In this document: piece after piece, positions 1 through 64,000 of the stretch
Layout: each line of letters starts with the position of its first letter
How positions within the stretch are numbered: the stretch's first letter is position 1
Origin: Stackebrandtia albiflava
Lineage (GTDB): Bacteria > Actinomycetota > Actinomycetes > Mycobacteriales > Micromonosporaceae
Assembly: GCF_007994225.1 (NCBI RefSeq)
Contig: NZ_VLLL01000009.1
Location: 124,001 to 188,000, forward strand
DNA length: 64,000 nt
Direction of reading: 5' to 3'
Notes under the pieces: model-generated
The model's input: the letters and a program-made list of their open reading frames with translations, nothing else
What the model was told of the DNA's origin: nothing
Database searches by the model: none
Program-made: the position numbers and the translations under genes

Positions 1-542
1 TGAAGGTGGTACGTGTCCTGTTCCTGGGCGACACCTGGCAGGCGTTCCCGATGAGCGGCTGGGTACTGGCCGGATTGCTCGCGCTGCGCGGGTTGGTGAT
101 CCTGCTGGGCCAGGCGTTCCCGGAGGAGTTGCTGTTCCGGGGCTACCTGTTCTCGTCGCTGTCGCGGCAGTGGCCGCGTTGGGCGGTGGTCACGGCGGTG
201 TCGGTGTCGTTCGGCGTGCTGCACGTCATCTCCAACCCCGGCGCCGACGCCGACCTCGGTTTCCGGTTGCTGTACGCGGTCATGGCCACCGGCCTCGGGC
301 TCGCCGTGGCCGCGTGCCGCGCCTACGGCGGCACGATCTGGCTCGCGGTGGGTTTCCACACGGGTCACAATCTGACGGCGGGGGCGCTCGGTACGTCGGC
401 CTACGACTGGTCGCTGCTGTTGTCCGGCGCGGCACTGGCCGGCTTCGGCACGGTTCTGCTCCTGCTCGACCGGCGGCGTTCCCGTCGCGCCGGGAACGCC
501 GTTCCCACCGCCACGGCGGTAGCCGCCGGACCGGCGGCGTGA
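1..542 (+). CDS. CPBP-family intramembrane metalloprotease, 5' end missing
   Basis: The frame is open to the left edge of the window, so the gene starts upstream; an in-frame GTG at 6 is probably internal. The visible 178 residues are mostly hydrophobic. They contain the CPBP (Abi, type II CAAX-prenyl protease-like) signature EELLFRGYL near residue 40, a second conserved stretch around FGVLHV and a later histidine in FHTGHN, which together supply the glutamate and histidine metal ligands of the family. The C-terminus is a short basic and Ala-rich tail. Substrate unknown; family members process membrane proteins or act in immunity to bacteriocins. The family call is firm, the role is not. Confidence 0.85.
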   Translation, partial: KVVRVLFLGDTWQAFPMSGWVLAGLLALRGLVILLGQAFPEELLFRGYLFSSLSRQWPRWAVVTAVSVSFGVLHVISNPGADADLGFRLLYAVMATGLGLAVAACRAYGGTIWLAVGFHTGHNLTAGALGTSAYDWSLLLSGAALAGFGTVLLLLDRRRSRRAGNAVPTATAVAAGPAA

Positions 543-1061
543 ACCGTCCACCACACTCGTCGTGACGTTCGCACCACCGGAGTCGGGGACACCGCCTCAT
601 CCCGCCGATGAGACACCGGCACCCCCGGCTCCGGCCGCCGATGACGTGCCACGGGACGGGCGACGGGCCGTCGACGAGGTGGGGTCGTGACCACGCGACG
701 GCCGATGTTCCCGAACGCGAATGTCGTGCGGCGTAGCCGAAGGCGGCTCCCACATGGTGGACACACCGGCCAGGTCACATGACTCCGCAGGTGAGAGCGG
801 CCGCTACCGACACCGCAGCCGCTACGGAGTATGTCGATTATGGTTGCGAATATTGACAATCGTAAAGTCACAGTGGGACGATTCCGACCCACCGGGACCC
901 ACGTCCCGGCGAACCGGAGGCCCCGGTCACCGACCGGCCCGCCCGCGTACCCACGGCGTCGCCGGATCCCCGGCACCACCGCGGCCTCCGGTCCAGGTTC
1001 GCCACCACGGCGAACACCGCCGACCGGCCGGCGACGGCCGGACACCGCCCGGAGAATCACC
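543..1061. other. Intergenic region upstream of the M23 peptidase gene
   Basis: No credible gene: reading frames here are arginine/proline-rich shadows. Positions about 828-885 are clearly AT-richer than the surroundings and hold a TTGACA at 853-858, a plausible -35 for the peptidase gene; the best -10 17-18 bases on (GACGAT) is weak. This would leave a leader of about 170 bases. I looked for the c-di-AMP (ydaO) riboswitch often found before actinobacterial cell-wall hydrolases and could not see its conserved blocks. Confidence 0.4.
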
Positions 1062-2054
1062 ATGAACAGAACACCGACACCCTCTCGTGTCGGCCACTCC
1101 CGCCGCCGACTCACCCGATTGCTGGTGGGGCTGACCACCGCCTTGGCGCTGGCGGTCACCGGCGTCGTCGGCGCCAACCTCGCCTACGCCGCACCCGCCA
1201 CCACCGCCGCTCCCGCCTGGCCGCTCGTCCGCAACGGCGACACCGGCGACCGGGTGAAGACCGTGCAGCTCCTGCTGCGTCACCACGGTGAATCGATCGA
1301 CGCGGACGGCATCTTCGGTCCGCTCACCAAGGGCGCCGTCACCCGGTTCCAACAGGACAACGGACTGGGCGCCGACGGCATCGTGGGTCCGCAGACCTGG
1401 CCGGTACTCACCGTCGACCTGAACACCGGCTCCTCGGGCGAGGCGGTGAAGGCGCTGCAGACCCTTCTCAACCGCCACGACCACGACGTGCCGGTCGACG
1501 GCGCGTTCTCGTCCGCCACCCAGGCCGCGCTCGCCGAGTTCAAGGCCGAACACGGTCTCGCCGCGGGCACCGCCGTCAACGACACGGTGTGGCAGTACCT
1601 CGTGGGCGCCTCACCGCCGGTCGGCGACGCCTCGCTGCCACTGGACCACGACCTGTTGCCCCGCACCGAATGGGACGACCCGCACCACGACTACCCCGCC
1701 ATCGACCTGGCCGTGCCGACCGGCACGCCGGCGCTGGCGGTGGTCGCCGGTACCGCGAGCCGCATCAACGATTCGAGCTGCGGCCTGGGCGTCAACATCG
1801 TCGACGCGGCGGGGAACCGCTACACCTACTGCCACTTCTCCTCCATAGGCGTCTCCAACGGGCAGAAGGTCACGCCCGGGCAGCAGATCGGACGCACCGG
1901 CAACACCGGGAACTCCACCGGCCCGCACCTGCACTTCGCGATCCGGAAGCCCCCGAACACCAGTGTCTGCCCGCAGCGTTGGTTGATCGCCGTGTACGAC
2001 GGTGACCCCGTACCGAACCCGACGACCCTTCCCACCACCGGCTGCTACTACTGA
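1062..2054 (+). CDS. Secreted M23 peptidase with two peptidoglycan-binding domains
   Basis: A 330-residue exported peptidoglycan endopeptidase. From ATG 1062 there is a basic N-terminus, a hydrophobic stretch and an AYA-A type signal peptidase site near residue 40. Two PG_binding_1 repeats follow (each with a DGIFGP- or DGAFSS-like core), then a LytM/M23 domain: HHDYPAID supplies the first zinc ligands, as in the actinobacterial HHDYPA subgroup, and HLHF near residue 287 gives the catalytic and last zinc histidines. Upstream in-frame starts would add a Pro/Arg-rich tail with no family resemblance, so 1062 was chosen. Likely cleaves peptide cross-links during wall growth; the N-terminal repeats target it to peptidoglycan. 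Confidence 0.9.
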   Translation: MNRTPTPSRVGHSRRRLTRLLVGLTTALALAVTGVVGANLAYAAPATTAAPAWPLVRNGDTGDRVKTVQLLLRHHGESIDADGIFGPLTKGAVTRFQQDNGLGADGIVGPQTWPVLTVDLNTGSSGEAVKALQTLLNRHDHDVPVDGAFSSATQAALAEFKAEHGLAAGTAVNDTVWQYLVGASPPVGDASLPLDHDLLPRTEWDDPHHDYPAIDLAVPTGTPALAVVAGTASRINDSSCGLGVNIVDAAGNRYTYCHFSSIGVSNGQKVTPGQQIGRTGNTGNSTGPHLHFAIRKPPNTSVCPQRWLIAVYDGDPVPNPTTLPTTGCYY

Positions 2055-2083
2055 TCCCGGCGCTCCTCGCCCGTGATCGCCGG

Positions 2084-2125
2084 GGGCGGTCGCGGCACGG
2101 CCTTCACCCGTGACCGCGACCGCCC
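2084..2125 (+). terminator. Hairpin terminator after the M23 gene
   Basis: GGGCGGTCGCGG at 2084-2095 pairs with CCGCGACCGCCC at 2114-2125, and the inner CACGG/CCGTG extends the stem to 17 pairs with one bulged base. There is no U-run, as is usual in very GC-rich actinobacteria. Confidence 0.75.
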
Positions 2126-2471
2126 TCCGGCCGTGTTCAGGTTCCGGCCACCCAAACGTCCGCCGTCCGCCCCGCCGGGGTGGCCGGCAGGTTAACCGGG
2201 CGGCCTTTAGTTCCGTCTGACGGTTCACCGTGATCTCCGTGATCCGGCCGGGGGCCGTCACCACCGCGCGCCGGCATCCGGCCGGTCACGGTGCGGCTCC
2301 GTGCGTTTTCGGCCGATTCCGCCATTAAGATCCGGCTATTGCCAAGTTTGGATCTTTGTGGGTATCGTCCTTGCGTCGGAACCAGGGTCGCTTCCGCGTT
2401 CATCCATAGTGGGGTGACCTCTGCCCCGGTTCCCACCCCGGGAATCCATTTAAGCCCATTATGGAGGAAGA
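2126..2471. other. Intergenic control region upstream of the ugp-type operon
   Basis: No gene seen. Positions 2320-2380 are relatively AT-rich and contain an inverted repeat AAGATCC (2327-2333), 16 bases, GGATCTT (2350-2356), a candidate operator or leader hairpin. A single GTTCACC at 2223-2229 resembles half a PhoP box, but I found no second copy at the required 11-base spacing. The ribosome binding site GGAGGAAG immediately precedes ATG 2472. Confidence 0.4.
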
Positions 2472-3839
2472 ATGCGACGCGCTCGCGCGATCGCCGGCTG
2501 TGCGCTGGCGGCGCTGCTCGTGACCGGATTGACGGCATGCAGCGACGAACCCGAAGACGAAGGCGCCATCGACGTCTGGATCGGATTCACCGACTACCGA
2601 CTGGACTGGGCGAAGGAACGCGCCGCCGAATTCACCGAGAAACACCCCGAGTTCACCGTCAACGTGCAGGGCTACGAGAGCTACGAGGTCCTGTTCGACG
2701 CCTTGACCGCGGCATCCCAGCAGGGCGAGCCCCCGACCATCGTGCAGAACTTCGAGGCCGCCACGCAGGAGTCGAGGGACGCCGTCAACGCCGACGGTGA
2801 ACCGCTGTTCGCCTCCGTCGAGGACGCCATCGGCGGCCGCGACGAGATCCTCGGCGAACCGGTCGTCCTGGACGACGTCGTGGACGCCGCCCGCTCGTAC
2901 TACACGGTCGACGGCGAGTTCTCCTCCATGCCGTGGAACACCTCCACGACCCTGTTCTACTCCAACTCGACGTACCTCGAGGCGGCCGGCGTCGACGCGC
3001 CCCCGCAGACCTGGGAGGACGTCACCGCCGCCTGCGACAAGATCATGGCGCTGGACGACGCCCCCGCCAACTGCATCAGCTGGCCGAACCACTCCTGGTT
3101 CCCGGAGCAGGTGCTCGCCGAGCAGGGCGGCCTGCTCGCCGACCAGGACAACGGACGGTCGGGCCGCGCGGAGAACGTCGACCTGACCTCTCCGGAGTGG
3201 CTGTCGTTCATCGAGTACTGGAAGGAGCTCAACGACTCCGGCCACTACTACTACTCCGGTGTCCAGGAGGACTGGGACGGCCCCAAGAACGCCTTCGGCG
3301 GCCAGGAGGTCGCGTTCCTGCTGACCTCCTCCGGTGACGCGACCTCCGTCGTCACCGAGGCCGAGGCCACCGGATTCGAGGCGCAGGTCAGCCGGATGCC
3401 CGTCTTCGCCGACAAGCCCTACTCGGGCAACCTGATCGGCGGCGCGACACTGTGGCTGGTCGACGGCCTCCCCGAGAACACCCGAGACGGCGCCCTGGCC
3501 TTCATGCAGTACCTCAACAACCCCGAGAACGCCGCCGACTGGCACAAGACCACCGGCTACATCCCGATCACGAACTCCGCGATCGAACTGCTGGAGACCG
3601 AGGGCTGGTTCGAGGAGAACCCGTACCAGCAGGTCGCGACCGACCAGTTGGCGCTGTCGGACGGTTCACCCGCCGCTTCGGGCGTGTTGCTGGGCAGCTT
3701 CGTGGCGATCCGCGCCGAGATCACCAAGGCGGTGGAGGACATCCTCACCTCAGGAGCCGATCCCGCGACGCGGTTCGAAGAGGCCGACGCCGCCGCGCAG
3801 CAGCTCCTCGACGAGTACAACTCGCTCTACTCGGGCTGA
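2472..3839 (+). CDS. ugpB: ABC-importer lipoprotein, UgpB-like
   Basis: A 455-residue family 1 extracellular solute-binding protein. The N-terminus has a short hydrophobic signal and the lipobox LTAC, so the mature protein would be anchored by Cys 23 or so. The body has the UgpB/MalE fold pattern: early VWIGFTD strand, the PPTIVQNFEA segment, and a C-terminal NPENAADWHKTTGYIPITNSA region typical of glycerol-3-phosphate or oligosaccharide binders. It heads a three-gene importer operon (5-base gap to the next gene), and a glycerophosphodiester phosphodiesterase lies just beyond, which favours sn-glycerol-3-phosphate or glycerophosphodiesters. No ATPase gene is present; a shared MsiK/UgpC-type ATPase elsewhere is expected. 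Confidence 0.8.
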   Translation: MRRARAIAGCALAALLVTGLTACSDEPEDEGAIDVWIGFTDYRLDWAKERAAEFTEKHPEFTVNVQGYESYEVLFDALTAASQQGEPPTIVQNFEAATQESRDAVNADGEPLFASVEDAIGGRDEILGEPVVLDDVVDAARSYYTVDGEFSSMPWNTSTTLFYSNSTYLEAAGVDAPPQTWEDVTAACDKIMALDDAPANCISWPNHSWFPEQVLAEQGGLLADQDNGRSGRAENVDLTSPEWLSFIEYWKELNDSGHYYYSGVQEDWDGPKNAFGGQEVAFLLTSSGDATSVVTEAEATGFEAQVSRMPVFADKPYSGNLIGGATLWLVDGLPENTRDGALAFMQYLNNPENAADWHKTTGYIPITNSAIELLETEGWFEENPYQQVATDQLALSDGSPAASGVLLGSFVAIRAEITKAVEDILTSGADPATRFEEADAAAQQLLDEYNSLYSG

Positions 3840-3844
3840 CATCC

Positions 3845-5227
3845 GTGACGGTCTATCCGATAATGCTGCCGCTGTTCGCGATGACGGCGGTGGCCGGAGC
3901 CCTGGTGGGCCGGGCGGTCTGGCGTTCCGCCGGACTGTCCGGCCGCGCCGGCGCCCTCATCGTGGCGCCGGCGGGTCTACTGGGTCCCCTCATCACCATG
4001 GTCCCCCTGGAGTCGTGCACCTTCGAACCGGAGCGCGGCCTCATGGACAACGCGGTCGGGACGGTCGCCTTCGCGGGAGGCGCGGCCGTGGCGATCGCCG
4101 CGGTGGCGTGGATCGGCCGGGCATTGAGCAGTCCCGGCGGACTCGGGAACCTCGACAGCGGCGGCGACTCGGGAACGTACCGGCACCGGCCGCTCATGCC
4201 GTGGCTGCTGCTGGTGCCCACGCTGACGATCCTCGCCGTGTTCCTGTACTGGCCACTGGTGGAGACGTTCCGGCTGTCCACGCACCTGGTCCGGCGCGGC
4301 GCCCCGCGTGAGCCGTTCGTCTGTGTGGACAACTACACGGCGCTGCTCGGTCCGAGCCTGGAGTGGTGGTTCGTCGTACCCGCCGCGGCCCTGCTGGTGG
4401 CGGCGGTGGCGGCCCACGTCGCCAGACGGCACGCCCGCCCGGGCCTGGACGACACCGCGAACCGGTTGGCGAGGCTGCGTGGCGCCCTGGTGGTCCTGAC
4501 GGTCGTCGCCGCGACCGCGTCGGTGTTCGGCCCCGGTTACCGGCCGGTCTTCGTCACCACCCTGATCCTCACCTCCGGGACAGTCCTGATAGGTCTCGCC
4601 GTGGGCCTGGGAATCGCCTTGCTGGTGTCGCAGCCGATCCGCGGCAGGTCCATCTACCGAACTCTCCTGGTGTGGCCGTACGCCATCAGCCCGCCGATCG
4701 CGGGCATCCTGTTCTTCGTCATCTTCGACCCGCTCACCGGCATCGCCGGGCACATCTGGGAGACCCTGACACCCTGGGAGATGCCGAACTACCGGACCGA
4801 CGCCACTCTGGCGCGGGTGGTGGTGATCGTCGCGAGCATCTGGAAGACGCTCGGTTTCACGATCCTGTTCTACATCGCCGGGTTGCAGAACGTCTCCACC
4901 CAGATGTTGGAGGCCGCGCAGATGGACGGGGCGAACGCGTGGCAGCGGTTCCGGCACTTCATCCTGCCGAGTCTGACGCCCATCACGTTCTTCCTGATCG
5001 TCACGAACGTGACCTACGCGTTCTTCCAGGTGTTCGGGACGATCGCGTATCTCACCGGCGGCGGCCCCTCCGGCGCCACCACCGACGCCATGACCTCCAT
5101 CATCGAGGTCTCGACCGGCAACATCGGTGACGGTGCGGCGGGCTCCCTGGTCCTGTTCGCGATGGTGCTCGCGGTGACCGCCTGGCAGTTCCGGGCCACC
5201 GGCCGACGTGTCCACTACGGAGCATAG
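3845..5227 (+). CDS. ugpA: ABC-importer permease, UgpA-like, enlarged
   Basis: A 460-residue permease, against about 290-310 for ordinary UgpA. GTG 3845 lies five bases after the ugpB stop; ATG 3863 is an alternative. The canonical first helix (PWLLLVPTLTILAVF) begins only near residue 118, preceded by two or three extra hydrophobic segments. A second extra block with two more predicted helices sits between the VDNYTALLG loop and the core domain. The EAA loop EAAQMDGANAWQRF near residue 356, which docks the ATPase, is intact. This is a genuine enlargement, not a fusion with a recognisable enzyme. It pairs with the downstream permease gene. Confidence 0.75.
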   Translation: MTVYPIMLPLFAMTAVAGALVGRAVWRSAGLSGRAGALIVAPAGLLGPLITMVPLESCTFEPERGLMDNAVGTVAFAGGAAVAIAAVAWIGRALSSPGGLGNLDSGGDSGTYRHRPLMPWLLLVPTLTILAVFLYWPLVETFRLSTHLVRRGAPREPFVCVDNYTALLGPSLEWWFVVPAAALLVAAVAAHVARRHARPGLDDTANRLARLRGALVVLTVVAATASVFGPGYRPVFVTTLILTSGTVLIGLAVGLGIALLVSQPIRGRSIYRTLLVWPYAISPPIAGILFFVIFDPLTGIAGHIWETLTPWEMPNYRTDATLARVVVIVASIWKTLGFTILFYIAGLQNVSTQMLEAAQMDGANAWQRFRHFILPSLTPITFFLIVTNVTYAFFQVFGTIAYLTGGGPSGATTDAMTSIIEVSTGNIGDGAAGSLVLFAMVLAVTAWQFRATGRRVHYGA

Positions 5228-5238
5228 GAGGCCATGGC

Positions 5239-6108
5239 ATGGACATCACCAAGGCCGTGACCGCGACCGAGGAACGGGTACCGAGACGCCGCGGCCGCAG
5301 ACGCGGCGGCAAGTGGTACCTGCACGTGGCGTTGTCGTTGATCTGCGCGGTCTCGTGCGCACCGGTGGTCTACGCGATCCTGGTGGCGACCCAGAACAAC
5401 GCGCAGATGATCAACTTCGACCTCACCTTCGGGGACTCGTTCCTCGCGAACCTCGACACGGTGTGGAACGACCGCGATCTCGGCGGGTTCATGGTCAACT
5501 CGGCGATAATGGCGATCATCATCTCGGTCGGCAAGGCCGCTACCGGCCTGCTGGCGGGTCTGGCGTTCGTGTACTTCCGGTTCCCGGGTCGTTGGATCGT
5601 GTTCTTCTTCGTGTTGATCACGCTCATGATGCCCACCGAGATCTCGATCCTGGCGTTGTTCGAGGTGACGCACGACTTCGGGATCTCGGGAACGATGGCG
5701 GGTCTGACGATTCCGTTCCTCGCCTCGGCGACCGCCGCGTTCCTGTTCCGGCAGCACTTCGCGAACCTTCCGGCGAACCTGTCGGAGGCCGCGCAGCTCG
5801 ACGGCGCCAACCCGATCCAGTTCCTCACCCGAGTGCTGATCCCGTTGTCGTGGAACGTGTTGGGCGCACTGCTGGTCATCGAGTTCCTGTACGGCTGGAA
5901 CATGTACCTGTGGCCGCTGCTCACCGTCAACGACCGGTCCGACCAGGTCGTCCAGGTGGGACTCGCCAGCCTCCAGCAGTCCGGCCAGGGACAGCTCTAC
6001 GGGCCGCTGATGCTGGGTGCGCTCATCGCGTCGATCCCACCGATCCTGGTGTTCCTCGCCTTGCAACGCCCGTTCATGAAGGGCTTCGCGATGGCTCGCG
6101 ACAAGTAG
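5239..6108 (+). CDS. ugpE: ABC-importer permease, UgpE-like
   Basis: A 289-residue inner-membrane permease of normal size. It has a basic N-terminal tail, six predicted helices and the EAA loop EAAQLDGANPIQF near residue 184, ending in the usual PFMKGFA motif. AGGAGG at 5226-5231, overlapping the stop of the previous gene, lies seven bases from ATG 5239 and decides the start over the out-of-frame ATG at 5234. Third gene of the importer operon; together with the 460-residue partner it forms the membrane channel. The last codons are duplicated downstream (see the 27-bp repeat). Confidence 0.85.
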   Translation: MDITKAVTATEERVPRRRGRRRGGKWYLHVALSLICAVSCAPVVYAILVATQNNAQMINFDLTFGDSFLANLDTVWNDRDLGGFMVNSAIMAIIISVGKAATGLLAGLAFVYFRFPGRWIVFFFVLITLMMPTEISILALFEVTHDFGISGTMAGLTIPFLASATAAFLFRQHFANLPANLSEAAQLDGANPIQFLTRVLIPLSWNVLGALLVIEFLYGWNMYLWPLLTVNDRSDQVVQVGLASLQQSGQGQLYGPLMLGALIASIPPILVFLALQRPFMKGFAMARDK

Positions 6109-6154
6109 TACAGCGCGATGGCTCGCGACAAATAACGCCGCGCGACGGCTCGCC
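6087..6154 (+). repeat. Tandem 27-bp duplication of the ugpE 3' end
   Basis: CGCGATGGCTCGCGACAA occurs at 6087-6104, where it encodes the last residues of the permease, and again exactly at 6114-6131; a degraded third copy (CGCGACGGCTCGCC) starts at 6141. The period is 27 bases each time. The second copy even repeats the in-frame stop. The third copy forms the left arm of the terminator hairpin. Confidence 0.8.
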
Positions 6155-6174
6155 TTGAACGACGAGGCGAGCCG
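6146..6174 (+). terminator. Hairpin terminator of the ugp-type operon
   Basis: CGGCTCGCC (6146-6154) pairs perfectly with GGCGAGCCG (6166-6174) across an 11-base loop, 37 bases after the permease stop. Confidence 0.65.
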
Positions 6175-6361
6175 TTCGCATGTCAGACGGCAGGGCGCAC
6201 GAGTCCGTCACCTACGGACGGGCCGGCGGCCTTCGGAGTCGGCACCGGCTGCGAACACCGGCCGCGCCACGAGTCGCGTCACCGACGAACGGAACGGCGT
6301 GGTCGCCCGGCGCGCCCGCGGAGGCCGGTCGAGCGGTCACGTGAACCGCCCATGGGAACGA

Positions 6362-6407
6362 CCGAGGCCGCCACCCGGGCGCTTCACACGCCGGGTGGCG
6401 GCCTCGG
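6362..6407. terminator. Bidirectional terminator
   Basis: A perfect 17-bp stem (6362-6378 with 6391-6407) and a 12-base loop lie between the converging importer operon and phosphodiesterase gene, ten bases from the latter's stop. It can serve both strands. Confidence 0.8.
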
Positions 6408-6416
6408 TTCCCCGAT

Positions 6417-7268
6417 TCAGTTGACTCCCGCCGGTTCCCGATCCAGCACCGCCGCCAGCACACCGGGGTAGTCGGTCGTCAGGGCGTCGACGCCCCAGTC
6501 CAGCAGTTCACGCATCCGGTCCGGGTCGTTGACGGTGTAGACGTTGAGGCGCAGCCCCGCCGCCTGCACCCTGGCGACGTCGTCGGGTCCCGACACGGCC
6601 CGCTCGTCCACTCCGAACTCGTCGGCCCAACCGGCGAGCCGGGCGAGTCGGCTCCTCCCCGGGATTCGCGTCGCCAGCCACATCGACGCGACTCCCGGGC
6701 GCAGTGCCGACATCCGGCGCAGTGAGTCCGCGGCGAACGAGAGGAACGTCAACCGGTCCGCGGCGATCAGGTCGTCCCATCGGGAGTCGGACGAGAGGAC
6801 GTCGTCGACGGCCCTCTCCAGTCCCGGGTGCCTCGCGGGGTGCTTCAACTCGACGAACAGGCCGGTGCGGCAGGGCCCGATCAGGTCGGGCACCTCGGCG
6901 AGGGTGAGGATCCGCTGTCCGGCGAACCGCCCGTTCCGGTGGGCTCCGGCGTCGAGGCGGTGGAGTTCCGACAGCGTGAAGGTGTTCACGGGGTGGTCGG
7001 CCCGGCCCGGGAAGACCGCCGCCACGTCGGTCGTACGCGCCGGGGTGAAGTCGTGGAGCAGCACCGGAACACCGTCCCGGGTCAACTGCACGTCCACCTC
7101 GATGGTCGTGGGCCGGTGGGCGGCCGCCGCGGCGAAGGCCGCGGCCGTCATCTCGGGCGCGTCACCGCAGCCGGCCCGGTGTGCCACCGCGAAGCGGCCA
7201 CGTCCACGGTGGAGGCGACGGTGTGCCCGCGCGGTGGGGACGGCCCGGGTTCTGCGTACGTGAATCAT
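6417..7268 (-). CDS. Glycerophosphodiester phosphodiesterase
   Basis: A 283-residue GDPD-family enzyme that hydrolyses glycerophosphodiesters to sn-glycerol-3-phosphate and an alcohol. The family's active-site elements are visible: AHRAG near residue 29, then EVDVQLTRDGVPVLLHD with the metal-binding Glu and Asp and second catalytic His. The C-terminus has the VYTVNDPDRM and TTDYPG motifs. ATG at 7268 is preferred over a start 19 codons upstream because the extension has no family match. No signal peptide is evident, so it is probably cytosolic, acting on substrates brought in by the convergent importer. Confidence 0.88.
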   Translation of the reverse strand: MIHVRRTRAVPTARAHRRLHRGRGRFAVAHRAGCGDAPEMTAAAFAAAAAHRPTTIEVDVQLTRDGVPVLLHDFTPARTTDVAAVFPGRADHPVNTFTLSELHRLDAGAHRNGRFAGQRILTLAEVPDLIGPCRTGLFVELKHPARHPGLERAVDDVLSSDSRWDDLIAADRLTFLSFAADSLRRMSALRPGVASMWLATRIPGRSRLARLAGWADEFGVDERAVSGPDDVARVQAAGLRLNVYTVNDPDRMRELLDWGVDALTTDYPGVLAAVLDREPAGVN

Positions 7269-7467
7269 GGTTACGCACCTCGGTAGAAGGTTCGGTCCCG
7301 CGCCAAGGTAACGGCCGGACCGCACGGAGGGGACACACGCGGATGTCGGGCGGGGAAACTCGGTGCGGCGGGCGGGTGTCCTGCCACCGGTCGTCCGGCA
7401 TGTCGCCGCTGCGCGTGGTCGCCCTCACCGGCCACCGGTATAGTGCCAGCACTCGAAGGGAGACGGC

Positions 7468-8247
7468 GTGGCGTTGATCGAGTTGGAGGGCACCCCGAAT
7501 CTGCGGGACGTCGGGGGCCTGCACACCGCCGACGGCAGAACGGTCAAGAGCGGCCTGGTGTACCGGTCGAGTTCGCTGTCGGGACTGACCCCGGCCGACG
7601 TGACCCGGGTGGCGGAGCTGGAACTGCGCACCGTCATCGACTTCCGGACCTCCGACGAGGTGCGCACCGACGGTCCCGACCGCCTGCCGGAGGGTGTGGA
7701 GCCCGTCGCGTTGCCGGTGGGTGGCGGCAGTATCCAGCAGTTCTACGCGCTGGCGGTGTCGGGCGATCCCGGGAGACTGACGCGAGTACTCGGCGACGGC
7801 GGCGGGGCCCGGTTGATGTGCGACGTGAACCGTGGATTCGTCGACAACGACGCCGAACGGGCGCAGTTCGGGAAGGCCGTGGGGTTGGCGGCCGGCCCGG
7901 ACGGGCTGCCGGTGCTGTATCACTGCACGGCGGGGAAGGACCGCACCGGATGGATGACGGCGATCCTGTTGACCCTGCTCGGAGTCCCCCGTGACTCCGT
8001 GATCGCCGACTACCTGGCGTCCAACGAGTTCTACCGGCCCCGGGCGTCGGACCACCTGGCGATGCTCATCCGCGCCGGTGTACCCGTCGACCTGTTCATC
8101 CCCGTGCTGGAGCAGCGACCGGAATACCTGACGGCGGCGTTCGACACGGTGGACCGACGGTACGGTTCGTTCGACGGGTTCGTCACCGACGGACTGGGCC
8201 TGACACCGGAGGCGGTGGACGGTCTGCGGGAACGCCTGCTCGATTGA
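7468..8247 (+). CDS. Tyrosine/lipid phosphatase, PTP-B type
   Basis: A 259-residue Y_phosphatase3-family protein. The P-loop HCTAGKDRTGW at residues 152-162 carries the catalytic Cys, Arg and the Lys/Asp seen in mycobacterial PtpB-like enzymes, which act on phosphotyrosine, phosphoserine/threonine and phosphoinositides. The N-terminal NLRDVGGL motif is also typical. GTG 7468 follows AAGGGAGA by five bases. A TATAGT at 7439-7444 could be its -10, but the -35 is unconvincing. It stands alone, with an MgtC-like gene 100 bases downstream on the same strand. Confidence 0.85.
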   Translation: MALIELEGTPNLRDVGGLHTADGRTVKSGLVYRSSSLSGLTPADVTRVAELELRTVIDFRTSDEVRTDGPDRLPEGVEPVALPVGGGSIQQFYALAVSGDPGRLTRVLGDGGGARLMCDVNRGFVDNDAERAQFGKAVGLAAGPDGLPVLYHCTAGKDRTGWMTAILLTLLGVPRDSVIADYLASNEFYRPRASDHLAMLIRAGVPVDLFIPVLEQRPEYLTAAFDTVDRRYGSFDGFVTDGLGLTPEAVDGLRERLLD

Positions 8248-8347
8248 ACCGGGACTCCTCCGGGGAAATACGGTCCTGCGGTGAGCGGACCCGTCACCGC
8301 CGACGGCGACCGCGACGCGCATCGCCCCGCACAGAGGACGGTGACTC

Positions 8348-9007
8348 ATGGACTTCTGGGAACATCTCGGCCTGCTCGGCCTCGCCCTGTTCCTCGGCCT
8401 GCTGATCGGGGCCGAACGCGAGTACGAGGGCAAGCCGGCGGGCATGCGCACCCACGCGCTCATCGCGCTCGGTTCGGCGCTGTTCGTCATGGCGGGACGC
8501 TACGGCTTCGACGTGTCGGCCGACTCCCCCGGCGTCGATCCGGCCCGTATCGCGGCCCAGGTCGTGTCGGGAATCGGTTTCCTCGGCGCGGGCGTCATCT
8601 TCTTCCAGCGCAACCTCGTGTTCGGGATGACGACGGCCGCCTCGATCTGGGTCACCACGGCGATAGCCATGGCGTGTGCGGCGGGCCTGCCGGTTATCGC
8701 GGTCGGCGTCACGGTGCTGCATCTGATCGTGGTGGCGGGGTTGACGCCGATGGAACGGTTGATCGGGCGGTTCGCGAAACGTTCCGGGCGGCTGCAACTG
8801 ACCTACGACTCGGGTACGGCCCTGGCGGCGGCGCTCGCGTTGTGCACCAGTCAGGGGTTCACCGTGACCGAGGTCAGCACCGAACGGTCGCGGGAGGGTT
8901 CCCGGAGTACGAGGCTGACGGTCCGGGGGCGGGGCTCGATCGCCAAGTTGACGTCCGACCTCAGCCAGGAGGCGCACATGCTGGGTGTCACGCTGGAGGA
9001 GCTGTGA
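8348..9007 (+). CDS. MgtC/SapB-family membrane protein
   Basis: A 219-residue protein with the MgtC signature in its first 40 residues (GLLIGAEREYEGKPAGMRTH), about four or five membrane helices, a second family motif GIGFLGAG with the FGMTTAASIWVT segment, and a C-terminal ACT-like soluble domain from about residue 145. Family members affect Mg2+ homeostasis, membrane potential or intramacrophage survival; the precise role here is unknown. The stop is three bases from the end of the convergent phosphatase gene, with no room for a separate terminator. Confidence 0.88.
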   Translation: MDFWEHLGLLGLALFLGLLIGAEREYEGKPAGMRTHALIALGSALFVMAGRYGFDVSADSPGVDPARIAAQVVSGIGFLGAGVIFFQRNLVFGMTTAASIWVTTAIAMACAAGLPVIAVGVTVLHLIVVAGLTPMERLIGRFAKRSGRLQLTYDSGTALAAALALCTSQGFTVTEVSTERSREGSRSTRLTVRGRGSIAKLTSDLSQEAHMLGVTLEEL

Positions 9008-9010
9008 CCC

Positions 9011-10120
9011 TCACGGCGAGACCCTGATCGCCAGCACCGCCATGTCGTCCCGTCGCCTGGCCCCGAAGTCGTCGAGGTCGACGTCGATGAACTCGACGAG
9101 CTGCGCCGCGGTGACGTGTGGTTCGTCGGCGAGCCGCCGGGTGACCCTCTCCACCAGCGGGTAGAAGGTGCCCTGGCGGTCGCGGGCCTCGGTGACTCCG
9201 TCGGTGTAGGCCAGCAGTACGTCGTCGGTCTGGAGCCGGGCGGAGACGGTGGTGACGCCGCCGCGCAACTGGCCGGCGAGGCCCAGCGGCGGACCCGGCG
9301 GCGCGACCAGTTCCCTGACCCTGCCGCGCCGCAGCAGCAGCGGCGTGGGGTGACCGAAACTGGTGAGTCTCACCTCGCGGTTCCCCGGCGGGAACTCCAT
9401 CAGCAGCGACGTCGCGAACGAGGTCCTCCACTCGTCACGTCCTGCGTTGTCCCACGCCATCCGGCGTTCGAGGCGGCCGCCGATCCCGTCCAGGGTGGAG
9501 TCGTCGAGTGCGCCCTCCCGGAAGGAGCCCAGCAACGCCGCCACCGTGGCGACCACGCCCAAGCCGTGGCCCTTGACGTCGGCGACCATCACGCGCACGC
9601 CGTAGGACGTGTCCTGCACGTCGAACATGTCGCCGCCCACCATGGTGTCCTGTTCCGCGGGCCGGTACCAGGCGGCACACCGCAGGGCGCCCACGGCGTC
9701 GGGGATGTGCGGCAACAGGGCGAGTTGCGCGGACCGGGCGACCGTGCTGACCCGGACGAGCCGGTTGTTGTACCTGTCACGCACCCACGCCATGAGGATG
9801 CTCATCACCACGATGCCGAACATGGTGGACAGTCCGTCGGTGGCGGTGTCGTGCCAGCCGTCGGGCGTGTCGGCGAGCAGGTAGAACAGCACGAACTCGG
9901 TGATCGCGACGAGCGACAGCAGGCTGGTGAACAACGGGCCGTTGACGAGTGCCGCGAGCGGTGGCATCGCCACGATGAGGAAGGAGAGTCGTACGTTGTC
10001 GGGTGTCAGCAGGTGTGCCGGCAGTAGTCCGAGCAGCACCAGCACGGGAAGCCATCGCAGCCACGCGGGTGCCCTGTCCCCCGGGGACGCCATCGCGGTC
10101 CGCTTCAGCAGCTGAAGCAC
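9011..10120 (-). CDS. Membrane-anchored SpoIIE-type PP2C serine phosphatase
   Basis: A 369-residue protein. Several membrane helices fill about residues 20-125, followed by a SpoIIE/RsbU-like phosphatase domain. Metal-binding aspartates are seen in GGDMFDV, VADVKGHG and YTDGVTEA, with RRRDDMAVLAI at the end. It probably dephosphorylates an anti-sigma-factor antagonist. GTG 10120 was chosen because AGAGGAG sits eight bases upstream; a GTG at 10162 and an ATG at 10093 are also in frame. It follows a membrane-protein gene on the same strand by 49 bases and may be co-transcribed. No STAS or kinase partner is adjacent. Confidence 0.85.
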   Translation of the reverse strand: MLQLLKRTAMASPGDRAPAWLRWLPVLVLLGLLPAHLLTPDNVRLSFLIVAMPPLAALVNGPLFTSLLSLVAITEFVLFYLLADTPDGWHDTATDGLSTMFGIVVMSILMAWVRDRYNNRLVRVSTVARSAQLALLPHIPDAVGALRCAAWYRPAEQDTMVGGDMFDVQDTSYGVRVMVADVKGHGLGVVATVAALLGSFREGALDDSTLDGIGGRLERRMAWDNAGRDEWRTSFATSLLMEFPPGNREVRLTSFGHPTPLLLRRGRVRELVAPPGPPLGLAGQLRGGVTTVSARLQTDDVLLAYTDGVTEARDRQGTFYPLVERVTRRLADEPHVTAAQLVEFIDVDLDDFGARRRDDMAVLAIRVSP

Positions 10121-10169
10121 CCGGCCAGCTCCTCTCCGGCACTCCTCCGGTGCACCGGTCACACCGTGT

Positions 10170-10805
10170 TCATGGATTGTGCACCGATGTGGCCGCGTCG
10201 GCGGTTCCCGACATGCCGGGGTCGCCGACTTGTGGTCGCCGGGCGCCGTCCCGGCGCAACGTGGCGACGGCCAACAGGCCCGTCGTCACGGCCGTCGCGC
10301 CGGCCACGGCGGCGAGGACGGGCACACCGGACGCGGTGACCTGACGGATCCACACCGGATACCAGCCGCCCAGGCCGCCCAGCAGGAACACGATCGCCGG
10401 GTAGAGGAGCAGCGGCGCACTCCAGGCGGCGACGAGCCGGGCGGTGACCCTGCGCCGCGGCGGCCACAGGCACCAGTCGGCCGTCAACGCCAACGGCAGG
10501 ACCCACTGCGGCAACGGCCACGCGGGGACGGCCTCCGACGCCAGGCAGGTCACCGCGACCACGACGCCGGAGAGGCAGGCGGCACCGCGCAGGCCGTCGA
10601 ACCGGGGGTCACGCGGGTCGGACGCGGCGGCGGTGACGATCAGGCTCACCGCGGCGAGCAGGCCGACGACCATGGAGGCGTCAGTCAGTTGGGCGGCGAC
10701 CCCGTGGCCCGGGGCGTCATGCCACCGGCCGAGTTGAAAGGCGACGGTCGCGGCGACGACCAGGCCGAGAACCGCCCTGGTGTATCTCGCGAAACCCTCC
10801 GTCAT
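10170..10805 (-). CDS. Unknown integral membrane protein
   Basis: A 211-residue protein from ATG 10805 with about six hydrophobic segments and a polar C-terminal tail. I do not recognise a family. A run of G residues just ahead of the ATG could act as the ribosome binding site. It is transcribed away from the Aba4-like gene and towards the SpoIIE-type phosphatase, whose start is 49 bases downstream, so it could supply a membrane partner or sensor for that enzyme; this is only positional. A longer start at 10859 would add a proline-rich stretch of no evident value. Confidence 0.6.
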   Translation of the reverse strand: MTEGFARYTRAVLGLVVAATVAFQLGRWHDAPGHGVAAQLTDASMVVGLLAAVSLIVTAAASDPRDPRFDGLRGAACLSGVVVAVTCLASEAVPAWPLPQWVLPLALTADWCLWPPRRRVTARLVAAWSAPLLLYPAIVFLLGGLGGWYPVWIRQVTASGVPVLAAVAGATAVTTGLLAVATLRRDGARRPQVGDPGMSGTADAATSVHNP

Positions 10806-10987
10806 GTACCCCCCGCACCGGACTCTAGCGGGTGGGGACCTGGTCGGGGGCGTGAACATTGTGGTGGAAGGCGGAGGCGAAGCGGCCCGCCCACGTCCGG
10901 CCGCGCGCCGTCACCCGGCCGGGCGTGCTGCGGCGCGGAGCGCGGTTGCGGAACGTCGGCCGCGGCGGGAGGCGGCTCCCCTCAACC

Positions 10988-11025
10988 AATGGGTACCGCT
11001 ACTATCGATAGTGGCGTTACCCATT
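10988..11025. promoter_or_regulatory. 38-bp near-perfect palindrome in a divergent promoter region
   Basis: The 38 bases from 10988 read the same on both strands except at two of the 19 pairs. The centre ACTATCGATAGT is a perfect 12-bp palindrome and the outer arms are AATGGGTA and TACCCATT. It lies 18 bases before ATG 11044 and about 180 bases from the divergent membrane-protein start. A CATTAT at 11022-11027 could be a -10, putting the site over the promoter. This looks like an operator for a dimeric or tetrameric repressor (TetR or MarR size range). GGGTAC also resembles the -10 of stress-sigma promoters, so a double promoter is an alternative. Confidence 0.7.
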
Positions 11026-11043
11026 ATCCACAGGAGGCGGCAC

Positions 11044-11481
11044 ATGGCCGACACGCTCTTCACACTGGTGTTCGTACTCGCGGCACCGTTCTGGTTCCTG
11101 ATGATCGTGCTGCCGCGCTGGCGGTGGACGGTGACGATCATGAAGTCGCCACTCATCGCGCTACCGGCCGCCGCCTGTTACGTGATCCTGTTGGTGCCCC
11201 AGTTCGGGACGGTGCTCACCGCGGTGTCCCGACCGGACATCGAGGCGGTATCGGCGCTGCTCGCGACCCCGGAGGGCGCGGCGCTGGGCTGGGCGCACTT
11301 CATCGCCTTCGACCTGTTCGTGGGGGCGTGGGAGTACCGGGACTCCCGGCGGCGCGGCGTGCACCCGCTGGTCATGGCCCCGATCCTGCTGGTGACGATC
11401 CTGCTCGCGCCGTTGGGATTCGTGCTGTACCTGGCGGTGCGGGCGGTGTGGCCGCGCTCCCGGACCGAGGCGGCCGGGTGA
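11044..11481 (+). CDS. Aba4-like (DUF4281) membrane protein
   Basis: A 145-residue four-helix membrane protein. The strongest signature is GWAHFIAFDLFVGAWEYRDS near residues 80-100, characteristic of the Aba4-like family; the plant founder is needed for neoxanthin synthesis, and bacterial members sit in membranes with unknown chemistry. AGGAGG at 11032-11037 is six bases from ATG 11044. An upstream in-frame extension is low-complexity and overlaps the palindrome, so it was rejected. No carotenoid gene is nearby. Expression is likely governed by the palindrome immediately upstream. Confidence 0.82.
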   Translation: MADTLFTLVFVLAAPFWFLMIVLPRWRWTVTIMKSPLIALPAAACYVILLVPQFGTVLTAVSRPDIEAVSALLATPEGAALGWAHFIAFDLFVGAWEYRDSRRRGVHPLVMAPILLVTILLAPLGFVLYLAVRAVWPRSRTEAAG

Positions 11482-11500
11482 ACTCGACCGACGGCGGCAG

Positions 11501-11533
11501 CACGGGCGTGCCCGGAATGCGGACACGCCCGTG
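11501..11533. terminator. Bidirectional terminator
   Basis: CACGGGCGTG (11501-11510) pairs perfectly with CACGCCCGTG (11524-11533), between the converging Aba4-like and M15 peptidase genes. Confidence 0.75.
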
Positions 11534-11546
11534 ATGTCGTGACGGA

Positions 11547-12278
11547 TCAGACCCCGCAGCTCGGGGCGTCCCAGAAGCGACCGGAACGGGCCGCGACGTG
11601 AACGTGGTCGTTGTGGCCCGGGTAACCGGGGCCGAGGATCTCGTAGAATCCGTGGTTACGGGCCTGCTTGACCATCGTGCAGAACGAGTGCGAGCCGACC
11701 AGGTCGACGGCGTCGCCGTACATGTGCCGGCTGTTCGTGGCACCGCCGACCGCGGAGTTGCACGAGACGCTGCGGAAGCCGCTGCTGATGTTGATCGGGC
11801 GGTCGCCGAGCGCGTGACGCAGGGCCTCCAGCTTCCACATGGCCCGGCGGCCGTTCTCCTTGGCGGTGGCCGCCGACACCCGTCCGCCGCCCCATGTGCT
11901 GTTGCACCGGTTCAGTTCGGCGTAGGTGAAGTGGATAGGGGTGTTGTCGGAGTCGGACAGCGCCTGCAGCTTGCCGCGCGTGTTCGGGCCGACGATGCCG
12001 TCCACGGCCAGGCCGTATGCCTGCTGGAACCGCCGGACCGCCGCGTGAGTGGCCGGACCGAAGGCACCGTCGATCGCCAGGACCGCGCCGTAACCGGGGT
12101 ATCCGGCGACGCGGACCTGCAGTTCGCGCACATCCGAGCCGGAGTGGCCCTGTTGCAGGGTGCGGGGGAAGACGTATCCGGCGGCGTGGGCGACGCCTCC
12201 GGTGAGACCGACTACCGCGGCGGTGGTGGGCAGGGCGATCGCCGCCGTGAGAAAGGTGCGCCTTGACTGTTTGGACAT
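11547..12278 (-). CDS. Tat-exported M15 peptidase with peptidoglycan-binding domain
   Basis: A 243-residue exported protein. The N-terminus SKQSRRTFLTAA plus hydrophobic stretch and AHAA site is a twin-arginine signal. A PG_binding_1 repeat (DGAFGP, DGIVGP) covers about residues 38-105. A Peptidase_M15_3 domain follows, with SGFRS, SRHMYGDAVDL giving zinc His and Asp, and HNDHVHV giving the last His. It likely trims D-Ala-containing peptides in the wall. GGAGGG lies ten bases ahead of ATG 12278. The leader may contain the hairpin at 12304-12326. Confidence 0.9.
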   Translation of the reverse strand: MSKQSRRTFLTAAIALPTTAAVVGLTGGVAHAAGYVFPRTLQQGHSGSDVRELQVRVAGYPGYGAVLAIDGAFGPATHAAVRRFQQAYGLAVDGIVGPNTRGKLQALSDSDNTPIHFTYAELNRCNSTWGGGRVSAATAKENGRRAMWKLEALRHALGDRPINISSGFRSVSCNSAVGGATNSRHMYGDAVDLVGSHSFCTMVKQARNHGFYEILGPGYPGHNDHVHVAARSGRFWDAPSCGV

Positions 12279-12535
12279 TACCGGGTATCCCTCCAGTGTG
12301 TCTGAGCCGCCTGGGGGCGGCGGCTCGACAACAGGATGCCGCAGTTGTCAAGCCACGTCAAGAAACTCGCCGTGATCTGCGCAGATGGAAAGTTTCCTAC
12401 ATCGGCATATTCGCATCGAATTCTTCACGCTGAGGTGACGACCGGGGATCGGGACCTCATCCGGCCGCCCGCCGCCACACCGTCGGCGACGCCTCGACCA
12501 CAGGGCGTGGCACATCATGATGCGATGATGGATCG
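12279..12535. other. Intergenic region between the M15 gene and a toxin-antitoxin module
   Basis: A GAGCCGCC/GGCGGCTC hairpin with a seven-base loop lies at 12304-12326, in the likely leader of the M15 gene. Positions 12350-12440 are AT-rich. Just ahead of the antitoxin start, CATCA (8 bases) TGATG around 12510-12530 and repeated GATG units form a plausible autoregulatory operator. Confidence 0.35.
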
Positions 12536-12769
12536 ATGCGCACGACCATAGACCTACCCGTCGATCTGCACCGGCAGGCGATGTCGATCGCGCGGGACAC
12601 CGGCAAGACCCTGAGCGAAACCGTGGCCGACCTCATGCGCCGCGCACTGGGCACCGGTCAGGCGACGTCACAGGTGTTCCGCAGCCAACGCACCGGCCTC
12701 TCCGTCATCAGGCTCGGCACCGTCATCTCCACCGAGGACGTCAGGGCCTTGGAAGACGACGATCGATGA
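12536..12769 (+). CDS. vapB: Ribbon-helix-helix antitoxin, VapB-like
   Basis: A 77-residue protein opening with RTTIDLPVDLHRQAMSIARDTGKTLSETV, the strand and two helices of a ribbon-helix-helix DNA-binding domain, followed by a short acidic tail that would wrap the toxin. Its stop overlaps the PIN toxin start (ATGA), the usual translational coupling. It normally neutralises the toxin and represses the operon by binding the GATG-rich repeat upstream. Confidence 0.8.
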   Translation: MRTTIDLPVDLHRQAMSIARDTGKTLSETVADLMRRALGTGQATSQVFRSQRTGLSVIRLGTVISTEDVRALEDDDR

Positions 12770-13077
12770 TCGCGCTCTTGGATGCCGACGTGCCGATAGC
12801 GCTTCTCGTAGAGGACCACGTTCATCACGCCGCTGCCGAGAACCGGCTCACGGAGTATGACGGCGACATCGCCACCTGCCCGATCAGGGAAGCCTCGTAC
12901 GTCTGGCCCGACGGCCCGCAGTCCACCGAGGTGGCGATGACAGGCGTCATCGGCCACCGGCAGGTGACCGACGCGTATCCGGCCGCGCTCGCCCGGTCTC
13001 ATGACGGCCGGCCGGCGACCTTCGACCAGGGCTTGGCGAAACCACACCCGGACGTCACCGAGCTGGTACCCGTCTGA
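12766..13077 (+). CDS. vapC: PIN-domain toxin, VapC-like, internally shortened
   Basis: A 103-residue PIN-domain protein, about 30-40 residues shorter than ordinary VapC. The start (MIALLDADVPIALLVEDHVH), the CPIREASYV segment and the end (VTDAYPAALARSHDGRPATFDQGLA) match actinobacterial VapC closely and retain all four acidic metal ligands. The middle, which normally holds the RILSNP-type helices after the second acidic residue, is missing, and the frame is kept. It would be an Mg2+-dependent RNase if folded; activity is doubtful. Confidence 0.75.
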   Translation: MIALLDADVPIALLVEDHVHHAAAENRLTEYDGDIATCPIREASYVWPDGPQSTEVAMTGVIGHRQVTDAYPAALARSHDGRPATFDQGLAKPHPDVTELVPV

Positions 13078-13103
13078 TGATGTGAGCCGACGGCGCGACC
13101 GGT

Positions 13104-13856
13104 TCAATCCGGTTTCCGCGCCACCACGAGGAAGCGGTGATGCCGCACCGCGAGCCCTCCGTCGGCGGTCATCCGGTCGTGCAGGGCCGACAACCGGTCG
13201 CGGTGCGCGGCGGGATCCCAGCCGTCGATCTGCCACGGCGCCATCCGCAGGTACAGCACCACCGCACCCACGTCGGTGAACCGGCCGGGCGGGAACGCCT
13301 CGCGCCGAGTGGTCACCGTCAGGCCGGCCTCGGCGACCAGTCCCGCCGCCGCGTCCAGGTTCCAGTCCCCGTACGGGTTGGCCGGGCCGCCGAGGGCCGC
13401 GTTGAGCTCCGACAGGTCGCCGCCGCCCACCTGCTGGGTGAGGAACACGCCGCCGGGCCGAAGGATCCGGGCGACCTCGCGGGCGTCGAAGGACTCGTGA
13501 CGGTTGAGGACGAGGTCGAATCGCGCGTCCTCGAAGGGCAGCACGTCGTCGCGGTCGGCGTCGGTGGCGACCACCTCGACACCCAGCGGTTCCAACCGCC
13601 GCCGCGCCACCGGTACGTTCGGCGGATACGACTCGGTGGCCGTCACCCGGCCGGGAGCGGGCAGCAGACGCGCCAGGAACTCGCCACCGCCGGTCCCCAT
13701 GTCCAGTACGGCTTCCGCCGTCGCGACCGCCTCGGCCGCCGACGTCTCGTAGTCCCAGTCCGGATCGCCCTCGGTCAACCGTCCCGACAGGACGGAGAAG
13801 TCCCACCCCTCGAAGTCCGTCGACAACGCCCGCTCGATCAGCTCATCACCGTCCAT
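13104..13856 (-). CDS. Class I SAM-dependent methyltransferase
   Basis: A 250-residue methyltransferase with the Rossmann motif I VLDMGTGGGEFL, a motif II acidic residue in VVATDAD, and the post-motif FDLVLNRHESF and ILRPGGVFLTQQ segments. The substrate is unknown. ATG 13856 was preferred over a start 20 codons upstream that would overlap the previous gene. It begins ten bases after the stop of the alkyltransferase-like gene and is the last of four closely packed minus-strand genes. Confidence 0.8.
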   Translation of the reverse strand: MDGDELIERALSTDFEGWDFSVLSGRLTEGDPDWDYETSAAEAVATAEAVLDMGTGGGEFLARLLPAPGRVTATESYPPNVPVARRRLEPLGVEVVATDADRDDVLPFEDARFDLVLNRHESFDAREVARILRPGGVFLTQQVGGGDLSELNAALGGPANPYGDWNLDAAAGLVAEAGLTVTTRREAFPPGRFTDVGAVVLYLRMAPWQIDGWDPAAHRDRLSALHDRMTADGGLAVRHHRFLVVARKPD

Positions 13857-13866
13857 ATCGGCGAAA

Positions 13867-14229
13867 CTATCCGGTCCCCTCCGCCCCGGCCACCGAATTC
13901 CCGGCGGGCCGTTCACCGTCCCAACGTGCCCGCGTCATGTCGATCCGGGGCAGATGCCGGTCACCGGTACCGTCTCGCAACGGCGTCCCCTCCCGCCGGT
14001 ACCGCGCCAGTGCCTCCGTCTCGTGCCCCGGCAGCAGACGACCGTCGGCACGCACCACCCGCCACCACGCCACGGTCGCGCCGTAGAGCGTCATCACCCG
14101 GCCCACCTGCCGGGGACCGCCCCGGCCGAGGTGGTCCGCGACGTCGCCGTAGGTCATCACGCGACCGGCGGGAATCAGGTCCACGACCGACAGGACGTCG
14201 TCGGCGTACTCGGGCAGCGCGTCAGTCAC
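13867..14229 (-). CDS. Alkyltransferase-like protein (MGMT fold, catalytic Cys absent)
   Basis: A 120-residue protein matching the DNA-binding domain of O6-alkylguanine-DNA alkyltransferase: PAGRVMTYGDVADHLGRGGPRQVGRVM, then AWWRVVRADGRL. The active-site PCHRV of true alkyltransferases is replaced by AWWRV, so Trp stands where the alkyl-accepting Cys would be. This is the hallmark of ATL proteins, which bind O6-alkylguanine and hand it to nucleotide-excision repair. GTG 14229 overlaps the stop of the PrsW-like gene by eight bases. An ATL next to a methyltransferase is suggestive but not proof of a joint role. Confidence 0.85.
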   Translation of the reverse strand: MTDALPEYADDVLSVVDLIPAGRVMTYGDVADHLGRGGPRQVGRVMTLYGATVAWWRVVRADGRLLPGHETEALARYRREGTPLRDGTGDRHLPRIDMTRARWDGERPAGNSVAGAEGTG

Positions 14230-15418
14230 TCGGCATATTCTGCCGCACGCCGGGCAGCCTCGCCGCCTCCAGCTCCTCGCGGATGCCGCGCACGTTCATG
14301 CTCGCCACCACGATGTCCAACGCGGTCTCGGGGTTCTGCCGTGACCGTTGGGCACGGAACAGCGCCTCGCTCAGCTCCACCTGAGCACGCTGCATCCGCG
14401 ACACCAGTTTCTTGCCCGCCGTGCCGTAGATGAACTCGGCCTGTTTGCGGGCCTTACGACGGGTCCGCAGGTTGCGCATCGACTCCATCTCCTCGGGCGT
14501 GATCACCGTCTCGGGCTGCCCCTGCATGATCTCGGTGAACCACCGCCACTCCCTGCGCACCGCGTGCCGGTACAACGACAGGAAGAAGACGAGGATGAGG
14601 ATCCCCTTGCCGTAGGTCACCAGGACGTTGAGGCCGCCGGGTAGCCAGGCCGGCATCGGTGAGTTCCACAGGAAGTGCATCGCCCAGGCCGCCAGGAACA
14701 GTGCCGCCGCGGTCAGGTACCGCACCGTCGCCGGGCGGCGGCTGGTGACGGCGAAGGCGACGCCCAGTCCGGCGACCCCGGTGTAGATCGGGTGGCTCCA
14801 CGGCCCGGCGACCAGGATCCGGGTGATCGTGATCGACAGTGAACCCGCCAGGTCGCTGTTGGGATTCGACAACGCGAAGTTCACCGCGTAGGTCAGGTTC
14901 TCCGCCACCTGGAAGCCCAGCCCGCAGAACGCGCCGTAGATCAGGCCGTCCAGGGCGTGGTGGAAGTGCTCCCTGACGATGAGGACGATCGCGATGACGC
15001 CGAGCATCTTCAACCACTCCTCGTTGAGCGGTCCCGCGATGGCCGGCCCCCACCGCGTGGCGAACGGTACACCGTACAGCTTGGTCAACAGCGCCAACAG
15101 GTTGTTGTTGGCGATGATCGACACCGACGTCGCCACCAGCGCGCCCCAGATGAACGCCGCCGCGCGCACCGCGGCGGGTTCCCGCTCGAACAGGTCCATC
15201 CGGCCGAGGATCCAGATGAACACGGCCGCGAGGACGCCGTTGAGCAGGATCGCGATCCACAGCGCGGTCGACAGTTCGCGGAGCGCGCCGGTCAGGGTCT
15301 CTCCGATGTGGATCAGGCCGAAACCGACGAGCCCGACGTACAGCCAGAACGCGGGTTTCCTGACCCGGACGAACGTTCCCTGACCCTCCACCACGACCCG
15401 TGTGGTGTGCCCGGTCAT
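14222..15418 (-). CDS. PrsW-family membrane protease
   Basis: A 398-residue protein with about eight or nine membrane helices and a polar C-terminal tail of some 100 residues. The PrsW signature is visible: NEEWLKM near residue 132, and FQVAENLTYAV and the GPWSHPIYTG histidine later. PrsW proteins cut transmembrane anti-sigma factors in site-1 reactions. ATG 15418 overlaps the upstream stop (ATGA), implying coupling to the single-pass protein gene before it; that neighbour could be its substrate or partner. A much longer open frame upstream is a shadow. Confidence 0.85.
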   Translation of the reverse strand: MTGHTTRVVVEGQGTFVRVRKPAFWLYVGLVGFGLIHIGETLTGALRELSTALWIAILLNGVLAAVFIWILGRMDLFEREPAAVRAAAFIWGALVATSVSIIANNNLLALLTKLYGVPFATRWGPAIAGPLNEEWLKMLGVIAIVLIVREHFHHALDGLIYGAFCGLGFQVAENLTYAVNFALSNPNSDLAGSLSITITRILVAGPWSHPIYTGVAGLGVAFAVTSRRPATVRYLTAAALFLAAWAMHFLWNSPMPAWLPGGLNVLVTYGKGILILVFFLSLYRHAVRREWRWFTEIMQGQPETVITPEEMESMRNLRTRRKARKQAEFIYGTAGKKLVSRMQRAQVELSEALFRAQRSRQNPETALDIVVASMNVRGIREELEAARLPGVRQNMPSD

Positions 15419-16020
15419 ACGACCTCCAAGGTGGCGAGGATCTGCTCGATGGTGAGCGCCTCGCCGTCGAGACGGCCCAACGGCGCCCGCGTCACGACCA
15501 CGGCCGCGACGTCGCCGCGGCCCAGGACGTAGAGCGTTCCGCCGTACCGCTCCCCGGTGAGGGTTCCGCGGTAACCGGTCAACCCGGTCGGGGAGGTGTA
15601 GCGTTCCTTGCCGGTGGTGAACATCGCCGGGTCCTCGTTGCCCAGGTCGCGGGACTGCCGGTCGAACAGCACCCCGAAGTCGTCCACGCCGGCCATGGCG
15701 TGGGTCTCCAGCCACACCGAACCGTGCACCAGGACGACGGTGCTCTGCCGGTTCCGGCCGGTGGCCGTGCGCCAGCCGGAGCCGTCGGCGGGGATCGTCA
15801 ACCGGATCCGGCCGAACGAGCCCGTCTCGGGCGGTCCGGTCGCGGACAGGGTCAGCACCGTCCCGGGTGCCACCTCGGCCTCCCCGGGCACCGCCTTGTT
15901 CCACTGTGTCCAGAACAACGCGGGGAGGAAGACGGCGATCGCCAGCGCCACCGCCGGCCAGGTACGGCGGCGTTCGAGCCCGAACCGGTTGAGCTGGACC
16001 GCACCTTCGATCACGTTCAT
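15415..16020 (-). CDS. Unknown single-pass membrane protein
   Basis: A 201-residue protein with a basic N-terminus, one hydrophobic helix around residues 23-37 (AVALAIAVFLPALFW) and a soluble exported domain rich in beta-like segments. No family recognised. It heads a four-gene overlapping set and shares ATGA with the PrsW-like gene, so the two are probably made in fixed ratio. Topology (cytosolic tail, single helix, outer domain) would suit a PrsW substrate or adaptor; this is inference from position. Confidence 0.65.
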   Translation of the reverse strand: MNVIEGAVQLNRFGLERRRTWPAVALAIAVFLPALFWTQWNKAVPGEAEVAPGTVLTLSATGPPETGSFGRIRLTIPADGSGWRTATGRNRQSTVVLVHGSVWLETHAMAGVDDFGVLFDRQSRDLGNEDPAMFTTGKERYTSPTGLTGYRGTLTGERYGGTLYVLGRGDVAAVVVTRAPLGRLDGEALTIEQILATLEVV

Positions 16021-16209
16021 CCCCTTCGCGCGGTTTAGGAGGTCTCGGTCAGTGTGGCAGCTTATCGGCCCGACTCACCGGTATCGGACCGTGCGCCGTG
16101 GCGTTCGCGGGCCCCCACGGAAACCCGGTTTGCTGGTAGGTTCTCGCGTGACATGACCCTTCCTCATGTTCTGCGGTCATCCTCCCGTCAGTCCCCCATG
16201 GAGGCAGCC

Positions 16210-17556
16210 ATGACGACCATGCCGCCGTTTCCCGACGACTTCGCCTGGGGCGTCGCCACCTCCGCGTTCCAGATCGAGGGAGCCGTCGACACCGACGGAC
16301 GTGGCCCGTCGATCTGGGACGGTTTCAGCCACACCCCCGGACGCATCCGGGGAGACGACGTCGCCGACACCGCGTGCGACCACTACCACCGGTACCGGGA
16401 GGACGTCGACCTGCTGCGGCGACTCGGCGTGGACGTCTACCGGTTCTCGTTGAGCTGGTCCCGGGTCGTCCCCGACGGCCTCGGCCACGTCAACGGCGCG
16501 GGCCTGGACTTCTACGACCGGCTGGTGGACGCACTGCTCGACGCCGGGATCACCCCGATGCCGACCCTCTTCCACTGGGACCTCCCCCAGGAGCTGGAGG
16601 ACCACGGCGGATGGCTCCGGCGCGACACCGCCGAACACTTCGCCCGCTACACCGGCGTCGTCGCCGAACGACTCGGCGACCGGGTACGCGACTGGATCAC
16701 CCTCAACGAACCCTTCGAACACATGGCGCTGGGCCACGCGCTGGGCGTCCACGCGCCCGGCCACACGATGGGACTGGCGGCACTGCCGGTCGCCCACCAC
16801 CAACTCCTCGCCCACGGCTTGGCCACCCGGGTACTGCGCGAGCACTCCGCCGCGCGCGTCCTGCTGACCAACAGCTACTCCCCCGCCCACGCCGCCTCCG
16901 ACGACCCCGCCGACCACGCGGCGGCCGCCGCCTACCACGCCCTCCACCACGGGCTGTTCACCGATCCGGTGCTGCGGGGCCGTTACCCGGACCTGTCCGC
17001 CTTCGGCGTCGACGTCACCGCCCTCGACTTCGTCGCAGACGACGACCTCGCGATCATCTCCACGCCCCTCGACGGTCTCGGGATCAACTACTACAACCCG
17101 ACCCGGCTCGCGGCACCACCGCCGGGCGAGGCGCTGCCGTTCACCATGGTGGACTTCCCGGGCGTGGCCGTCACCGACTTCGGCTGGCCGGTGATCCCCT
17201 CGGGTCTCACGCAGCTCCTCACCGGACTCGCCGCCGAATACGGCGAGGCACTGCCACCACTGTGGATCACCGAGAACGGCTGCTCCTACCGGGTCGAGCC
17301 CGGCACCGACGGCCGGTTCCACGACCAGGCCAGGATCGACTACCTCGACGCCCACATCAGAGCCGTGCACGCCGCCATAACGCTCGGCGCCGACGTGCGG
17401 GGATACCTCACCTGGACACTGATGGACAACTACGAGTGGGCCGAGGGCTACCACCAACGCTTCGGCCTGGTCCACGTGGATCCCGAGACCCGCGACCGCC
17501 ACCCGAAGTCCTCGTTCGACTGGTACGCCGGCCTCATCTCCGGGCAACGCGGATGA
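16210..17556 (+). CDS. GH1 beta-glucosidase
   Basis: A 448-residue family 1 glycoside hydrolase of standard length, with no signal peptide. FAWGVATSAFQIEGA opens the barrel, the acid/base Glu is in TLNEPF near residue 166, and the nucleophile Glu is in ITENGCS near residue 355. LMDNYEWAEGY and the final SSFDWYAGLI are also typical. ATG 16210 was chosen because GGAGG at 16200-16204 sits five bases before it. The stop overlaps the MFS start, so it hydrolyses in the cytosol a beta-glucoside that the partner transporter probably imports. Confidence 0.93.
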   Translation: MTTMPPFPDDFAWGVATSAFQIEGAVDTDGRGPSIWDGFSHTPGRIRGDDVADTACDHYHRYREDVDLLRRLGVDVYRFSLSWSRVVPDGLGHVNGAGLDFYDRLVDALLDAGITPMPTLFHWDLPQELEDHGGWLRRDTAEHFARYTGVVAERLGDRVRDWITLNEPFEHMALGHALGVHAPGHTMGLAALPVAHHQLLAHGLATRVLREHSAARVLLTNSYSPAHAASDDPADHAAAAAYHALHHGLFTDPVLRGRYPDLSAFGVDVTALDFVADDDLAIISTPLDGLGINYYNPTRLAAPPPGEALPFTMVDFPGVAVTDFGWPVIPSGLTQLLTGLAAEYGEALPPLWITENGCSYRVEPGTDGRFHDQARIDYLDAHIRAVHAAITLGADVRGYLTWTLMDNYEWAEGYHQRFGLVHVDPETRDRHPKSSFDWYAGLISGQRG

Positions 17557-18806
17557 CGACCCCGCACACCGCCGAACCGCGGCGGCGTGTCGGAGCGGGA
17601 TGGATCGGCGGCATCAGCGCGGCGACGCTCGGCGTGTACGTCGCGTTCTTCACGCCGATACAGGTCCTGCTGCCGCTGCATCTGGCCGAGGTCGACGCGG
17701 ACGGGCGGATCGGCTGGTTCGGCGTCGTCACCGGGGCCGGTGCCCTGGTGGCCGTGGTCGCGAACCCGGTCGCGGGCGCCCTGTCCGACCGGACCACCTC
17801 CAGGTTCGGCAGACGGCACCCGTGGACGCTGGGTGGGGTACTGGTCGGAGCCGTCGCCCTGGTGGCCCTCGGGCAACAGACCACCGTGTGGGGCGTCCTC
17901 GTCCTGTGGTGCCTGGCCCAGGCCGCGCTCAACGCCGGATACGCCTCACTCAACGCGGCGGTGCCCGACCACGTCCCGGTCCGGCAACGCGCGGCCGTCT
18001 CCGGTTGGATGGGGTTCCCGCAGGCGCTCGGCCTGGTGGTCGGCGCCGTACTGGTGACCATGGTGGTCACCGGCACCGCCGCCGGTTACACGGCGGTCGC
18101 CCTCGCGGCGGTGCTGCTCGTCCTTCCGTTCGTGCTCACCACCGCGGACCCGCCGCAGCCCCGAAAGACCTCGCCGCGGCGCCCCGCCCGTGAAGTGCTG
18201 CGGGCACTGTGGATATCACCGCGCAGGCACCCCGACTTCGGCTGGGCCTGGATCACCCGGTTCCTCGTGATGCTCGGCAACTCCACCGGCACCCTGTACC
18301 TGCTGTACTTCCTCCAGGACGCGGTCGGATACGAGCGGCTGTTCCCCGGTCACACCGCCGACGAGGGCGTGCTGATCCTGACCCTGGTGTACACCGGCGG
18401 CGTGCTCGCCACCGCGGTACTCGGCGGGATGCTCTCGGACCGCCTGGGCCGCAGGCGTTTCCTCGTCACCGCGTCATCGCTGGTCATGGCGGTGGCGGCA
18501 CTGCTGCTGACGTTCTGGCACACCTGGCCGGTGACCGTCGTCGCGGCGGCCGTGATGGGGGCCGGCTTCGGCGTGTACCTCTCGGTCGACCAGGCGTTGA
18601 TCACCCAGGTCCTACCGCGCGCCGCCGACCGCGCCAAGGACCTGGGGGTCGTCAACATCGCCAACTCGGCGCCACAGGTGCTCGGCCCTGCGTTGGCCGC
18701 CCCGATCGTCTCGTGGCTCGGCGGGTACACGGCCCTCTACGCGCTCACCGCGGTGGTCACCGTCGCCGGCGGGATCCTGATCTGGCGCGTCAAGTCCGTC
18801 CCCTGA
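17553..18806 (+). CDS. MFS sugar transporter
   Basis: A 417-residue 12-helix major-facilitator protein. The conserved loop motif occurs twice, as GALSDRTTSRFGRRH near residue 77 and GMLSDRLGRRRF in the second half. ATG 17553 overlaps the glucosidase stop (ATGA). Coupling to a cytosolic GH1 enzyme suggests uptake of a beta-glucoside such as cellobiose; this is inferred from context only. Confidence 0.85.
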   Translation: MTTPHTAEPRRRVGAGWIGGISAATLGVYVAFFTPIQVLLPLHLAEVDADGRIGWFGVVTGAGALVAVVANPVAGALSDRTTSRFGRRHPWTLGGVLVGAVALVALGQQTTVWGVLVLWCLAQAALNAGYASLNAAVPDHVPVRQRAAVSGWMGFPQALGLVVGAVLVTMVVTGTAAGYTAVALAAVLLVLPFVLTTADPPQPRKTSPRRPAREVLRALWISPRRHPDFGWAWITRFLVMLGNSTGTLYLLYFLQDAVGYERLFPGHTADEGVLILTLVYTGGVLATAVLGGMLSDRLGRRRFLVTASSLVMAVAALLLTFWHTWPVTVVAAAVMGAGFGVYLSVDQALITQVLPRAADRAKDLGVVNIANSAPQVLGPALAAPIVSWLGGYTALYALTAVVTVAGGILIWRVKSVP

Positions 18807-18816
18807 CCCGACCACC

Positions 18817-18854
18817 CCGCGCGGTCCCCGCCGACAACGGCGGGGACCGCGCGG
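18817..18854. terminator. Bidirectional terminator
   Basis: A perfect 17-bp stem (18817-18833 with 18838-18854) and a four-base loop lie between the convergent MFS and ilvE genes. Confidence 0.85.
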
Positions 18855-18863
18855 AAGAACGGG

Positions 18864-19961
18864 TCAGTCCAGGACGGTGGTCCAGCCGTACGGGTCGGGG
18901 ATCTTCCCGTGCTGAATGTCCAGCAGGGTCTGCCGGATCTGCATCGTCAACGGCCCGGCCTGCCCGTCGGAGGCGCTGAACTCACCGTGCACGTCGCGGA
19001 CCGCGCCGATCGGGGTGACCACCGCGGCCGTGCCGCAGGCGAAGGCCTCCGTCAGCTTGCCGGAACGCGCGTCGGCGCGCCATTCGTCGATGCTGTACGG
19101 CCGCTCGTGGACCTGGTAACCGGCGTCGCGCGCCAGGGTGAACACGGCGTCGCGGGTGATGCCGGCCAGGATCGTCCCCAGCGGCGGGGTCACGATCGTC
19201 TTGTCGGCGTCGAACACGAAGAAGATGTTCATCCCACCGAGCTCGTCGACGTACTTGCGGTGCACCGCGTCGAGGAACACCACCTGCTCGCAGCCGTTCT
19301 CGATGGCCTCGGCCTGCGGCCGCAGCGAGGTCGCGTAGTTCCCGCCGCACTTGGCCGCTCCCGTGCCGCCGGGTGCGGCCCTGGTGTACTCGTGCGACAC
19401 CCACAGGCTCACCGGCTGCGGTCCCGACTTGAAGTAGGCACCGGCGGGAGAGGCGATCACCGAGAACAGGAACTCGTGGGCGGGCCGGACGCCCAGGAAC
19501 TCCTCGGAGGCGAACATGAACGGCCGCAGGTAGAGGCTGGTGTCCTCGCCTTCGGGAACCCACGCCCTGTCCACCTCCAGCAGCACCCGCAGCGATGCCA
19601 GGAAGGTCTCCTCCGGCAGCAGCGGCATGGCCATCCGGTCGGCGGAACGCTGGAACCGCGCCGCGTTCTCCTCCGCCCGGAACAGGCCGATCCGGCCGTC
19701 CGCGCGGTGGTACGCCTTCATCCCCTCGAAGATCTCCTGCGCATAGTGCAGGACGGCGGTGGCCGGCGACAACGACAGCGGTCCGTACGGCACCACCTCG
19801 GCACTGTGCCAGCCCTTACCCTCGGTATAGCGGATGGTGACCATGTGGTCGGTGAAGTCACGCCCGAACCCGGGGTTGGCCAGGATCGCCGCACGTTCGG
19901 ATTCCGACCTGGGGCTGGGGTGGGGCCGGATCTCGAACTGTGACACGTCTATGCCGGTCAT
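18864..19961 (-). CDS. ilvE: Branched-chain amino-acid aminotransferase
   Basis: A 365-residue fold-type IV aminotransferase performing the last step of Leu, Ile and Val synthesis. The PLP lysine is in GTGAAKCGGNYA near residue 204; AVLHYAQEIFEGMKAY and the TEAFACGTAAVV loop are diagnostic of IlvE rather than D-amino-acid transaminase or ADC lyase. GGAGGG is seven bases before ATG 19961. It follows leuB on the same strand, but two hairpins and 228 bases separate them, so it probably also has its own promoter. Confidence 0.95.
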   Translation of the reverse strand: MTGIDVSQFEIRPHPSPRSESERAAILANPGFGRDFTDHMVTIRYTEGKGWHSAEVVPYGPLSLSPATAVLHYAQEIFEGMKAYHRADGRIGLFRAEENAARFQRSADRMAMPLLPEETFLASLRVLLEVDRAWVPEGEDTSLYLRPFMFASEEFLGVRPAHEFLFSVIASPAGAYFKSGPQPVSLWVSHEYTRAAPGGTGAAKCGGNYATSLRPQAEAIENGCEQVVFLDAVHRKYVDELGGMNIFFVFDADKTIVTPPLGTILAGITRDAVFTLARDAGYQVHERPYSIDEWRADARSGKLTEAFACGTAAVVTPIGAVRDVHGEFSASDGQAGPLTMQIRQTLLDIQHGKIPDPYGWTTVLD

Positions 19962-20097
19962 CTCAATCCCTCCAGGAGACGTCGTCGTCGGTGGGTGTGC
20001 CAGGTGGAACCGCGCCGCGGGTGGCGTGGTGGTGATACCCATATTGAAACTTACCGTTCGTTCAGGAGCCCTGATGCACCCGTACCGCCGGACGACG

Positions 20098-20172
20098 ACG
20101 CGCCCGGACGGCGGCTGCCGACCGGGCGCGTGTGAGTAGGACGGGACGCCCGCCGCTCGTGGGGCGGCGGGC
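20098..20172 (-). terminator. Two tandem hairpins after leuB
   Basis: Nearest leuB, GCCCGCCGC (20148-20156) pairs with GCGGCGGGC (20164-20172). Further on, ACGCGCCCGG (20098-20107) pairs with CCGGGCGCGT (20122-20131). Both stems are perfect and together would end or attenuate transcription before ilvE. Confidence 0.65.
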
Positions 20173-20189
20173 GGTGGGTTCGCCGCGGG

Positions 20190-21230
20190 TCAGCCGAGGA
20201 GCTCGGATACTCGCGCGGCGACCCGGTCACCGACGGCGGAGGTGTTCCGCGACTCGCCCGGGGTCCGCCCGGCGAGTTCGTCGGCGACGGCCCGGCCGAC
20301 CGCGGTGGCGGCCTCACCGTGACCGAGATGTTCCAGAAGCATGGAGGTCGACAGGATCGCGGCGACCGGGTCCGCGACGCCCCGGCCGGCGATGTCGGGA
20401 GCCGAGCCGTGCACCGGCTCGAACATGGAGGGGTGCGAGTGGTCCGGGTTGACGCATCCGGATGCCGCGAGGCCGATACCGCCGGTCACCGCGGCGGCGA
20501 TGTCGGTCAGGATGTCGCCGAACAGGTTGTCGGTGACGATCACGTCGAAGTCCTGCGGCCGGGTCACGAGGTACATGGCGGCGGCGTCGACGTGTTGGTA
20601 CTCGGTGGTCACGTCGGGGAACTCGGCGGCGACCTCTTCGAAGCAACGGCGCCACAGGTCTCCGGCGTGGGACAGCACGTTGGCCTTGTGGACGCAGGTC
20701 ACGTGTCGGCGGTCGCGGCGGAGCGCGCGCTGGAAGGCGTCGCGGATGACACGTTCGGTGCCGTACCGGGTGTTGAGGCTCTCCTCGGTGGCGATCTCGG
20801 CGGGTGAGCCGCGATGCAGGCTGCCGCCGGCTCCGGCGTACAGGCCCTCGGTGCCCTCACGCACGACCACCAGGTCGATCTCGCCGGGTTTGACGTCGGC
20901 GAGCGGCCCGTTCGTTCCGGGCCAGAGGCGGGACGGCCGCAGGTTCACGTACTGGTCGAAGTCGAAACGCAGTTTCAGGAGTAGACCGCGTTCCAGGACG
21001 CCCGGGGGGACGGTGGGGTCGCCGACCGCGCCGAGCAGGATCGCGTCGTGCCCGTCGATCTCGTCCTGCACCGATCCGGGGAGGATCTCGCCGGTGCGGT
21101 GGTAGCGGGCGGCGCCGAGGTCGTACTCGGTCGCCTCGTGCCCCGGCAGGGCCACGTCGAGGACCTTGCGCGCCTCCGTGATGACCTCGGTGCCGATTCC
21201 GTCGCCGGGGATCACCGCGATCCGCGTCAT
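20190..21230 (-). CDS. leuB: 3-isopropylmalate dehydrogenase
   Basis: A 346-residue isocitrate/isopropylmalate dehydrogenase-family enzyme for the oxidative decarboxylation step of leucine synthesis. [10 protein letters not shown] opens the protein; [19 protein letters not shown] and [14 protein letters not shown] form the substrate and metal site, and [15 protein letters not shown] the NAD site. The length and the short actinobacterial form favour LeuB over tartrate or isocitrate dehydrogenase. ATG 21230; a longer open frame upstream is unrelated in character. Confidence 0.93.
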
Positions 21231-21561
21231 GTCATTCCACCTTCGTTCGCCGCCTGAACGGCACCACCATACCGGAAGCTTCCCGCATTTCGGTGGATCG
21301 ATCCCACGATGTGGCGCACTCACCTGTTCGGGTGCCACCACTCGTGCCAACGGCCATACCACCGCACCGGCGCCACACGGACGTTTCCGCAGTTGGGAGC
21401 CTCGACGACGGACGACCGTCACCCGGTCGGTGGAAACCTGCATCTGCAAGTCGCACCGACGGTGCGACTCCGAGGACGCGCCACGGTCCAGTCTGTACCG
21501 GCCGGGCACCGGACGATCGGTCCCGGCCGGTACCGATGCTCGCGAGGGGACGACCGACGAG
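21231..21561. other. Divergent intergenic region between leuB and a small Cys protein
   Basis: A perfect hairpin, AGTCGCACC/GGTGCGACT with a three-base loop, lies at 21449-21469; it may be an operator for either divergent gene or part of a leader. GTGGATCGATCCCAC near 21292 is nearly palindromic. I looked for a leucine-rich leader peptide on the leuB strand and saw none. Confidence 0.4.
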
Positions 21562-21891
21562 ATGACGAACTGTATCTACGATCCGGCGATACGCCTGGCC
21601 GCGCCCGAACAACTGCGCAGCAGCGCATGCGGCAACCCGATGCTTCCCGCACAGGCCGACCGGCACACCCTTGTCTACCGCTGTGACCCCGACGTCTGCG
21701 GCGAGCACGTCGCCGAGATCGACGCCGTCGAGGCGGGACTCGTCCGCGAGTACCGCGCCTTCCGCGTCCACGAGTGCTGGGGCCGCCCGACGGAGGCGCT
21801 GCTCACCGCGATGTACGACGCGCTGAAGCTCGCGTGGGTCTCCGACGGACGGGTCTGCCCGGGCGCGGTGAGGTTCCGCGACTCAGCGTGA
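21562..21891 (+). CDS. Unknown 109-residue Cys-containing protein
   Basis: From ATG 21562 the protein has cysteines in an NCIYDP start, an SSACGNPM segment and [11 protein letters not shown], then a helix-like [16 protein letters not shown] and a C-terminal half with another Cys. The central Cys pairs and following helix faintly resemble the zinc ribbon of large serine recombinases, but the rest does not. A strong hairpin lies in its upstream region. The last nine bases overlap the convergent reductase gene. Codon use fits the neighbours, so a real gene is likely; function unknown. Confidence 0.55.
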
Positions 21892-22878
21892 GGCCGCGGT
21901 CGGATCGGGGCCCGGGGGTGTGCCGTCACCGAAGGGCCGGCCTCCCAACGCCTCCCTACCGTGGGGAGTCGTCCAGCCGGAGAGGTCGGGGCCGCACGGA
22001 ACGATCCGCGTCGGGTTGATGTCGGTGTGCACCTGGTAGTAGTGCCGCTTGATGTGGTCGAAGTCGACCGTGTCGGTGAATCCCGGGGTCTGGTAGAGAT
22101 CCCGGGCGTAGGCCCACAACGCGGGCATCTCGGTGAGCTTGTTCCTGTTGCACTTGAAGTGCCCGTGGTAGACCGCGTCGAAGCGGACCAGGGTCGTGAA
22201 CAACCGGATGTCGGCCTCGGTGATGGTGTCACCGACGAGGTAACGCGAGCCGGTCAGCCGCTCCTCCAGCCAGTCCAGTCGCGAGAACACGTCCCGATAG
22301 GCCGCGTCGTAGCGTTCCTGCGTGGTGGCGAAACCCGCACGGTACACACCGTTGTTCACGTCGCGGAACACCGCCTCCACGACCTCGTCGATCTCGTCGC
22401 GCAACGGTTCCGGGTACAGGTCCGGCGCCCCGGGGCGGTGATGCGCGGTCCACTCGGTCGACAGGTCGAGTGTCATCTGTAGATAGTCGTTGGTGACCAG
22501 CCGTCCGCTGGGGACGTCGACGATCGCGGGGACGCTCACGCCGCCCTCGTACCCGGGTTCCGCGAGCTGGTACGCCTCGGCGAGGTAACGGATGCCCAGG
22601 ACCGGATCGACGTCGCCGGGGTCCAGTGTGAACCGCCAGCTCTTCTCGTCCTGGATCGGATCGGCGACGCCGAGCGAGATCGCCTCCTCCAGGCCCAACA
22701 GCCGCCGTACCACGAGCATGCGGCTCGCCCACGGACACGCCAGGCTCACCACCAGCCGGTACCGACCGGGCTCCACCGGCCATCGCGCCCCGGGGTCGTC
22801 CAGTATGCGGTCGTCGAAACGGCTGCGGGAACGCTTGAACTCCCCTGTGGAGTCGGTGCTGTGGTTGTTCTCGACCAT
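21883..22878 (-). CDS. GST-fold glutathionyl-hydroquinone reductase-like protein (YqjG/ECM4)
   Basis: A 331-residue protein of the omega-class GST-like YqjG/ECM4 family. The catalytic motif is ACPWASR near residue 50; the C-terminal domain has the LEERLTGSRYLVGDTITEADIRLFTTLVRFDAVY helix typical of the family. In E. coli it reduces glutathionyl-hydroquinones; actinobacteria generally use mycothiol, so the thiol partner here is uncertain. GAGGTG precedes ATG 22878 by about seven bases; a GTG nine bases upstream is also possible. Confidence 0.88.
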   Translation of the reverse strand: MVENNHSTDSTGEFKRSRSRFDDRILDDPGARWPVEPGRYRLVVSLACPWASRMLVVRRLLGLEEAISLGVADPIQDEKSWRFTLDPGDVDPVLGIRYLAEAYQLAEPGYEGGVSVPAIVDVPSGRLVTNDYLQMTLDLSTEWTAHHRPGAPDLYPEPLRDEIDEVVEAVFRDVNNGVYRAGFATTQERYDAAYRDVFSRLDWLEERLTGSRYLVGDTITEADIRLFTTLVRFDAVYHGHFKCNRNKLTEMPALWAYARDLYQTPGFTDTVDFDHIKRHYYQVHTDINPTRIVPCGPDLSGWTTPHGREALGGRPFGDGTPPGPDPTAASR

Positions 22879-23095
22879 GTGATTCACCTCATCGGTCCGG
22901 GATGTCCGCTCAGCTTAGAGGCAGTGTCGGTCTCCCGTCCGTCGCGAGTGGCCTCCGGCCGAGTGCGCCGTCCCGTGACCGAGGCCTCGTTTCTCGGAGC
23001 GTCGACAGGTCGGCCCTCGCGGAGACGCACGCGGCGATACCCGGCCACGTCCGCCACGACGCCCCCACTCGCACGGTGACGACACCATCGGCGGC

Positions 23096-23128
23096 TTGAC
23101 GGCATTTCGCAGCTGTTGCTGCTATATT
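23096..23128 (+). promoter_or_regulatory. Leaderless promoter of the second PIN toxin module
   Basis: TATATT at 23123-23128 ends six bases before ATG 23135, so transcription would start at or next to the start codon. TTGACG at 23096-23101 is the nearest -35-like box, although its 21-base spacing is long. Confidence 0.5.
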
Positions 23129-23134
23129 GCATGC

Positions 23135-23371
23135 ATGACCGTATCGATCACCATTCGGCATGTTCCCGAATCGGTACGCAACGAGCTCGCGGCGCGAGCG
23201 GCGAAGAACGGCCGCTCGCTACAGGAGTTCCTGCTCCACGAGCTCTCCGACCTGGCCGCCCGGCCACCCCTGGACGAAGTGGTGGCACGGACTCGCCGCC
23301 GTGTCAGCGACCTCGGAAGCCGGGTCACCCCCGATCACATCCTCGACTTCCGCGACGCGGACCGCCGGTGA
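23135..23371 (+). CDS. FitA/VapB-type antitoxin
   Basis: A 78-residue antitoxin. TVSITIRHVPESVRNELAARAAKNGRSLQEFLL is a ribbon-helix-helix of the FitA type, and the rest is an acidic tail ending DHILDFRDADRR for toxin binding. The -10 element six bases upstream implies leaderless mRNA starting at this ATG. Its stop overlaps the toxin's GTG start (GTGA). Confidence 0.85.
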   Translation: MTVSITIRHVPESVRNELAARAAKNGRSLQEFLLHELSDLAARPPLDEVVARTRRRVSDLGSRVTPDHILDFRDADRR

Positions 23372-23787
23372 CCGGTTCATCGGCCGGGTCCCTGGTCATC
23401 GACGCGTCGGCGGTGGTCGCGCTGCTGACGGAACCGGGCGCGGTCGGACACTGGGTCGCCGAAACGATCAGCGGCACGACGCTGCACGCTCCCGAGCTGA
23501 TGTGGTACGAGGCGACGAACATCCTGCGCCGGGCGCGCCTGGCCGGACTGCTGAGCGAGGCACACGCCACCCTGGCGCACTCGGATCTCCTCGATCTCAA
23601 CATCAACCTGGACCCCTACCGCGACCTCGCCGGTCGGATCTGGGAACTCCGTGACAACGTCACGTCCTACGATGCGGCGTACGTCGCGCTCGCCGAACTG
23701 CGGGGGATCCCGTTGTTGACGCTCGACGTGAAACTCGCGCGCGCCAGCGGGCCGCGGGCTCGGATCCTCACACCACCCGCCACCTGA
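23368..23787 (+). CDS. PIN-domain toxin, VapC/FitB-type
   Basis: A 139-residue PIN-domain ribonuclease of full length. The four metal-binding acids are in VIDASAVVALL, WYEATNIL, SYDAAYVALAE and LTLDVKLA. GTG 23368 overlaps the antitoxin stop, as in the other modules of this window. The terminator behind it also serves serA from the other side. It should cleave RNA when freed from the antitoxin. Confidence 0.88.
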   Translation: MTGSSAGSLVIDASAVVALLTEPGAVGHWVAETISGTTLHAPELMWYEATNILRRARLAGLLSEAHATLAHSDLLDLNINLDPYRDLAGRIWELRDNVTSYDAAYVALAELRGIPLLTLDVKLARASGPRARILTPPAT

Positions 23788-23842
23788 CGTCCGACCACGA
23801 AGAGGCCGGAACCGGGTGGAATCGGTATCGGCGTGTCCGAGC

Positions 23843-23882
23843 CGCGTGCCCGCCGTTCCGGAACCGGAGCGGCGGGCACGCG
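23843..23882. terminator. Bidirectional terminator
   Basis: CGCGTGCCCGCC (23843-23854) pairs perfectly with GGCGGGCACGCG (23871-23882) between the converging toxin and serA genes. Confidence 0.8.
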
Positions 23883-23888
23883 ACGACG

Positions 23889-25490
23889 TCAGTCGGTCAG
23901 GGTGACGGCGGTGGCGGTCGTGGCGCCCACCGTGGACGACAACCGGGACAGCAGTTCGGGGGACACCTCGGCGTCGGCGGCCACGACCATCAACGCCTCT
24001 CCGCCGGCCTCCTTACGTGCCACCTGCATCGCGGCGATGTTGATACCGGCGTCGCCGAGCGCGCCTCCGACCAGGCCCACCACGCCGGGGCGGTCGTGGT
24101 ATCGCAGGATCAACAACGGACCCTCGGCGTCGATCTCGATGTCGAAGCCGTCGATCTCGGTGAGCTTGCGGATCTCCTTGAGGCCCTGCGTCACCGTCCC
24201 CGACACCGTGAGCGCCCGGCCGTCCACCAGCGCGCCCCGGACGGTGAGCTTGTTGTGGTAGTCGAGGCTGTCTCCGGAGGTGAACAGGCCGACGTCCACG
24301 CCGCGTTCGGCCGCCAACAGCGGCGCGTTGACATAGGTCACCTGCTCGGCGACGTCCACGAACAGTCCCTTGGTGGCGGCGAGCTGCAACACGGTGACGT
24401 CGTTGGCCACGACCTCACCGCGCACCTCGACCGTCACCGACTGCGCGGCCCCGCCGGACACCGCGGTGAAGACGCGCCCCAGCCGTTCGGCGAGCGGCAG
24501 CAGCGGCCTGACCTCCTCGGCGACCAGGCCACCGGCCTGGACGTTCACCGCGTCGGGGACGAACTCGCCGGACAGGGCGAGCTTGACGCTGCGCGCCACG
24601 GCGAGTCCCGCGTTGTCCTGGGCCTCGCGGGTGGACGCGCCCAGGTGCGGGGTGACCACGACGTTGTCCAGTCCGAACAACGGCGAGTCGGTGCACGGCT
24701 CGGTGGCGAACACGTCGATGCCGGCACCGGCCACCCGGCCGTCCGACAACGCCTCCGCGAGGGCGGCCTCGTCGATCAGGCCGCCGCGGGCCGCGTTGAC
24801 GATCCTGACTCCCGGCTTGACCTTGTCGAGTTCCGCCTTGCCGATCAGGCCGACCGTCTCGGGGGTCTTGGGAAGGTGGATCGAGATGAAGTCCGCCTTC
24901 AGCAGCAGGTCGTCGAGGCTGACCAGGTTGATGCCCAGTTGCGCGGCGCGCGCGGGCTGTACGTACGGGTCGTAGGCGATGAGCCGCGTGTCGAACGCGG
25001 CCATCCGGGCGGCGAACAACTGCCCGATCTTGCCGAGCCCGATGACGCCGACGGTCTTGCCGGCCAGCTCCACGCCGGTGAACTTCGACCGCTTCCACTC
25101 CCCCCGTTTGAGTGAGGCGTCGGCCTGGGCGGTGTGGCGGGCGGAGGCCAACAGCAACGCCACCGCCTGTTCGGCGGCGGACACGATGTTGGAGGTCGGG
25201 GCGTTGACGACCATCACGCCACGTGAGGTCGCCGTGGAGATGTCGACGTTGTCGAGGCCGACTCCGGCGCGCGCGACGACCTTCAGTCGCGGCGCGGCCG
25301 CCATGGCGTCGGCGTCGATGCGGGTGGCGCTGCGGACGATGACGGCGTCGGCGTCGGCGAGCGAGGCGTGCAGCGTCGGGATGTCGGTGCCGTCGATGGT
25401 GCGCACCTCGAAGTCACCCGACAGCACGGCGATCGCGGAGTCGGCGAGCTTGTCGGCGATGACGACGACGGGTCGGACTGGCGTGGTCAT
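23889..25490 (-). CDS. serA: D-3-phosphoglycerate dehydrogenase, long form
   Basis: A 533-residue first enzyme of serine synthesis. The NAD-binding motif is VGVIGLGKIGQLFA, the catalytic Arg/Glu/His triad lies in NAARGGLIDE, FATEPC and VTPHLGAST. Beyond residue about 315 come the intervening (ASB) domain and a C-terminal ACT domain (LLILRYHDRPGVVGLVG) that binds serine for feedback inhibition, as in mycobacterial SerA. ATG 25490 begins the conserved region; the upstream extension is not family-like. The leader contains a stable hairpin. Confidence 0.95.
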   Translation of the reverse strand: MTTPVRPVVVIADKLADSAIAVLSGDFEVRTIDGTDIPTLHASLADADAVIVRSATRIDADAMAAAPRLKVVARAGVGLDNVDISTATSRGVMVVNAPTSNIVSAAEQAVALLLASARHTAQADASLKRGEWKRSKFTGVELAGKTVGVIGLGKIGQLFAARMAAFDTRLIAYDPYVQPARAAQLGINLVSLDDLLLKADFISIHLPKTPETVGLIGKAELDKVKPGVRIVNAARGGLIDEAALAEALSDGRVAGAGIDVFATEPCTDSPLFGLDNVVVTPHLGASTREAQDNAGLAVARSVKLALSGEFVPDAVNVQAGGLVAEEVRPLLPLAERLGRVFTAVSGGAAQSVTVEVRGEVVANDVTVLQLAATKGLFVDVAEQVTYVNAPLLAAERGVDVGLFTSGDSLDYHNKLTVRGALVDGRALTVSGTVTQGLKEIRKLTEIDGFDIEIDAEGPLLILRYHDRPGVVGLVGGALGDAGINIAAMQVARKEAGGEALMVVAADAEVSPELLSRLSSTVGATTATAVTLTD

Positions 25491-25556
25491 GGGTTGAACG
25501 CTCCTGGCGGATTCGCTTCGATACGGCGGGCCGATGGCCACGCTGCCATCACAAAG

Positions 25557-25589
25557 ATCACGCCGCTGCGGCTGCTGAGCAGCGGTGAT
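25557..25589 (-). other. Stem-loop in the serA leader
   Basis: On the plus strand, ATCAC (25557-25561) and CGCTGC (25564-25569) pair with GCAGCG (25579-25584) and GTGAT (25585-25589), leaving two bulged bases and a nine-base loop. It lies about 70-100 bases ahead of the serA start on the transcribed side. No known riboswitch class was recognised. Confidence 0.4.
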
Positions 25590-25678
25590 GAGCCTCGCCA
25601 ATGGTATGTCCGCCCATCTGACGAGACGCCACCGGGGCGTCACCGGGGGCTCGGCGCAAGAGACATCCACATACCTGC

Positions 25679-25707
25679 TTGACAGCCGGTGAATACCGAA
25701 CTACTTT
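25679..25707 (+). promoter_or_regulatory. Leaderless promoter of the Phd/RelE-like module
   Basis: A consensus TTGACA (25679-25684), a 17-base spacer and TACTTT (25702-25707) end six bases before ATG 25714, so transcription starts at the start codon. Confidence 0.7.
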
Positions 25708-25713
25708 CGAACT

Positions 25714-26199
25714 ATGATTCCGGCCGTGACCGTCAACTTCTCGGAACTCGTCAACAAGAACCGCAGCACCCTCGCGCTTCTCGACGACAACCCCGGAATC
25801 CGGCTCCACCGCCGGGACGGGGAGGACCTGGTCCTGACGACCGTGGAACGTTACGAGACGCATCTGGCGACGGTGTCGGACGCGCATCGTTTCCTCATCG
25901 CGCTGACCCGGATGAAGGCCTGGCGGAAGGACGTCCTCGAAGAGGTACTGCCTTCGGTGTACCCGTGGGTGCGGTTCCTTCCGGAGCCCGAGCGCGCCGA
26001 GTTCGCGGCCGAACTGGCCGACCTCGCCGAAGCCGCCGACAGCATAGGCAATCAGTCCGCGTTGCCGACACTGGTCGCCGCCTGGCGGCATACCGCCGAG
26101 ATCCACGCCGATCCGGTGCTGCACCGAGTCCTCAACCGTGAATACGGTGACGACTTCGGTGAGGTACCCGAGCCCGGCGCACCGGAGGCCGCCGGGTGA
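25714..26199 (+). CDS. Phd/YefM-like antitoxin, long form
   Basis: A 161-residue protein. The first 50 residues (VTVNFSELVNKNRSTLALLDDNPGIRLHRRDGEDLVL) match the DNA-binding part of prevent-host-death antitoxins. A long helical region follows, larger than classical 80-90-residue Phd. It has its own leaderless promoter, and its stop overlaps the GTG of the downstream toxin-like gene (GTGA). The call rests on the N-terminal motif and the operon layout. Confidence 0.7.
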   Translation: MIPAVTVNFSELVNKNRSTLALLDDNPGIRLHRRDGEDLVLTTVERYETHLATVSDAHRFLIALTRMKAWRKDVLEEVLPSVYPWVRFLPEPERAEFAAELADLAEAADSIGNQSALPTLVAAWRHTAEIHADPVLHRVLNREYGDDFGEVPEPGAPEAAG

Positions 26200-26549
26200 G
26201 CCCACGGCGTGGTGACCGGGTCGCGCCACCGGCGGTGGGCGGTGAGTGGCACATACGTTTCGCCGACAACACCTCGGCGAAGGGCTGGGAAGACCTCTGT
26301 TCTCAGGTGCCGTCCGCCGCGCGAACGGCGTGGGACCTGATGCGGAACCGCCCACCGTCAGTGGTGGGGAACGAGCGCCATCACCGTCTCAAGGGCTCCC
26401 TCCGGCATTCGACCTACCGGGGTGTCGTTCACGAACAGTGGCAGATCGAGGTGACCGGAAGCGGCCGCGTCTGGTATCTCGCCGACGTGGAGCATCGGAC
26501 GTGCTGGATAACGTACGCCGGTGTCCGCCATCCGAAATCCACCGAATGA
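26196..26549 (+). CDS. RelE/ParE-superfamily-like toxin
   Basis: A 117-residue basic protein. EWHIRFADNTSAKGWEDLCSQVPSAARTAWDLM, then HHRLKGSLRHSTYRGVVHEQWQIEVTGSGRVWYL and a final strand fit the RelE/ParE pattern of two helices packed on an antiparallel sheet. GTG start overlaps the antitoxin stop. Whether it cuts ribosome-bound mRNA or targets gyrase cannot be told. It ends nine bases from the convergent MFS gene. Confidence 0.7.
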   Translation: MSPRRGDRVAPPAVGGEWHIRFADNTSAKGWEDLCSQVPSAARTAWDLMRNRPPSVVGNERHHRLKGSLRHSTYRGVVHEQWQIEVTGSGRVWYLADVEHRTCWITYAGVRHPKSTE

Positions 26550-26558
26550 TCCTGTGAG

Positions 26559-28118
26559 TCAGTGGCCGGTGCCCTCGACGGTCAGGCCGCGCGGTGTCAG
26601 GAGCCACACGACGACGGCCGCCGCGAGCATGAGCGCCCCACCGGCCAGGCCCACCACGCCGAGGGAGTCGGTGAAGGCGGCCTGCGCCTCGGCGGCGAGG
26701 CCGGCCCCCCGCGCCCCCAGGTCCTCCGCGACGGCCAGCGCACCACCCAGTGATTCCCGGGCGGGTTCGACCTGGTCGGCGGGAACGCCGTAGCCGGCGA
26801 GGTCCCCCGCCGTGATCAGCGAACGGAACACCACCGCGGCGATACTGCCCAGCACCGCGACTCCGAGGGCGTTGCCGATCTCGAAACTGGTCTCCTCCAA
26901 CGCGGCGGCGTTGCCGGAGCGTTCGGCGGGAACCGAGGAGAGGATGACGGCCGAACCGATCGCCAGGGTGGCCATGCTGACACCCACGAGCACCTGAGAG
27001 ACGACGATCAGGCCGAAGTGCATCGAGTCGCCGCCGAGGTAGAGGACCCCGAATCCGACGCCGCCGAAGGCGAGCCCGCCGACCATGACGGTGCGGGCGC
27101 CGATGACGGCCGCGATCCGAGGTGCGAGCGGGGACAACACGCCGGACACGATCGCCAACGGCAGCAGCCGCAGGCCCGTCTCGATCGGGCTGTAGTTCTC
27201 GACGAGTTGCATCCACTGAGCCAGCAGCAGCATGATCGCGGCCATCGCGATGCTGGACACCAACGCGCACACGAGTCCAGCCGACAACTCGGGTTGCCGC
27301 AGCAGCCTGATGTCGAGCAGCGGTTCGGGGCGGCGCAGGCTCCGGAGCACGAACCAGGTCAGGCTGAGCACGGCCACCGCCGAGGCCGTCAGCGCGAGCG
27401 GGTCGTCGAACCCGTCCTTGCCCATTCCCTTGATGGCGTACATCAGGGCGGTCATGCCGAGCACCGACAGGGCGATGCTCGGGAAGTCCCAGCGGACGGC
27501 ACGGCCCCGTGATTCGGGCAGCAGGGCGATCGCGGCGATCGCGGCCACCACCATCACCGGCGTGTTGAACAGGAAGGCGGCGTGCCAGTCGAAGGTCTGC
27601 ACGAGCAGGCCACCGACGATCGGGCCGAGTCCGCCGCCCACGGCGGCCATGGCGGCCCAGGCGCCCAGTGCGACGGCGCGTTCCCGGGCGTCGTGGAAGA
27701 GGTCACGGATCATCGACATGGTGGAGGGCATGATGAGCGCGCCGCCGACGCCCAGCAGGGCGCGCAGCGCGATGAGCCCGGGCGGCGAGTCGACCACCAG
27801 GACCAGCAACGGCACCGCACCGAACACGGCGTATCCGACGAGGAGCATCCGGCGGCGGCCGAACCGGTCGGCGAGACCGCTCGCGGTGACCAGCAGGCCC
27901 GCCACGACGAGCCCGTACACGTCGACCATCCACAGCAGCTCCACCGACGTGGGCAGCAGGTCGGCGCTGATCCGGGGCAACGCGACGTTGAGCACCGTCA
28001 GGTCCATCACGACGATGAGCAGGCTGGCGCACAGTACCGCCAATCCGACCCAGCGACGCGGGTCGGGCTCGGCGGGACGCGCGAGTCCGCGATCGCGGGC
28101 AGGGCTCGCCGGGGACAT
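26559..28118 (-). CDS. MFS multidrug efflux transporter, 14-helix type
   Basis: A 519-residue DHA2-family (EmrB/QacA-like) drug:proton antiporter. Motif A appears as ASGLADRFGRRRMLL, motif C-like sequence as GGLGPIVGGLLVQ in helix 5, and the first helix contains the acidic VMDLTVLNVALP. AGGTG is five bases ahead of ATG 28118. The TetR gene lies immediately upstream on the same strand (36 bases), so both are probably read from one TetR-controlled promoter; the exported drug is unknown. Confidence 0.9.
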   Translation of the reverse strand: MSPASPARDRGLARPAEPDPRRWVGLAVLCASLLIVVMDLTVLNVALPRISADLLPTSVELLWMVDVYGLVVAGLLVTASGLADRFGRRRMLLVGYAVFGAVPLLVLVVDSPPGLIALRALLGVGGALIMPSTMSMIRDLFHDARERAVALGAWAAMAAVGGGLGPIVGGLLVQTFDWHAAFLFNTPVMVVAAIAAIALLPESRGRAVRWDFPSIALSVLGMTALMYAIKGMGKDGFDDPLALTASAVAVLSLTWFVLRSLRRPEPLLDIRLLRQPELSAGLVCALVSSIAMAAIMLLLAQWMQLVENYSPIETGLRLLPLAIVSGVLSPLAPRIAAVIGARTVMVGGLAFGGVGFGVLYLGGDSMHFGLIVVSQVLVGVSMATLAIGSAVILSSVPAERSGNAAALEETSFEIGNALGVAVLGSIAAVVFRSLITAGDLAGYGVPADQVEPARESLGGALAVAEDLGARGAGLAAEAQAAFTDSLGVVGLAGGALMLAAAVVVWLLTPRGLTVEGTGH

Positions 28119-28154
28119 GGTCACCTCGTTTCGGGTCGTGGAAGTACGTGCCGG

Positions 28155-28709
28155 TCAGGCCGACACGCCGTGCAGGATCGTGTCGCGTAGCAGTCGTTCG
28201 GCGTCTCGTACCGCGACGGCGCCGTGGCGCAGCGCGTCCCGCAGGCCGACGAGCAGACCGAACACGGTGTATGCGATCCAGGCGGCGGGCATGTCGCGGC
28301 GGAGCAGGCCGGATTCCTGCGCCGCGGCGTAGAACGCCATCTCACGCTCGTGAAGCCGGACGCTCTCGGCCGCGATGGCGGCGTCCTGGACGTGCTCGGT
28401 GAGCGTCAGGGTGAAGCCGTACTCGTCGGCGTCGCGCACCAGTTCACGGCACAGGACGTTCATGGCGACGCGGATCCGCTCCGGGTCGCCCGACCCTCCG
28501 GCGGCGTCGACGTCCGCCGTGTCGAGCGCCTGCCGCCACGAGTCGAGGCTCATCCGGCCGAGTTGGCGGATCAGGTCCTCCCGGCTGGCGAAGTTGCGGT
28601 GCAGGGTGGCCCGGCTGACGCCGGCGGAGGCGGCGATGCGCGACATGGAGGCGGTGGGTTCGGCGTTGAGCGTCCGCAGTGCGGCCTTCGCCAGTTCCTC
28701 GGCACCCAT
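28155..28709 (-). CDS. TetR-family repressor
   Basis: A 184-residue regulator with an N-terminal helix-turn-helix (MSRIAASAGVSRATLHRNFASREDLI near residues 22-48) and a helical ligand domain. It precedes the efflux gene in the same transcription unit and likely represses it together with itself through the TGAGAC-containing sites directly upstream. A GGGAGGTGAGG stretch lies before ATG 28709. Confidence 0.88.
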   Translation of the reverse strand: MGAEELAKAALRTLNAEPTASMSRIAASAGVSRATLHRNFASREDLIRQLGRMSLDSWRQALDTADVDAAGGSGDPERIRVAMNVLCRELVRDADEYGFTLTLTEHVQDAAIAAESVRLHEREMAFYAAAQESGLLRRDMPAAWIAYTVFGLLVGLRDALRHGAVAVRDAERLLRDTILHGVSA

Positions 28710-28734
28710 CGGGCCTCACCTCCCCTCGCGACCT

Positions 28735-28772
28735 TGAGACGATCTTGTCTCAGATGATACAAGAATGTCTCA
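28735..28772. promoter_or_regulatory. Probable TetR operator
   Basis: TGAGAC (28735-28740), six bases, GTCTCA (28747-28752) make an inverted repeat, and a further GTCTCA at 28767-28772 lies 20 bases from the second copy. CTTGT and ACAAG nearby form a second dyad. The site is 25 bases upstream of the repressor start. Confidence 0.6.
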
Positions 28773-28981
28773 TCGGGCCGCCGCGGATATGACCGACGGC
28801 ACAGGACGCCGGCCGGCTCCCGACGACTTCGACTCGGGCAGGAGTCGTGAAACCGAGCTACGGAATCTTTACAAGCCATGAAGATTTCTGGCAGCATGAC
28901 GGGAGAGGCGTCCCGGAGCGAAACCGCCCCGTCACTCCACAACGGATCCGCCTCACGCCCCTCCGGCCCGCGGGAGTCACC

Positions 28982-30802
28982 ATGCGTCAGCCCGTCCGCG
29001 CTCGCCTTCTCCGTCTCGCGACACTCCTCACCGTCCTACCCGCACTCGTCACCCTCACCGTCTCCCCCGCCACCGCCCATCCGACCGGTCAGGACGTCAC
29101 CGGTTCCGACGAGAACCGGACACGGGCGTGGGTGGAGAAGCGGCTGAAGGACATGTCCGTCGAGGAGAAGGTCGGCCAACTGTTCGTCACCTACGTCTAC
29201 GGCCAGACCGCCGACACCACCGACCCGGCCGACGTGGCCGCCAACCGGGCCGCCCACGGGGTCGACAACGCCGCCCAGCTCATCGACGAGTACCACCTCG
29301 GCGGCGTCATCTACTTCGGATGGTCCAACAACCTGGAGAACCCGCACCAGATCGCGGAACTGTCCAACGACATGCAGGCGGTGGCCACCGAGGACGACGG
29401 CGCTCCGCTGCTGGTCTCCACTGACCAGGAACAGGGCATCGTCACCCGGTTCGGTCCACCCGCGACCGCGTTCCCCGGCAACATGGCACTGGGCGCGGTC
29501 CGCAACCCGTGGGCCGCCGGAGCCGCCGCCGTCGTCACCGGCGCCGAGTTGAAGGCGGTCGGCATCAACCAGAACTTCGCCCCGGTCGCCGACGTGAACG
29601 TCAACGCCGACAACCCGGTCATCGGGGTCCGGTCGTTCAGCGGCGACCCCGGACTGGCCGCCGACCTGACCGCCGCGCAGGTCCTCGGGTACCAGGGACT
29701 CGGCGGCGTCACCGCCACCGCGAAGCACTTCCCGGGTCACGGTGACACCGACGAGGACAGCCACGTCTCACTCCCCCGCATCACGCACACGTGGGAGGAG
29801 TGGCAACGCCTGGACGCGCCGCCGTTCGAGGCCGCGATCGACGCCGGAATCGACTCGATCATGACCGGCCACATACAGTTCCCGGCACTCGACGACTCGT
29901 TGCTGCCCGCCACCCTCTCCCACGACATCCTCACCGGGTTGCTGCGCGAGGAAATGGGCTTCGACGGCGTCGTCGTGACCGACTCGTTGAGCATGGCGGG
30001 GGTCCGCGAGACCTACGGTGACGACAGGGTGCCGGTGATGGCGTTGGCGGCGGGGGCCGACATGCTCCTGATGCCGCCCGACATCGAACTCGCCTTCGAC
30101 TCGGTGCTCGCCGCGGTCGAATCCGGTGAGATCGGCCTCGACCGGCTCGACGGTTCGGTGCGGCGGATCCTGACGCTCAAACACGAGCGGGGCATCGTCG
30201 CCGACCCGTACGCGGACCTGGACCGGATCGACCACGTGGTCGGCAACCGCCTCCACACCGCGGTCACCACCGTGGTGACCGAGGCGTCGACGACCCTGAT
30301 CCGCAACGAGGCGGAGACCCTGCCGTTGGGCGCCGACTCCGGCGGCGTCTTCGTCACCGGTTGGGGCCAGTCGACCACCGCCTCGGTCGCCCAGCGGATC
30401 GCCGACCGGGGCGTCACCGCGTCCTCGTACTGGGCGGGGACGTCACCGACCGACGCCGCCGTCGCGGAGGCGGTCGCGCGTTCGGCGTCGCACGACACGA
30501 CCGTGGTCCTGACCAACGGCGCCTGGCGCAACGCCGCGCAGGCGCGGCTCGTCGACGCGCTGATCGACGCGGGACGCACCGTCGTGGCGGTGGCAGTGGG
30601 CGTCCCCTACGACATCGCCACCCATCCCGGCGTCGATGCGAGCCTGGCCACCTACTCATACACCGGTCCCGCACTGGACTCCCTGGTCGAGGTCCTGTAC
30701 GGCGAGGTGAACCCGTCGGGGCGCCTACCGGTGACCGTTCCGACCGCCGAAGACCCGCAGATCCCGTTGTACGAGTTCGGACACGGCCTGCGCTACCCGT
30801 AA
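28982..30802 (+). CDS. Secreted GH3 beta-N-acetylglucosaminidase
   Basis: A 606-residue exported glycoside hydrolase 3. Residues 1-33 form a Sec signal ending ATAHP. The N-terminal barrel carries the NagZ-type loop KHFPGHGDTDEDSH near residue 248, whose His/Asp act as general acid/base, and the nucleophile Asp in VVTDSLSM near residue 332. A C-terminal alpha/beta domain from about 400 follows, ending YEFGHGLRYP. It likely removes GlcNAc from muropeptides or chitin fragments. The next gene starts 21 bases on. Confidence 0.9.
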   Translation: MRQPVRARLLRLATLLTVLPALVTLTVSPATAHPTGQDVTGSDENRTRAWVEKRLKDMSVEEKVGQLFVTYVYGQTADTTDPADVAANRAAHGVDNAAQLIDEYHLGGVIYFGWSNNLENPHQIAELSNDMQAVATEDDGAPLLVSTDQEQGIVTRFGPPATAFPGNMALGAVRNPWAAGAAAVVTGAELKAVGINQNFAPVADVNVNADNPVIGVRSFSGDPGLAADLTAAQVLGYQGLGGVTATAKHFPGHGDTDEDSHVSLPRITHTWEEWQRLDAPPFEAAIDAGIDSIMTGHIQFPALDDSLLPATLSHDILTGLLREEMGFDGVVVTDSLSMAGVRETYGDDRVPVMALAAGADMLLMPPDIELAFDSVLAAVESGEIGLDRLDGSVRRILTLKHERGIVADPYADLDRIDHVVGNRLHTAVTTVVTEASTTLIRNEAETLPLGADSGGVFVTGWGQSTTASVAQRIADRGVTASSYWAGTSPTDAAVAEAVARSASHDTTVVLTNGAWRNAAQARLVDALIDAGRTVVAVAVGVPYDIATHPGVDASLATYSYTGPALDSLVEVLYGEVNPSGRLPVTVPTAEDPQIPLYEFGHGLRYP

Positions 30803-30823
30803 ACCGTCTGATCAGGAGCATCG

Positions 30824-32590
30824 ATGCGACGTCGCGCCGTTCTCACCGGGATGGCCGCCCTGTCGGCGGCACCTCTGCTGAGTGGCACCGGCCATGCCGA
30901 GGAGACCGCCGGAACACCGACCGGGCCGCCCACCGTCACCCCGCAGGACATCCGGTTCCCCCGGCGGCCCCCGGTCCTGCGGCCGGGTACGGCCGCCGAG
31001 GCGGGTCTGACACCCGAACACCTCGCGGAGCTGATACCGGAACTGACCGGCCACATGCACACGTCACCGCCCTCGTTCCCCGGCGCGGTCGTCCTGGTGG
31101 CGCGGCACGGCGTGGTCGCCGAGACGGCGGCGATCGGGCACGCGGTCCGGTACGCCTCATGGGACGACGAGAACGACGTTCCGGTCGCGCTGCCCGCCGA
31201 TCAGTGGGTGCCGATGACGACCGACACGATCTTCGACATGGCGTCGGTGACCAAGCTGTTCACATCGGTGCTGGCGACCCAACTCGTCTGGGAGGGCTCG
31301 CTGGACCCGGACGCGCCGGTGACCCGGTACCTTCCCGAGTTCGCCTCCCTCGACCCGGACAAGGCGGCCGTCACCGTCGACCAGCTCTACCGGCACGTCT
31401 CCGGACAGATCGCGTTCATCAACATGTACTCGCTCCCCGACGACGAGGCCCGGATGCGCGCGATCTACGCCAGGCCGCTGCAGCGGGAACCGGGAAGCGG
31501 TTACGAGTACTCCGATCTCAACCTGATCGTGCTCGCCGAGGTCATGTGCCGGATCACCGGCGACACGCTCGACGGGATGGTCGCCGCGCGCATCACCGGG
31601 CCGCTCGGGATGACCGACACCGGCTTCAATCCGCCCGAGGACCGGTGGCACCGCGTCGCGGCCACCGAGTACCAGCCCTGGACCGGCCGGGGCATGATCC
31701 GCGGCAGCGTGCACGACGAGAACGCCTGGTCGTTCGGCGGCGTCGCCGGACACGCGGGGATATTCAGCACCGCCGCCGACCTGGCGGTCTTCGGCCAGAC
31801 CGTCCTCAACGGCGGCGAGTACGACGGCGTGCGGATCCTGCCGCAGGACGCGGTGCGCGCCATGATCACGAACACCAACGCCGAGTTCGGTCCCTCCGCG
31901 GCACGTGGCATCGGCTGGCAGATCGACCAGCGGTTCTACATGGACGCGCTGACCTCGCCGGTGACGGCGGGACACACCGGGTACACCGGCACCAGCATCA
32001 CCGTGGACCCGCTGTCGGGGACGCTGCTGGTGCTGTTGACCAACCGGGTACACCCCACCCGTGAGTGGGGGACGGTCAGCACCTACCGGCGCGGCCCCGC
32101 CCGCGTGGTGGCGCGCAGCGTCCCGGTGGAGCCGCGCCACGGTCGCCGGGCGTGGTTCGGCGGCCAACGGGACGGCTTCACCGCGACCCTGACCGCACCG
32201 ATGCGGCGGGCTCTCGACGACGGCTCCGCGGAGTTCTCACTGTGGTATGACACCGAGAGCACCGACCACGCACGGCTGCTGGCCTCGCCGGACGGCACGA
32301 CGTGGACGGCCGTGGACCTGACCGTGGAGACCGACGACCACCGGTGGTCCACCACGGACGGAGCGCTGGCGGGTTTCCAGGGCCGGCAATGGTGCCGCGC
32401 CCACGGTGACCTCCCCGCCGGCACCACCGTGCTGCGCTGGTCCTACGAGAGCGATCCCGCGTACCAGGGCCGCGGCGTCTACATCACCGACGTCAGGGTG
32501 CGTGACGGTCACCGGCTGGTCTTCGACTCCCGGCGCCCACGCGACGACGACGCCTTCGTCGCGGTGGGTTGGACCCGGGCACGGGACTGA
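30824..32590 (+). CDS. Tat-exported beta-lactamase-fold serine hydrolase
   Basis: A 588-residue class C beta-lactamase/esterase-family protein. RRRAVLTGMAALSA is a twin-arginine signal. The catalytic SxxK is SVTK near residue 140, the Tyr is in EYSDLN near 228, and the KTG equivalent is HTG near 383. A C-terminal beta-sandwich of about 150 residues follows the enzyme domain. AGGAG precedes ATG 30824, and the gene is in an operon with the GH3 enzyme, a frequent pairing in wall recycling. It may be a peptidase or esterase rather than a resistance enzyme. Confidence 0.85.
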   Translation: MRRRAVLTGMAALSAAPLLSGTGHAEETAGTPTGPPTVTPQDIRFPRRPPVLRPGTAAEAGLTPEHLAELIPELTGHMHTSPPSFPGAVVLVARHGVVAETAAIGHAVRYASWDDENDVPVALPADQWVPMTTDTIFDMASVTKLFTSVLATQLVWEGSLDPDAPVTRYLPEFASLDPDKAAVTVDQLYRHVSGQIAFINMYSLPDDEARMRAIYARPLQREPGSGYEYSDLNLIVLAEVMCRITGDTLDGMVAARITGPLGMTDTGFNPPEDRWHRVAATEYQPWTGRGMIRGSVHDENAWSFGGVAGHAGIFSTAADLAVFGQTVLNGGEYDGVRILPQDAVRAMITNTNAEFGPSAARGIGWQIDQRFYMDALTSPVTAGHTGYTGTSITVDPLSGTLLVLLTNRVHPTREWGTVSTYRRGPARVVARSVPVEPRHGRRAWFGGQRDGFTATLTAPMRRALDDGSAEFSLWYDTESTDHARLLASPDGTTWTAVDLTVETDDHRWSTTDGALAGFQGRQWCRAHGDLPAGTTVLRWSYESDPAYQGRGVYITDVRVRDGHRLVFDSRRPRDDDAFVAVGWTRARD

Positions 32591-32770
32591 CGACCAACCG
32601 CGCCACCTCGCTCCCCTCTCCGGAGGCGCCGGAACGGTTACGGTGCCGTGTGTGCGGGGGCCGTTTCCCGCACACGTCGGACGCGGTGGCCACCTACCGC
32701 GTCACGGGCCGCGCCCCGGTTCGGGCACGGCCCCGTGCGCACCACCGCTCCGATGACGGAACCCCCCTGG

Positions 32771-32794
32771 GGCCGAAGTCCGGTGACTTCGGCC
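32771..32794 (+). terminator. Hairpin between the hydrolase operon and the small peptide gene
   Basis: GGCCGAAGTC (32771-32780) pairs perfectly with GACTTCGGCC (32785-32794) over a four-base loop, 24 bases before the peptide start. Confidence 0.6.
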
Positions 32795-32817
32795 GAGACG
32801 ACGGAGAGGACGACGAC

Positions 32818-33003
32818 ATGAGGCTCATTCGCGGGTTCGGTGACGCCCTGCTCGACCGACTGCTTCCCGCTCGCAGCGCGGCGGCCGGGTGCGACCCGGA
32901 TCCCTGGTACCAGCACCGCCGCATCGACGGCATCCTGTACCGGCGCCGGTGCCTGTACAACGGCGACTGCACCACGATGTGCGGCGCCTGGTACCGGCCG
33001 TAA
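32818..33003 (+). CDS. 61-residue Cys-containing peptide, paralogue of the 51.7-kb peptide
   Basis: ATG 32818 is preceded by GGAGAGGA. The first 25 residues align without gaps with those of the peptide at 51590-51766: ten are identical, including GDA at 8-10, L12, RL at 14-15, P17 and AAA at 21-23, followed by a Cys one or two positions later. The core, residues 25-61, holds four cysteines (25, 45, 51, 55) and ends GAWYRP. The leader is amphipathic rather than a Sec signal. No machinery genes are adjacent, so it would depend on the cassette 15-19 kb away. Function unknown; a secreted disulfide-bonded peptide is my inference. Confidence 0.7.
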   Translation: MRLIRGFGDALLDRLLPARSAAAGCDPDPWYQHRRIDGILYRRRCLYNGDCTTMCGAWYRP

Positions 33004-33013
33004 CCCGGTGAGC

Positions 33014-33055
33014 ACGACGTGGGGGCGGACCCGATCGGGTCCGCCCCCACGTCGT
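33014..33055. terminator. Perfect 42-bp palindrome, bidirectional terminator
   Basis: All 21 pairs match with no unpaired centre. It lies ten bases after the peptide stop, and its last base is the last base of the convergent chitinase stop codon. Confidence 0.85.
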
Positions 33056-34527
33056 CAGGGCAGGGTGTCCAGGTGCGGACCGACCGTGCCGGAGAACGCC
33101 AGGCCGCCGGCCCGGTCCCAGTTGATCGACCAGGTCATCGCGCCCCGGATCGACGGGTAGGTACGCGGCGGCGTGAACGAGCCGCAGTTCTCGCCGGTCG
33201 CCAGGCAGTCCAGCGCGGCGTTGACCACCGAGGGCGACACGTATCCGCCTCCGGCGGCCTGCCTCGTCGCGGGCAGGCCGATCGCGACCTGATCGGGACG
33301 CAGGCCGTTCTCCAACTGGATGCAGGTCAACGCCACGATGAAGTCGATCGTGCCCTGGCCGTACGCCTGGTTGTTGTCACAGCCCAGCATCGAACCCGAG
33401 TTGTAGAACTGGGTGTGGACGACCGTCAGGATGTCCTTGATGTTGAGGGCGAGCCGGAAGTAGGAGCCACCCGGCGACTGCATGTCGATGGTCTGCGGTG
33501 CCATGGTGATGATCAGGTCGGAGCCCACCCGGGACGACAGGTCGCGCAGCGCGGTGGTCATCGCGTCGGGATTGAGACCGTTCTCCAGGTCGATGTCGAC
33601 GCCGTCGAAGCCGTAGGTGGTCATCAGATCGTGGACGCTGGCGGCGAACGCGGCGGCCGCGGCGGGGTTGCCGACCGACACGCTGCCCTTCTCCCCGCCG
33701 ACCGAGATGATCACCTTGCGGCCCTGGGCCTGGAGGGCGGCGACGTCGGCCTTCACGTCCGCCTCGGTGTAGCCGCCCAGGGCGTCCGACAGTTGCGGGT
33801 CCACCGCGAAGTCCACGGCACCGGGCGTGCCGGGCACCGCGTCGGCGAAGGCCACCGCGATCAGGTCGTAGGCCGGCGGCACGTCGCGCAATCGGAGGTT
33901 GGTCGATCCGTTGACGAAGTTGTGCCAGTATCCGGTCAGCGAGTGCTTCGGCAGCGGGCCGTCACCGGGCGGATCGGTGGGCGGGTCGGTGGGGTCGTCG
34001 GTGGGGGTGGGTTCGCCGGTGGTCGTGGTGGGTGTCGGGTCGGGGCCGCCCGGACCGGACAGGACCAGGTCGTCGGCGTGGTAGGTCGGCTGGCCGTACC
34101 AGCCGTGGATGTACACGGTGACGCTGGTCTGGTTCGCGCCGGTGGTGAATGACACCGACAACGCCTGGTACGCCGCACCGGTTCCCGGCGTCCAGTTCGA
34201 GGCCCCGCCCTCCACTCCGATGTAGATGTATGAGCCCCTGACGTGGCCGGTCAGGGTGTAGTCGGTGTCGGCGAGGACCGAGACGGTCTGGCGGCAGCCG
34301 GCGTACCCGGAGCCGGCGGGGGTGCCGGCGAGCGCGTGTCCGCCGGAGCGCGCCTGACCGGAGACGGCGGTGCCGGCGTCGCAGTCCCAGCCGGAGAGGT
34401 CGCCGGTCTCGAAGTCGCCGTTGACCAGGTTGACGGTGTCCGCGTTCGCGGGCCAGGTGACGAGCAGCCCGGCCAGCAGGAATGTCGCCGCGGCGGCGAT
34501 CACGGAGAAGAGGTGACGTTGTCGCAT
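33055..34527 (-). CDS. Secreted GH18 chitinase with N-terminal carbohydrate-binding domain
   Basis: A 490-residue exported enzyme. A Sec signal ends near residue 30 (PANAD); a beta-sandwich carbohydrate-binding module (NLVNGDFETGDLSGW start) covers about 32-165; a Pro/Thr-rich linker of roughly 45 residues follows; the GH18 barrel has the catalytic DGVDIDLE near residues 306-313 and the YxxMxYD-equivalent HTQFYN. It hydrolyses chitin outside the cell. ATG 34527 was chosen because the upstream extension overlaps the promoter. The promoter at 34564-34593 would give a short leader. Confidence 0.92.
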   Translation of the reverse strand: MRQRHLFSVIAAAATFLLAGLLVTWPANADTVNLVNGDFETGDLSGWDCDAGTAVSGQARSGGHALAGTPAGSGYAGCRQTVSVLADTDYTLTGHVRGSYIYIGVEGGASNWTPGTGAAYQALSVSFTTGANQTSVTVYIHGWYGQPTYHADDLVLSGPGGPDPTPTTTTGEPTPTDDPTDPPTDPPGDGPLPKHSLTGYWHNFVNGSTNLRLRDVPPAYDLIAVAFADAVPGTPGAVDFAVDPQLSDALGGYTEADVKADVAALQAQGRKVIISVGGEKGSVSVGNPAAAAAFAASVHDLMTTYGFDGVDIDLENGLNPDAMTTALRDLSSRVGSDLIITMAPQTIDMQSPGGSYFRLALNIKDILTVVHTQFYNSGSMLGCDNNQAYGQGTIDFIVALTCIQLENGLRPDQVAIGLPATRQAAGGGYVSPSVVNAALDCLATGENCGSFTPPRTYPSIRGAMTWSINWDRAGGLAFSGTVGPHLDTLP

Positions 34528-34563
34528 GGGTCCGACCCTCGGGGAGTAGGAGATATTAGATCG

Positions 34564-34593
34564 ATATAAGTGGATCCCTTCCGGCATTGTCAA
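34564..34593 (-). promoter_or_regulatory. Chitinase promoter
   Basis: On the minus strand TTGACA (34588-34593) and TTATAT (34564-34569) are separated by 18 bases. AT-rich TTAGAT-type repeats flank it on both sides, forming an imperfect dyad that may bind a regulator. The DasR site (ACTGGTCTAGACCA-like) is not present. Confidence 0.7.
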
Positions 34594-34657
34594 GGTTTCT
34601 TATCTAATCTTTAGGCCCGGCCGCCCGACCACCGCCCGACCCACCCGATCCGCAAAC

Positions 34658-34727
34658 CGTGTACTTCGAAGTACACGAAAATCGTGTACTTCCATGTACA
34701 CGCCTTTCGTGTACATTGAGGTACACA
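34658..34727 (+). repeat. Three 20-bp palindromes with an exact 25-bp period
   Basis: CGTGTACTTCGAAGTACACG is a perfect palindrome at 34658-34677; variants start at 34683 and 34708, each keeping GTGTAC and GTACAC arms with a changed centre. Spacers are five bases. The array ends 18 bases before ATG 34746 of the ATPase gene and is probably its operator. Confidence 0.9.
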
Positions 34728-34745
34728 CCGAGCGGGGAGGGCGCC

Positions 34746-36242
34746 ATGCGGAAGCCGGATCGCGTGATCGGACGAGACCACGAATGGCGTGTCCTGGAAC
34801 GCTTCATGCGCCCCACCGATGATCCGGGGCTGCGGATCGGCATCGTCTCCGGACGCCGACGAGTCGGCAAGACGTTTCTGCTCACCGCCGTCGAAGGCGA
34901 GACGGGCGGCCTGTACCACGCGTGCGTTCAGGACGAAGGCGACCTGGCGGCGAGGAGGCGGTTCGCCGCCAGCATCGCCCGTTACGCCGGCGGCACGCCC
35001 GTCCGACACGACGATCACGACGGCTGGGAGGAACTACTCCGCACGGCACTGGCCGTCGCCGCCCGGGTCGCCCCGGCCGGAACACGACCCGTGCTCATCA
35101 TCGATGAGTTCCCGTACGCCATGGCCAACGCACCACAGCTCCCGGGCATCCTGCAGCTCCTCTACGACGAAGCACAGCGGGACGGGACCTCGTCCGGCAA
35201 CATCATCCTCTGTGGATCATCCCTCAGTGTCATGCGGGAACTGCTGTCCGGGACGAAACCACTCAGGGGCCGCGCGACCATCGACCTCCGACTGCGGCCG
35301 CTGGACTACCGGGAGACCGGCCGGTTGTGGGGAATCGACGACGCGCAGACCATGCTGCACGTCCACGCCTGCATCGGCGGCTATCCGGGGTATCGACGGC
35401 TCATCGACGAGCGACCGTCCGGCTTCGCGGACTTCGACCGCTGGATATGCGACACGATGCTGAGCGTCGGCATGGGTGTCTTCACCAGTACCGAGGTGGA
35501 CTATCTGCTCCGGGAGGATCCACGGATCTCCGACAAGGCCATCTACTACGACATACTGGGGGCCATCGCCGACGGCCGCGTGTCCCTGAGCAAGATCGGG
35601 GCCGCCACCGGACGCACGAAGGAATCGGTCCGCAAACCGATCGAGACCCTGCAATCCGGGGGTTACGTCACCTCGATCACCGACCTGATCAACCACCGAG
35701 ACACCGTCACGGTCGCGGATCCGATCATCCGGTTCGACCGCCTCATCACGGCCCCACATCTCGGCCAGCTCGAACTCGGCAGACAGGAGCAGGTCTGGAA
35801 GGCCGCCGCACCGAGCTTTCGTTCGCAGATCCTCGGCCCTCACTTCGAGGAGATCGCACGCGAATGGCTGCGGCGGTTCGCTCCGGACGAGTTGGGGAGA
35901 CCCAACGGCTTCGGCGACATCGGAACGGCCAACATCCCCGATCACAAGGGCAGGGCCAAACACGAGGTCGACGTACTGGCCGTGCGAGGTAAGAACATCG
36001 AGTTCATCGGTGAGGCGAAGGCCACGCTACGCGCTCAGGGGACGAGCACGGTCGAGCGCCTGAGCCTGCTGCTCCGTCTGCTGGCCGACATGGGTTACCG
36101 GACCGACGGCGCCGTCATCGCGGTGTTCTCACGGACCGGTTTCACACCGGACCTCACCACGCTCGCCCGCGAACGGGCCGACATCGAGCTGGTGGATCTC
36201 GACCGGCTGTTTCACGGCCGACCGGCCTCGACGGCACGGTGA
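34746..36242 (+). CDS. P-loop ATPase with winged helix and DUF234 nuclease-like domain
   Basis: A 498-residue protein of the archaeal-type DEXX-box ATPase group. Walker A GRRRVGKT is at residues 36-43, Walker B-like VLIIDEFPYAM near 117, and a sensor-like ILCGSSLSVM near 155. A winged-helix segment (SLSKIGAATGRTKESVRKPIETLQSGGYV) lies near 280. The C-terminal DUF234 region has EVDVLAVRGKNIEFIGEAKAT, matching the D-(D/E)xK core of restriction-type nucleases. GGGAGGG precedes ATG 34746. It stands alone behind a palindrome array. Members are suspected of mobile-element or defence roles; none is proven. Confidence 0.82.
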   Translation: MRKPDRVIGRDHEWRVLERFMRPTDDPGLRIGIVSGRRRVGKTFLLTAVEGETGGLYHACVQDEGDLAARRRFAASIARYAGGTPVRHDDHDGWEELLRTALAVAARVAPAGTRPVLIIDEFPYAMANAPQLPGILQLLYDEAQRDGTSSGNIILCGSSLSVMRELLSGTKPLRGRATIDLRLRPLDYRETGRLWGIDDAQTMLHVHACIGGYPGYRRLIDERPSGFADFDRWICDTMLSVGMGVFTSTEVDYLLREDPRISDKAIYYDILGAIADGRVSLSKIGAATGRTKESVRKPIETLQSGGYVTSITDLINHRDTVTVADPIIRFDRLITAPHLGQLELGRQEQVWKAAAPSFRSQILGPHFEEIAREWLRRFAPDELGRPNGFGDIGTANIPDHKGRAKHEVDVLAVRGKNIEFIGEAKATLRAQGTSTVERLSLLLRLLADMGYRTDGAVIAVFSRTGFTPDLTTLARERADIELVDLDRLFHGRPASTAR

Positions 36243-36332
36243 CAGGACACCCCGTCGTCATGTGTTGAACCCCTAGGACCGGTGACAGACCGCCATGTGA
36301 TCGGTATGGCGGCCACTCGCTACGGTGGGCGC

Positions 36333-36842
36333 GTGACTAGAGCGTTGGTACTGATCGACCTGATGCCCCGGATCATCGCGCTGCCGGTGGCGCCGCACTC
36401 GGGTGAGGAGGTGCTGGAACGATGCCTGCGGCTCGCCTCGGCGTTCCGCGACGGCGGTTCGCCGGTGGCGGCGGTGCGAGTGGACCGCCCGAACGTCGAC
36501 GCGCAACCGCCGGGCAGTGGCTTCGCCGACGGAGTGGTGCGCCCCGGTGACATCACGGTGGTGAAACGGACCATCGGCGCCTTCCAGGGCACCGACCTAC
36601 ACGAGCGGTTGCGGGAACGCGGTGTGACCACACTGGTGTTCGCCGGTCTGGTGACCAACATGGGAGTGGAGTCCACCGCCAGGGCGGCCAACGACCTCGG
36701 CTACGAACTGGAGTTCGTGTCGGACGCCATGTCGGGTTTGACCGCCGAGGAACACGACTTCGCCGTCACCCGGATCCTGCCGAGGTTCGGCACCGTCCGC
36801 TCCACCGCCGACCACCTCGCCGCGGCCCGGCCGGGCGGCTGA
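36333..36842 (+). CDS. Isochorismatase-family hydrolase lacking the catalytic Cys
   Basis: A 169-residue protein with the family core: ALVLIDLMPR near the start (catalytic Asp), VVKRTIGAFQGTDL (catalytic Lys), and GLVTNMGVESTARAA. In cysteine hydrolases of this fold the residue before VEST is Cys; here it is Gly, as in isochorismatases proper. A nicotinamidase or ureidoacrylate activity is therefore unlikely; the substrate is unknown. GTG 36333 is preferred over an ATG 17 codons upstream because conservation starts there. Confidence 0.8.
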   Translation: MTRALVLIDLMPRIIALPVAPHSGEEVLERCLRLASAFRDGGSPVAAVRVDRPNVDAQPPGSGFADGVVRPGDITVVKRTIGAFQGTDLHERLRERGVTTLVFAGLVTNMGVESTARAANDLGYELEFVSDAMSGLTAEEHDFAVTRILPRFGTVRSTADHLAAARPGG

Positions 36843-36879
36843 CCCTCCCCCGATGCCGGCCCGGCGGCACCGTCACACC

Positions 36880-37030
36880 GGGCGTGGTGTGTCCGGGTGC
36901 GACGACGACGTCCGGAATGTACCGCTCCAGATCGATGGCGACGCCCTTGTTCCACGACACGTCGAGTTCCGCGCGGGAGTTCCGGATGATCTGCTTGCCG
37001 AGCCCACCGGTCGATCCGTCGTTTCGTGCG
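36880..37030 (-). pseudogene. Remnant of a protein-coding gene, possibly an S41-type peptidase C-terminus
   Basis: On the minus strand one frame without a start reads RHGTDFRFHARNDG, then GGLGKQIIRNSRAELDVSW and NKGVAIDLERYIPDVVVAPG. Its third codon positions are almost all G or C, as in real genes here, yet it has no start and runs on into the antisense of the isochorismatase-family gene. The WNKGVAIDLERYIPD block resembles the end of S41 (tail-specific) or tricorn-like proteases. It lies directly behind the VapC stop. Identity is tentative. Confidence 0.4.
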
Positions 37031-37042
37031 TGGAACCGGAAG

Positions 37043-37465
37043 TCAGTGCCGTGACGGAGGCCGGATCACCGGTATGTCCGTGTGGACGAAATCCTCTCCG
37101 ACGCAGAGGATCGGCCGGTCGAATTCGGCCGCCATGCCGTAAACGATGCAGTCTCCGAAGTTCAGCTTCGCTCGGTGCCGGCCCTTGCCGTATCGGCGCC
37201 ACCCTTCCAACGCTCGTTCAGCGGCGGCGGCGGTCACCTCGACGATCTCGATCCCGGCATCGCGAACGAATCGGGCGGCTGCTCCGGTTCCGGCTGGGCC
37301 GAATCGAGACTCCAGGACCATTCCCAGCTCCAGGTAGGTCGCGGCCGGCATCACCGCGGACTCCGCCTCGGCCAGGAAGTCGACCAGCCAGTCGGCGTCA
37401 GGCTCACTGCTCAGGATGGCGACGGCCGCCGATGTGTCCACCACCGGGTATGCGTCCATGTTCAC
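37043..37465 (-). CDS. vapC: PIN-domain toxin VapC
   Basis: A 140-residue PIN-domain RNase of full length. Metal-binding acids are in VVDTSAAVAIL, TYLELGMVL, NFGDCIVYGMA and CVGEDF; the LNFGDC motif is typical of the Rv0624-like VapC subgroup. GTG 37465 overlaps the antitoxin stop (GTGA); ATG 37459 is also in frame. A remnant gene follows immediately. Confidence 0.9.
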   Translation of the reverse strand: MNMDAYPVVDTSAAVAILSSEPDADWLVDFLAEAESAVMPAATYLELGMVLESRFGPAGTGAAARFVRDAGIEIVEVTAAAAERALEGWRRYGKGRHRAKLNFGDCIVYGMAAEFDRPILCVGEDFVHTDIPVIRPPSRH

Positions 37466-37716
37466 GCGGGGAGCCCGTTCTCGTCGTATCCGACGATGTC
37501 GTCGCCGGTACGCGAGTCGGCAACCGGCGCCGCGTTCAATTCGGCACGGAGTGCGTCCAACCGGTGGTGAATACGCCGGGAACGCGCGCCTTGAAGCTGC
37601 CGTTCCAACCGCTCCCGGATAGCGGTCTCCACAGCCTCGGTCAACGACTCTCCCGTGGCCGCGGCCAGTTTACGGGCCAATTCGTCCGCCGACGGACTCT
37701 TGATACTGAACGCCAT
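37462..37716 (-). CDS. vapB: VapB antitoxin
   Basis: An 84-residue antitoxin of the Rv0623 type: AFSIKSPSADELARKLAAATGESLTEAVETAIRERL is the dimerising DNA-binding part, and DDIVGYDENGLPA the toxin-binding tail. On the minus strand TAGAAT ends seven bases before ATG 37716, implying leaderless transcription from this codon; an ATG nine bases upstream would lie inside that -10. Confidence 0.88.
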   Translation of the reverse strand: MAFSIKSPSADELARKLAAATGESLTEAVETAIRERLERQLQGARSRRIHHRLDALRAELNAAPVADSRTGDDIVGYDENGLPA

Positions 37717-37813
37717 GTCCACCATTCTAGCCTCAGGTATGGCATTCCAGAACGAGAGACGCCGGCCTCGGCGAACGGTACGCGGCGATCCGGTTCACCA
37801 CGAGGCGCGCGAA

Positions 37814-37853
37814 AGGCCCGGGAGTACGTGGTGTGCCACGTGCTCCCGGGCCT
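37814..37853 (-). terminator. Terminator of the ilvBNC operon
   Basis: AGGCCCGGGAG (37814-37824) and ACGTGG pair with CCACGT and CTCCCGGGCCT (37843-37853), a 17-bp stem with one wobble and a four-base loop, 11 bases after the ilvC stop. Confidence 0.85.
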
Positions 37854-37863
37854 CCGGTGACGC

Positions 37864-39471
<1,608 letters not shown>

Positions 39472-39472
<1 letters not shown>

Positions 39473-41271
39473 CAGCAGTCGTCCTCGTCGAAGATGGGGC
39501 GCACGTCCCGGGCCGCCAGGATGTGGTCGTTGCTGACACCGGCGGGCACCATCGGCCACACCATCGCGTCGGCTCCCACGATGAAGTCGATGACGACCGG
39601 GCGGTCGTCGACGGCCATCGCCTTCTCGATGGTGGCGTCGATGTCGGCCTCGGCGTCGCAGCGCAACCCGACGCAGCCCAGTGCCTCCGCCAGCTTCACG
39701 AAGTCGGGGACGCGCGGGCCGTGGGTGCCGAGGTTCGTGTTCGAGTACCGCTGCTCGTAGAACAGTGTCTGCCACTGCCGAACCATGCCGAGGTTGCCGT
39801 TGTTGATGACGGCGACCTTGATCGGGATGCCCTCCAACGCGCAGGTGGCGAGCTCCTGGTTGGTCATCTGGAAGCAGCCGTCGCCGTCGATCGCCCACAC
39901 CGCGGTGTCGGGTTTGCCGAACTTGGCGCCCATGGCCGCGGGGACCGCGTACCCCATGGTGCCCAGTCCCCCGGAGTTGAGGAAGCTGTACGGCCGGTCG
40001 TACCGGATGAACTGCGAGGCCCACATCTGGTGTTGACCGACGCCGGTCACGTAGATCGCCTCGGGTCCGACGAGGCGGCCGATGCGTTCGATCACCTGTT
40101 GCGGCGCGAGAGTCCCGTCGGCGTGCCTGTCGTAGCCGAGCGGGTAGCGGCGCCGCAGGTCGGTCAGCTCCTCCCACCACGTGTCCATGCGGGAGCGCGG
40201 CGCCTCGGGGTCGTACGCGTCGGCGAGCATCCCGATGGCGGCCTTGGCGTCGCCGACGATGGGGACGTCGGCGTGCCGGTTCTTACCGATCTCGGCCGGG
40301 TCGATGTCGACGTGCACGACCTTCGCGTCCGGTGCGAAGCTGTCGATCTTGCCGGTGACGCGGTCGTCGAACCTGGCGCCCAGCGCCACGATCAGGTCGG
40401 AACGCTGCAGGGCGTACACCGCCGACACGGTGCCGTGCATCCCCGGCATCCCGACGTGCTGCGGGTGGCTGTCGGGGAAGGCGCCCCGTGCCATCAGGGT
40501 CGTCACGACCGGTGCCCCGCTCGCCTCGGCCAGCCGGGCGAGTTCACCGCACGCGTCGGCCTTCAGGACGCCGCCGCCCACGTACAGGACGGGTCGGCGG
40601 GCGGTGGCGAGCAGTTCGGCGGCCTGCCGGACCTGTTTGCCGTGCGGCTGCGTGGTGGGCCGGTATCCGGGCAGTTCGAGCCGGGGCGGCCAGTCGAAGT
40701 GGGTGTTGGCCTGCAGGAGGTCCTTGGGGATGTCGACGAGGACGGGACCGGGCCGACCGGTGGCGGCGACGTGGAACGCCTCGGCCAGCACGCGGGGTAT
40801 GTCGTCGACGTCGGTGACCAGGTAGCCGTGTTTGGTGACCGGCATGGTCACCCCGTGGATGTCGGCCTCCTGGAACGCGTCGGTGCCGATCATGGATGTG
40901 GCCACCTGGCCGGTGATCGCCACGATCGGGACGGAGTCCATGTAGGCGTCGGCGAGCGGGGTCACCAGGTTGGTCGCTCCCGGTCCCGAGGTGGCCATGC
41001 AGACGCCGACCCGGCCGGTGGCCTGCGCGTAGCCGGTGGCGGCGTGGCCGGCGCCCTGTTCGTGACGCACCAGGACGTGCCGGACGCGGGTGGAGTCGAA
41101 CAGCGGATCGTAGGCGGGCAGGATGGCCCCGCCCGGAATGCCGAACACCACCTCGACGCCGAGCTCTTCGAGGGAACGTACGAGCGACTGCGCGCCCGTC
41201 ATCGTCGGAGCGGACTGGCCCGGTCGCCTGCCGGGCGGGCGTGGTATGGCGAACTTTTCCGAGTTGTTCAT
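39472..41271 (-). CDS. ilvB: Acetolactate synthase large subunit
   Basis: A 599-residue thiamine-diphosphate enzyme committing pyruvate to valine/leucine and, with 2-oxobutyrate, isoleucine. The catalytic Glu is in [15 protein letters not shown], the central FAD-site region includes [10 protein letters not shown], and the TPP motif is [15 protein letters not shown]...VINN. ATG 41271 gives a short Pro/Arg-rich lead before the conserved [15 protein letters not shown]. First structural gene of ilvBNC, transcribed through the attenuator at 41337-41373. Confidence 0.97.
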
Positions 41272-41336
41272 CCCATTAATCCGGTTCGCTGATCCTTGTG
41301 TGTCTCGACGATTCCGCCTGGTGAGCGGATTTGGGC

Positions 41337-41373
41337 AAAAAAAGTCGCCCGCGTGCAGAGACGCACGGGGCGA
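41337..41373 (-). terminator. Attenuator terminator of ilvBNC
   Basis: On the minus strand TCGCCC and CGTGC pair with GCACG and GGGCGA (plus-strand arms 41345-41356 and 41363-41373, one bulge, six-base loop), followed by C and seven T residues (41343-41337). It is the only hairpin seen here with a true U-run. A preceding perfect 11-bp hairpin (41375-41400) begins right at the leader-peptide stop and is the likely competing structure. Confidence 0.9.
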
Positions 41374-41400
41374 GCGCACCGTCGTGGTGACGACGGTGCG

Positions 41401-41472
41401 CTAGATAAGTACTACAGCCCCGAGCACACGGAGGTCCTCCGTGGTCGGGTCGGCGATTCGCAGCTGTGGCAC
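41401..41472 (-). CDS. ilvL: ilvB leader peptide
   Basis: A 23-residue reading frame from GTG 41472 to TAG 41401. Nine residues are Leu, Ile or Val, and the last four codons before the stop are GTA GTA CTT ATC (Val-Val-Leu-Ile). The stop abuts the 11-bp hairpin, and the attenuator follows. The -10 CATTCT ends six bases before the GTG, so the mRNA should be leaderless. Stalling at the four terminal codons when charged branched-chain tRNAs are scarce would disrupt the hairpin order and let transcription proceed into ilvB. Confidence 0.88.
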   Translation of the reverse strand: MPQLRIADPTTEDLRVLGAVVLI

Positions 41473-41478
41473 GCCGCA

Positions 41479-41508
41479 AGAATGCCCCATCGTCCCGGTA
41501 ATTGTCAA
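41479..41508 (-). promoter_or_regulatory. ilvBNC promoter
   Basis: On the minus strand a consensus TTGACA (41503-41508), an 18-base spacer and CATTCT (41479-41484) precede the leader-peptide GTG by six bases. The 25-bp palindrome array begins five bases upstream of the -35. Confidence 0.85.
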
Positions 41509-41513
41509 CCTTT

Positions 41514-41638
41514 CCCGAATATCGGGAGTGTCACGTGGTCCGAATATCGGGAGTGTCATATAGCCCGGATATCGGGAGTGTCATATGGCCCGAACATCGG
41601 GAGTGCCGCACCGCCCGGACATCGGGAGGGCCTACGGC
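41514..41638. repeat. Five-copy 25-bp repeat array upstream of the ilvB promoter
   Basis: Copies start at 41514, 41539, 41564, 41589 and 41614. Each opens with a 13-base dyad of the form CCCGRAYATCGGG (first base T in copy 2), followed by AGTG or AGGG and a less conserved 8-base tail such as TCATATGG. Divergence grows with distance from the promoter. Likely a multi-site operator; the binding protein is unknown. Not CRISPR: the period is too short and the spacers are not unique. Confidence 0.92.
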
Positions 41639-41739
41639 CGACCGCCCGAGGACGTACGAGGGGCCGCCGCAAACGTCATACGCCCCGAGCCCGGTGCCGC
41701 CGGTCGCCGCCCCGAGGCACGCGGCGGTCGACCGGGGCG

Positions 41740-44427
41740 TCACGACTCGATCGCCAAGGGCGAACTGCGGTACAGGGCGGCCTCCTCGGCGAGCAGCCGG
41801 TCGATGTCCTCCACCGGCATCGGCCGGGCCAGCAGATAGCCCTGCACCATGCCGCAGCCGGCCTGCTCCACCACGTCGAGCTGGAGTTCGGTCTCCACGC
41901 CCTCGGCGATGACCGACAGACCGAGCCGGTCGCCGAGCCTGACCACCACGTCGGCCAGCGGTGCCGCGCCGCGGTCCCCGCCGGCGACCAGGTCCCGGTC
42001 GATCTTGAGGATGTCCACCGGCAGCCGGTGCAGTTGCCCGAGCGACGAGTACCCGGCGCCGAAGTCGTCGAGCGCGATGCGGACCCCGGTGCCGCGCAAC
42101 GCGGCCAGTTGCGCGACCAGGACGTCGATGTCACGGGCGACGTCGTGCTCGGTGACCTCCACGACCAACCGCGACGGCATGACTCCCCGCCCCAGTAGTG
42201 CCTGCGCCAGCTCGGTGGCGAACTGCGGGGAGTGCAGTTGCCGGGGTGACAGGTTCATCGAGATCCACGTGGGATGCCCCGCCGTCCGCCACACCGCCAG
42301 CCGCTCGGCGACCTGCTGCAGCGTCCAGTTCGTGAGCATGGTGCTGAGCCCCGCCTCCTCGACGATCGGGATGAACTCCCCGGGCGACACCGCGCCCAGC
42401 ACGGGATGGTTCCAGCGCATGAGGGCCTCGGCGCCGACGATCCGCCGGTTCGGCAGCGAGATCACCGGCTGGTACACCAGGGACAGTTCGTCCCGCTCGA
42501 TCGCGCCGTGCAACGCCTGTTCCAGGATGTTGGCGCGGCGCACCCGTTGCTCGAACTCCGCGTCGTACACCTCGATCCGGTTCTTGCCGCTCTGCTTGGC
42601 GGCCCGCAGCGCCAGGTCCGCGTTGCGCAGCAACGCCTCCACGTCGTCGGCCGTCGCGCAACCGGCGAGGCCGATACTGGTCGACAGGTACACGCCGGCG
42701 TGCCGGTCGAACTGGTACGGCTCGGCGAGCACCTCGCGCAGCCGTTCGGCGATCTGGAAGCCGTCGTCCGGGTTGCACCACAGCAGCACCGCGAACTCGT
42801 CACCGCCGAGCCTGGCGGCCACGTCGGTGGGGCGCAGGCTCGCGGTGAGCCGCCGCGCCACCTCCACCAGCACCGCGTCACCGATGTCGTGGCCCTGTGT
42901 GTCGTTGACGTTCTTGAATCCGTCCAGGTCGATGGCGAGCAGCGTGCAGGGCATCGACCCGCCCACGACGTCGGCCTCCAGAGTCCGCATCAGCGCCCGC
43001 CGGTTCGACAGCGACGTCAACGCGTCCGCGTAGGCCAGTTTGGCCAGTTCCCGTTCCAGCGACCGGCGGCGGCCGACGTCGCGGGTGTGCAGGACCAGTC
43101 CCTTGACCTGCGGGATGTCCCGCTGGTCCGCGACGGTCGACTCGGTGTCGCGCCACACGCCGTCCACGTCGCGGATCCTGGCGTCGACCAGGATGCGCCT
43201 GCCGTCGCACGGTTCCGCCAGCAGCTCGGCGAGCCGGCGGTCCACTTCGGGGGCGTCGTCGGGATGCACCAGCCGGGTGAAACTCGAACCGACGACGTCG
43301 GCGGCGTCGGGTCCCAGCCGCCACGCCGGGGAGGCGGCCTGCCACCGGACCCGGCACCGTTCGTCCAACACGGTGATGACGTCGCTGGAACCGGCCACGA
43401 TGGACCGCAGGTAACGTTCCCGGTCGGCGGCCTCCTCCGCGTAGCGGCGCACGTCCATTCTGGCCAACAGCTGCCGGGCGGACATGATGGCCACCAACGT
43501 CAACGCCAGCAGGAGTAGGTCTACCGGTAGCGGCCCGACCGCGAAGCCGTACACCAGTGCCGTCAACGCCGCCATCCCGGCGGGTACGAGCGAGACCGCC
43601 GCGTCGACCCGAGGTAGCGGGGTCGCGACCGGCGAACCGGGGTACTGCCGGGCGAGCCACGCCGCGCCGGCGGCCAGGCCGCAGCCGGCGCACCCGAGGA
43701 CGACCATCACCCGGCACACCCACAGCGACGCCGGAGCCGTGTTGGTGACGAGGATGCCCACGTGCGCGGTCCCCACGAGGGCCAGACCGGCGACCAGCAG
43801 CAGTTGACGCCGCCGGTGGCTGTCGGCCCGGATCGCGGCCACCAGCCCGATTCCGATCATGACGGCGGCGGTGGCGGTGGTGGCCGCCGCCAGCGCGTAA
43901 CGGGCCAGCAGGGCGGGGCCGTCGGGGCCCGGCCCGAACACGACCCAGCCGGCGAACAGCAGGCACATTCCGATGAAGACGCCGTCCAGCGTCCAGCGGG
44001 AGCGGGTCGCCTGGCCGGAGTCCTGCGGCATGCGGGTCAGCGCCTCGGTGAACAGCAGCATCATCGCCATGCCGCCCACCGCGATGAGCGTCGTCCCGGT
44101 GAAGATCACCGACAGGCCCATGCCGACGGCGGCGACCTCCAGACCGACGGCGAGCCGGCGGTAGGGCACCCGTTGCCGACGCGGCCGGATCGGGTCGCTG
44201 ATGCGCCACACCGCGGCGCCCGCGGCGGCGGCGGACACGGCCAGCATCACCGTCCACAGTCCGGGCCTGGCCTGGACACCGCCGATGGTGCGTACCAACG
44301 CGGTCGTGGCGGCGATCAGCAGGACCAGTCCCACGACCGTCGCGGTCAGTAAAAGGTTCGGCCGCCGCAGGCGGGCGATGCCAAGGGGGTACACACATCT
44401 AGAGTGCCATCCCGCCATACTCGGCAT
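41740..44427 (-). CDS. Membrane GGDEF-EAL cyclic di-GMP protein
   Basis: An 895-residue signalling protein. About eight to ten membrane helices fill residues 20-320, then a PAS-like sensor (ERYLRSIVAGSSDVITVLDE onwards), a GGDEF domain with intact RLGGDEF near residue 537, and an EAL domain with EALMRW near 666, DDFGAGYSS and EGVE. Both synthesis and hydrolysis of c-di-GMP are possible. It starts 13 bases after ilvD with no strong ribosome binding site, so it may be co-transcribed with ilvD; ATG 44418 is an alternative start. Confidence 0.9.
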   Translation of the reverse strand: MPSMAGWHSRCVYPLGIARLRRPNLLLTATVVGLVLLIAATTALVRTIGGVQARPGLWTVMLAVSAAAAGAAVWRISDPIRPRRQRVPYRRLAVGLEVAAVGMGLSVIFTGTTLIAVGGMAMMLLFTEALTRMPQDSGQATRSRWTLDGVFIGMCLLFAGWVVFGPGPDGPALLARYALAAATTATAAVMIGIGLVAAIRADSHRRRQLLLVAGLALVGTAHVGILVTNTAPASLWVCRVMVVLGCAGCGLAAGAAWLARQYPGSPVATPLPRVDAAVSLVPAGMAALTALVYGFAVGPLPVDLLLLALTLVAIMSARQLLARMDVRRYAEEAADRERYLRSIVAGSSDVITVLDERCRVRWQAASPAWRLGPDAADVVGSSFTRLVHPDDAPEVDRRLAELLAEPCDGRRILVDARIRDVDGVWRDTESTVADQRDIPQVKGLVLHTRDVGRRRSLERELAKLAYADALTSLSNRRALMRTLEADVVGGSMPCTLLAIDLDGFKNVNDTQGHDIGDAVLVEVARRLTASLRPTDVAARLGGDEFAVLLWCNPDDGFQIAERLREVLAEPYQFDRHAGVYLSTSIGLAGCATADDVEALLRNADLALRAAKQSGKNRIEVYDAEFEQRVRRANILEQALHGAIERDELSLVYQPVISLPNRRIVGAEALMRWNHPVLGAVSPGEFIPIVEEAGLSTMLTNWTLQQVAERLAVWRTAGHPTWISMNLSPRQLHSPQFATELAQALLGRGVMPSRLVVEVTEHDVARDIDVLVAQLAALRGTGVRIALDDFGAGYSSLGQLHRLPVDILKIDRDLVAGGDRGAAPLADVVVRLGDRLGLSVIAEGVETELQLDVVEQAGCGMVQGYLLARPMPVEDIDRLLAEEAALYRSSPLAIES

Positions 44428-44440
44428 CTACCGACGCCGA

Positions 44441-46285
44441 TCAGGGGATCCTGCGATAGGCGCCGTCGCTGGCGGCCGTGGTCATGGCCGCGTACGCGCG
44501 CAGGGCGGTGCTGACGGTCCGGTCGCGGTCGACCGGGGTGTACGGCCGGTCGCGCTTCTCCTCCTCGATCCGGCGGGCATCGAGTTCGTCGTCGGACACG
44601 CACAGCCGGATGGTCCGGGCGGGGATGTCGAGTTCGATCCGGTCGCCGTCGGCGACGAGGGCGATGACACCGCCACCGGCGGCCTCGGGTGAGATGTGGC
44701 CGATCGACAGTCCGGAGGTTCCGCCGGAGAACCGCCCGTCGGTGATCAGCGCGCAGGCGCGGCCGAGCTTCCGTCCCTTGAGGAAGGACGTGGGGTGCAG
44801 CATCTCCTGCATCCCCGGTCCGCCCTTGGGGCCCTCGTAGCGGATCACCACGACGTCTCCGGCGGTCACCGTGCCGTCCAGGATGCCGGCGACCGCCGAC
44901 TCCTGGGACTCGAACACCCTGGCGGGACCGGCGAACACCAGGTTCTCCTCGGGGACGCCCGCCGTCTTCACGACACATCCGTCCGGGGCGAGGTTGCCCG
45001 ACAGCACCGCCAGGCCGCCGTCCGCGGAGTAGGCGTGGTCCGCCGCGCGGATGCAACCGGATTCGGCGTCGGTGTCCAGACTCGACCAGCGGTTGTCGGT
45101 CGAGAACGGTTGCGTGGTGCGGACTCCGCCCGGGGCGGCGTGGAAGAGCTCCAGCGCGGCCTGCGAGGCGCCGCCGGAACGGATGTCCCACTCCGTCAGC
45201 CACTCGTCCAGCGAGGCGGAGTGGATCGAGCCGACGTCGGAATGGAGCAGGCCGGCGCGGTGCAGTTCGCCCATGATCGCCGGGATGCCGCCGGCGCGGT
45301 GGACGTCCTCCATGTAGTAGTCCGGCGAGTTGGGCGCGATCTTGGCCAGGCACGGGACCCGCCGGGAGATCGCGTCGATGTCCTCGACCGAGAAGTCGAC
45401 GCCGCCCTCGCGGGCGGCGGCCAGCAGGTGCAGCACGGTGTTCGTCGAGCCGCCCATGGCGACGTCGAGGCTCATGGCGTTGTCGAAGGCGTGCCGGTCG
45501 GCGATCCTGCGCGGCAGGACGGACTCGTCGTCGCCGTCGTAGTAGCGCCGTGCCAGGTCGACGACGACCTCGCCGGCGCGCCTGAACAGGTCGCGGCGGG
45601 CCGAGTGGGTCGCCAGGACCGAGCCGTTGCCGGGCAGTGCGAGCCCGATCGCCTCGGTGAGGCAGTTCATGCTGTTGGCGGTGAACATCCCGGAGCAGGA
45701 GCCGCAGGTCGGGCAGGCGGATCGTTCGACGCTCGCCAGCTCGTCGTCGGAGACGCCCTCGTCGGCGGAGGCGACCATGGCGTCGATGAGGTCGAGCCTG
45801 CGGGTGACGACACCGTCGACGGAGACGGTGCGGCCCGCCTCCATGGGGCCTCCCGACACGAACACGGTGGGGATGTTCAGCCGCATGGCGGCCAGCAACA
45901 TGCCGGGCGTGATCTTGTCGCAGTTCGAGATGCACACGAGTGCGTCCGCGCAGTGCGCGTTCACCATGTACTCCACCGAGTCGGCGATGATCTCCCGGCT
46001 GGGGAGCGAGTAGAGCATCCCGGCGTGGCCCATGGCGATGCCGTCGTCGACCGCGATGGTGTGGAACTCCTTGGAGACGCCACCGGCCTCACTGATCGAC
46101 TCGGCGACGATCTCGCCGAGGTCCTTCAGGTGTACGTGGCCGGGGACGAACTGGGTGTAGCTGTTGGCTATCGCGACGATCGGCTTGCCGAAGTCGTCGT
46201 CGGTCATGCCCGTGGCACGCCACAGTGCCCGGGCTCCGGCCATCGTCCGTCCGTGCGTCGAGGTACGCGATCGCAGTGCTGGCAT
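44441..46285 (-). CDS. ilvD: Dihydroxy-acid dehydratase
   Basis: A 614-residue Fe-S dehydratase for the fourth step of valine and isoleucine synthesis. [25 protein letters not shown] is the standard start; cluster and metal ligands are in [10 protein letters not shown] and [33 protein letters not shown] is near the end. Length matches IlvD from ATG 46285. The frame is open upstream through the whole permease gene with no stop, so a fused product is formally encoded; a possible promoter (CATTAT about 20-25 bases upstream) would allow separate expression. Confidence 0.95.
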
Positions 46286-47788
46286 ACGCTCAGTCTGCCA
46301 CTGTCCGCATAATGAGACACTCCGCCCAAGCTTTGAATGCCGGTAACCGTACGCCAGGTAGATCAGCACGCCCAGCGCCATCCACGCCAGGAACCGCAGC
46401 CACGTCAACACCGTCAGGTTGACCATGAGCCACACACACGCCACGATCGCCAGGATCGGCACGAACGGCACACCCGGCGCCCGGAAGCCGCGCGGCAGGT
46501 CGGGCCGGGTACGCCGCAACACCAGCACACCGCCGGACACCAGCACGAAGGCGAACAGCGTGCCGACGTTCACCATCTCCTCCAGCCGCGCCGCCGGGAA
46601 CACACCGGCCAACAGCGCGACGAACACCCCGACCCCGATCGTCGCCCGCACCGGCGTGCCGTGACGGCCGGTCTTCGACCACGACGCCGGAAGCAACCGG
46701 TCGCGGGACATCGCGAACAGCACCCGGGTCTGGCCGAGCATCATCACCATGACCACCGTCGTCAACCCGGCGAGCGCGCCGAAGGCGATGACCGCCGCCG
46801 CCCAGTCGACCCCGAGGGCCGAGAACGCCGTCGCCAGGGTCGCCCGCGTGCCGTCCGGCTGCGTCTTCAACTCCTCGTAACCGGCCATCCCCGTGATGAC
46901 CAGCGACGTCGCCAGGTACAGGACGGTCACGATGACGAGGGAACCGAGGATGCCGCGCGGCAGGTCGCGCTGCGGCCGCCGGGTCTCCTCGGCGGTGGTC
47001 GCGACCACGTCGAAACCGATGAACGCGAAGAACACGATCGACGCGCCGGCCAGCACCCCGTACCACCCGTACTGGGTGCCCACGTCACCCAGTACGTACG
47101 CCAACAGTGACGACTCGACGTTGGCGCGTTCCTCCGGTGCCGGAGTCGACGGCGGGACGAACGGCGTGTAGTTGGCGGCGTTGATGTACGCCGCGCCGAC
47201 CACCACGACCAGCAGCACCACGGCGACCTTGATCGCCGTGATGACCATGCTGACGTGGGCCGACAGCTTGGTCCCGGTCGCCAGCAGCACCGTCAGCGCC
47301 GCCACGATCAGGATCGATCCCCAGTCGAGTGCCACGCCACCGACATCCACAGTGGTGTGGATGTCTGCGCCCAGGTGCCCGACCGCCTGCTGCAGGTACG
47401 TCGACCACCCCTTGGCCACCACGGCGGCGGCCAGCGAGAACTCCAGTACCAGGTCCCAGCCGAGGATCCAGGCGAGGAACTCCCCGAAGGACGCGTACGC
47501 GAAGGTGTAGGCGCTGCCGGCCACCGGCACCGTCGAGGCGAACTCGGCGTAGCACAACGCGGCCAGGCCGCAGGCGATCGCCGCGATGACGAACGACAAC
47601 GTCACCGCCGGGCCCGACAGGTCTCCGGCGGTACTGGCCGCCAAGGTGAAGATGCCGGCACCGACGACGACCGCGACACCGAACACCGTCAGGTCCCACG
47701 CGGTCAGGTCCCGCCGTAGTCGCCTGCCCGGTTCGTCGGTGTCCGCGATCGACTGTTCGATCGACTTGGTCCGCCACAATCTCGACAT
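46286..47788 (-). CDS. Amino-acid permease (APC, cationic transporter type) running in frame into ilvD
   Basis: About 501 residues from ATG 47788. It has the CAT-type APC signature: [27 protein letters not shown] in helix 1, [43 protein letters not shown], and 12-14 helices ending [20 protein letters not shown]. After that motif, where relatives stop, 14 more codons lead straight into the ilvD ATG without a stop. A one-base shift would meet TGA six bases before that ATG. Either the stop was lost, the read has an indel, or a real permease-dehydratase fusion exists. Confidence 0.85.
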
Positions 47789-47846
47789 GCCGCCCCGCTT
47801 CCCCGTTCTCCACTGAAGCGAAACACGGCGCGGGCGGCTCGGCGGG

Positions 47847-48431
47847 TTAGGCGCCCTCTCGGCGTGTCGGGTCCGCCGCGCGGATGTCGTCCTCGGAGAG
47901 CACCACCGCGTCGTCGTCGAACACCACGGCACCCAGATCGGGCACCGCGGCCGCCGCCGGGTCGGTCATGCTGAGTTTGCGGACCTGCACTCCGAGGATC
48001 TGGTCGACGGGACACGGTCCGTGCTGTTTGGAGTCCTCACTGTGCGGGTGGTCGCCGATGACGACGACGTGCCCGGACGGCACCACGCCCTCGCGTTTCA
48101 TCACCTCGGGGTAGGGCTGCCCGGACACCGCCACCACCCGCTTGATGTACCAGGAGGTGGCGTCGAGGTCCCGGCCGGCCGGTGCCAGCCGCCGCCACCC
48201 CTCACCGGAGCGGGGCCGGGCGAGGACCACGATCCTGCCCGGCCGGATGCCCCGGATCCCGCGGCGCACCAGCACCTTGTCGCCGGGATACAACGCGGGG
48301 CTCATGCTCATGCCCTCCACGGTGATCGCGACGTACTGGCGGCGCACGTAGGCCGCGACGCCCGCGGCGACCGCCACGGCCGCCCCGGTGGCGAGAAGTC
48401 CGACACGGCGAGCGGTTCGGGGGTGGGTCAT
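47847..48431 (-). CDS. S26-family signal peptidase
   Basis: A 194-residue type I signal peptidase-like protein with one N-terminal helix. The catalytic Ser is S42 in EGMSMSP and the Lys is K97 in [25 protein letters not shown] is the usual third block. A C-terminal tail of about 45 residues goes beyond the family core. It is the last gene of the cassette that begins with the Cys-rich peptide at 51766, and the A-A-A motif before that peptide's first Cys would suit it. ATG 48431 starts 69 bases after the ABC gene. Confidence 0.88.
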
Positions 48432-48500
48432 GCGCGGAATCCTATCCGGTCGGGGTGGGCGGCGCCTGGGTGTGGCGGGGACCGGCGGCGGCCCCCGCCG

Positions 48501-50369
48501 TCACTCCGCCTCCTCGACGTAGTTGGCGGCCTGGATGCTGAACAACCTCGCGTACTCGCCGCCCGCGCGCATCAGGGAGGCGTGGTCGCCCTCCTCGGTG
48601 ATGACGCCCTCCTGAAGGACCACGATCCGGTCGGCGTGCCGGACGGCACCCATCCGGTGCGAGATGAGGACGCTCGTGGCGCCCTTCCGGTACTCGCGCA
48701 GCCGGTCGTGGACGGCCTGCTCGGCGGCGGCGTCGAGCCCGGCGCTGGGTTCGTCCAGGATCAACAGGTCCCGGCCGACGCGCATCATGGCGCGGGCCAG
48801 CGCGATGCGCTGCCACTGCCCGCCCGACAGGGTCACGCCCTGCTCGGGGTCGTCGTTGTCCTCGCCCTGGAAGAAGATCCGCGACAGCATCGTGTCGTAT
48901 CCCCTGCCCAGTTCCGAGACGAACTCGTGGACGTCGGCCCGTTCGGCGGCCCTCACGACACGGTCACGGTCGTCCATGTTGGCCAGGTCGCCGATGCCGA
49001 TGTTCTCGGCGGCCGACAGGTCGTAGGACATGTAGTCCTGGAACACGGCGCTGATCCGGTCGCGGAGGTCGTCCACGGCGACGTCCCGCAGGTCCACGCC
49101 GTCCCACAGGATGCGGCCCTTCGTCGGGTCGTACAACCGGCACAGCAGTTTGACCAGTGTGGACTTGCCCGCGCCGTTGAGACCCACCAGCGCCAGGGAA
49201 CCGCCGAACGGGATGGTCACCGACACGCCCTTGAGCACCCACGGCGAATCGTCGGTGTAGCGGAACCACACGTCCTCCAGGCGGATCTCCGCGCTCAGCG
49301 GCGGTAGCGGCCTGGAGGGGGCGGCCGCGGGCAGGTCCGACTTCATGTCGCTGACGTCGACGTAGTGCCCGAACAACAGCAACGACTCGTACCCCTGGGT
49401 GGCCCCGGCGACGACACCGGCGATCGCGGCCTGCACGCCGGCGACGGCGGCGATGAACGCCGAGATGTCGCCGATGGTGAACTGGCCCTCCAGCGTCCGG
49501 AACACCATCCACACGAGGCCGCCGGCGGCGACCACGGCACCGAGTCCGGCGAGCGGCCCCTGGGAGACCATGACCTTCCGGTCGAGTCGCTCCTCGGCGG
49601 CGTTGATGGCGACGGTCTCGCGGCGCATCCGGCCGAGCAGGAAGTCACCGAGGCCGAACAGCCGGATCTCCTTCACCGCGGCCAGGTCCAGCATGAGCAT
49701 CTGGTAGAACAGCTGCCGCCTGCTGCGGGGACTGAACGTCCACATCATGTCGGCCTGCTGGCGGCTGATCCGAAGCTGCACGAACAACGCCGGGATCGCC
49801 GCGACGACGGTGATCAACGTGATGAGCGGGCTGATCACCAGCAGCACGCCCAGGAAACTCATCACCGTCAACATGCTCTGCGCGATCCCGAAGATCGACG
49901 CGGTGGTCTGTTCGGGTGCCATCGTGGCGGCCTGCTGCGCCATCCGCAGCCGGTCCAGGAACGCCGGGTTCTCGAACCGCGCCATTCCGTCGAACCCGTT
50001 GACCGCCCCGAACAGCCGGTCCTGCACGACGAGGGTGACGCCGCGCTTCAGCCGGGACTGCACGTAGGTGGTCGCGTAGGGCAGTGCGGCCACCAGGATG
50101 CCCAGCACCCCGATCCCGGCCACCAGCATGATCGGGTCGAAGGTGCCGGCCGGTTTCTCACCGGCCGGCACCTGGGCGAACTGGATGCCGTCGAGCAACC
50201 ACTTGGTCAGCAGCGTGACGCCTGCGGGGATCAAACCCTGGGCGAGGGTCAGTATCAGGTACAGCGACGCCGACCACGGTCCCGCGCGCCATGTCAGCGC
50301 CAGGGCACGTCCGGCCCGCGAGAGCAGTCCGCGCCAACCGCCGACCTTGGTCACCTCCGGCTTCTGCAT
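48501..50369 (-). CDS. ABC exporter, fused membrane and ATPase domains
   Basis: A 622-residue half-transporter. Six membrane helices fill about residues 25-310. The ATPase has Walker A GLNGAGKST near 402, Q-loop VFQDYMSYD, signature LSGGQWQRIA, and Walker B LLILDEPSAGLD. There is no N-terminal C39 peptidase domain, so it does not cut leaders itself. Its ATG is two bases after the stop of the redoxin gene. Given the operon it most likely exports the Cys-rich peptide; a homodimer is expected. Confidence 0.9.
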   Translation of the reverse strand: MQKPEVTKVGGWRGLLSRAGRALALTWRAGPWSASLYLILTLAQGLIPAGVTLLTKWLLDGIQFAQVPAGEKPAGTFDPIMLVAGIGVLGILVAALPYATTYVQSRLKRGVTLVVQDRLFGAVNGFDGMARFENPAFLDRLRMAQQAATMAPEQTTASIFGIAQSMLTVMSFLGVLLVISPLITLITVVAAIPALFVQLRISRQQADMMWTFSPRSRRQLFYQMLMLDLAAVKEIRLFGLGDFLLGRMRRETVAINAAEERLDRKVMVSQGPLAGLGAVVAAGGLVWMVFRTLEGQFTIGDISAFIAAVAGVQAAIAGVVAGATQGYESLLLFGHYVDVSDMKSDLPAAAPSRPLPPLSAEIRLEDVWFRYTDDSPWVLKGVSVTIPFGGSLALVGLNGAGKSTLVKLLCRLYDPTKGRILWDGVDLRDVAVDDLRDRISAVFQDYMSYDLSAAENIGIGDLANMDDRDRVVRAAERADVHEFVSELGRGYDTMLSRIFFQGEDNDDPEQGVTLSGGQWQRIALARAMMRVGRDLLILDEPSAGLDAAAEQAVHDRLREYRKGATSVLISHRMGAVRHADRIVVLQEGVITEEGDHASLMRAGGEYARLFSIQAANYVEEAE

Positions 50370-50371
50370 GA

Positions 50372-50896
50372 TCAGGCGGCTCCGGCCAGCTCGTTGGCGC
50401 CGCTGTGAGACTTGTCGACCTTGCCGTCGGATCCGATGTGGACGAAGGTCGGGAAGGCGCTGACGGTGAACGCCGCGGTGACCTCACCCATCTCGGACTC
50501 CCAGACGACCGTCGCCTTGTCCTTCAACAGCTCGGTGAACTCGGCCTGCTCGTCACCCTCACCGTTGATCACCGCGACGACCTGCTGGGGCTTGAGACCG
50601 TTGGCGTCGATGTGGGCGACCAGCCGCGGAACGGCCGGCTTGCACGCCGAACAGGTCGTCGAGAAGAACGCCATCACCGCCGACTGACCGGCGAACGACG
50701 CCGCGGTGACGGTGGTGCCGTCGGTGGCCTCGGCGGTGAACTCCGGAACCGGGCTCCCCTTGGGCGGGCCGGACTCCATCATCGGCGACATCGCCGACTC
50801 GTTCTTGCGGAGCCTGCGGATCACCGCCATGGTGAGCAACAGGTTCAAGACGGCGATTGCGCCGACGAGGACGACGGCCGCGATCAGAAAGGGCAT
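50372..50896 (-). CDS. TlpA/MauD-like membrane-anchored thioredoxin
   Basis: A 174-residue protein with an N-terminal helix (LIAAVVLVGAIAVLNLLLTMAVI) and an outward-facing thioredoxin fold carrying the redox pair FFSTTCSACKPAVPRL near residues 82-85 and the cis-Pro region AFPTFVHI. MauD-type proteins handle disulfides of exported substrates. It is encoded between the MauE-like and ABC genes and presumably works with MauE on the operon's Cys-rich peptide. Confidence 0.88.
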   Translation of the reverse strand: MPFLIAAVVLVGAIAVLNLLLTMAVIRRLRKNESAMSPMMESGPPKGSPVPEFTAEATDGTTVTAASFAGQSAVMAFFSTTCSACKPAVPRLVAHIDANGLKPQQVVAVINGEGDEQAEFTELLKDKATVVWESEMGEVTAAFTVSAFPTFVHIGSDGKVDKSHSGANELAGAA

Positions 50897-50934
50897 GGGG
50901 TGTCTCCAATGTGAGGGTGGGGATGGGAAGGGGC

Positions 50935-51459
50935 TTATTCCAGTACCAGGTCCATGATGTCGTCGTAGAAGGCCGCCAGCAGCGCCACCAGCGCCGCCGC
51001 CAGGGCCGCCACCGCGACACCGGCCGGATCGGTCGCGGGCGTGGCACCGCCGCCCCACACCACCAGGCCGGTGACGGCCATCCCCAACAACACCAGGTTG
51101 CGCCAGAAGTGCCGCCATCCCAGTGGTGTCGTGGCACGGCCGAAGCACGCGCACTTGAGGTTCATGGTGGTGCGGGCCGACACCACGGCCAACACCGTGA
51201 AACCGACCAACAACGCGGTCGCGGGCCACAGGCCCCAGGGGAACAGCCACACCGGTACCAGCAGGGCCAGACCGGTGGCGAACTCTCCGGCGATGAGCGC
51301 CCAGGACGCGACTCCGGCGAGGCCGGCGGGCAGTCGAACGGCCTGAAGCAGGTCGGTCCACATCCGCACCGTGTCCGCCAGTGCCTTCACCTTGGCGACG
51401 GAGGACACCAGGAACACCCCCGCCAGCCCGAATTGGACGGCCAACAGCAGATACGGCAT
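50935..51459 (-). CDS. MauE/DoxX-like redox membrane protein
   Basis: A 174-residue protein with four or five membrane helices. The segment LAGVFLVSSVAKV at the start and the redox motif NLKCACFG near residues 102-104 identify the MauE group, which in methylamine dehydrogenase maturation supports disulfide formation. AAGGAG is five bases ahead of ATG 51459. It follows the peptide gene by 130 bases, separated by a terminator hairpin, and precedes the TlpA-like gene by 38 bases. Confidence 0.85.
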   Translation of the reverse strand: MPYLLLAVQFGLAGVFLVSSVAKVKALADTVRMWTDLLQAVRLPAGLAGVASWALIAGEFATGLALLVPVWLFPWGLWPATALLVGFTVLAVVSARTTMNLKCACFGRATTPLGWRHFWRNLVLLGMAVTGLVVWGGGATPATDPAGVAVAALAAALVALLAAFYDDIMDLVLE

Positions 51460-51548
51460 CGGACTCCTTGTCGTGAGTGGGAGATACGGCCGCTCGATTA
51501 TGACTGCTGTCGGACGATAAGTGAAGATCCCGGGATGCATCGGTTGTG

Positions 51549-51582
51549 ACGGCCGTGGACGGCGGTCGCCGTCCACGGCCGT
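51549..51582 (-). terminator. Hairpin directly behind the Cys-rich peptide gene
   Basis: A perfect 15-bp stem (51549-51563 with 51568-51582) and a four-base loop lie seven bases after the peptide stop. It should let the peptide be made in excess over the downstream export genes. Confidence 0.85.
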
Positions 51583-51589
51583 CGGGGCC

Positions 51590-51766
51590 TCAGCAGCTCG
51601 TGGAGCAGGAGACGATGGCGCAACCGGTGCCGTCGGTCCAGCACCAGAGTCGGGAGTCGTACTTGAAGCAGCAACGCGAGCTGCACGGACAGGGCGCCGC
51701 CGCGGCCTCCGTGGTCGGAACGAGTCTCGCCAGCATGGCGTCGCCGATGCGGTTCAGGTGCTTCAT
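51590..51766 (-). CDS. 58-residue Cys-rich precursor peptide
   Basis: A small gene from ATG 51766 (AAGGAG seven bases upstream) to TGA 51590. Residues 1-25 form a leader with IGDAMLARLVP and an Ala-rich end AAAAP; residues 26-58 form a core with eight cysteines (26, 28, 32, 33, 42, 49, 54, 58), including CPCSSRCC and WCW. The leader aligns ungapped with the 61-residue peptide at 32818-33003. It heads an operon of MauE-like, TlpA-like, ABC and S26 genes. I infer a secreted peptide with up to four disulfides; toxin, signal or metal-binder cannot be decided. Confidence 0.78.
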   Translation of the reverse strand: MKHLNRIGDAMLARLVPTTEAAAAPCPCSSRCCFKYDSRLWCWTDGTGCAIVSCSTSC

Positions 51767-51800
51767 CTCGGTTCTCCTTGAGAGGTAATAGAAAGCGCCC

Positions 51801-51870
51801 GTCCAACGGACAGCCTACGGACGATGTGGACCGAAGGCAAGCCCTGTACCGCAGCGGTTTCACGTGTCAA
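51801..51870 (-). promoter_or_regulatory. Promoter of the Cys-rich peptide cassette
   Basis: On the minus strand TTGACA (51865-51870) and TACAGG (51843-51848) are 16 bases apart, overlapping the end of the MoaD-like gene. Downstream, two 11-base direct repeats, GTCCGTAGGCT and GTCCGTTGGAC in minus-strand sense, occupy 51801-51822 in the leader. Confidence 0.55.
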
Positions 51871-52151
51871 CCTCCCGCGACCGACGGCAGGATCCGCACC
51901 TGTGCGCCGTCGGCGACCTCGGTGGCGAGGCCGCTGAGCGTGCGGCACTCGTCGGCGTCGACGAAGACGTTGACGTAGCGCCGCAACCCGCCGTGCTCGT
52001 CGCGGATGCGGCGGTCCAGCCGGGGATACCGCACCGCGAGCTGGTCGAGGATCTGGGCGAGGCTGGTGGGCGCGATCTCGGCGAGGACCACCGAGGAGGC
52101 GCCGTCGCACTCGTTGCGCAGGACGCCCGGGATGTACACGGTCACCGACAT
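51867..52151 (-). CDS. MoaD/ThiS-like small protein
   Basis: A 94-residue beta-grasp protein ending in Gly-Gly (PSVAGG), the hallmark of sulfur carriers activated by adenylation. SVTVYIPGVLRNECDGAS and VNVFVDADECRTLSGLATEV are typical. No MoeB/ThiF activator or molybdopterin gene is nearby. It starts four bases after the BNR-repeat gene, a pairing I believe recurs in actinobacteria but whose function is unknown. Confidence 0.8.
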   Translation of the reverse strand: MSVTVYIPGVLRNECDGASSVVLAEIAPTSLAQILDQLAVRYPRLDRRIRDEHGGLRRYVNVFVDADECRTLSGLATEVADGAQVRILPSVAGG

Positions 52152-52155
52152 GCGA

Positions 52156-53259
52156 TCACCCGACCTCGGCGGCCCGGACGCACAACACGTCGGGAAGGTG
52201 CGCCGCCACCTGTCGCCATCCGCCTTCGGACTCCACCGCCGCGTAGACGTCACCGCAGCGGGTGCCGAAGTACCAGCCGGCGTCGGAGGCGCCGTCGGTG
52301 GTGGCGGCGTCACGCAGCACGATCCCGAAGTACGGCTCCTCCGGCAGACCGTCGCTGTACGAGCGCCACGTCGCGCCCGCGTCGTCACTGCGTTGGGCCT
52401 GGAGCCGGTTTCCGGGCGGGAAGCGGCCACCGGCGGAGTCGACCGGGAAGTTGAGGACCGTGCCGCCCCGCGAGGGGTGCGCCACGATCGCGAAGCCGAA
52501 GTCGGCGGGCAGGCCCTCGGCGATCGACGTCCACCGGCCGGCCTCGTCGTCGCTGCGGTACACGCCGCCGTGGTTCTGCACGAACATCCTCGCCGGGTCG
52601 GTGGCGTCGCGCACCGCCTTGTGCACGCACTGCCCGAACTCCGGTGTCGGTTCGGCGAGGAAGTCCGCGCCGATGCCGTGGTTGGCGGGATGCCAGGTCT
52701 CCCCTCCGTCGGTGGTCTGGTAGACGCCCCCGGTGGACATGGCCACGGTCACCCGCGACGGGTCGGCCGGATGCGGCAGGATCGTGTGGATCGCGGGCCC
52801 ACCGAATCCGGGGAACCACTCGGTGCGGTGCGGGTGGTCCCACAGGCCGCGGTTGAGGGTGTACGTGACGCCGCCGTCGTCGCTGCGGAACAGGCCGTGT
52901 GGCTCCACCCCGGCCCAGACCACGTCCGGTTCCGGGCCGAACGCGAACTGCCACGCACGTACGAAACTGGCCCCCGTGTCGGGCGGGAACGCGATCGGCG
53001 GCGCGTCGGACGGTTCCGTCCAGTCGGCTCCCAGGTCGTCGGAATGCCACACGCTGGGACCGAAGTGGGAGCTGTCCGCGCCGACCAGCAGCCGCGGGCG
53101 CTCCCTGCGGGTGTCGATCCCGATCGCGTAGACGGAACTCTGGACGGTGCTCTCGTCGCGGCCCAGCACCACGGGGCCCGTGACCTCCCAGTCGCGCCGG
53201 TCGGCGCTGACGGCGAGGAACAGGCCCTTCTTCGTACCGATTGCCAACAGGTATGTCAT
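52156..53259 (-). CDS. BNR/sialidase-like beta-propeller protein
   Basis: A 367-residue protein without a signal peptide. Several Asp-box motifs (SDDLGADW, SDDGGVTY, TTDGGETW, SDDEAGRW, SDDAGATW) mark propeller blades of the BNR or WD40/YCF48 kind. Catalytic residues of true sialidases (Arg triad, Tyr/Glu pair) are not evident. It is cytosolic by sequence and co-transcribed with the MoaD-like gene. Role unknown; calling it a sialidase would be unsafe. Confidence 0.8.
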   Translation of the reverse strand: MTYLLAIGTKKGLFLAVSADRRDWEVTGPVVLGRDESTVQSSVYAIGIDTRRERPRLLVGADSSHFGPSVWHSDDLGADWTEPSDAPPIAFPPDTGASFVRAWQFAFGPEPDVVWAGVEPHGLFRSDDGGVTYTLNRGLWDHPHRTEWFPGFGGPAIHTILPHPADPSRVTVAMSTGGVYQTTDGGETWHPANHGIGADFLAEPTPEFGQCVHKAVRDATDPARMFVQNHGGVYRSDDEAGRWTSIAEGLPADFGFAIVAHPSRGGTVLNFPVDSAGGRFPPGNRLQAQRSDDAGATWRSYSDGLPEEPYFGIVLRDAATTDGASDAGWYFGTRCGDVYAAVESEGGWRQVAAHLPDVLCVRAAEVG

Positions 53260-53379
53260 GAGGACGCCCTTCGCGTCGTATGGAGATGCCGATCACAGTC
53301 TGGCCCGACGGTATGACATTTCGCGTCCGGCCGACGGCCCAACCGGGCACTCCGCGACCCGATGTGACAGCATCGGGTC

Positions 53380-53808
53380 ATGTCGGTCGTCAACACCTCA
53401 TCCCGGGTGATCCGGTTCCGCCGCAGCGGCGGCATCTGGCTCGCGGCTTTCCTGAGCTGGGTGTTCGTGATGCCGTTCGCCGTTTCGGTCTTCGTGGAGC
53501 TGTCCGAGACCACGCGCCTTCTACTGGCGCCGGTGGCGGTGGTGGCCCTGATCGTCCCGCTGCTGGTGGTGGTGTGGTCGCTGCGTTCGGGAGTCGACGC
53601 CGGCCCCGACGGGGTGACGGTGAAGGCGCTGTTCAACGGCCGCCGGGTCCGGTGGTCGGAGATCACCGGTTTCGACCGCCGGGAGGGCAGGGTGTTCGCG
53701 GTCCTGGAGTCGGGTAACCGGCTGGAGCTGCCGAGCGTGCGGCCGGCCGACCTGCCCAGGCTGCTGGCCGTCAGCGGCCGGGAAGTGAGCGACGAGGACG
53801 CTCAGTAA
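53380..53808 (+). CDS. PH-domain membrane protein
   Basis: A 142-residue protein with two membrane helices (about 19-38 and 47-65) and a soluble C-terminal domain of the bacterial PH type (GVDAGPDGVTVKALFNGRRVRWSEITGFDRREG). Common in actinobacteria, function unknown. ATG 53380. Its last seven bases overlap the convergent dehydrogenase gene. Confidence 0.75.
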   Translation: MSVVNTSSRVIRFRRSGGIWLAAFLSWVFVMPFAVSVFVELSETTRLLLAPVAVVALIVPLLVVVWSLRSGVDAGPDGVTVKALFNGRRVRWSEITGFDRREGRVFAVLESGNRLELPSVRPADLPRLLAVSGREVSDEDAQ

Positions 53809-54713
53809 CCCTCCGACACGACGTTGCGGAGCGGTTCCCCGGCGGCGTACCTGCGCAGCTGTTCCCCGGCGATGCGGTACATGTTCGTCAACGCGCCGTC
53901 CACGGTGCCGCCCACGTGCGGTGTGATCAGTACGTTCGGCATCGCCCACAGCGGGCTGTCGGCGGGCAGCGGTTCGGGGTCGGTGACGTCCAGTGCCGCC
54001 GACAGGCGCCCCGAGGCCGTCTCGGCCGTCAACGCCGCCGTATCGACGACCCGGCCCCTGGCCGCGTTGACCAGGAGGGCGCCGTCCCGCATCCGCGCCA
54101 GGAAACCGGCGTCGACCATGCCGGTGGTGGCGTCCGTCAGCGGGACGATGACCACCACCACGTCCGCTTCCGGAAGTAGCGCCGGAAGCGCCGAGGTGTC
54201 GTGCACGCCGTCGCGGGCGCGTCGCGCCACGAGGACGGGTTCGGCGTCGAACGCCGCCACCCGCCGGGCGATCGCCTCACCGATGTCGCCCGCGCCGAGG
54301 ATCAGCACCCGCCTCCCGGCGAGTCCGGGGCTCGACCGGGGCGCCCACTCCGCCCGGTCCTGGGCGCGCACGAACTCCGGTATCCGGCGCAGCGAGGCCA
54401 GCATCGCCGTCACGGCCCATTCCGAGGTCGAGGCGGTGTGGGCGCCCTGGGCGTCGCACAACACCACGTCCTCGGGGACGACGGGCACCCACACCTCCGC
54501 GCCCGCCGACAGCAACTGGATCACCTTCAGCCCCGTCATGTCGGACAACGGCCGGGTCGCGGAGTCGCGGCCCATGTACGTCGGCACCCAGAACTCGACC
54601 GTGCGGGGGTCGGACGGGTAGTCGCCGTCCTGGCGGAAGACCTCCACCGTGACGCCGCGGGGGATCTCCCCCATCGCCGCCAACCCGGCCTCGTGCGATA
54701 TCCACGCCTTCAT
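53802..54713 (-). CDS. D-isomer-specific 2-hydroxyacid dehydrogenase
   Basis: A 303-residue NAD(P)-dependent dehydrogenase of the phosphoglycerate/glyoxylate type. The nucleotide motif is VLILGAGDIGEAIA; catalytic Arg, Glu and His lie in NAARGRVVD, VTDPEPLP and ITPHVGG. Substrate unknown. It lacks the ACT domain of the true SerA in this window, so serine synthesis is not implied. Confidence 0.88.
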   Translation of the reverse strand: MKAWISHEAGLAAMGEIPRGVTVEVFRQDGDYPSDPRTVEFWVPTYMGRDSATRPLSDMTGLKVIQLLSAGAEVWVPVVPEDVVLCDAQGAHTASTSEWAVTAMLASLRRIPEFVRAQDRAEWAPRSSPGLAGRRVLILGAGDIGEAIARRVAAFDAEPVLVARRARDGVHDTSALPALLPEADVVVVIVPLTDATTGMVDAGFLARMRDGALLVNAARGRVVDTAALTAETASGRLSAALDVTDPEPLPADSPLWAMPNVLITPHVGGTVDGALTNMYRIAGEQLRRYAAGEPLRNVVSEGY

Positions 54714-54899
54714 GACGCGAAGCTTAGGACGCGGCCGGGCAGGCGCTTGCCGCCGGCCGGACCACCGAGGGATGCGCCGCAGTCACGCGGCCACACATCG
54801 TGACATCGATCCACTGTGTCTCATTTCGGGCGCCCCGCACCGGCGGCGCGGCGACGCCGACGGGGCGGGCACCGGGCGGCGATCCTCTACGCTGGCGGG

Positions 54900-56042
54900 G
54901 TGACTTATCGACCCTGGCGCGCCCTCCTCGCCACGGCCGCGGTGGCCGCCTCGATCTCGGCTTGCAGCTTCGGGCCACCGCCGCCCGACGAGACCGGTGA
55001 GCCGCCCAACCTGCCGACCCCGTCCACCTCTGCGGAGGCGCCGGACCAGTCGGTGGTCGCCTCCGTCGTGGCGCAGGACCTCCACACGCCGTGGGGCATC
55101 GACTTCCTGCCCGACGGTTCGGCGCTGGTCACCGAACGCGAATCCGCCCGCATCCTGCGCGTCTCACCGAGCCCGGACGGCGAATCGGCCTACACCACCG
55201 AGGAACTGCAGGTCGTCGATGAGGCGGAGCCGGCGGGCGAGGGCGGCCTGATGGGGATCGCCGTGTCGCCCGACTACCAGGACGACGGCACCGTCTACAT
55301 CTTCTACACCGCCGCCGAGGACAACCGGATCGCGAAGTTGACGCTCGGCGAGGAGCCCGACCCGATCGTGACCGGCATCCCCAAGTCCACCAACCACAAC
55401 GGCGGCCAGTTGTCGTTCGGTCCCGACGGGATGCTGTACGCCACCACGGGAGACGCCGGTGACGCCGAGGCCGCACAGGACCGCGACAGCCTGGCCGGGA
55501 AGATCCTGCGGATGACGCCCGACGGCGAGGTGCCCGACGACAACCCGTTCGACGACTCCCTGGTGTACACCTTGGGGCACCGGAACTCCGAGGGCCTCGC
55601 CTGGAACGCCGACGGCGAACTCTTCGCCACCGAGTTCGGTGCGGACTCCGCCGACGAGGTCAACCGGATCGAGGCCGGCGAGAACTACGGATGGCCCGAG
55701 GTGGAGGGCACCGGCGGTGACGACGAGTTCGTGGACCCCGTGGTCACCTGGGATCCGGCCGAGGCATCCTGCGCGGGGGCGTCGTTCGCCGACTCGGTCC
55801 TGGTCACGGCCTGCCTTCGCGGAGAACGGTTGTGGACCATCGAATTCACCGAAAACGGCACCACCGTGGGCGAGCCGACCGCTAGTCTGACGGGAGAACT
55901 CGGCCGATTGCGCGCGGTCGCCGAAGCCCCCGACGGCACCCTGTGGATCAGTACCTCCAATCGGGAGAAGGACCAACCGCGCGACGGCGACGACCAGATC
56001 ATCCGGATCGTGGCCGGAGGATCGACGGAAGGGCAGACCTGA
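54900..56042 (+). CDS. PQQ-dependent sugar dehydrogenase-like lipoprotein
   Basis: A 380-residue exported lipoprotein: GTG 54900 opens a signal with lipobox ISAC, then a Pro/Thr-rich linker. The six-bladed GSDH domain has LHTPWGIDFLPDGSALVTER, GEGGLMGIAVSPDY, NHNGGQLSFGPDG and GHRNSEGLAW, matching soluble glucose/aldose dehydrogenases. PQQ synthesis genes are not nearby. TACGCT about six bases before the GTG would make a leaderless mRNA. The start of the next gene overlaps its stop. Confidence 0.85.
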   Translation: MTYRPWRALLATAAVAASISACSFGPPPPDETGEPPNLPTPSTSAEAPDQSVVASVVAQDLHTPWGIDFLPDGSALVTERESARILRVSPSPDGESAYTTEELQVVDEAEPAGEGGLMGIAVSPDYQDDGTVYIFYTAAEDNRIAKLTLGEEPDPIVTGIPKSTNHNGGQLSFGPDGMLYATTGDAGDAEAAQDRDSLAGKILRMTPDGEVPDDNPFDDSLVYTLGHRNSEGLAWNADGELFATEFGADSADEVNRIEAGENYGWPEVEGTGGDDEFVDPVVTWDPAEASCAGASFADSVLVTACLRGERLWTIEFTENGTTVGEPTASLTGELGRLRAVAEAPDGTLWISTSNREKDQPRDGDDQIIRIVAGGSTEGQT

Positions 56043-57667
56043 TCAACGGCAACTCCTTCACCGAAGCCCGCAGCCGCCTCGCCGCCGGCGCCCGGCGGAC
56101 CGCACGCCGCGCCCGAACGGTCTACCGGCACGGCCGGAACCACGCCGGACGCGCGTGGAAGTGGGCGCGCGGGAACCGGGGAGTGCGCAGGACCGCCAAG
56201 GCGGCCATGTTCACGGCGCTGGCGGTGATCGGAGCCGCCTTCGGCGTCTACCTCGGCGGAATATCCAGTGTGGACGTGGGGCCGTTCAAGACGACCATGT
56301 CCATCGAGCCGTCCAACGCCGGCGAGTCGGAGGTGTACCTGCCACCGTTGGGTTCTCTGATCTTCGACAGCCACGACGGGCCGCTGCGGTTGTCGCTTCG
56401 ACTGGACACCTTGGACCTGTCCCGCACCCAGGAACTCATCGCGGACCCCGAGGGTGTGAAGAAGGCGAGCGAGAGCGTCCCCGACGACCTGCTGTTCGGC
56501 ATCACCAACGTGGGCCTGGGCGCCGTGGCGGGCGCGACCCTCGGCGGGATAATCCTGGGCGCGCTGGTGTTCCGGTCGCGACGCCGGGCGGCCATCTGCG
56601 GCACCCTCTCCATGGTCGTGGCGCTCGCCGGGCTGGGCATGGCGGCGGCCACCGTCCGGCCGGACTCCATCACCGAACCGCGGTACGAGGGCCTGCTTGC
56701 CAACGCCCCGGCGGTCGTCGGCTCGGCACAGAACATCGCCGACCGCTACCAGCAGTACCAGGACCAGCTTCAACGGTTCATCATCAACATGTCGCAGTTC
56801 TACACGATCGCGCGCACCCTCCCCGCCTTCGAACCCGACCCGGGGACCATCCGGGCGTTGCACGTGTCGGACCTGCATCTCAACCCGGGCGCGTGGGACA
56901 TCATCGAGTCGGTGGCCAAGCAGTTCCAGGTGGACCTGGTGATCGACACCGGCGACATCAGCGACTGGGGTACCGAACAGGAGGCCGGGCTCTACACCGA
57001 ACGCATCCCCGACATCACCGTGCCTTACGTGTACATCCGGGGCAACCACGACTCCGACGCCACGGCCGAGACCGTGGCGGAGTACAGCAACGCCGTCGTG
57101 CTGGACGACGAGGTGGTCGAGATCGAGGGGCTGCGCATCGCGGGCATCGGCGACCCCCGGTTCACTCCCGACAAGTCCGCCAAGGCGTCCGACTGGCGGG
57201 AGGAGCAGGTGATGCTGGACTCCGGCATTCAACTGCGTGACACCGTCATCGAGTCCGGCGGCGCCGACCTGGCGCTGGTCCACGACCCGGTGAGCGCCGG
57301 CCCGTTGGGCGAGGAGGTGCCGCTGGTGCTGTCGGGCCACCGCCACCAACGGCAGTCGTACCTCATCGACGACGACACGCTCCAACTCGTACAGGGGTCG
57401 ACCGGCGGTGCGGGACTGCGGGGCCTGCAACAGGACCAACCGGTGCCGATGCAGCTCTCGGTCATGTACTTCGACAAGGAGACCCGCCAGTTGCAGGCGT
57501 TCGACGACATCTCGGTGGGTGGTGTCGGTGAGACCGAGGTGACCCTGCAACGGCACATCCTGACCGACGGCCTACCCGACGACTCCTCCGACCTGATCCC
57601 CAACCCGGACGAGGTGGATCCCGCCGACCTGGAGGAGGAGGCGGGCCGCGAGCCCGACAGCAACTGA
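56039..57667 (+). CDS. Membrane metallophosphoesterase
   Basis: About 542 residues. A basic N-terminal 45 residues, a helix near 58-75, an outside segment, two more helices (about 165-215), then a calcineurin-type phosphoesterase: SDLHLNPG, DTGDISDWG, IRGNHDS and SGHRHQ supply the two-metal site. An acidic tail ends the protein. No ATG or GTG fits: the first good codon is CTG 56039, which overlaps the previous TGA as CTGA and follows GGAAGGG; ATG 55943 would overlap the lipoprotein gene by 100 bases. The start is therefore uncertain. Confidence 0.8.
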   Translation: MINGNSFTEARSRLAAGARRTARRARTVYRHGRNHAGRAWKWARGNRGVRRTAKAAMFTALAVIGAAFGVYLGGISSVDVGPFKTTMSIEPSNAGESEVYLPPLGSLIFDSHDGPLRLSLRLDTLDLSRTQELIADPEGVKKASESVPDDLLFGITNVGLGAVAGATLGGIILGALVFRSRRRAAICGTLSMVVALAGLGMAAATVRPDSITEPRYEGLLANAPAVVGSAQNIADRYQQYQDQLQRFIINMSQFYTIARTLPAFEPDPGTIRALHVSDLHLNPGAWDIIESVAKQFQVDLVIDTGDISDWGTEQEAGLYTERIPDITVPYVYIRGNHDSDATAETVAEYSNAVVLDDEVVEIEGLRIAGIGDPRFTPDKSAKASDWREEQVMLDSGIQLRDTVIESGGADLALVHDPVSAGPLGEEVPLVLSGHRHQRQSYLIDDDTLQLVQGSTGGAGLRGLQQDQPVPMQLSVMYFDKETRQLQAFDDISVGGVGETEVTLQRHILTDGLPDDSSDLIPNPDEVDPADLEEEAGREPDSN

Positions 57668-57871
57668 CCCGGGCACACCGAACCACATACCTGAAGGCGG
57701 CTTAAGGCCGGTTAAGGCTGCGTTCAGCGAAACCGGTCTACGGTCGACATATGGGGCGGAGGTTGGAGGCCCCCGTGACCCGCGTGCCGGGAACGAGGTG
57801 TCTCACAGGCGTCACGCCCCGGACCGCCGCCTACCCCACCCCGCCTCCTCCCTCGCCCCACCGCGACACGG
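57668..57871 (+). other. Intergenic region with three direct repeats and no gene
   Basis: TTAAGG at 57702 and 57712 and TTCAGC at 57723 recur at 10-11-base steps, the pattern of an OmpR/PhoB-type response regulator site. No convincing protein lies downstream on the plus strand before the terminator at 57872-57904, so a short untranslated RNA from about 57740 to 57905 is possible. Confidence 0.35.
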
Positions 57872-57904
57872 AAGGGGCACCGACCCGAGTGGTCGGTGCC
57901 CCTT
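57872..57904. terminator. Terminator behind gatB
   Basis: AAGGGGCACCGACC (57872-57885) pairs perfectly with GGTCGGTGCCCCTT (57891-57904), a 14-bp stem with a five-base loop, 14 bases after the gatB stop; it could act on both strands. Confidence 0.85.
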
Positions 57905-57918
57905 CGACGTGTACCGGC

Positions 57919-59412
57919 TCAGGACAGCCGGGACAGGATCAGTTCGCGGACGGTCTTGGCGTCGGCCTGTCCCCTGGTCTCCTTCATCACGGCGCCGATC
58001 AGCACACCCGCCGCGGCGTGGACCCCGGAGCGCACCTTGTCGGCGACGTCCGGGTTGGCGGCTATCGCGGCGTCCACGGCGGCGGTGAGCGCACCGGTGT
58101 CGGAGACGATCGCCAGCCCGCGCGCGTCGGCCACCGCCTTGGGGTCGCCCTCTCCCGCCAACACGCCGTCGATGACCTGACGGGCGAGTTTGTCGTTGAG
58201 GGTCCCGGCGTCGACGAGGCCCTGGAGTTCGGCGACCTGCGCCGGGCTGATGCCGAGCGCGCCCAGTTCCATCTCGGCCTCGTTGGCGCGTCGGGACAGT
58301 TCACCCATCCACCACTTCCGGGCGCCCTCCGGCTTGGCACCCGCGGCGACGGTCGCCTCGATGAGGTCGACCGCGCCGGCGTTGAGCACCGCCGCCATGT
58401 CCAGACTCGACAGTCCCCACGCCTCCTGGAGACGCCGCCGCCGGTCCCGGGGGAGCTCGGGCAACGCCTCGCGCAGCCGGCTGACCCACTCCGGGTCCGG
58501 GGACATCGGGGTCAGGTCCGGTTCGGGGAAGTACCGGTAGTCGGTCGCGGTCTCCTTGCTGCGCCCGGGCGTGGTCTGCCCGGTGTCCTCGTGGAAGTGA
58601 CGGGTCTCCTGGACGATCCGTTCACCCGCGTCGAGCAGGCCGGACTGCCGGATGATCTCCGAACGGACGGCGCGTTCCACGCTGCGCAGCGAGTTGACGT
58701 TCTTGGTCTCGGTGCGGGTTCCCCACTCCTGGCCGGGAAGGTTCAGCGAGGTGTTGACGTCGCAGCGCAGCGATCCCTGCTCCATCCGGACGTCGGAGAC
58801 GCCCAGCGAACGGATGACCTCGCGAAGCTCGGTGACGTAGGCCCGGGCGACCTCCGGTGCCAGCGCACCGGTGCCGTTGACGGGTTTGGTGACGATCTCC
58901 ACCAGCGGGATGCCCGCCCGGTTGTAGTCCACGAGGGACTCGGTGGCGCCCTGGATCCGGCCGGTGGCCCCACCGACGTGCATGCTCTTACCGGTGTCCT
59001 CCTCCAGGTGGACGCGCTCGATCTCGATGCGGACGGTCTCACCGTCCACGTCGACGTCGAGCCAGCCGTCCTCGCACAACGGCTCGTCGTACTGCGAGGT
59101 CTGGAAGTTCTTCGGCATGTCCGGGTAGAAGTAGTTCTTGCGCGCGAACCGGCACCACTCCGCGATCCGGCAGTTGAGCGCCAGGCCGATCCGGATGGTG
59201 GCCTCGATCGCGGCCTCGTTGGCGACCGGCAGCGCACCGGGCAGACCGAGGCACACCGGGCACACCTGCGTGTTCGGGTCGGCCCCGAACTCGGTGGTGC
59301 AGCCGCAGAACATCTTGGTGCGGGTACCCAGTTCGACGTGGGTCTCCAGGCCGATGACGGCCTCGTACTTGGCAACGGCGTCCGCGTAGGACGGCGAGGT
59401 CACGGTCGTCAT
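57919..59412 (-). CDS. gatB: Asp-tRNA(Asn)/Glu-tRNA(Gln) amidotransferase subunit B
   Basis: A 497-residue kinase and tRNA-binding subunit of GatCAB, which amidates mischarged Glu-tRNA(Gln) or Asp-tRNA(Asn). [20 protein letters not shown], the zinc ligands CGC and [20 protein letters not shown] and the [15 protein letters not shown] region are standard; the C-terminal helical/YqeY-like tail is complete. It begins one base after the gatA stop. Confidence 0.97.
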
Positions 59413-59413
59413 C

Positions 59414-60907
59414 TCACAGCTCCTTGTCAGCCACGTCGGGGACCTGGTCGGCCAGGCGGGGTTCCTGCGTCGACTCCAGTGCCGCGCCGACCCGGTAGGC
59501 GACGTCGTCGCGCATGGTCGGCGCCATCACCTGCAGTCCCGCGGGCAGGCCGTCGGCCAAGCCCACCGGCACCGACACGGCCGGGCCGCCGGACAGGTTC
59601 GACGGGATCGTGTACAGGTCCGCCAGGTACATCTGGTACGGGTCGGAGGTGCGCGCGCCGAACTCGAAGGCCGCGAACGGCGTCGTCGGTGAGATCAGGG
59701 CGTCCACCTTCGCGAACGCGGCCTCGAAGTCGCGGGTGATGAGTGTGCGGACCTTCTGCGCCTGCCCGTAGTACTCGTCGACGTAACCCGAGGAGAGCGC
59801 GTAGGTGCCGAGGATGATCCGGCGTTTGACCTCGGGGCCGAAACCGGCCTCCCGGGTCGCCGACATGACCTCCTCGAGGGAGCGTGAACCGTCGTCGCCG
59901 ACCCGCAGCCCGTACCTGACGCTGTCGAAGCGGGCCAGGTTGGACGAGCACTCGCTCGGCGCGATCAGGTAGTAGGCGGGAAGCGCGTACTCGAAGTGGG
60001 GGCACGACACCTCGACGATCTCGGCACCGAGCTTGACGAGTGCCTCCACGCCCGCCTGGTAGGCGGCCAGCACCGCCGGTTCGGCACCGTCGCCGCCGAA
60101 CTCGCGGACCATGCCCAACCGGACGCCGGTCAGGTCGCCTTCGGCGCCCTGGCGGGCGGCGGCCGACACCGGGGGCACCGGCTGCGGGATGGACGTCGAG
60201 TCGCGCGGGTCGTGCCCGGCGATGACCTCGTGGAGCAGGGCCGCGTCGAGCATGGTGCGCGCGACCGGCCCGGGGGTGTCGAGGGACGAGGAGAAGGCGA
60301 TGAGTCCGTACCGGCTCGTGCCTCCGTAGGTCGGCTTGCCTCCGACGGTCCCGGTGACGGCGCCCGGCTGCCGGATCGAGCCGCCGGTGTCGGTACCGAT
60401 CGCCAGCGGCGCCATCCGGGCCGCGACGGCGGCGGCCGAACCGCCGCCCGAGCCGCCGGGGATCCGGTTGAGGTCCCACGGGTTGCGGGTCACTCCGAAC
60501 GCGGAGTACTCGGTGGAGGAACCCATCGCGAACTCGTCGAGGTTGGTCTTGCCGAGGATCGGCATGCCCGCGGCCTTCAGGCGGGCCACGATCGTCGCGT
60601 CGTACGGAGGAATCCAGCCCTCCAGGATCTTGGAGGCGGCGGTGGTGGGCAGCCCCTTGGTCACCACGATGTCCTTGACGGCGACGGGGACGCCCGCCAG
60701 CGGTCCCAGTGCCCGGCCGGCCGCGCGGTCGGCGTCGACCTGCCGTGCGGTGGCCAGCGCCCCTTCGGCGTCGACGTGCAGGAAGGCGTGCACCCTGCCG
60801 TCGACGGCCTCGATCCGGTCGAGGAAGGCGCGGGTGACGGCCTCGGCGGTGAGTTCGCCGGCGGCGATCGCCTCGGCGAGTTCCGCCGCGGTCTTGTGGA
60901 TGATCAT
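59414..60907 (-). CDS. gatA: Asp-tRNA(Asn)/Glu-tRNA(Gln) amidotransferase subunit A
   Basis: A 497-residue amidase-signature glutaminase subunit releasing ammonia. The Ser-cisSer-Lys triad is in [19 protein letters not shown] and [18 protein letters not shown] five bases ahead makes ATG 60907 the likely start; GTG 60913, which overlaps the gatC stop, has no spacing from that site. Second gene of gatCAB. Confidence 0.97.
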
Positions 60908-60909
60908 GT

Positions 60910-61209
60910 TCACTCCTCCTCCCCGAGGATGCGCGGCACGCGGAAGCGGTCTTCGGCGACGTCGGGGGCTCCGGCGAGGGCGGCCTCGCGGCTCAGGCCG
61001 GGGACCGGCTCGTCGGCGCGGTACACGTTGGTCAACGGGACGGCGTGCGAGGTGGGCGGGATGTCGTCTGCGGCGACCTCACCGATTCGCTGCACGGACT
61101 GAAGGATCACATCCAACTGCTGGGCGAAACGGTCGAGTTCGGCTTCCGTCACGTCCAGGCGCGCCAAGTGCGCCAGATGCGCGACCTCGTCACGGGAGAT
61201 TGCGGTCAT
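60910..61209 (-). CDS. gatC: Asp-tRNA(Asn)/Glu-tRNA(Gln) amidotransferase subunit C
   Basis: A 99-residue belt subunit stabilising GatA-Gat[34 protein letters not shown] at the start and the FRVPRIL motif near the end are diagnostic. It heads the gatCAB operon; its stop is within the ribosome binding region of gatA. Confidence 0.95.
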
Positions 61210-61434
61210 CGGTCGATCCTTCGTGAATCACGGGATTAAGGACCGGTCGAGTCTAAGTGCGACGCGACCGGCGGCCGGTGCTGGGTGGCGGCTCCGGTAC
61301 GCACGGACGGCGGTGTCCGTCACCGGGATACCGCCGGCCCGCGGTGGGCCGCCCATTCACTGTAGGCGTCGCCGGCCCGGGTGAAACCACTGGTCCCGGC
61401 GTCATCGCGGCGAAACACCCGGGAAACGGCGGGG

Positions 61435-63519
61435 TCACACCGATTCGGCGGGCACCGTGGCGCCCTCCGGGACGGCGTGCGGCAGGACGGGCGGCCGGTA
61501 CCGGTGCAGCCAGCCGGCGAGTTGCCCGGCGGGCATCGGTTTGGCGTGGAACCACCCCTGCGCCATGTCGCAGTTGAGGTGCCGCAACTGTCGCCAGGTG
61601 CGTTCGTCCTCGACGCCCTCGGCGACGACCTGGAGGCCCAACGCCCGCCCGAGTTCGATGATGGAACGCACGATGGCGACCGCGTCGGCGTCGTCGCGCA
61701 TCCCCAGCACGAACGACTTGTCGATCTTGACCTCGGTCACCTGGAGTCGGCGCAGGTGCTGCATGGAGGAGAAACCGGTGCCGAAGTCGTCGAGGCTGAG
61801 ACCCACGCCCAGTTCCTCCAGGCGTTTGAGGGTCGCCACGACGCGCCGGGGATCGGCCATGAGCGCGCTCTCGGTGATCTCCAGCCGCAGTGACGCCGGC
61901 GGCACCCGGTGTTCCCTGAGCCGGGTGACCAGGTAGTCGCAGAAGTCCTGGGCGTGCAGGTCGCGGACGCTGACGTTGACGGAGGCGCGCAGTCGCAGGC
62001 CGGCGCGCCGCCAGCTCGCCAGTTGGGAGACCGCCTCGTCGATGACCCGGTAGGTGAGGGTTCGCATGACGGCGCTGTGCTCGGCCAGTGCGATGAGTTC
62101 GGCGGGGTCGACGCTTCCCTGGGTGGGGTGGCGGTAGCGCAACAGTGCCTCGACGCCGACGACCTCGCCGCTGGAAAGCTCGATCTGGGGTTGGTAGTAG
62201 AGCTCGACACCGGGCAGGTCGGGGGCCTCCAGTGCCCGGCGCAGGTCACCGAGCAGTGCGAGCCGCTGCGGGGAGTGGTGGTCGTACTCGGGGGCGTAGC
62301 GGGCCAGACCGCTCCCTCGGCTCTTGGCCTCGTACATGGCGACGTCGGCGTGCCGGAACAGGGTGTCGAAGTCGCGGCCGTCCTGGGGGTAGCAGGCCAT
62401 GCCGATCGCGCCGGACACGTCGACGCTGATCTCGTCGAGCCACACCGGTTCGGCGAGCGCGGCCTGGATCCGTTCGGCGAACGCGACGACCTCGGACTCG
62501 TCGATGTACTCGGCCAGCAGGAACCCGAACTCGTCACCGCCGATGCGGGCGACCAGTTGGTGGGGCCGGTCTCCGCAGACCTGGAAGCGGCGGGCGAGTT
62601 CCCTGAGCAGCCGGTCGCCGACCGCGTGGCCCAGCGAGTTGTTGACGGCGGCGAACCGGTCGAGGTCGCAGATCAGCACGGCCATCCGGCCGCCGGACTC
62701 GGCGGTGCGGGAAAGGTTGTCCTCCACGACCGCGCGGAAGCCCTTGCGGTTGGGCAGTCCGGTGAGCGAGTCGGACAGGGCCATCCGTTCGTGTTCGCTC
62801 GACAGCCGCGCCATCCGGTACACCGCGTAGATCGGTACGGCCGACAACAGCACCAGCCACGCGTTGACGCCCGCCGCGACGGCGAGGATGGGGGCCAACG
62901 CGAGTTGTGCGAAGTGGACGACCGCCTCGTAACCGAGCGACTGGACCGTCATCCGCAGCCAGGACACCGAGAATCGCAGCGACCAGGCGGTGCACACCAG
63001 TAGGTGACTGACCAGGAACCACGCCGTTCCCGCCAGCAGCAGCGCCAGCAGGCCGGTGCCGCTGTGGAGGAGGGCGCCGGCGGCGCCGCCGAAGGCGAGC
63101 AGCACCAGGTGGGACGCGGTCAGGGCGAGCGCGAACTGCGCGGCGTTGAACGCGATGCGCCAGGCGGTGGCGCCCAGCCGGTGGAAGATGAGTGCGGCGA
63201 CGACGGTCTGCACGACCAGGGCGGGCAGGTATCCCCATCCCAGCAGCAGCGCCATGATGAATCCGAGGGAGATCATCGCGGCGGGTGAGAACCGGGAGCC
63301 CGGGGGCAGCAGTGGCCGCCACTCCACCAGGACCGCCATCGCCGCCAGCAGCCACATCGCGGCGGGCACCTGGGCGAGCTCGGGTATCCAGACGGGGGGC
63401 GTGGTGAACAGCGTGACGCCCACGGTCACCAGGGCCAGGCCGATGACCGACCAGATGTATCCGAAGAAGACGCCGCGGCGGTGTGACGGCGCGGTATTTC
63501 GCAGTGATGTCGTCGTCAT
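61435..63519 (-). CDS. Membrane GGDEF-EAL cyclic di-GMP protein
   Basis: A 694-residue protein with six to eight membrane helices in the first 235 residues and no PAS domain, then a GGDEF domain with RIGGDEF near residue 324 and an EAL domain with EALLRY near 459, DDFGTGFSS and EGVED. Both active sites look intact, so synthesis and breakdown are possible; the layout recalls the Streptomyces Cdg/Rmd proteins. It is the second such protein in the window and is paired with no obvious target. Confidence 0.9.
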   Translation of the reverse strand: MTTTSLRNTAPSHRRGVFFGYIWSVIGLALVTVGVTLFTTPPVWIPELAQVPAAMWLLAAMAVLVEWRPLLPPGSRFSPAAMISLGFIMALLLGWGYLPALVVQTVVAALIFHRLGATAWRIAFNAAQFALALTASHLVLLAFGGAAGALLHSGTGLLALLLAGTAWFLVSHLLVCTAWSLRFSVSWLRMTVQSLGYEAVVHFAQLALAPILAVAAGVNAWLVLLSAVPIYAVYRMARLSSEHERMALSDSLTGLPNRKGFRAVVEDNLSRTAESGGRMAVLICDLDRFAAVNNSLGHAVGDRLLRELARRFQVCGDRPHQLVARIGGDEFGFLLAEYIDESEVVAFAERIQAALAEPVWLDEISVDVSGAIGMACYPQDGRDFDTLFRHADVAMYEAKSRGSGLARYAPEYDHHSPQRLALLGDLRRALEAPDLPGVELYYQPQIELSSGEVVGVEALLRYRHPTQGSVDPAELIALAEHSAVMRTLTYRVIDEAVSQLASWRRAGLRLRASVNVSVRDLHAQDFCDYLVTRLREHRVPPASLRLEITESALMADPRRVVATLKRLEELGVGLSLDDFGTGFSSMQHLRRLQVTEVKIDKSFVLGMRDDADAVAIVRSIIELGRALGLQVVAEGVEDERTWRQLRHLNCDMAQGWFHAKPMPAGQLAGWLHRYRPPVLPHAVPEGATVPAESV

Positions 63520-63903
63520 TCAAACCCTCCCGACGTCGTCACTGGTTGCCCAACCAATAACGTTCTCGGCCCGGCCGCTCTATCGAGAGTGGCACAGTTC
63601 GCCGTTCCTAGAAACCCCCGCCCTAACAACGACAGCCATTCCCCTGAAGTGACGGTCGAGCGATCTCCGGACCGCCAGTGCAGCGTATATCAGTGAAGGG
63701 CGGCAAACGATTCCGTGGCACGCCCGAACTGCGATCGCGACGAAATCGTCATCCCGGGGTGACATGCGAGCGGAAATGTATCGAAACGATCACATTCGGT
63801 GGGTTTCATAACCGGTTTCCCACCAATTCGGGTAACGGCGGGGACGAAAAGCGAGCACCCTCGCCGAATTGCGACGAATTAATCACCCAGAGTGATATTG
63901 CAC
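63520..63903. other. Intergenic region upstream of the second GGDEF-EAL gene
   Basis: About 380 bases, AT-richer than the rest, with no credible gene on either strand. GGTGGG and CCCACC around 63798-63825 form a loose dyad. I compared the 63800-63890 stretch with c-di-GMP and c-di-AMP riboswitch blocks and could not support either. Confidence 0.4.
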
Positions 63904-63929
63904 GGGCCGGCGGCGGGCACCGCCGGCCC
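63904..63929 (-). terminator. Hairpin terminator
   Basis: GGGCCGGCGG (63904-63913) pairs perfectly with CCGCCGGCCC (63920-63929) over a six-base loop, just beyond the stop at 63933. Confidence 0.7.
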
Positions 63930-63932
63930 GGG

Positions 63933-64000
63933 TCAGCTCTGCGCGTCCTCGGACTCGACGGGGTTGCGGGCCGCCGCCCGGGCCGCGTCGGGGCCGTTGC
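63933..64000 (-). CDS. 3' end of an unidentified gene
   Basis: A minus-strand frame enters at the right edge and ends in DAARAAARNPVESEDAQS and TGA. Codon bias and the hairpin four bases beyond the stop support a real gene end. Too short to identify. Confidence 0.5.
   Translation of the reverse strand, partial: NGPDAARAAARNPVESEDAQS

What the first reader, a model, noticed from the sequence alone, without database searches (positions are those of the whole stretch)
47847..51766. Candidate new secretion and maturation cassette for an 8-cysteine peptide
Seen: five minus-strand genes in order: a 58-residue peptide with eight Cys, a MauE-like protein (CxC), a TlpA/MauD-like thioredoxin (CxxC), an ABC exporter without a peptidase domain, and an S26 signal peptidase with Ser42/Lys97. 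Known: MauE and MauD assist disulfide formation in the methylamine dehydrogenase small subunit; S26 enzymes cut after A-x-A. Inference: the leader (GDAMLARLVP...AAAA) guides export, the redox pair oxidises the core, and the peptidase removes the leader. No methylamine dehydrogenase genes are present. The peptide gene is so small that automatic annotation may miss it.
Basis: partly seen in the sequence, partly recalled or inferred. Interest (0 to 1): 0.87.

Follow-up and report, generated by a model that had tools for sequence, protein, structure and literature searches.

The report
Leader-tagged disulfide peptides with shared exporter
This soil-bacterium genome carries about thirty tiny, cysteine-rich peptide genes that share one "address tag" but have very different active parts, and the finding is the one place where such a gene sits beside the machinery that most likely exports, trims and cross-links them.

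Summary
Five minus-strand genes lie at 47847-51766: a 58-aa peptide (8 Cys), MauE, TlpA-type thioredoxin, ABC exporter, S26 peptidase. The peptide belongs to a family without a Pfam, NCBIfam or PDB match worth the name (132 members scanned): conserved leader (MKxLNRLGDRMLxRLVPxxxAxA), then a hypervariable Cys-rich core. The own genome has about 30, at least 15 kb from the cassette or on other contigs; a relative has 50. Cys number is even in 184 of 187 peptides read and in all 45 core clusters, so nearly every Cys must be paired. The cassette recurs in Micromonosporaceae, Streptomyces, Nocardiopsis, Nonomuraea and Longimycelium, in several gene orders; 74 of 107 leader-bearing genomes have this MauE against 9 of 193 others. 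Best reading: the amphipathic leader addresses the precursor to the ABC exporter, S26 cuts after A-x-A, TlpA/MauE make disulfides; in Stackebrandtia one cassette serves a genome-wide repertoire in trans. Bioactivity is unknown; secreted antibacterial peptides are my first guess. decRiPPter (2020) listed Streptomyces candidate RiPP families with MauE/MauD and precursors of at least 8 Cys, so the kind was glimpsed; leader, Cys parity, trans repertoire and breadth seem new within my searches.

The parts
51590..51766 (-). 58-aa precursor peptide gene (leader + 8-Cys core), stop included
51695..51766 (-). conserved leader, residues 1-24 MKHLNRIGDAMLARLVPTTEAAAA; predicted amphipathic helix, then A-x-A
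   Evidence: alignments; AF2 helix 3-15 at low confidence; hydropathy and moment
51593..51694 (-). hypervariable core, residues 25-58, 8 Cys
51548..51583 (-). perfect 16-bp RNA hairpin after the peptide stop, before mauE; probable terminator or attenuator
   Evidence: -43 kcal/mol for the 66-nt stretch, z -6.6; class-wide test
50935..51459 (-). MauE-like membrane protein, C103/C105
   Evidence: PF07291, alignment A4
50372..50896 (-). TlpA/MauD-like membrane-anchored thioredoxin, CxxC at 82-85
   Evidence: alignment A7, one TM segment
48501..50369 (-). ABC exporter, transmembrane + ATPase, no C39 peptidase domain
47847..48431 (-). S26 signal peptidase, Ser42/Lys97, N-terminal TM anchor
32818..33003 (+). 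second leader-tagged peptide of the window (61 aa, 4 Cys), 15 kb from the cassette

Best explanation
A leader-directed export and maturation system for fully disulfide-bonded peptides. Each precursor has a short amphipathic-helix leader ending in A-x-A and a hypervariable core with an even number of Cys. The leader does not look like a Sec signal. It probably docks on the ABC exporter, which moves the reduced precursor out. The membrane-anchored S26 peptidase then cuts after A-x-A, and the membrane-anchored TlpA thioredoxin, recharged by MauE, makes or sorts the disulfides. In many actinomycetes one peptide sits in its own cassette. In Stackebrandtia, Actinorhabdospora and Phytomonospora one main cassette most likely serves 8 to 50 scattered precursor genes in trans. 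Shown here: the family, the leader and core split, Cys parity, purifying selection, co-occurrence with MauE, and co-localisation with the four proteins. Inferred: order of steps, leader recognition by the exporter, cleavage, trans service, and the end use, for which secreted antibacterial or competition peptides are my first choice (about 0.5).
For: Leader with invariant D9, P17, A21, A23 in the first 20 relatives; A.A within residues 15-32 in 180 of 187. Even Cys in 184 of 187 peptides and in 45 of 45 core clusters, against 0.497 expected. Leader against MauE over 300 genomes: 74/107 against 9/193, Fisher p 1e-33; 25 of the 150 leader places that one search listed lie within 10 kb of a MauE hit, 0.43 expected for an assumed 7.5-Mb genome. 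Clusters with a peptide: 47 counted, 46 distinct, with S26 in 46, TlpA in 44, ABC in 43, MauE in 30, in many gene orders (loci were picked by MauE, S26 or leader hits, so shares are inflated). Within the window's genus G000, G002, G003 have the full MauE-TlpA-ABC-S26 set and 30, 8, 14 peptides; G001 and G004 have no peptide. Selection: pooled pN/pS 0.30 in the leader, 0.51 in the core, p 3e-4 overall. No leader reaches mean hydropathy 2.0 over 11 residues (0 of 187), helical moment 0.37 against 0.21 shuffled.
Against: No experiment. No TlpA or MauE was found beside the main ABC-S26 pair of G010 and G029, the two richest genomes, though each has a lone MauE elsewhere. The cassettes of G002 and G003 have no adjacent peptide. 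The 20 leader-picked regions hold no MauE, TlpA or S26 relative. 33 of 107 leader-bearing genomes have no MauE at E<=1e-8, and 9 of 193 without leader do. 3 of 187 peptides have odd Cys; 7 of 187 lack A.A in the tested stretch. Some single pairs show core ratios of 1 or more. No immunity gene common to the cassettes was found.
Confidence: 0.76

Rival explanations
1. Metal-binding peptides (metallothionein-like or nickel/copper carriers): the Cys bind metal and the thioredoxin keeps them reduced.
For: Very Cys-rich cores (20% Cys); TlpA-type proteins can act as reductants (recalled); leader outline shared with nickel superoxide dismutase.
Against: Cys number is even in 184 of 187, which pairing explains and metal clusters do not; cores are hypervariable; His only 1.7% of core residues.
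Confidence: 0.08
2. Other RiPP chemistry on the Cys (thioether or lanthionine), the thioredoxin being incidental.
For: Cores contain Ser and Thr (13.9% together).
Against: Among the 25 largest families shared by 40 compared cassette loci (gene calls of 80 aa or more) only the four cassette families and a BTAD/SARP regulator family recur in more than 6 loci. Even parity is expected only from Cys-Cys pairs.
Confidence: 0.07
3. Signalling or developmental peptides of sporulating actinomycetes rather than weapons.
For: Many paralogues without a common immunity gene; hairpin-ended transcription units (66 of 187 with z<-2 against 5 of 186 controls); a shared upstream box on 11 peptides in two genomes.
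Against: Cores are very variable between species, awkward for a conserved receptor; SARP-type regulators beside 12 of 40 loci are typical of secondary metabolism (two checked by Pfam; typicality recalled).
Confidence: 0.25
4. The peptide frame is chance and the cassette serves something else, for instance the nickel superoxide dismutase leader.
For: Small frame; G001 keeps the ABC-S26 pair and a NiSOD without any leader peptide found.
Against: Chance frame excluded; a second substrate would not remove the first.
Confidence: 0.03

Closest known systems
decRiPPter MauE/MauD candidate RiPP families of Streptomyces (PMC7794033, 2020; section 7 read in full, Table S2 not readable here)
   Same: mauE, in one family also mauD, beside a precursor with at least 8 Cys; proposed to act on RiPP precursors, not on methylamine dehydrogenase. 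A genome of Streptomyces viridosporus (strain NRRL 2414; the paper names strain T7A) has a leader-tagged peptide beside MauE (E 0.0012) and TlpA relatives.
   Different: The section read gives no leader motif, Cys parity, S26 role or trans repertoire. My S. viridosporus peptide has 6 Cys, so identity with their precursor is not shown.
Nickel superoxide dismutase SodN with SodX protease
   Same: Short leader of outline M-R-L-x-R-L-x-P-x-x-x-A-x-A next to His-Cys; 26 of 30 NiSOD loci have an S26 gene within 1.5 kb; the three own-genus NiSOD N-termini examined rank 1, 5 and 6 among 1097 hits in 993 frames against the leader profile. Leader removal by SodX is recalled.
   Different: Window S26 is below the SodX model's cut-off (40.4 against 63.25 bits); SodX is its own clade; 11 of 30 NiSOD frames score below the 88th percentile of other frames.
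TMcin RiPPs (PMC13252029; abstract and passages read)
   Same: Leader protease, dedicated disulfide oxidoreductase and ABC exporter for a secreted peptide.
   Different: Single disulfide, membrane-spanning precursor, S2P protease, DsbA, separate ABC subunits.
Prochlorosins and proteusin-type precursor families (recalled; prochlorosins also in the search listing)
   Same: One maturation system, many precursors with constant leader and hypervariable core.
   Different: Lanthionine or other chemistry and Nif11/NHLP leaders (recalled); no such family matched at E<=0.01.
MauE/MauD of methylamine dehydrogenase
   Same: Homologous redox pair.
   Different: TlpA is far below the MauD model's cut-off (27 against 188.6 bits) and lies in a peptide cassette.

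Membership tests
RiPP-type leader/core peptide (general) | conserved leader, variable core, dedicated genes beside it | tested here: met
RiPP-type leader/core peptide (general) | enzymatic post-translational modification and leader removal | not testable with these tools
   inferred from Cys parity and S26/TlpA genes
decRiPPter MauE/MauD candidate families | mauE (and mauD) homologue beside a precursor with at least 8 Cys | tested here: met
   MauD-like only by superfamily
decRiPPter MauE/MauD candidate families | same precursor sequence family | not testable with these tools
   their Table S2 could not be read
Bacterial signal peptidase I (TIGR02227) | model score over cut-off | tested here: met
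   48.8 bits against 47
Bacterial signal peptidase I (TIGR02227) | Ser/Lys dyad | tested here: met
   S42, K97 invariant in 7 sequences; dyad role recalled
Nickel SOD maturation protease SodX (TIGR02754) | model score over cut-off | tested here: not met
   40.4 against 63.25 bits; SodX forms a separate clade
MauD of methylamine dehydrogenase (TIGR02661) | model score over cut-off | tested here: not met
   27 against 188.6 bits
Methylamine dehydrogenase gene cluster | MADH large and small subunit genes | not tested
   no search for them was made; none among the five genes
Double-glycine bacteriocin with C39 peptidase-exporter | C39 domain on the ABC protein | tested here: not met
   no such Pfam match at E<=0.1
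Sec-exported small protein | hydrophobic h-region of a signal peptide | tested here: not met
   0 of 187 leaders reach mean hydropathy 2.0 over 11 residues (threshold mine)
Known Cys-rich folds (defensin, knottin and others) | sequence match to a named family or solved structure | tested here: not met
   apart from single weak hits; AF2 of the window peptide mean pLDDT 55, core fold not usable

The most novel reading that the evidence does not exclude
One cassette serves, in trans, a genome-wide arsenal of 30 to 50 different fully disulfide-bonded mini-proteins that evolve like a venom repertoire (fixed leader, fixed Cys pairing, hypervariable loops). The leader and its S26 protease belong to one ancient Sec-independent class that also includes nickel superoxide dismutase.
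Probability: 0.35. Interest if true: 0.88.

Novelty: new variant of a known kind. Interest (0 to 1): 0.74.

Why it matters
If right, actinomycetes hold a large class of secreted disulfide mini-proteins without a family model (187 read here from a modest sample), with a genetically compact, leader-addressed route for making them. That gives a new source of stable peptides, a possible tool for producing disulfide-rich peptides in bacteria, a biological role for poorly understood MauE/TlpA pairs, and a directly testable question about how a non-Sec leader is read by an ABC exporter and an S26 peptidase.

Tried and rejected
Pfam and NCBIfam scans of 132 family members (of 187 read; thinned by hand of near-copies and of part of the G010 and G029 peptides) gave only stray weak matches: blaTHIN model in 2 members (best E 0.0022), CBM_19 in 1 (E 0.00054). 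PDB sequence searches with the profile and the window peptide found nothing up to E 10. AlphaFold2 on the window peptide with 17 relatives gave a leader helix but no usable core, so no fold search was run. A k-mer search for a promoter shared by the G000 peptides found nothing clear above shuffles; a box on 11 peptides of G010 and G029 was spotted by eye and counted afterwards (14 matches in all on both strands of the 65 loci L263-L327, three of which are from G003). A plasmid search with a cassette TlpA found 3 weak records. The S26 tree does not resolve how SodX, LepB and the cassette enzymes branch (bootstrap not settled). Literature: 10 searches; in their listings only PMC7794033 joined MauE with Cys-rich precursors. 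Statements of absence from print refer to these searches of an open-access library only. Rows dropped: 9 of the 30 loci translated were chance matches and left out; peptide matches with E above 0.2 were left out. On re-checking I found that four cassette loci had been fetched twice (L120/L240, L123/L250, L169/L243, L170/L244) and that G001 is Candidatus Stackebrandtia faecavium; counts are mended and the confidence of the best explanation was lowered from 0.78 to 0.76 for the second point.
Full report
What is there. Pfam gives MauE (E 2.8e-23), Redoxin (1.7e-12), ABC_tran (8.4e-29) and Peptidase_S26 (7.8e-16). The catalytic or redox residues that were named are invariant in the relatives aligned: S42/K97 in S26 (7 sequences), C103/C105 in MauE (22 sequences), C82/C85 in TlpA (20 sequences). 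The 58-aa peptide matches no Pfam or NCBIfam model at E<=0.1.

Where it is from. The genome is a Stackebrandtia by inference: its same-genus relatives G002 and G001 have contigs of 57,295 and 117,411 bases, the lengths of records of Candidatus Stackebrandtia excrementipullorum and Candidatus Stackebrandtia faecavium. In the same way G010 corresponds to Actinorhabdospora filicis, G029 to Phytomonospora endophytica and G349 to Salinispora vitiensis.

The peptide is one of a large family. A single-sequence search in 151 genomes gave 20 genomes with a match at E<=0.01; of 30 loci translated, 21 show the leader followed by Cys-rich cores and 9 were chance matches. A 20-row leader profile hits 107 of 300 genomes of the family at E<=0.01, 98 of 300 at E<=1e-3 by my tally. 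The same profile written backwards hits 16 of 300, with no match better than 0.0049. In 396 genomes drawn from the phylum only the own genome gave strong matches; 7 others gave marginal ones of E 0.001-0.008. With a broader 48-row profile 31 of 246 genomes of the genus of Streptomyces smaragdinus have a match at E<=1e-3, so the phylum sample understates the spread. Counts per genome at E<=1e-3: G010 50, G029 33, G000 30, G076 21, G003 14, G002 8, and G001 and G004 none (at most 150 candidates per genome were scored, so high counts may be low).

Leader and core. Over the first 20 relatives D9, P17, A21, A23 and the first Cys are invariant; over 48 only A21 and A23 are, D9 in at least 90%. I read 187 distinct peptides from 46 genomes (profile E up to 0.2, identical copies within a genome dropped; one is cut at its locus start; 135 of the 187 come from five genomes). 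A.A lies in residues 15-32 in 180 of 187; several members of one array on contig C4 of G000 lack it. No leader is as hydrophobic as I would ask of a Sec signal, and residues 3-16 form an amphipathic helix by moment (0.37 against 0.21 for shuffles). AlphaFold2 draws helix 3-15, at low confidence.

Cys parity. Cys counts are 8 (78), 6 (67), 10 (27), 4 (9), 12 (3), 5 (2) and 7 (1): even in 184 of 187, and in 45 of 45 clusters with under 45% core identity; independent residues would give 0.497. Selection on full pairing is the simplest cause. This is the strongest single argument that the product is a fully disulfide-bonded peptide.

Selection. Six independent pairs of close relatives give pN/pS 0.30 in the leader and 0.51 in the core, overall different from 1 at p 3e-4, with the Cys kept in each pair. 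Single pairs vary, some with a core ratio of 1 or more, so relaxed or diversifying change in core loops is possible.

The cassette. MauE of the window type (E<=1e-8) occurs in 74 of 107 leader-bearing genomes and in 9 of 193 others (Fisher p 1e-33), and 25 of the 150 leader places listed lie within 10 kb of a MauE hit, against 0.43 expected. From the window and 62 fetched loci I collected 60 gene clusters with at least two of the five parts; four loci had been fetched twice, leaving 56 distinct. Of the 46 distinct clusters with a peptide, 46 have S26, 44 TlpA, 43 ABC and 30 MauE. These loci were chosen through MauE, S26 or leader hits, so the shares are inflated. Of loci chosen by the leader alone, L179, L180, L187 and L188 all have TlpA, ABC and S26, whereas the 20 regions in the peptide-rich genomes G000, G003 and G029 have no MauE, TlpA or S26 relative. 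Order and strand differ (window order in 15 of 56; others have MauE last, S26 first, or divergent genes), so the link is functional, not only inherited synteny. The set recurs in Streptomyces, Nocardiopsis, Streptacidiphilus, Nonomuraea and Longimycelium. A regulator family recurs in 12 of 40 compared loci; the two members checked are BTAD/SARP proteins.

Service in trans. The 16 regions of 20 kb around other G000 peptides contain no MauE, TlpA or S26 relative of the window proteins, only more distant ABC proteins. G000 has seven PF10502 matches that make up three LepB-type proteins, the window S26 and one further S26 with MauE and TlpA but no ABC found. In G010 and G029 the closest S26 (61 and 62% identical) lies beside the ABC, with no TlpA or MauE found in the fetched 20 kb; each has a MauE elsewhere without the other parts. 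G076 shows the other style: 18 S26 matches, several next to peptides. Trans service is therefore likely in the first three but not shown. A point against a simple one-to-one rule: G001 has the window-type ABC-S26 pair, without TlpA or MauE nearby (L241), and no leader peptide; it also has a NiSOD.

Mechanism, with status. Leader binds exporter (inferred). ABC exports the reduced precursor (inferred; no C39 domain, so cleavage is separate). S26 cuts after A-x-A (inferred from the dyad and the motif). TlpA, one TM anchor, and MauE, about five TM segments at my threshold, make disulfides (inferred from Cys parity and family knowledge). The end use is open. I favour secreted competition peptides: hypervariable cores, SARP regulators, exporter. 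Against this stands the lack of a common immunity gene in the comparison, which saw only gene calls of 80 aa or more and printed the 25 largest families.

Transcription. A perfect 16-bp hairpin follows the window peptide. Across the family 66 of 187 genes have a hairpin with z below -2 in the 60 nt after the stop, against 5 of 186 control stretches 400 nt further on. Many peptides thus look like separate transcription units; the hairpin could also keep precursor mRNA above cassette mRNA.

NiSOD. NiSOD leaders have the same outline. The three own-genus ones examined rank 1, 5 and 6 among the hits of the leader profile in 993 frames, but 11 of the 30 NiSOD frames fall below the 88th percentile of the others. 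26 of 30 NiSOD loci have an S26 gene within 1.5 kb; the three own-genus ones and L054 do not. In the S26 tree SodX and LepB are each one clade among unresolved cassette enzymes. I treat common origin as a hypothesis.

Novelty. decRiPPter (PMC7794033, section 7 read) reported three Streptomyces candidate families with mauE, one also with mauD, each with a precursor of at least 8 Cys. This is very likely a first sight of the same kind. I found a leader-tagged peptide with 6 Cys beside MauE and TlpA relatives in a genome of S. viridosporus, a species that paper names. No other report turned up in ten searches. I therefore file the find as a new variant of a known kind: leader-directed ribosomal peptides, here with disulfides as the only implied modification, an S26 leader peptidase and a genome-wide repertoire.

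Noticed in passing
window 32818-33003 (+): A second leader-tagged peptide (4 Cys) far from the cassette, between frames that by eye look like a serine hydrolase (30824-32590) and a chitinase (33055-34593); those two were not tested.
   Followed up: partly
L122 13209 and 14808 (genome G080): The cassette peptide appears interrupted: a leader piece and a core piece lie 1.6 kb apart while MauE, TlpA, ABC and S26 are present.
   Followed up: no
L241 (Candidatus Stackebrandtia faecavium, = G001): Window-type ABC-S26 pair in a genome where no leader peptide was found; TlpA and MauE not seen nearby.
   Followed up: partly
L055, L063, L066: Stackebrandtia nickel superoxide dismutase genes lack an S26 gene within 1.5 kb, which 26 of 30 NiSOD loci have; their leaders are among those most like the peptide leader.
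   Followed up: partly
upstream of peptides in L265, L279, L280, L088, L307, L310, L314, L318, L319, L324: A box TATGCGNT-N(3-5)-TGTRC beginning 57-98 nt before the start of 11 peptides in G010 and G029; counted after being spotted by eye.
   Followed up: partly
L080 9132-11170 (G000 contig C4): Array of five short 8-Cys peptides of similar core pattern, mostly without the A-x-A site.
   Followed up: no
L138 8737-10246 (G000 contig C2): A second MauE-TlpA-S26 set without ABC and without a peptide found nearby.
   Followed up: partly
L121, L127, L129, L248: A shared family beside some cassettes, an FtsX-type permease by Pfam in L121 (with an ABC ATPase there): a possible immunity or second export device.
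   Followed up: partly
window 51867-53259 (-): ThiS/MoaD-like small protein and a BNR-repeat protein directly upstream of the peptide; the BNR protein is kept in two same-genus relatives.
   Followed up: no
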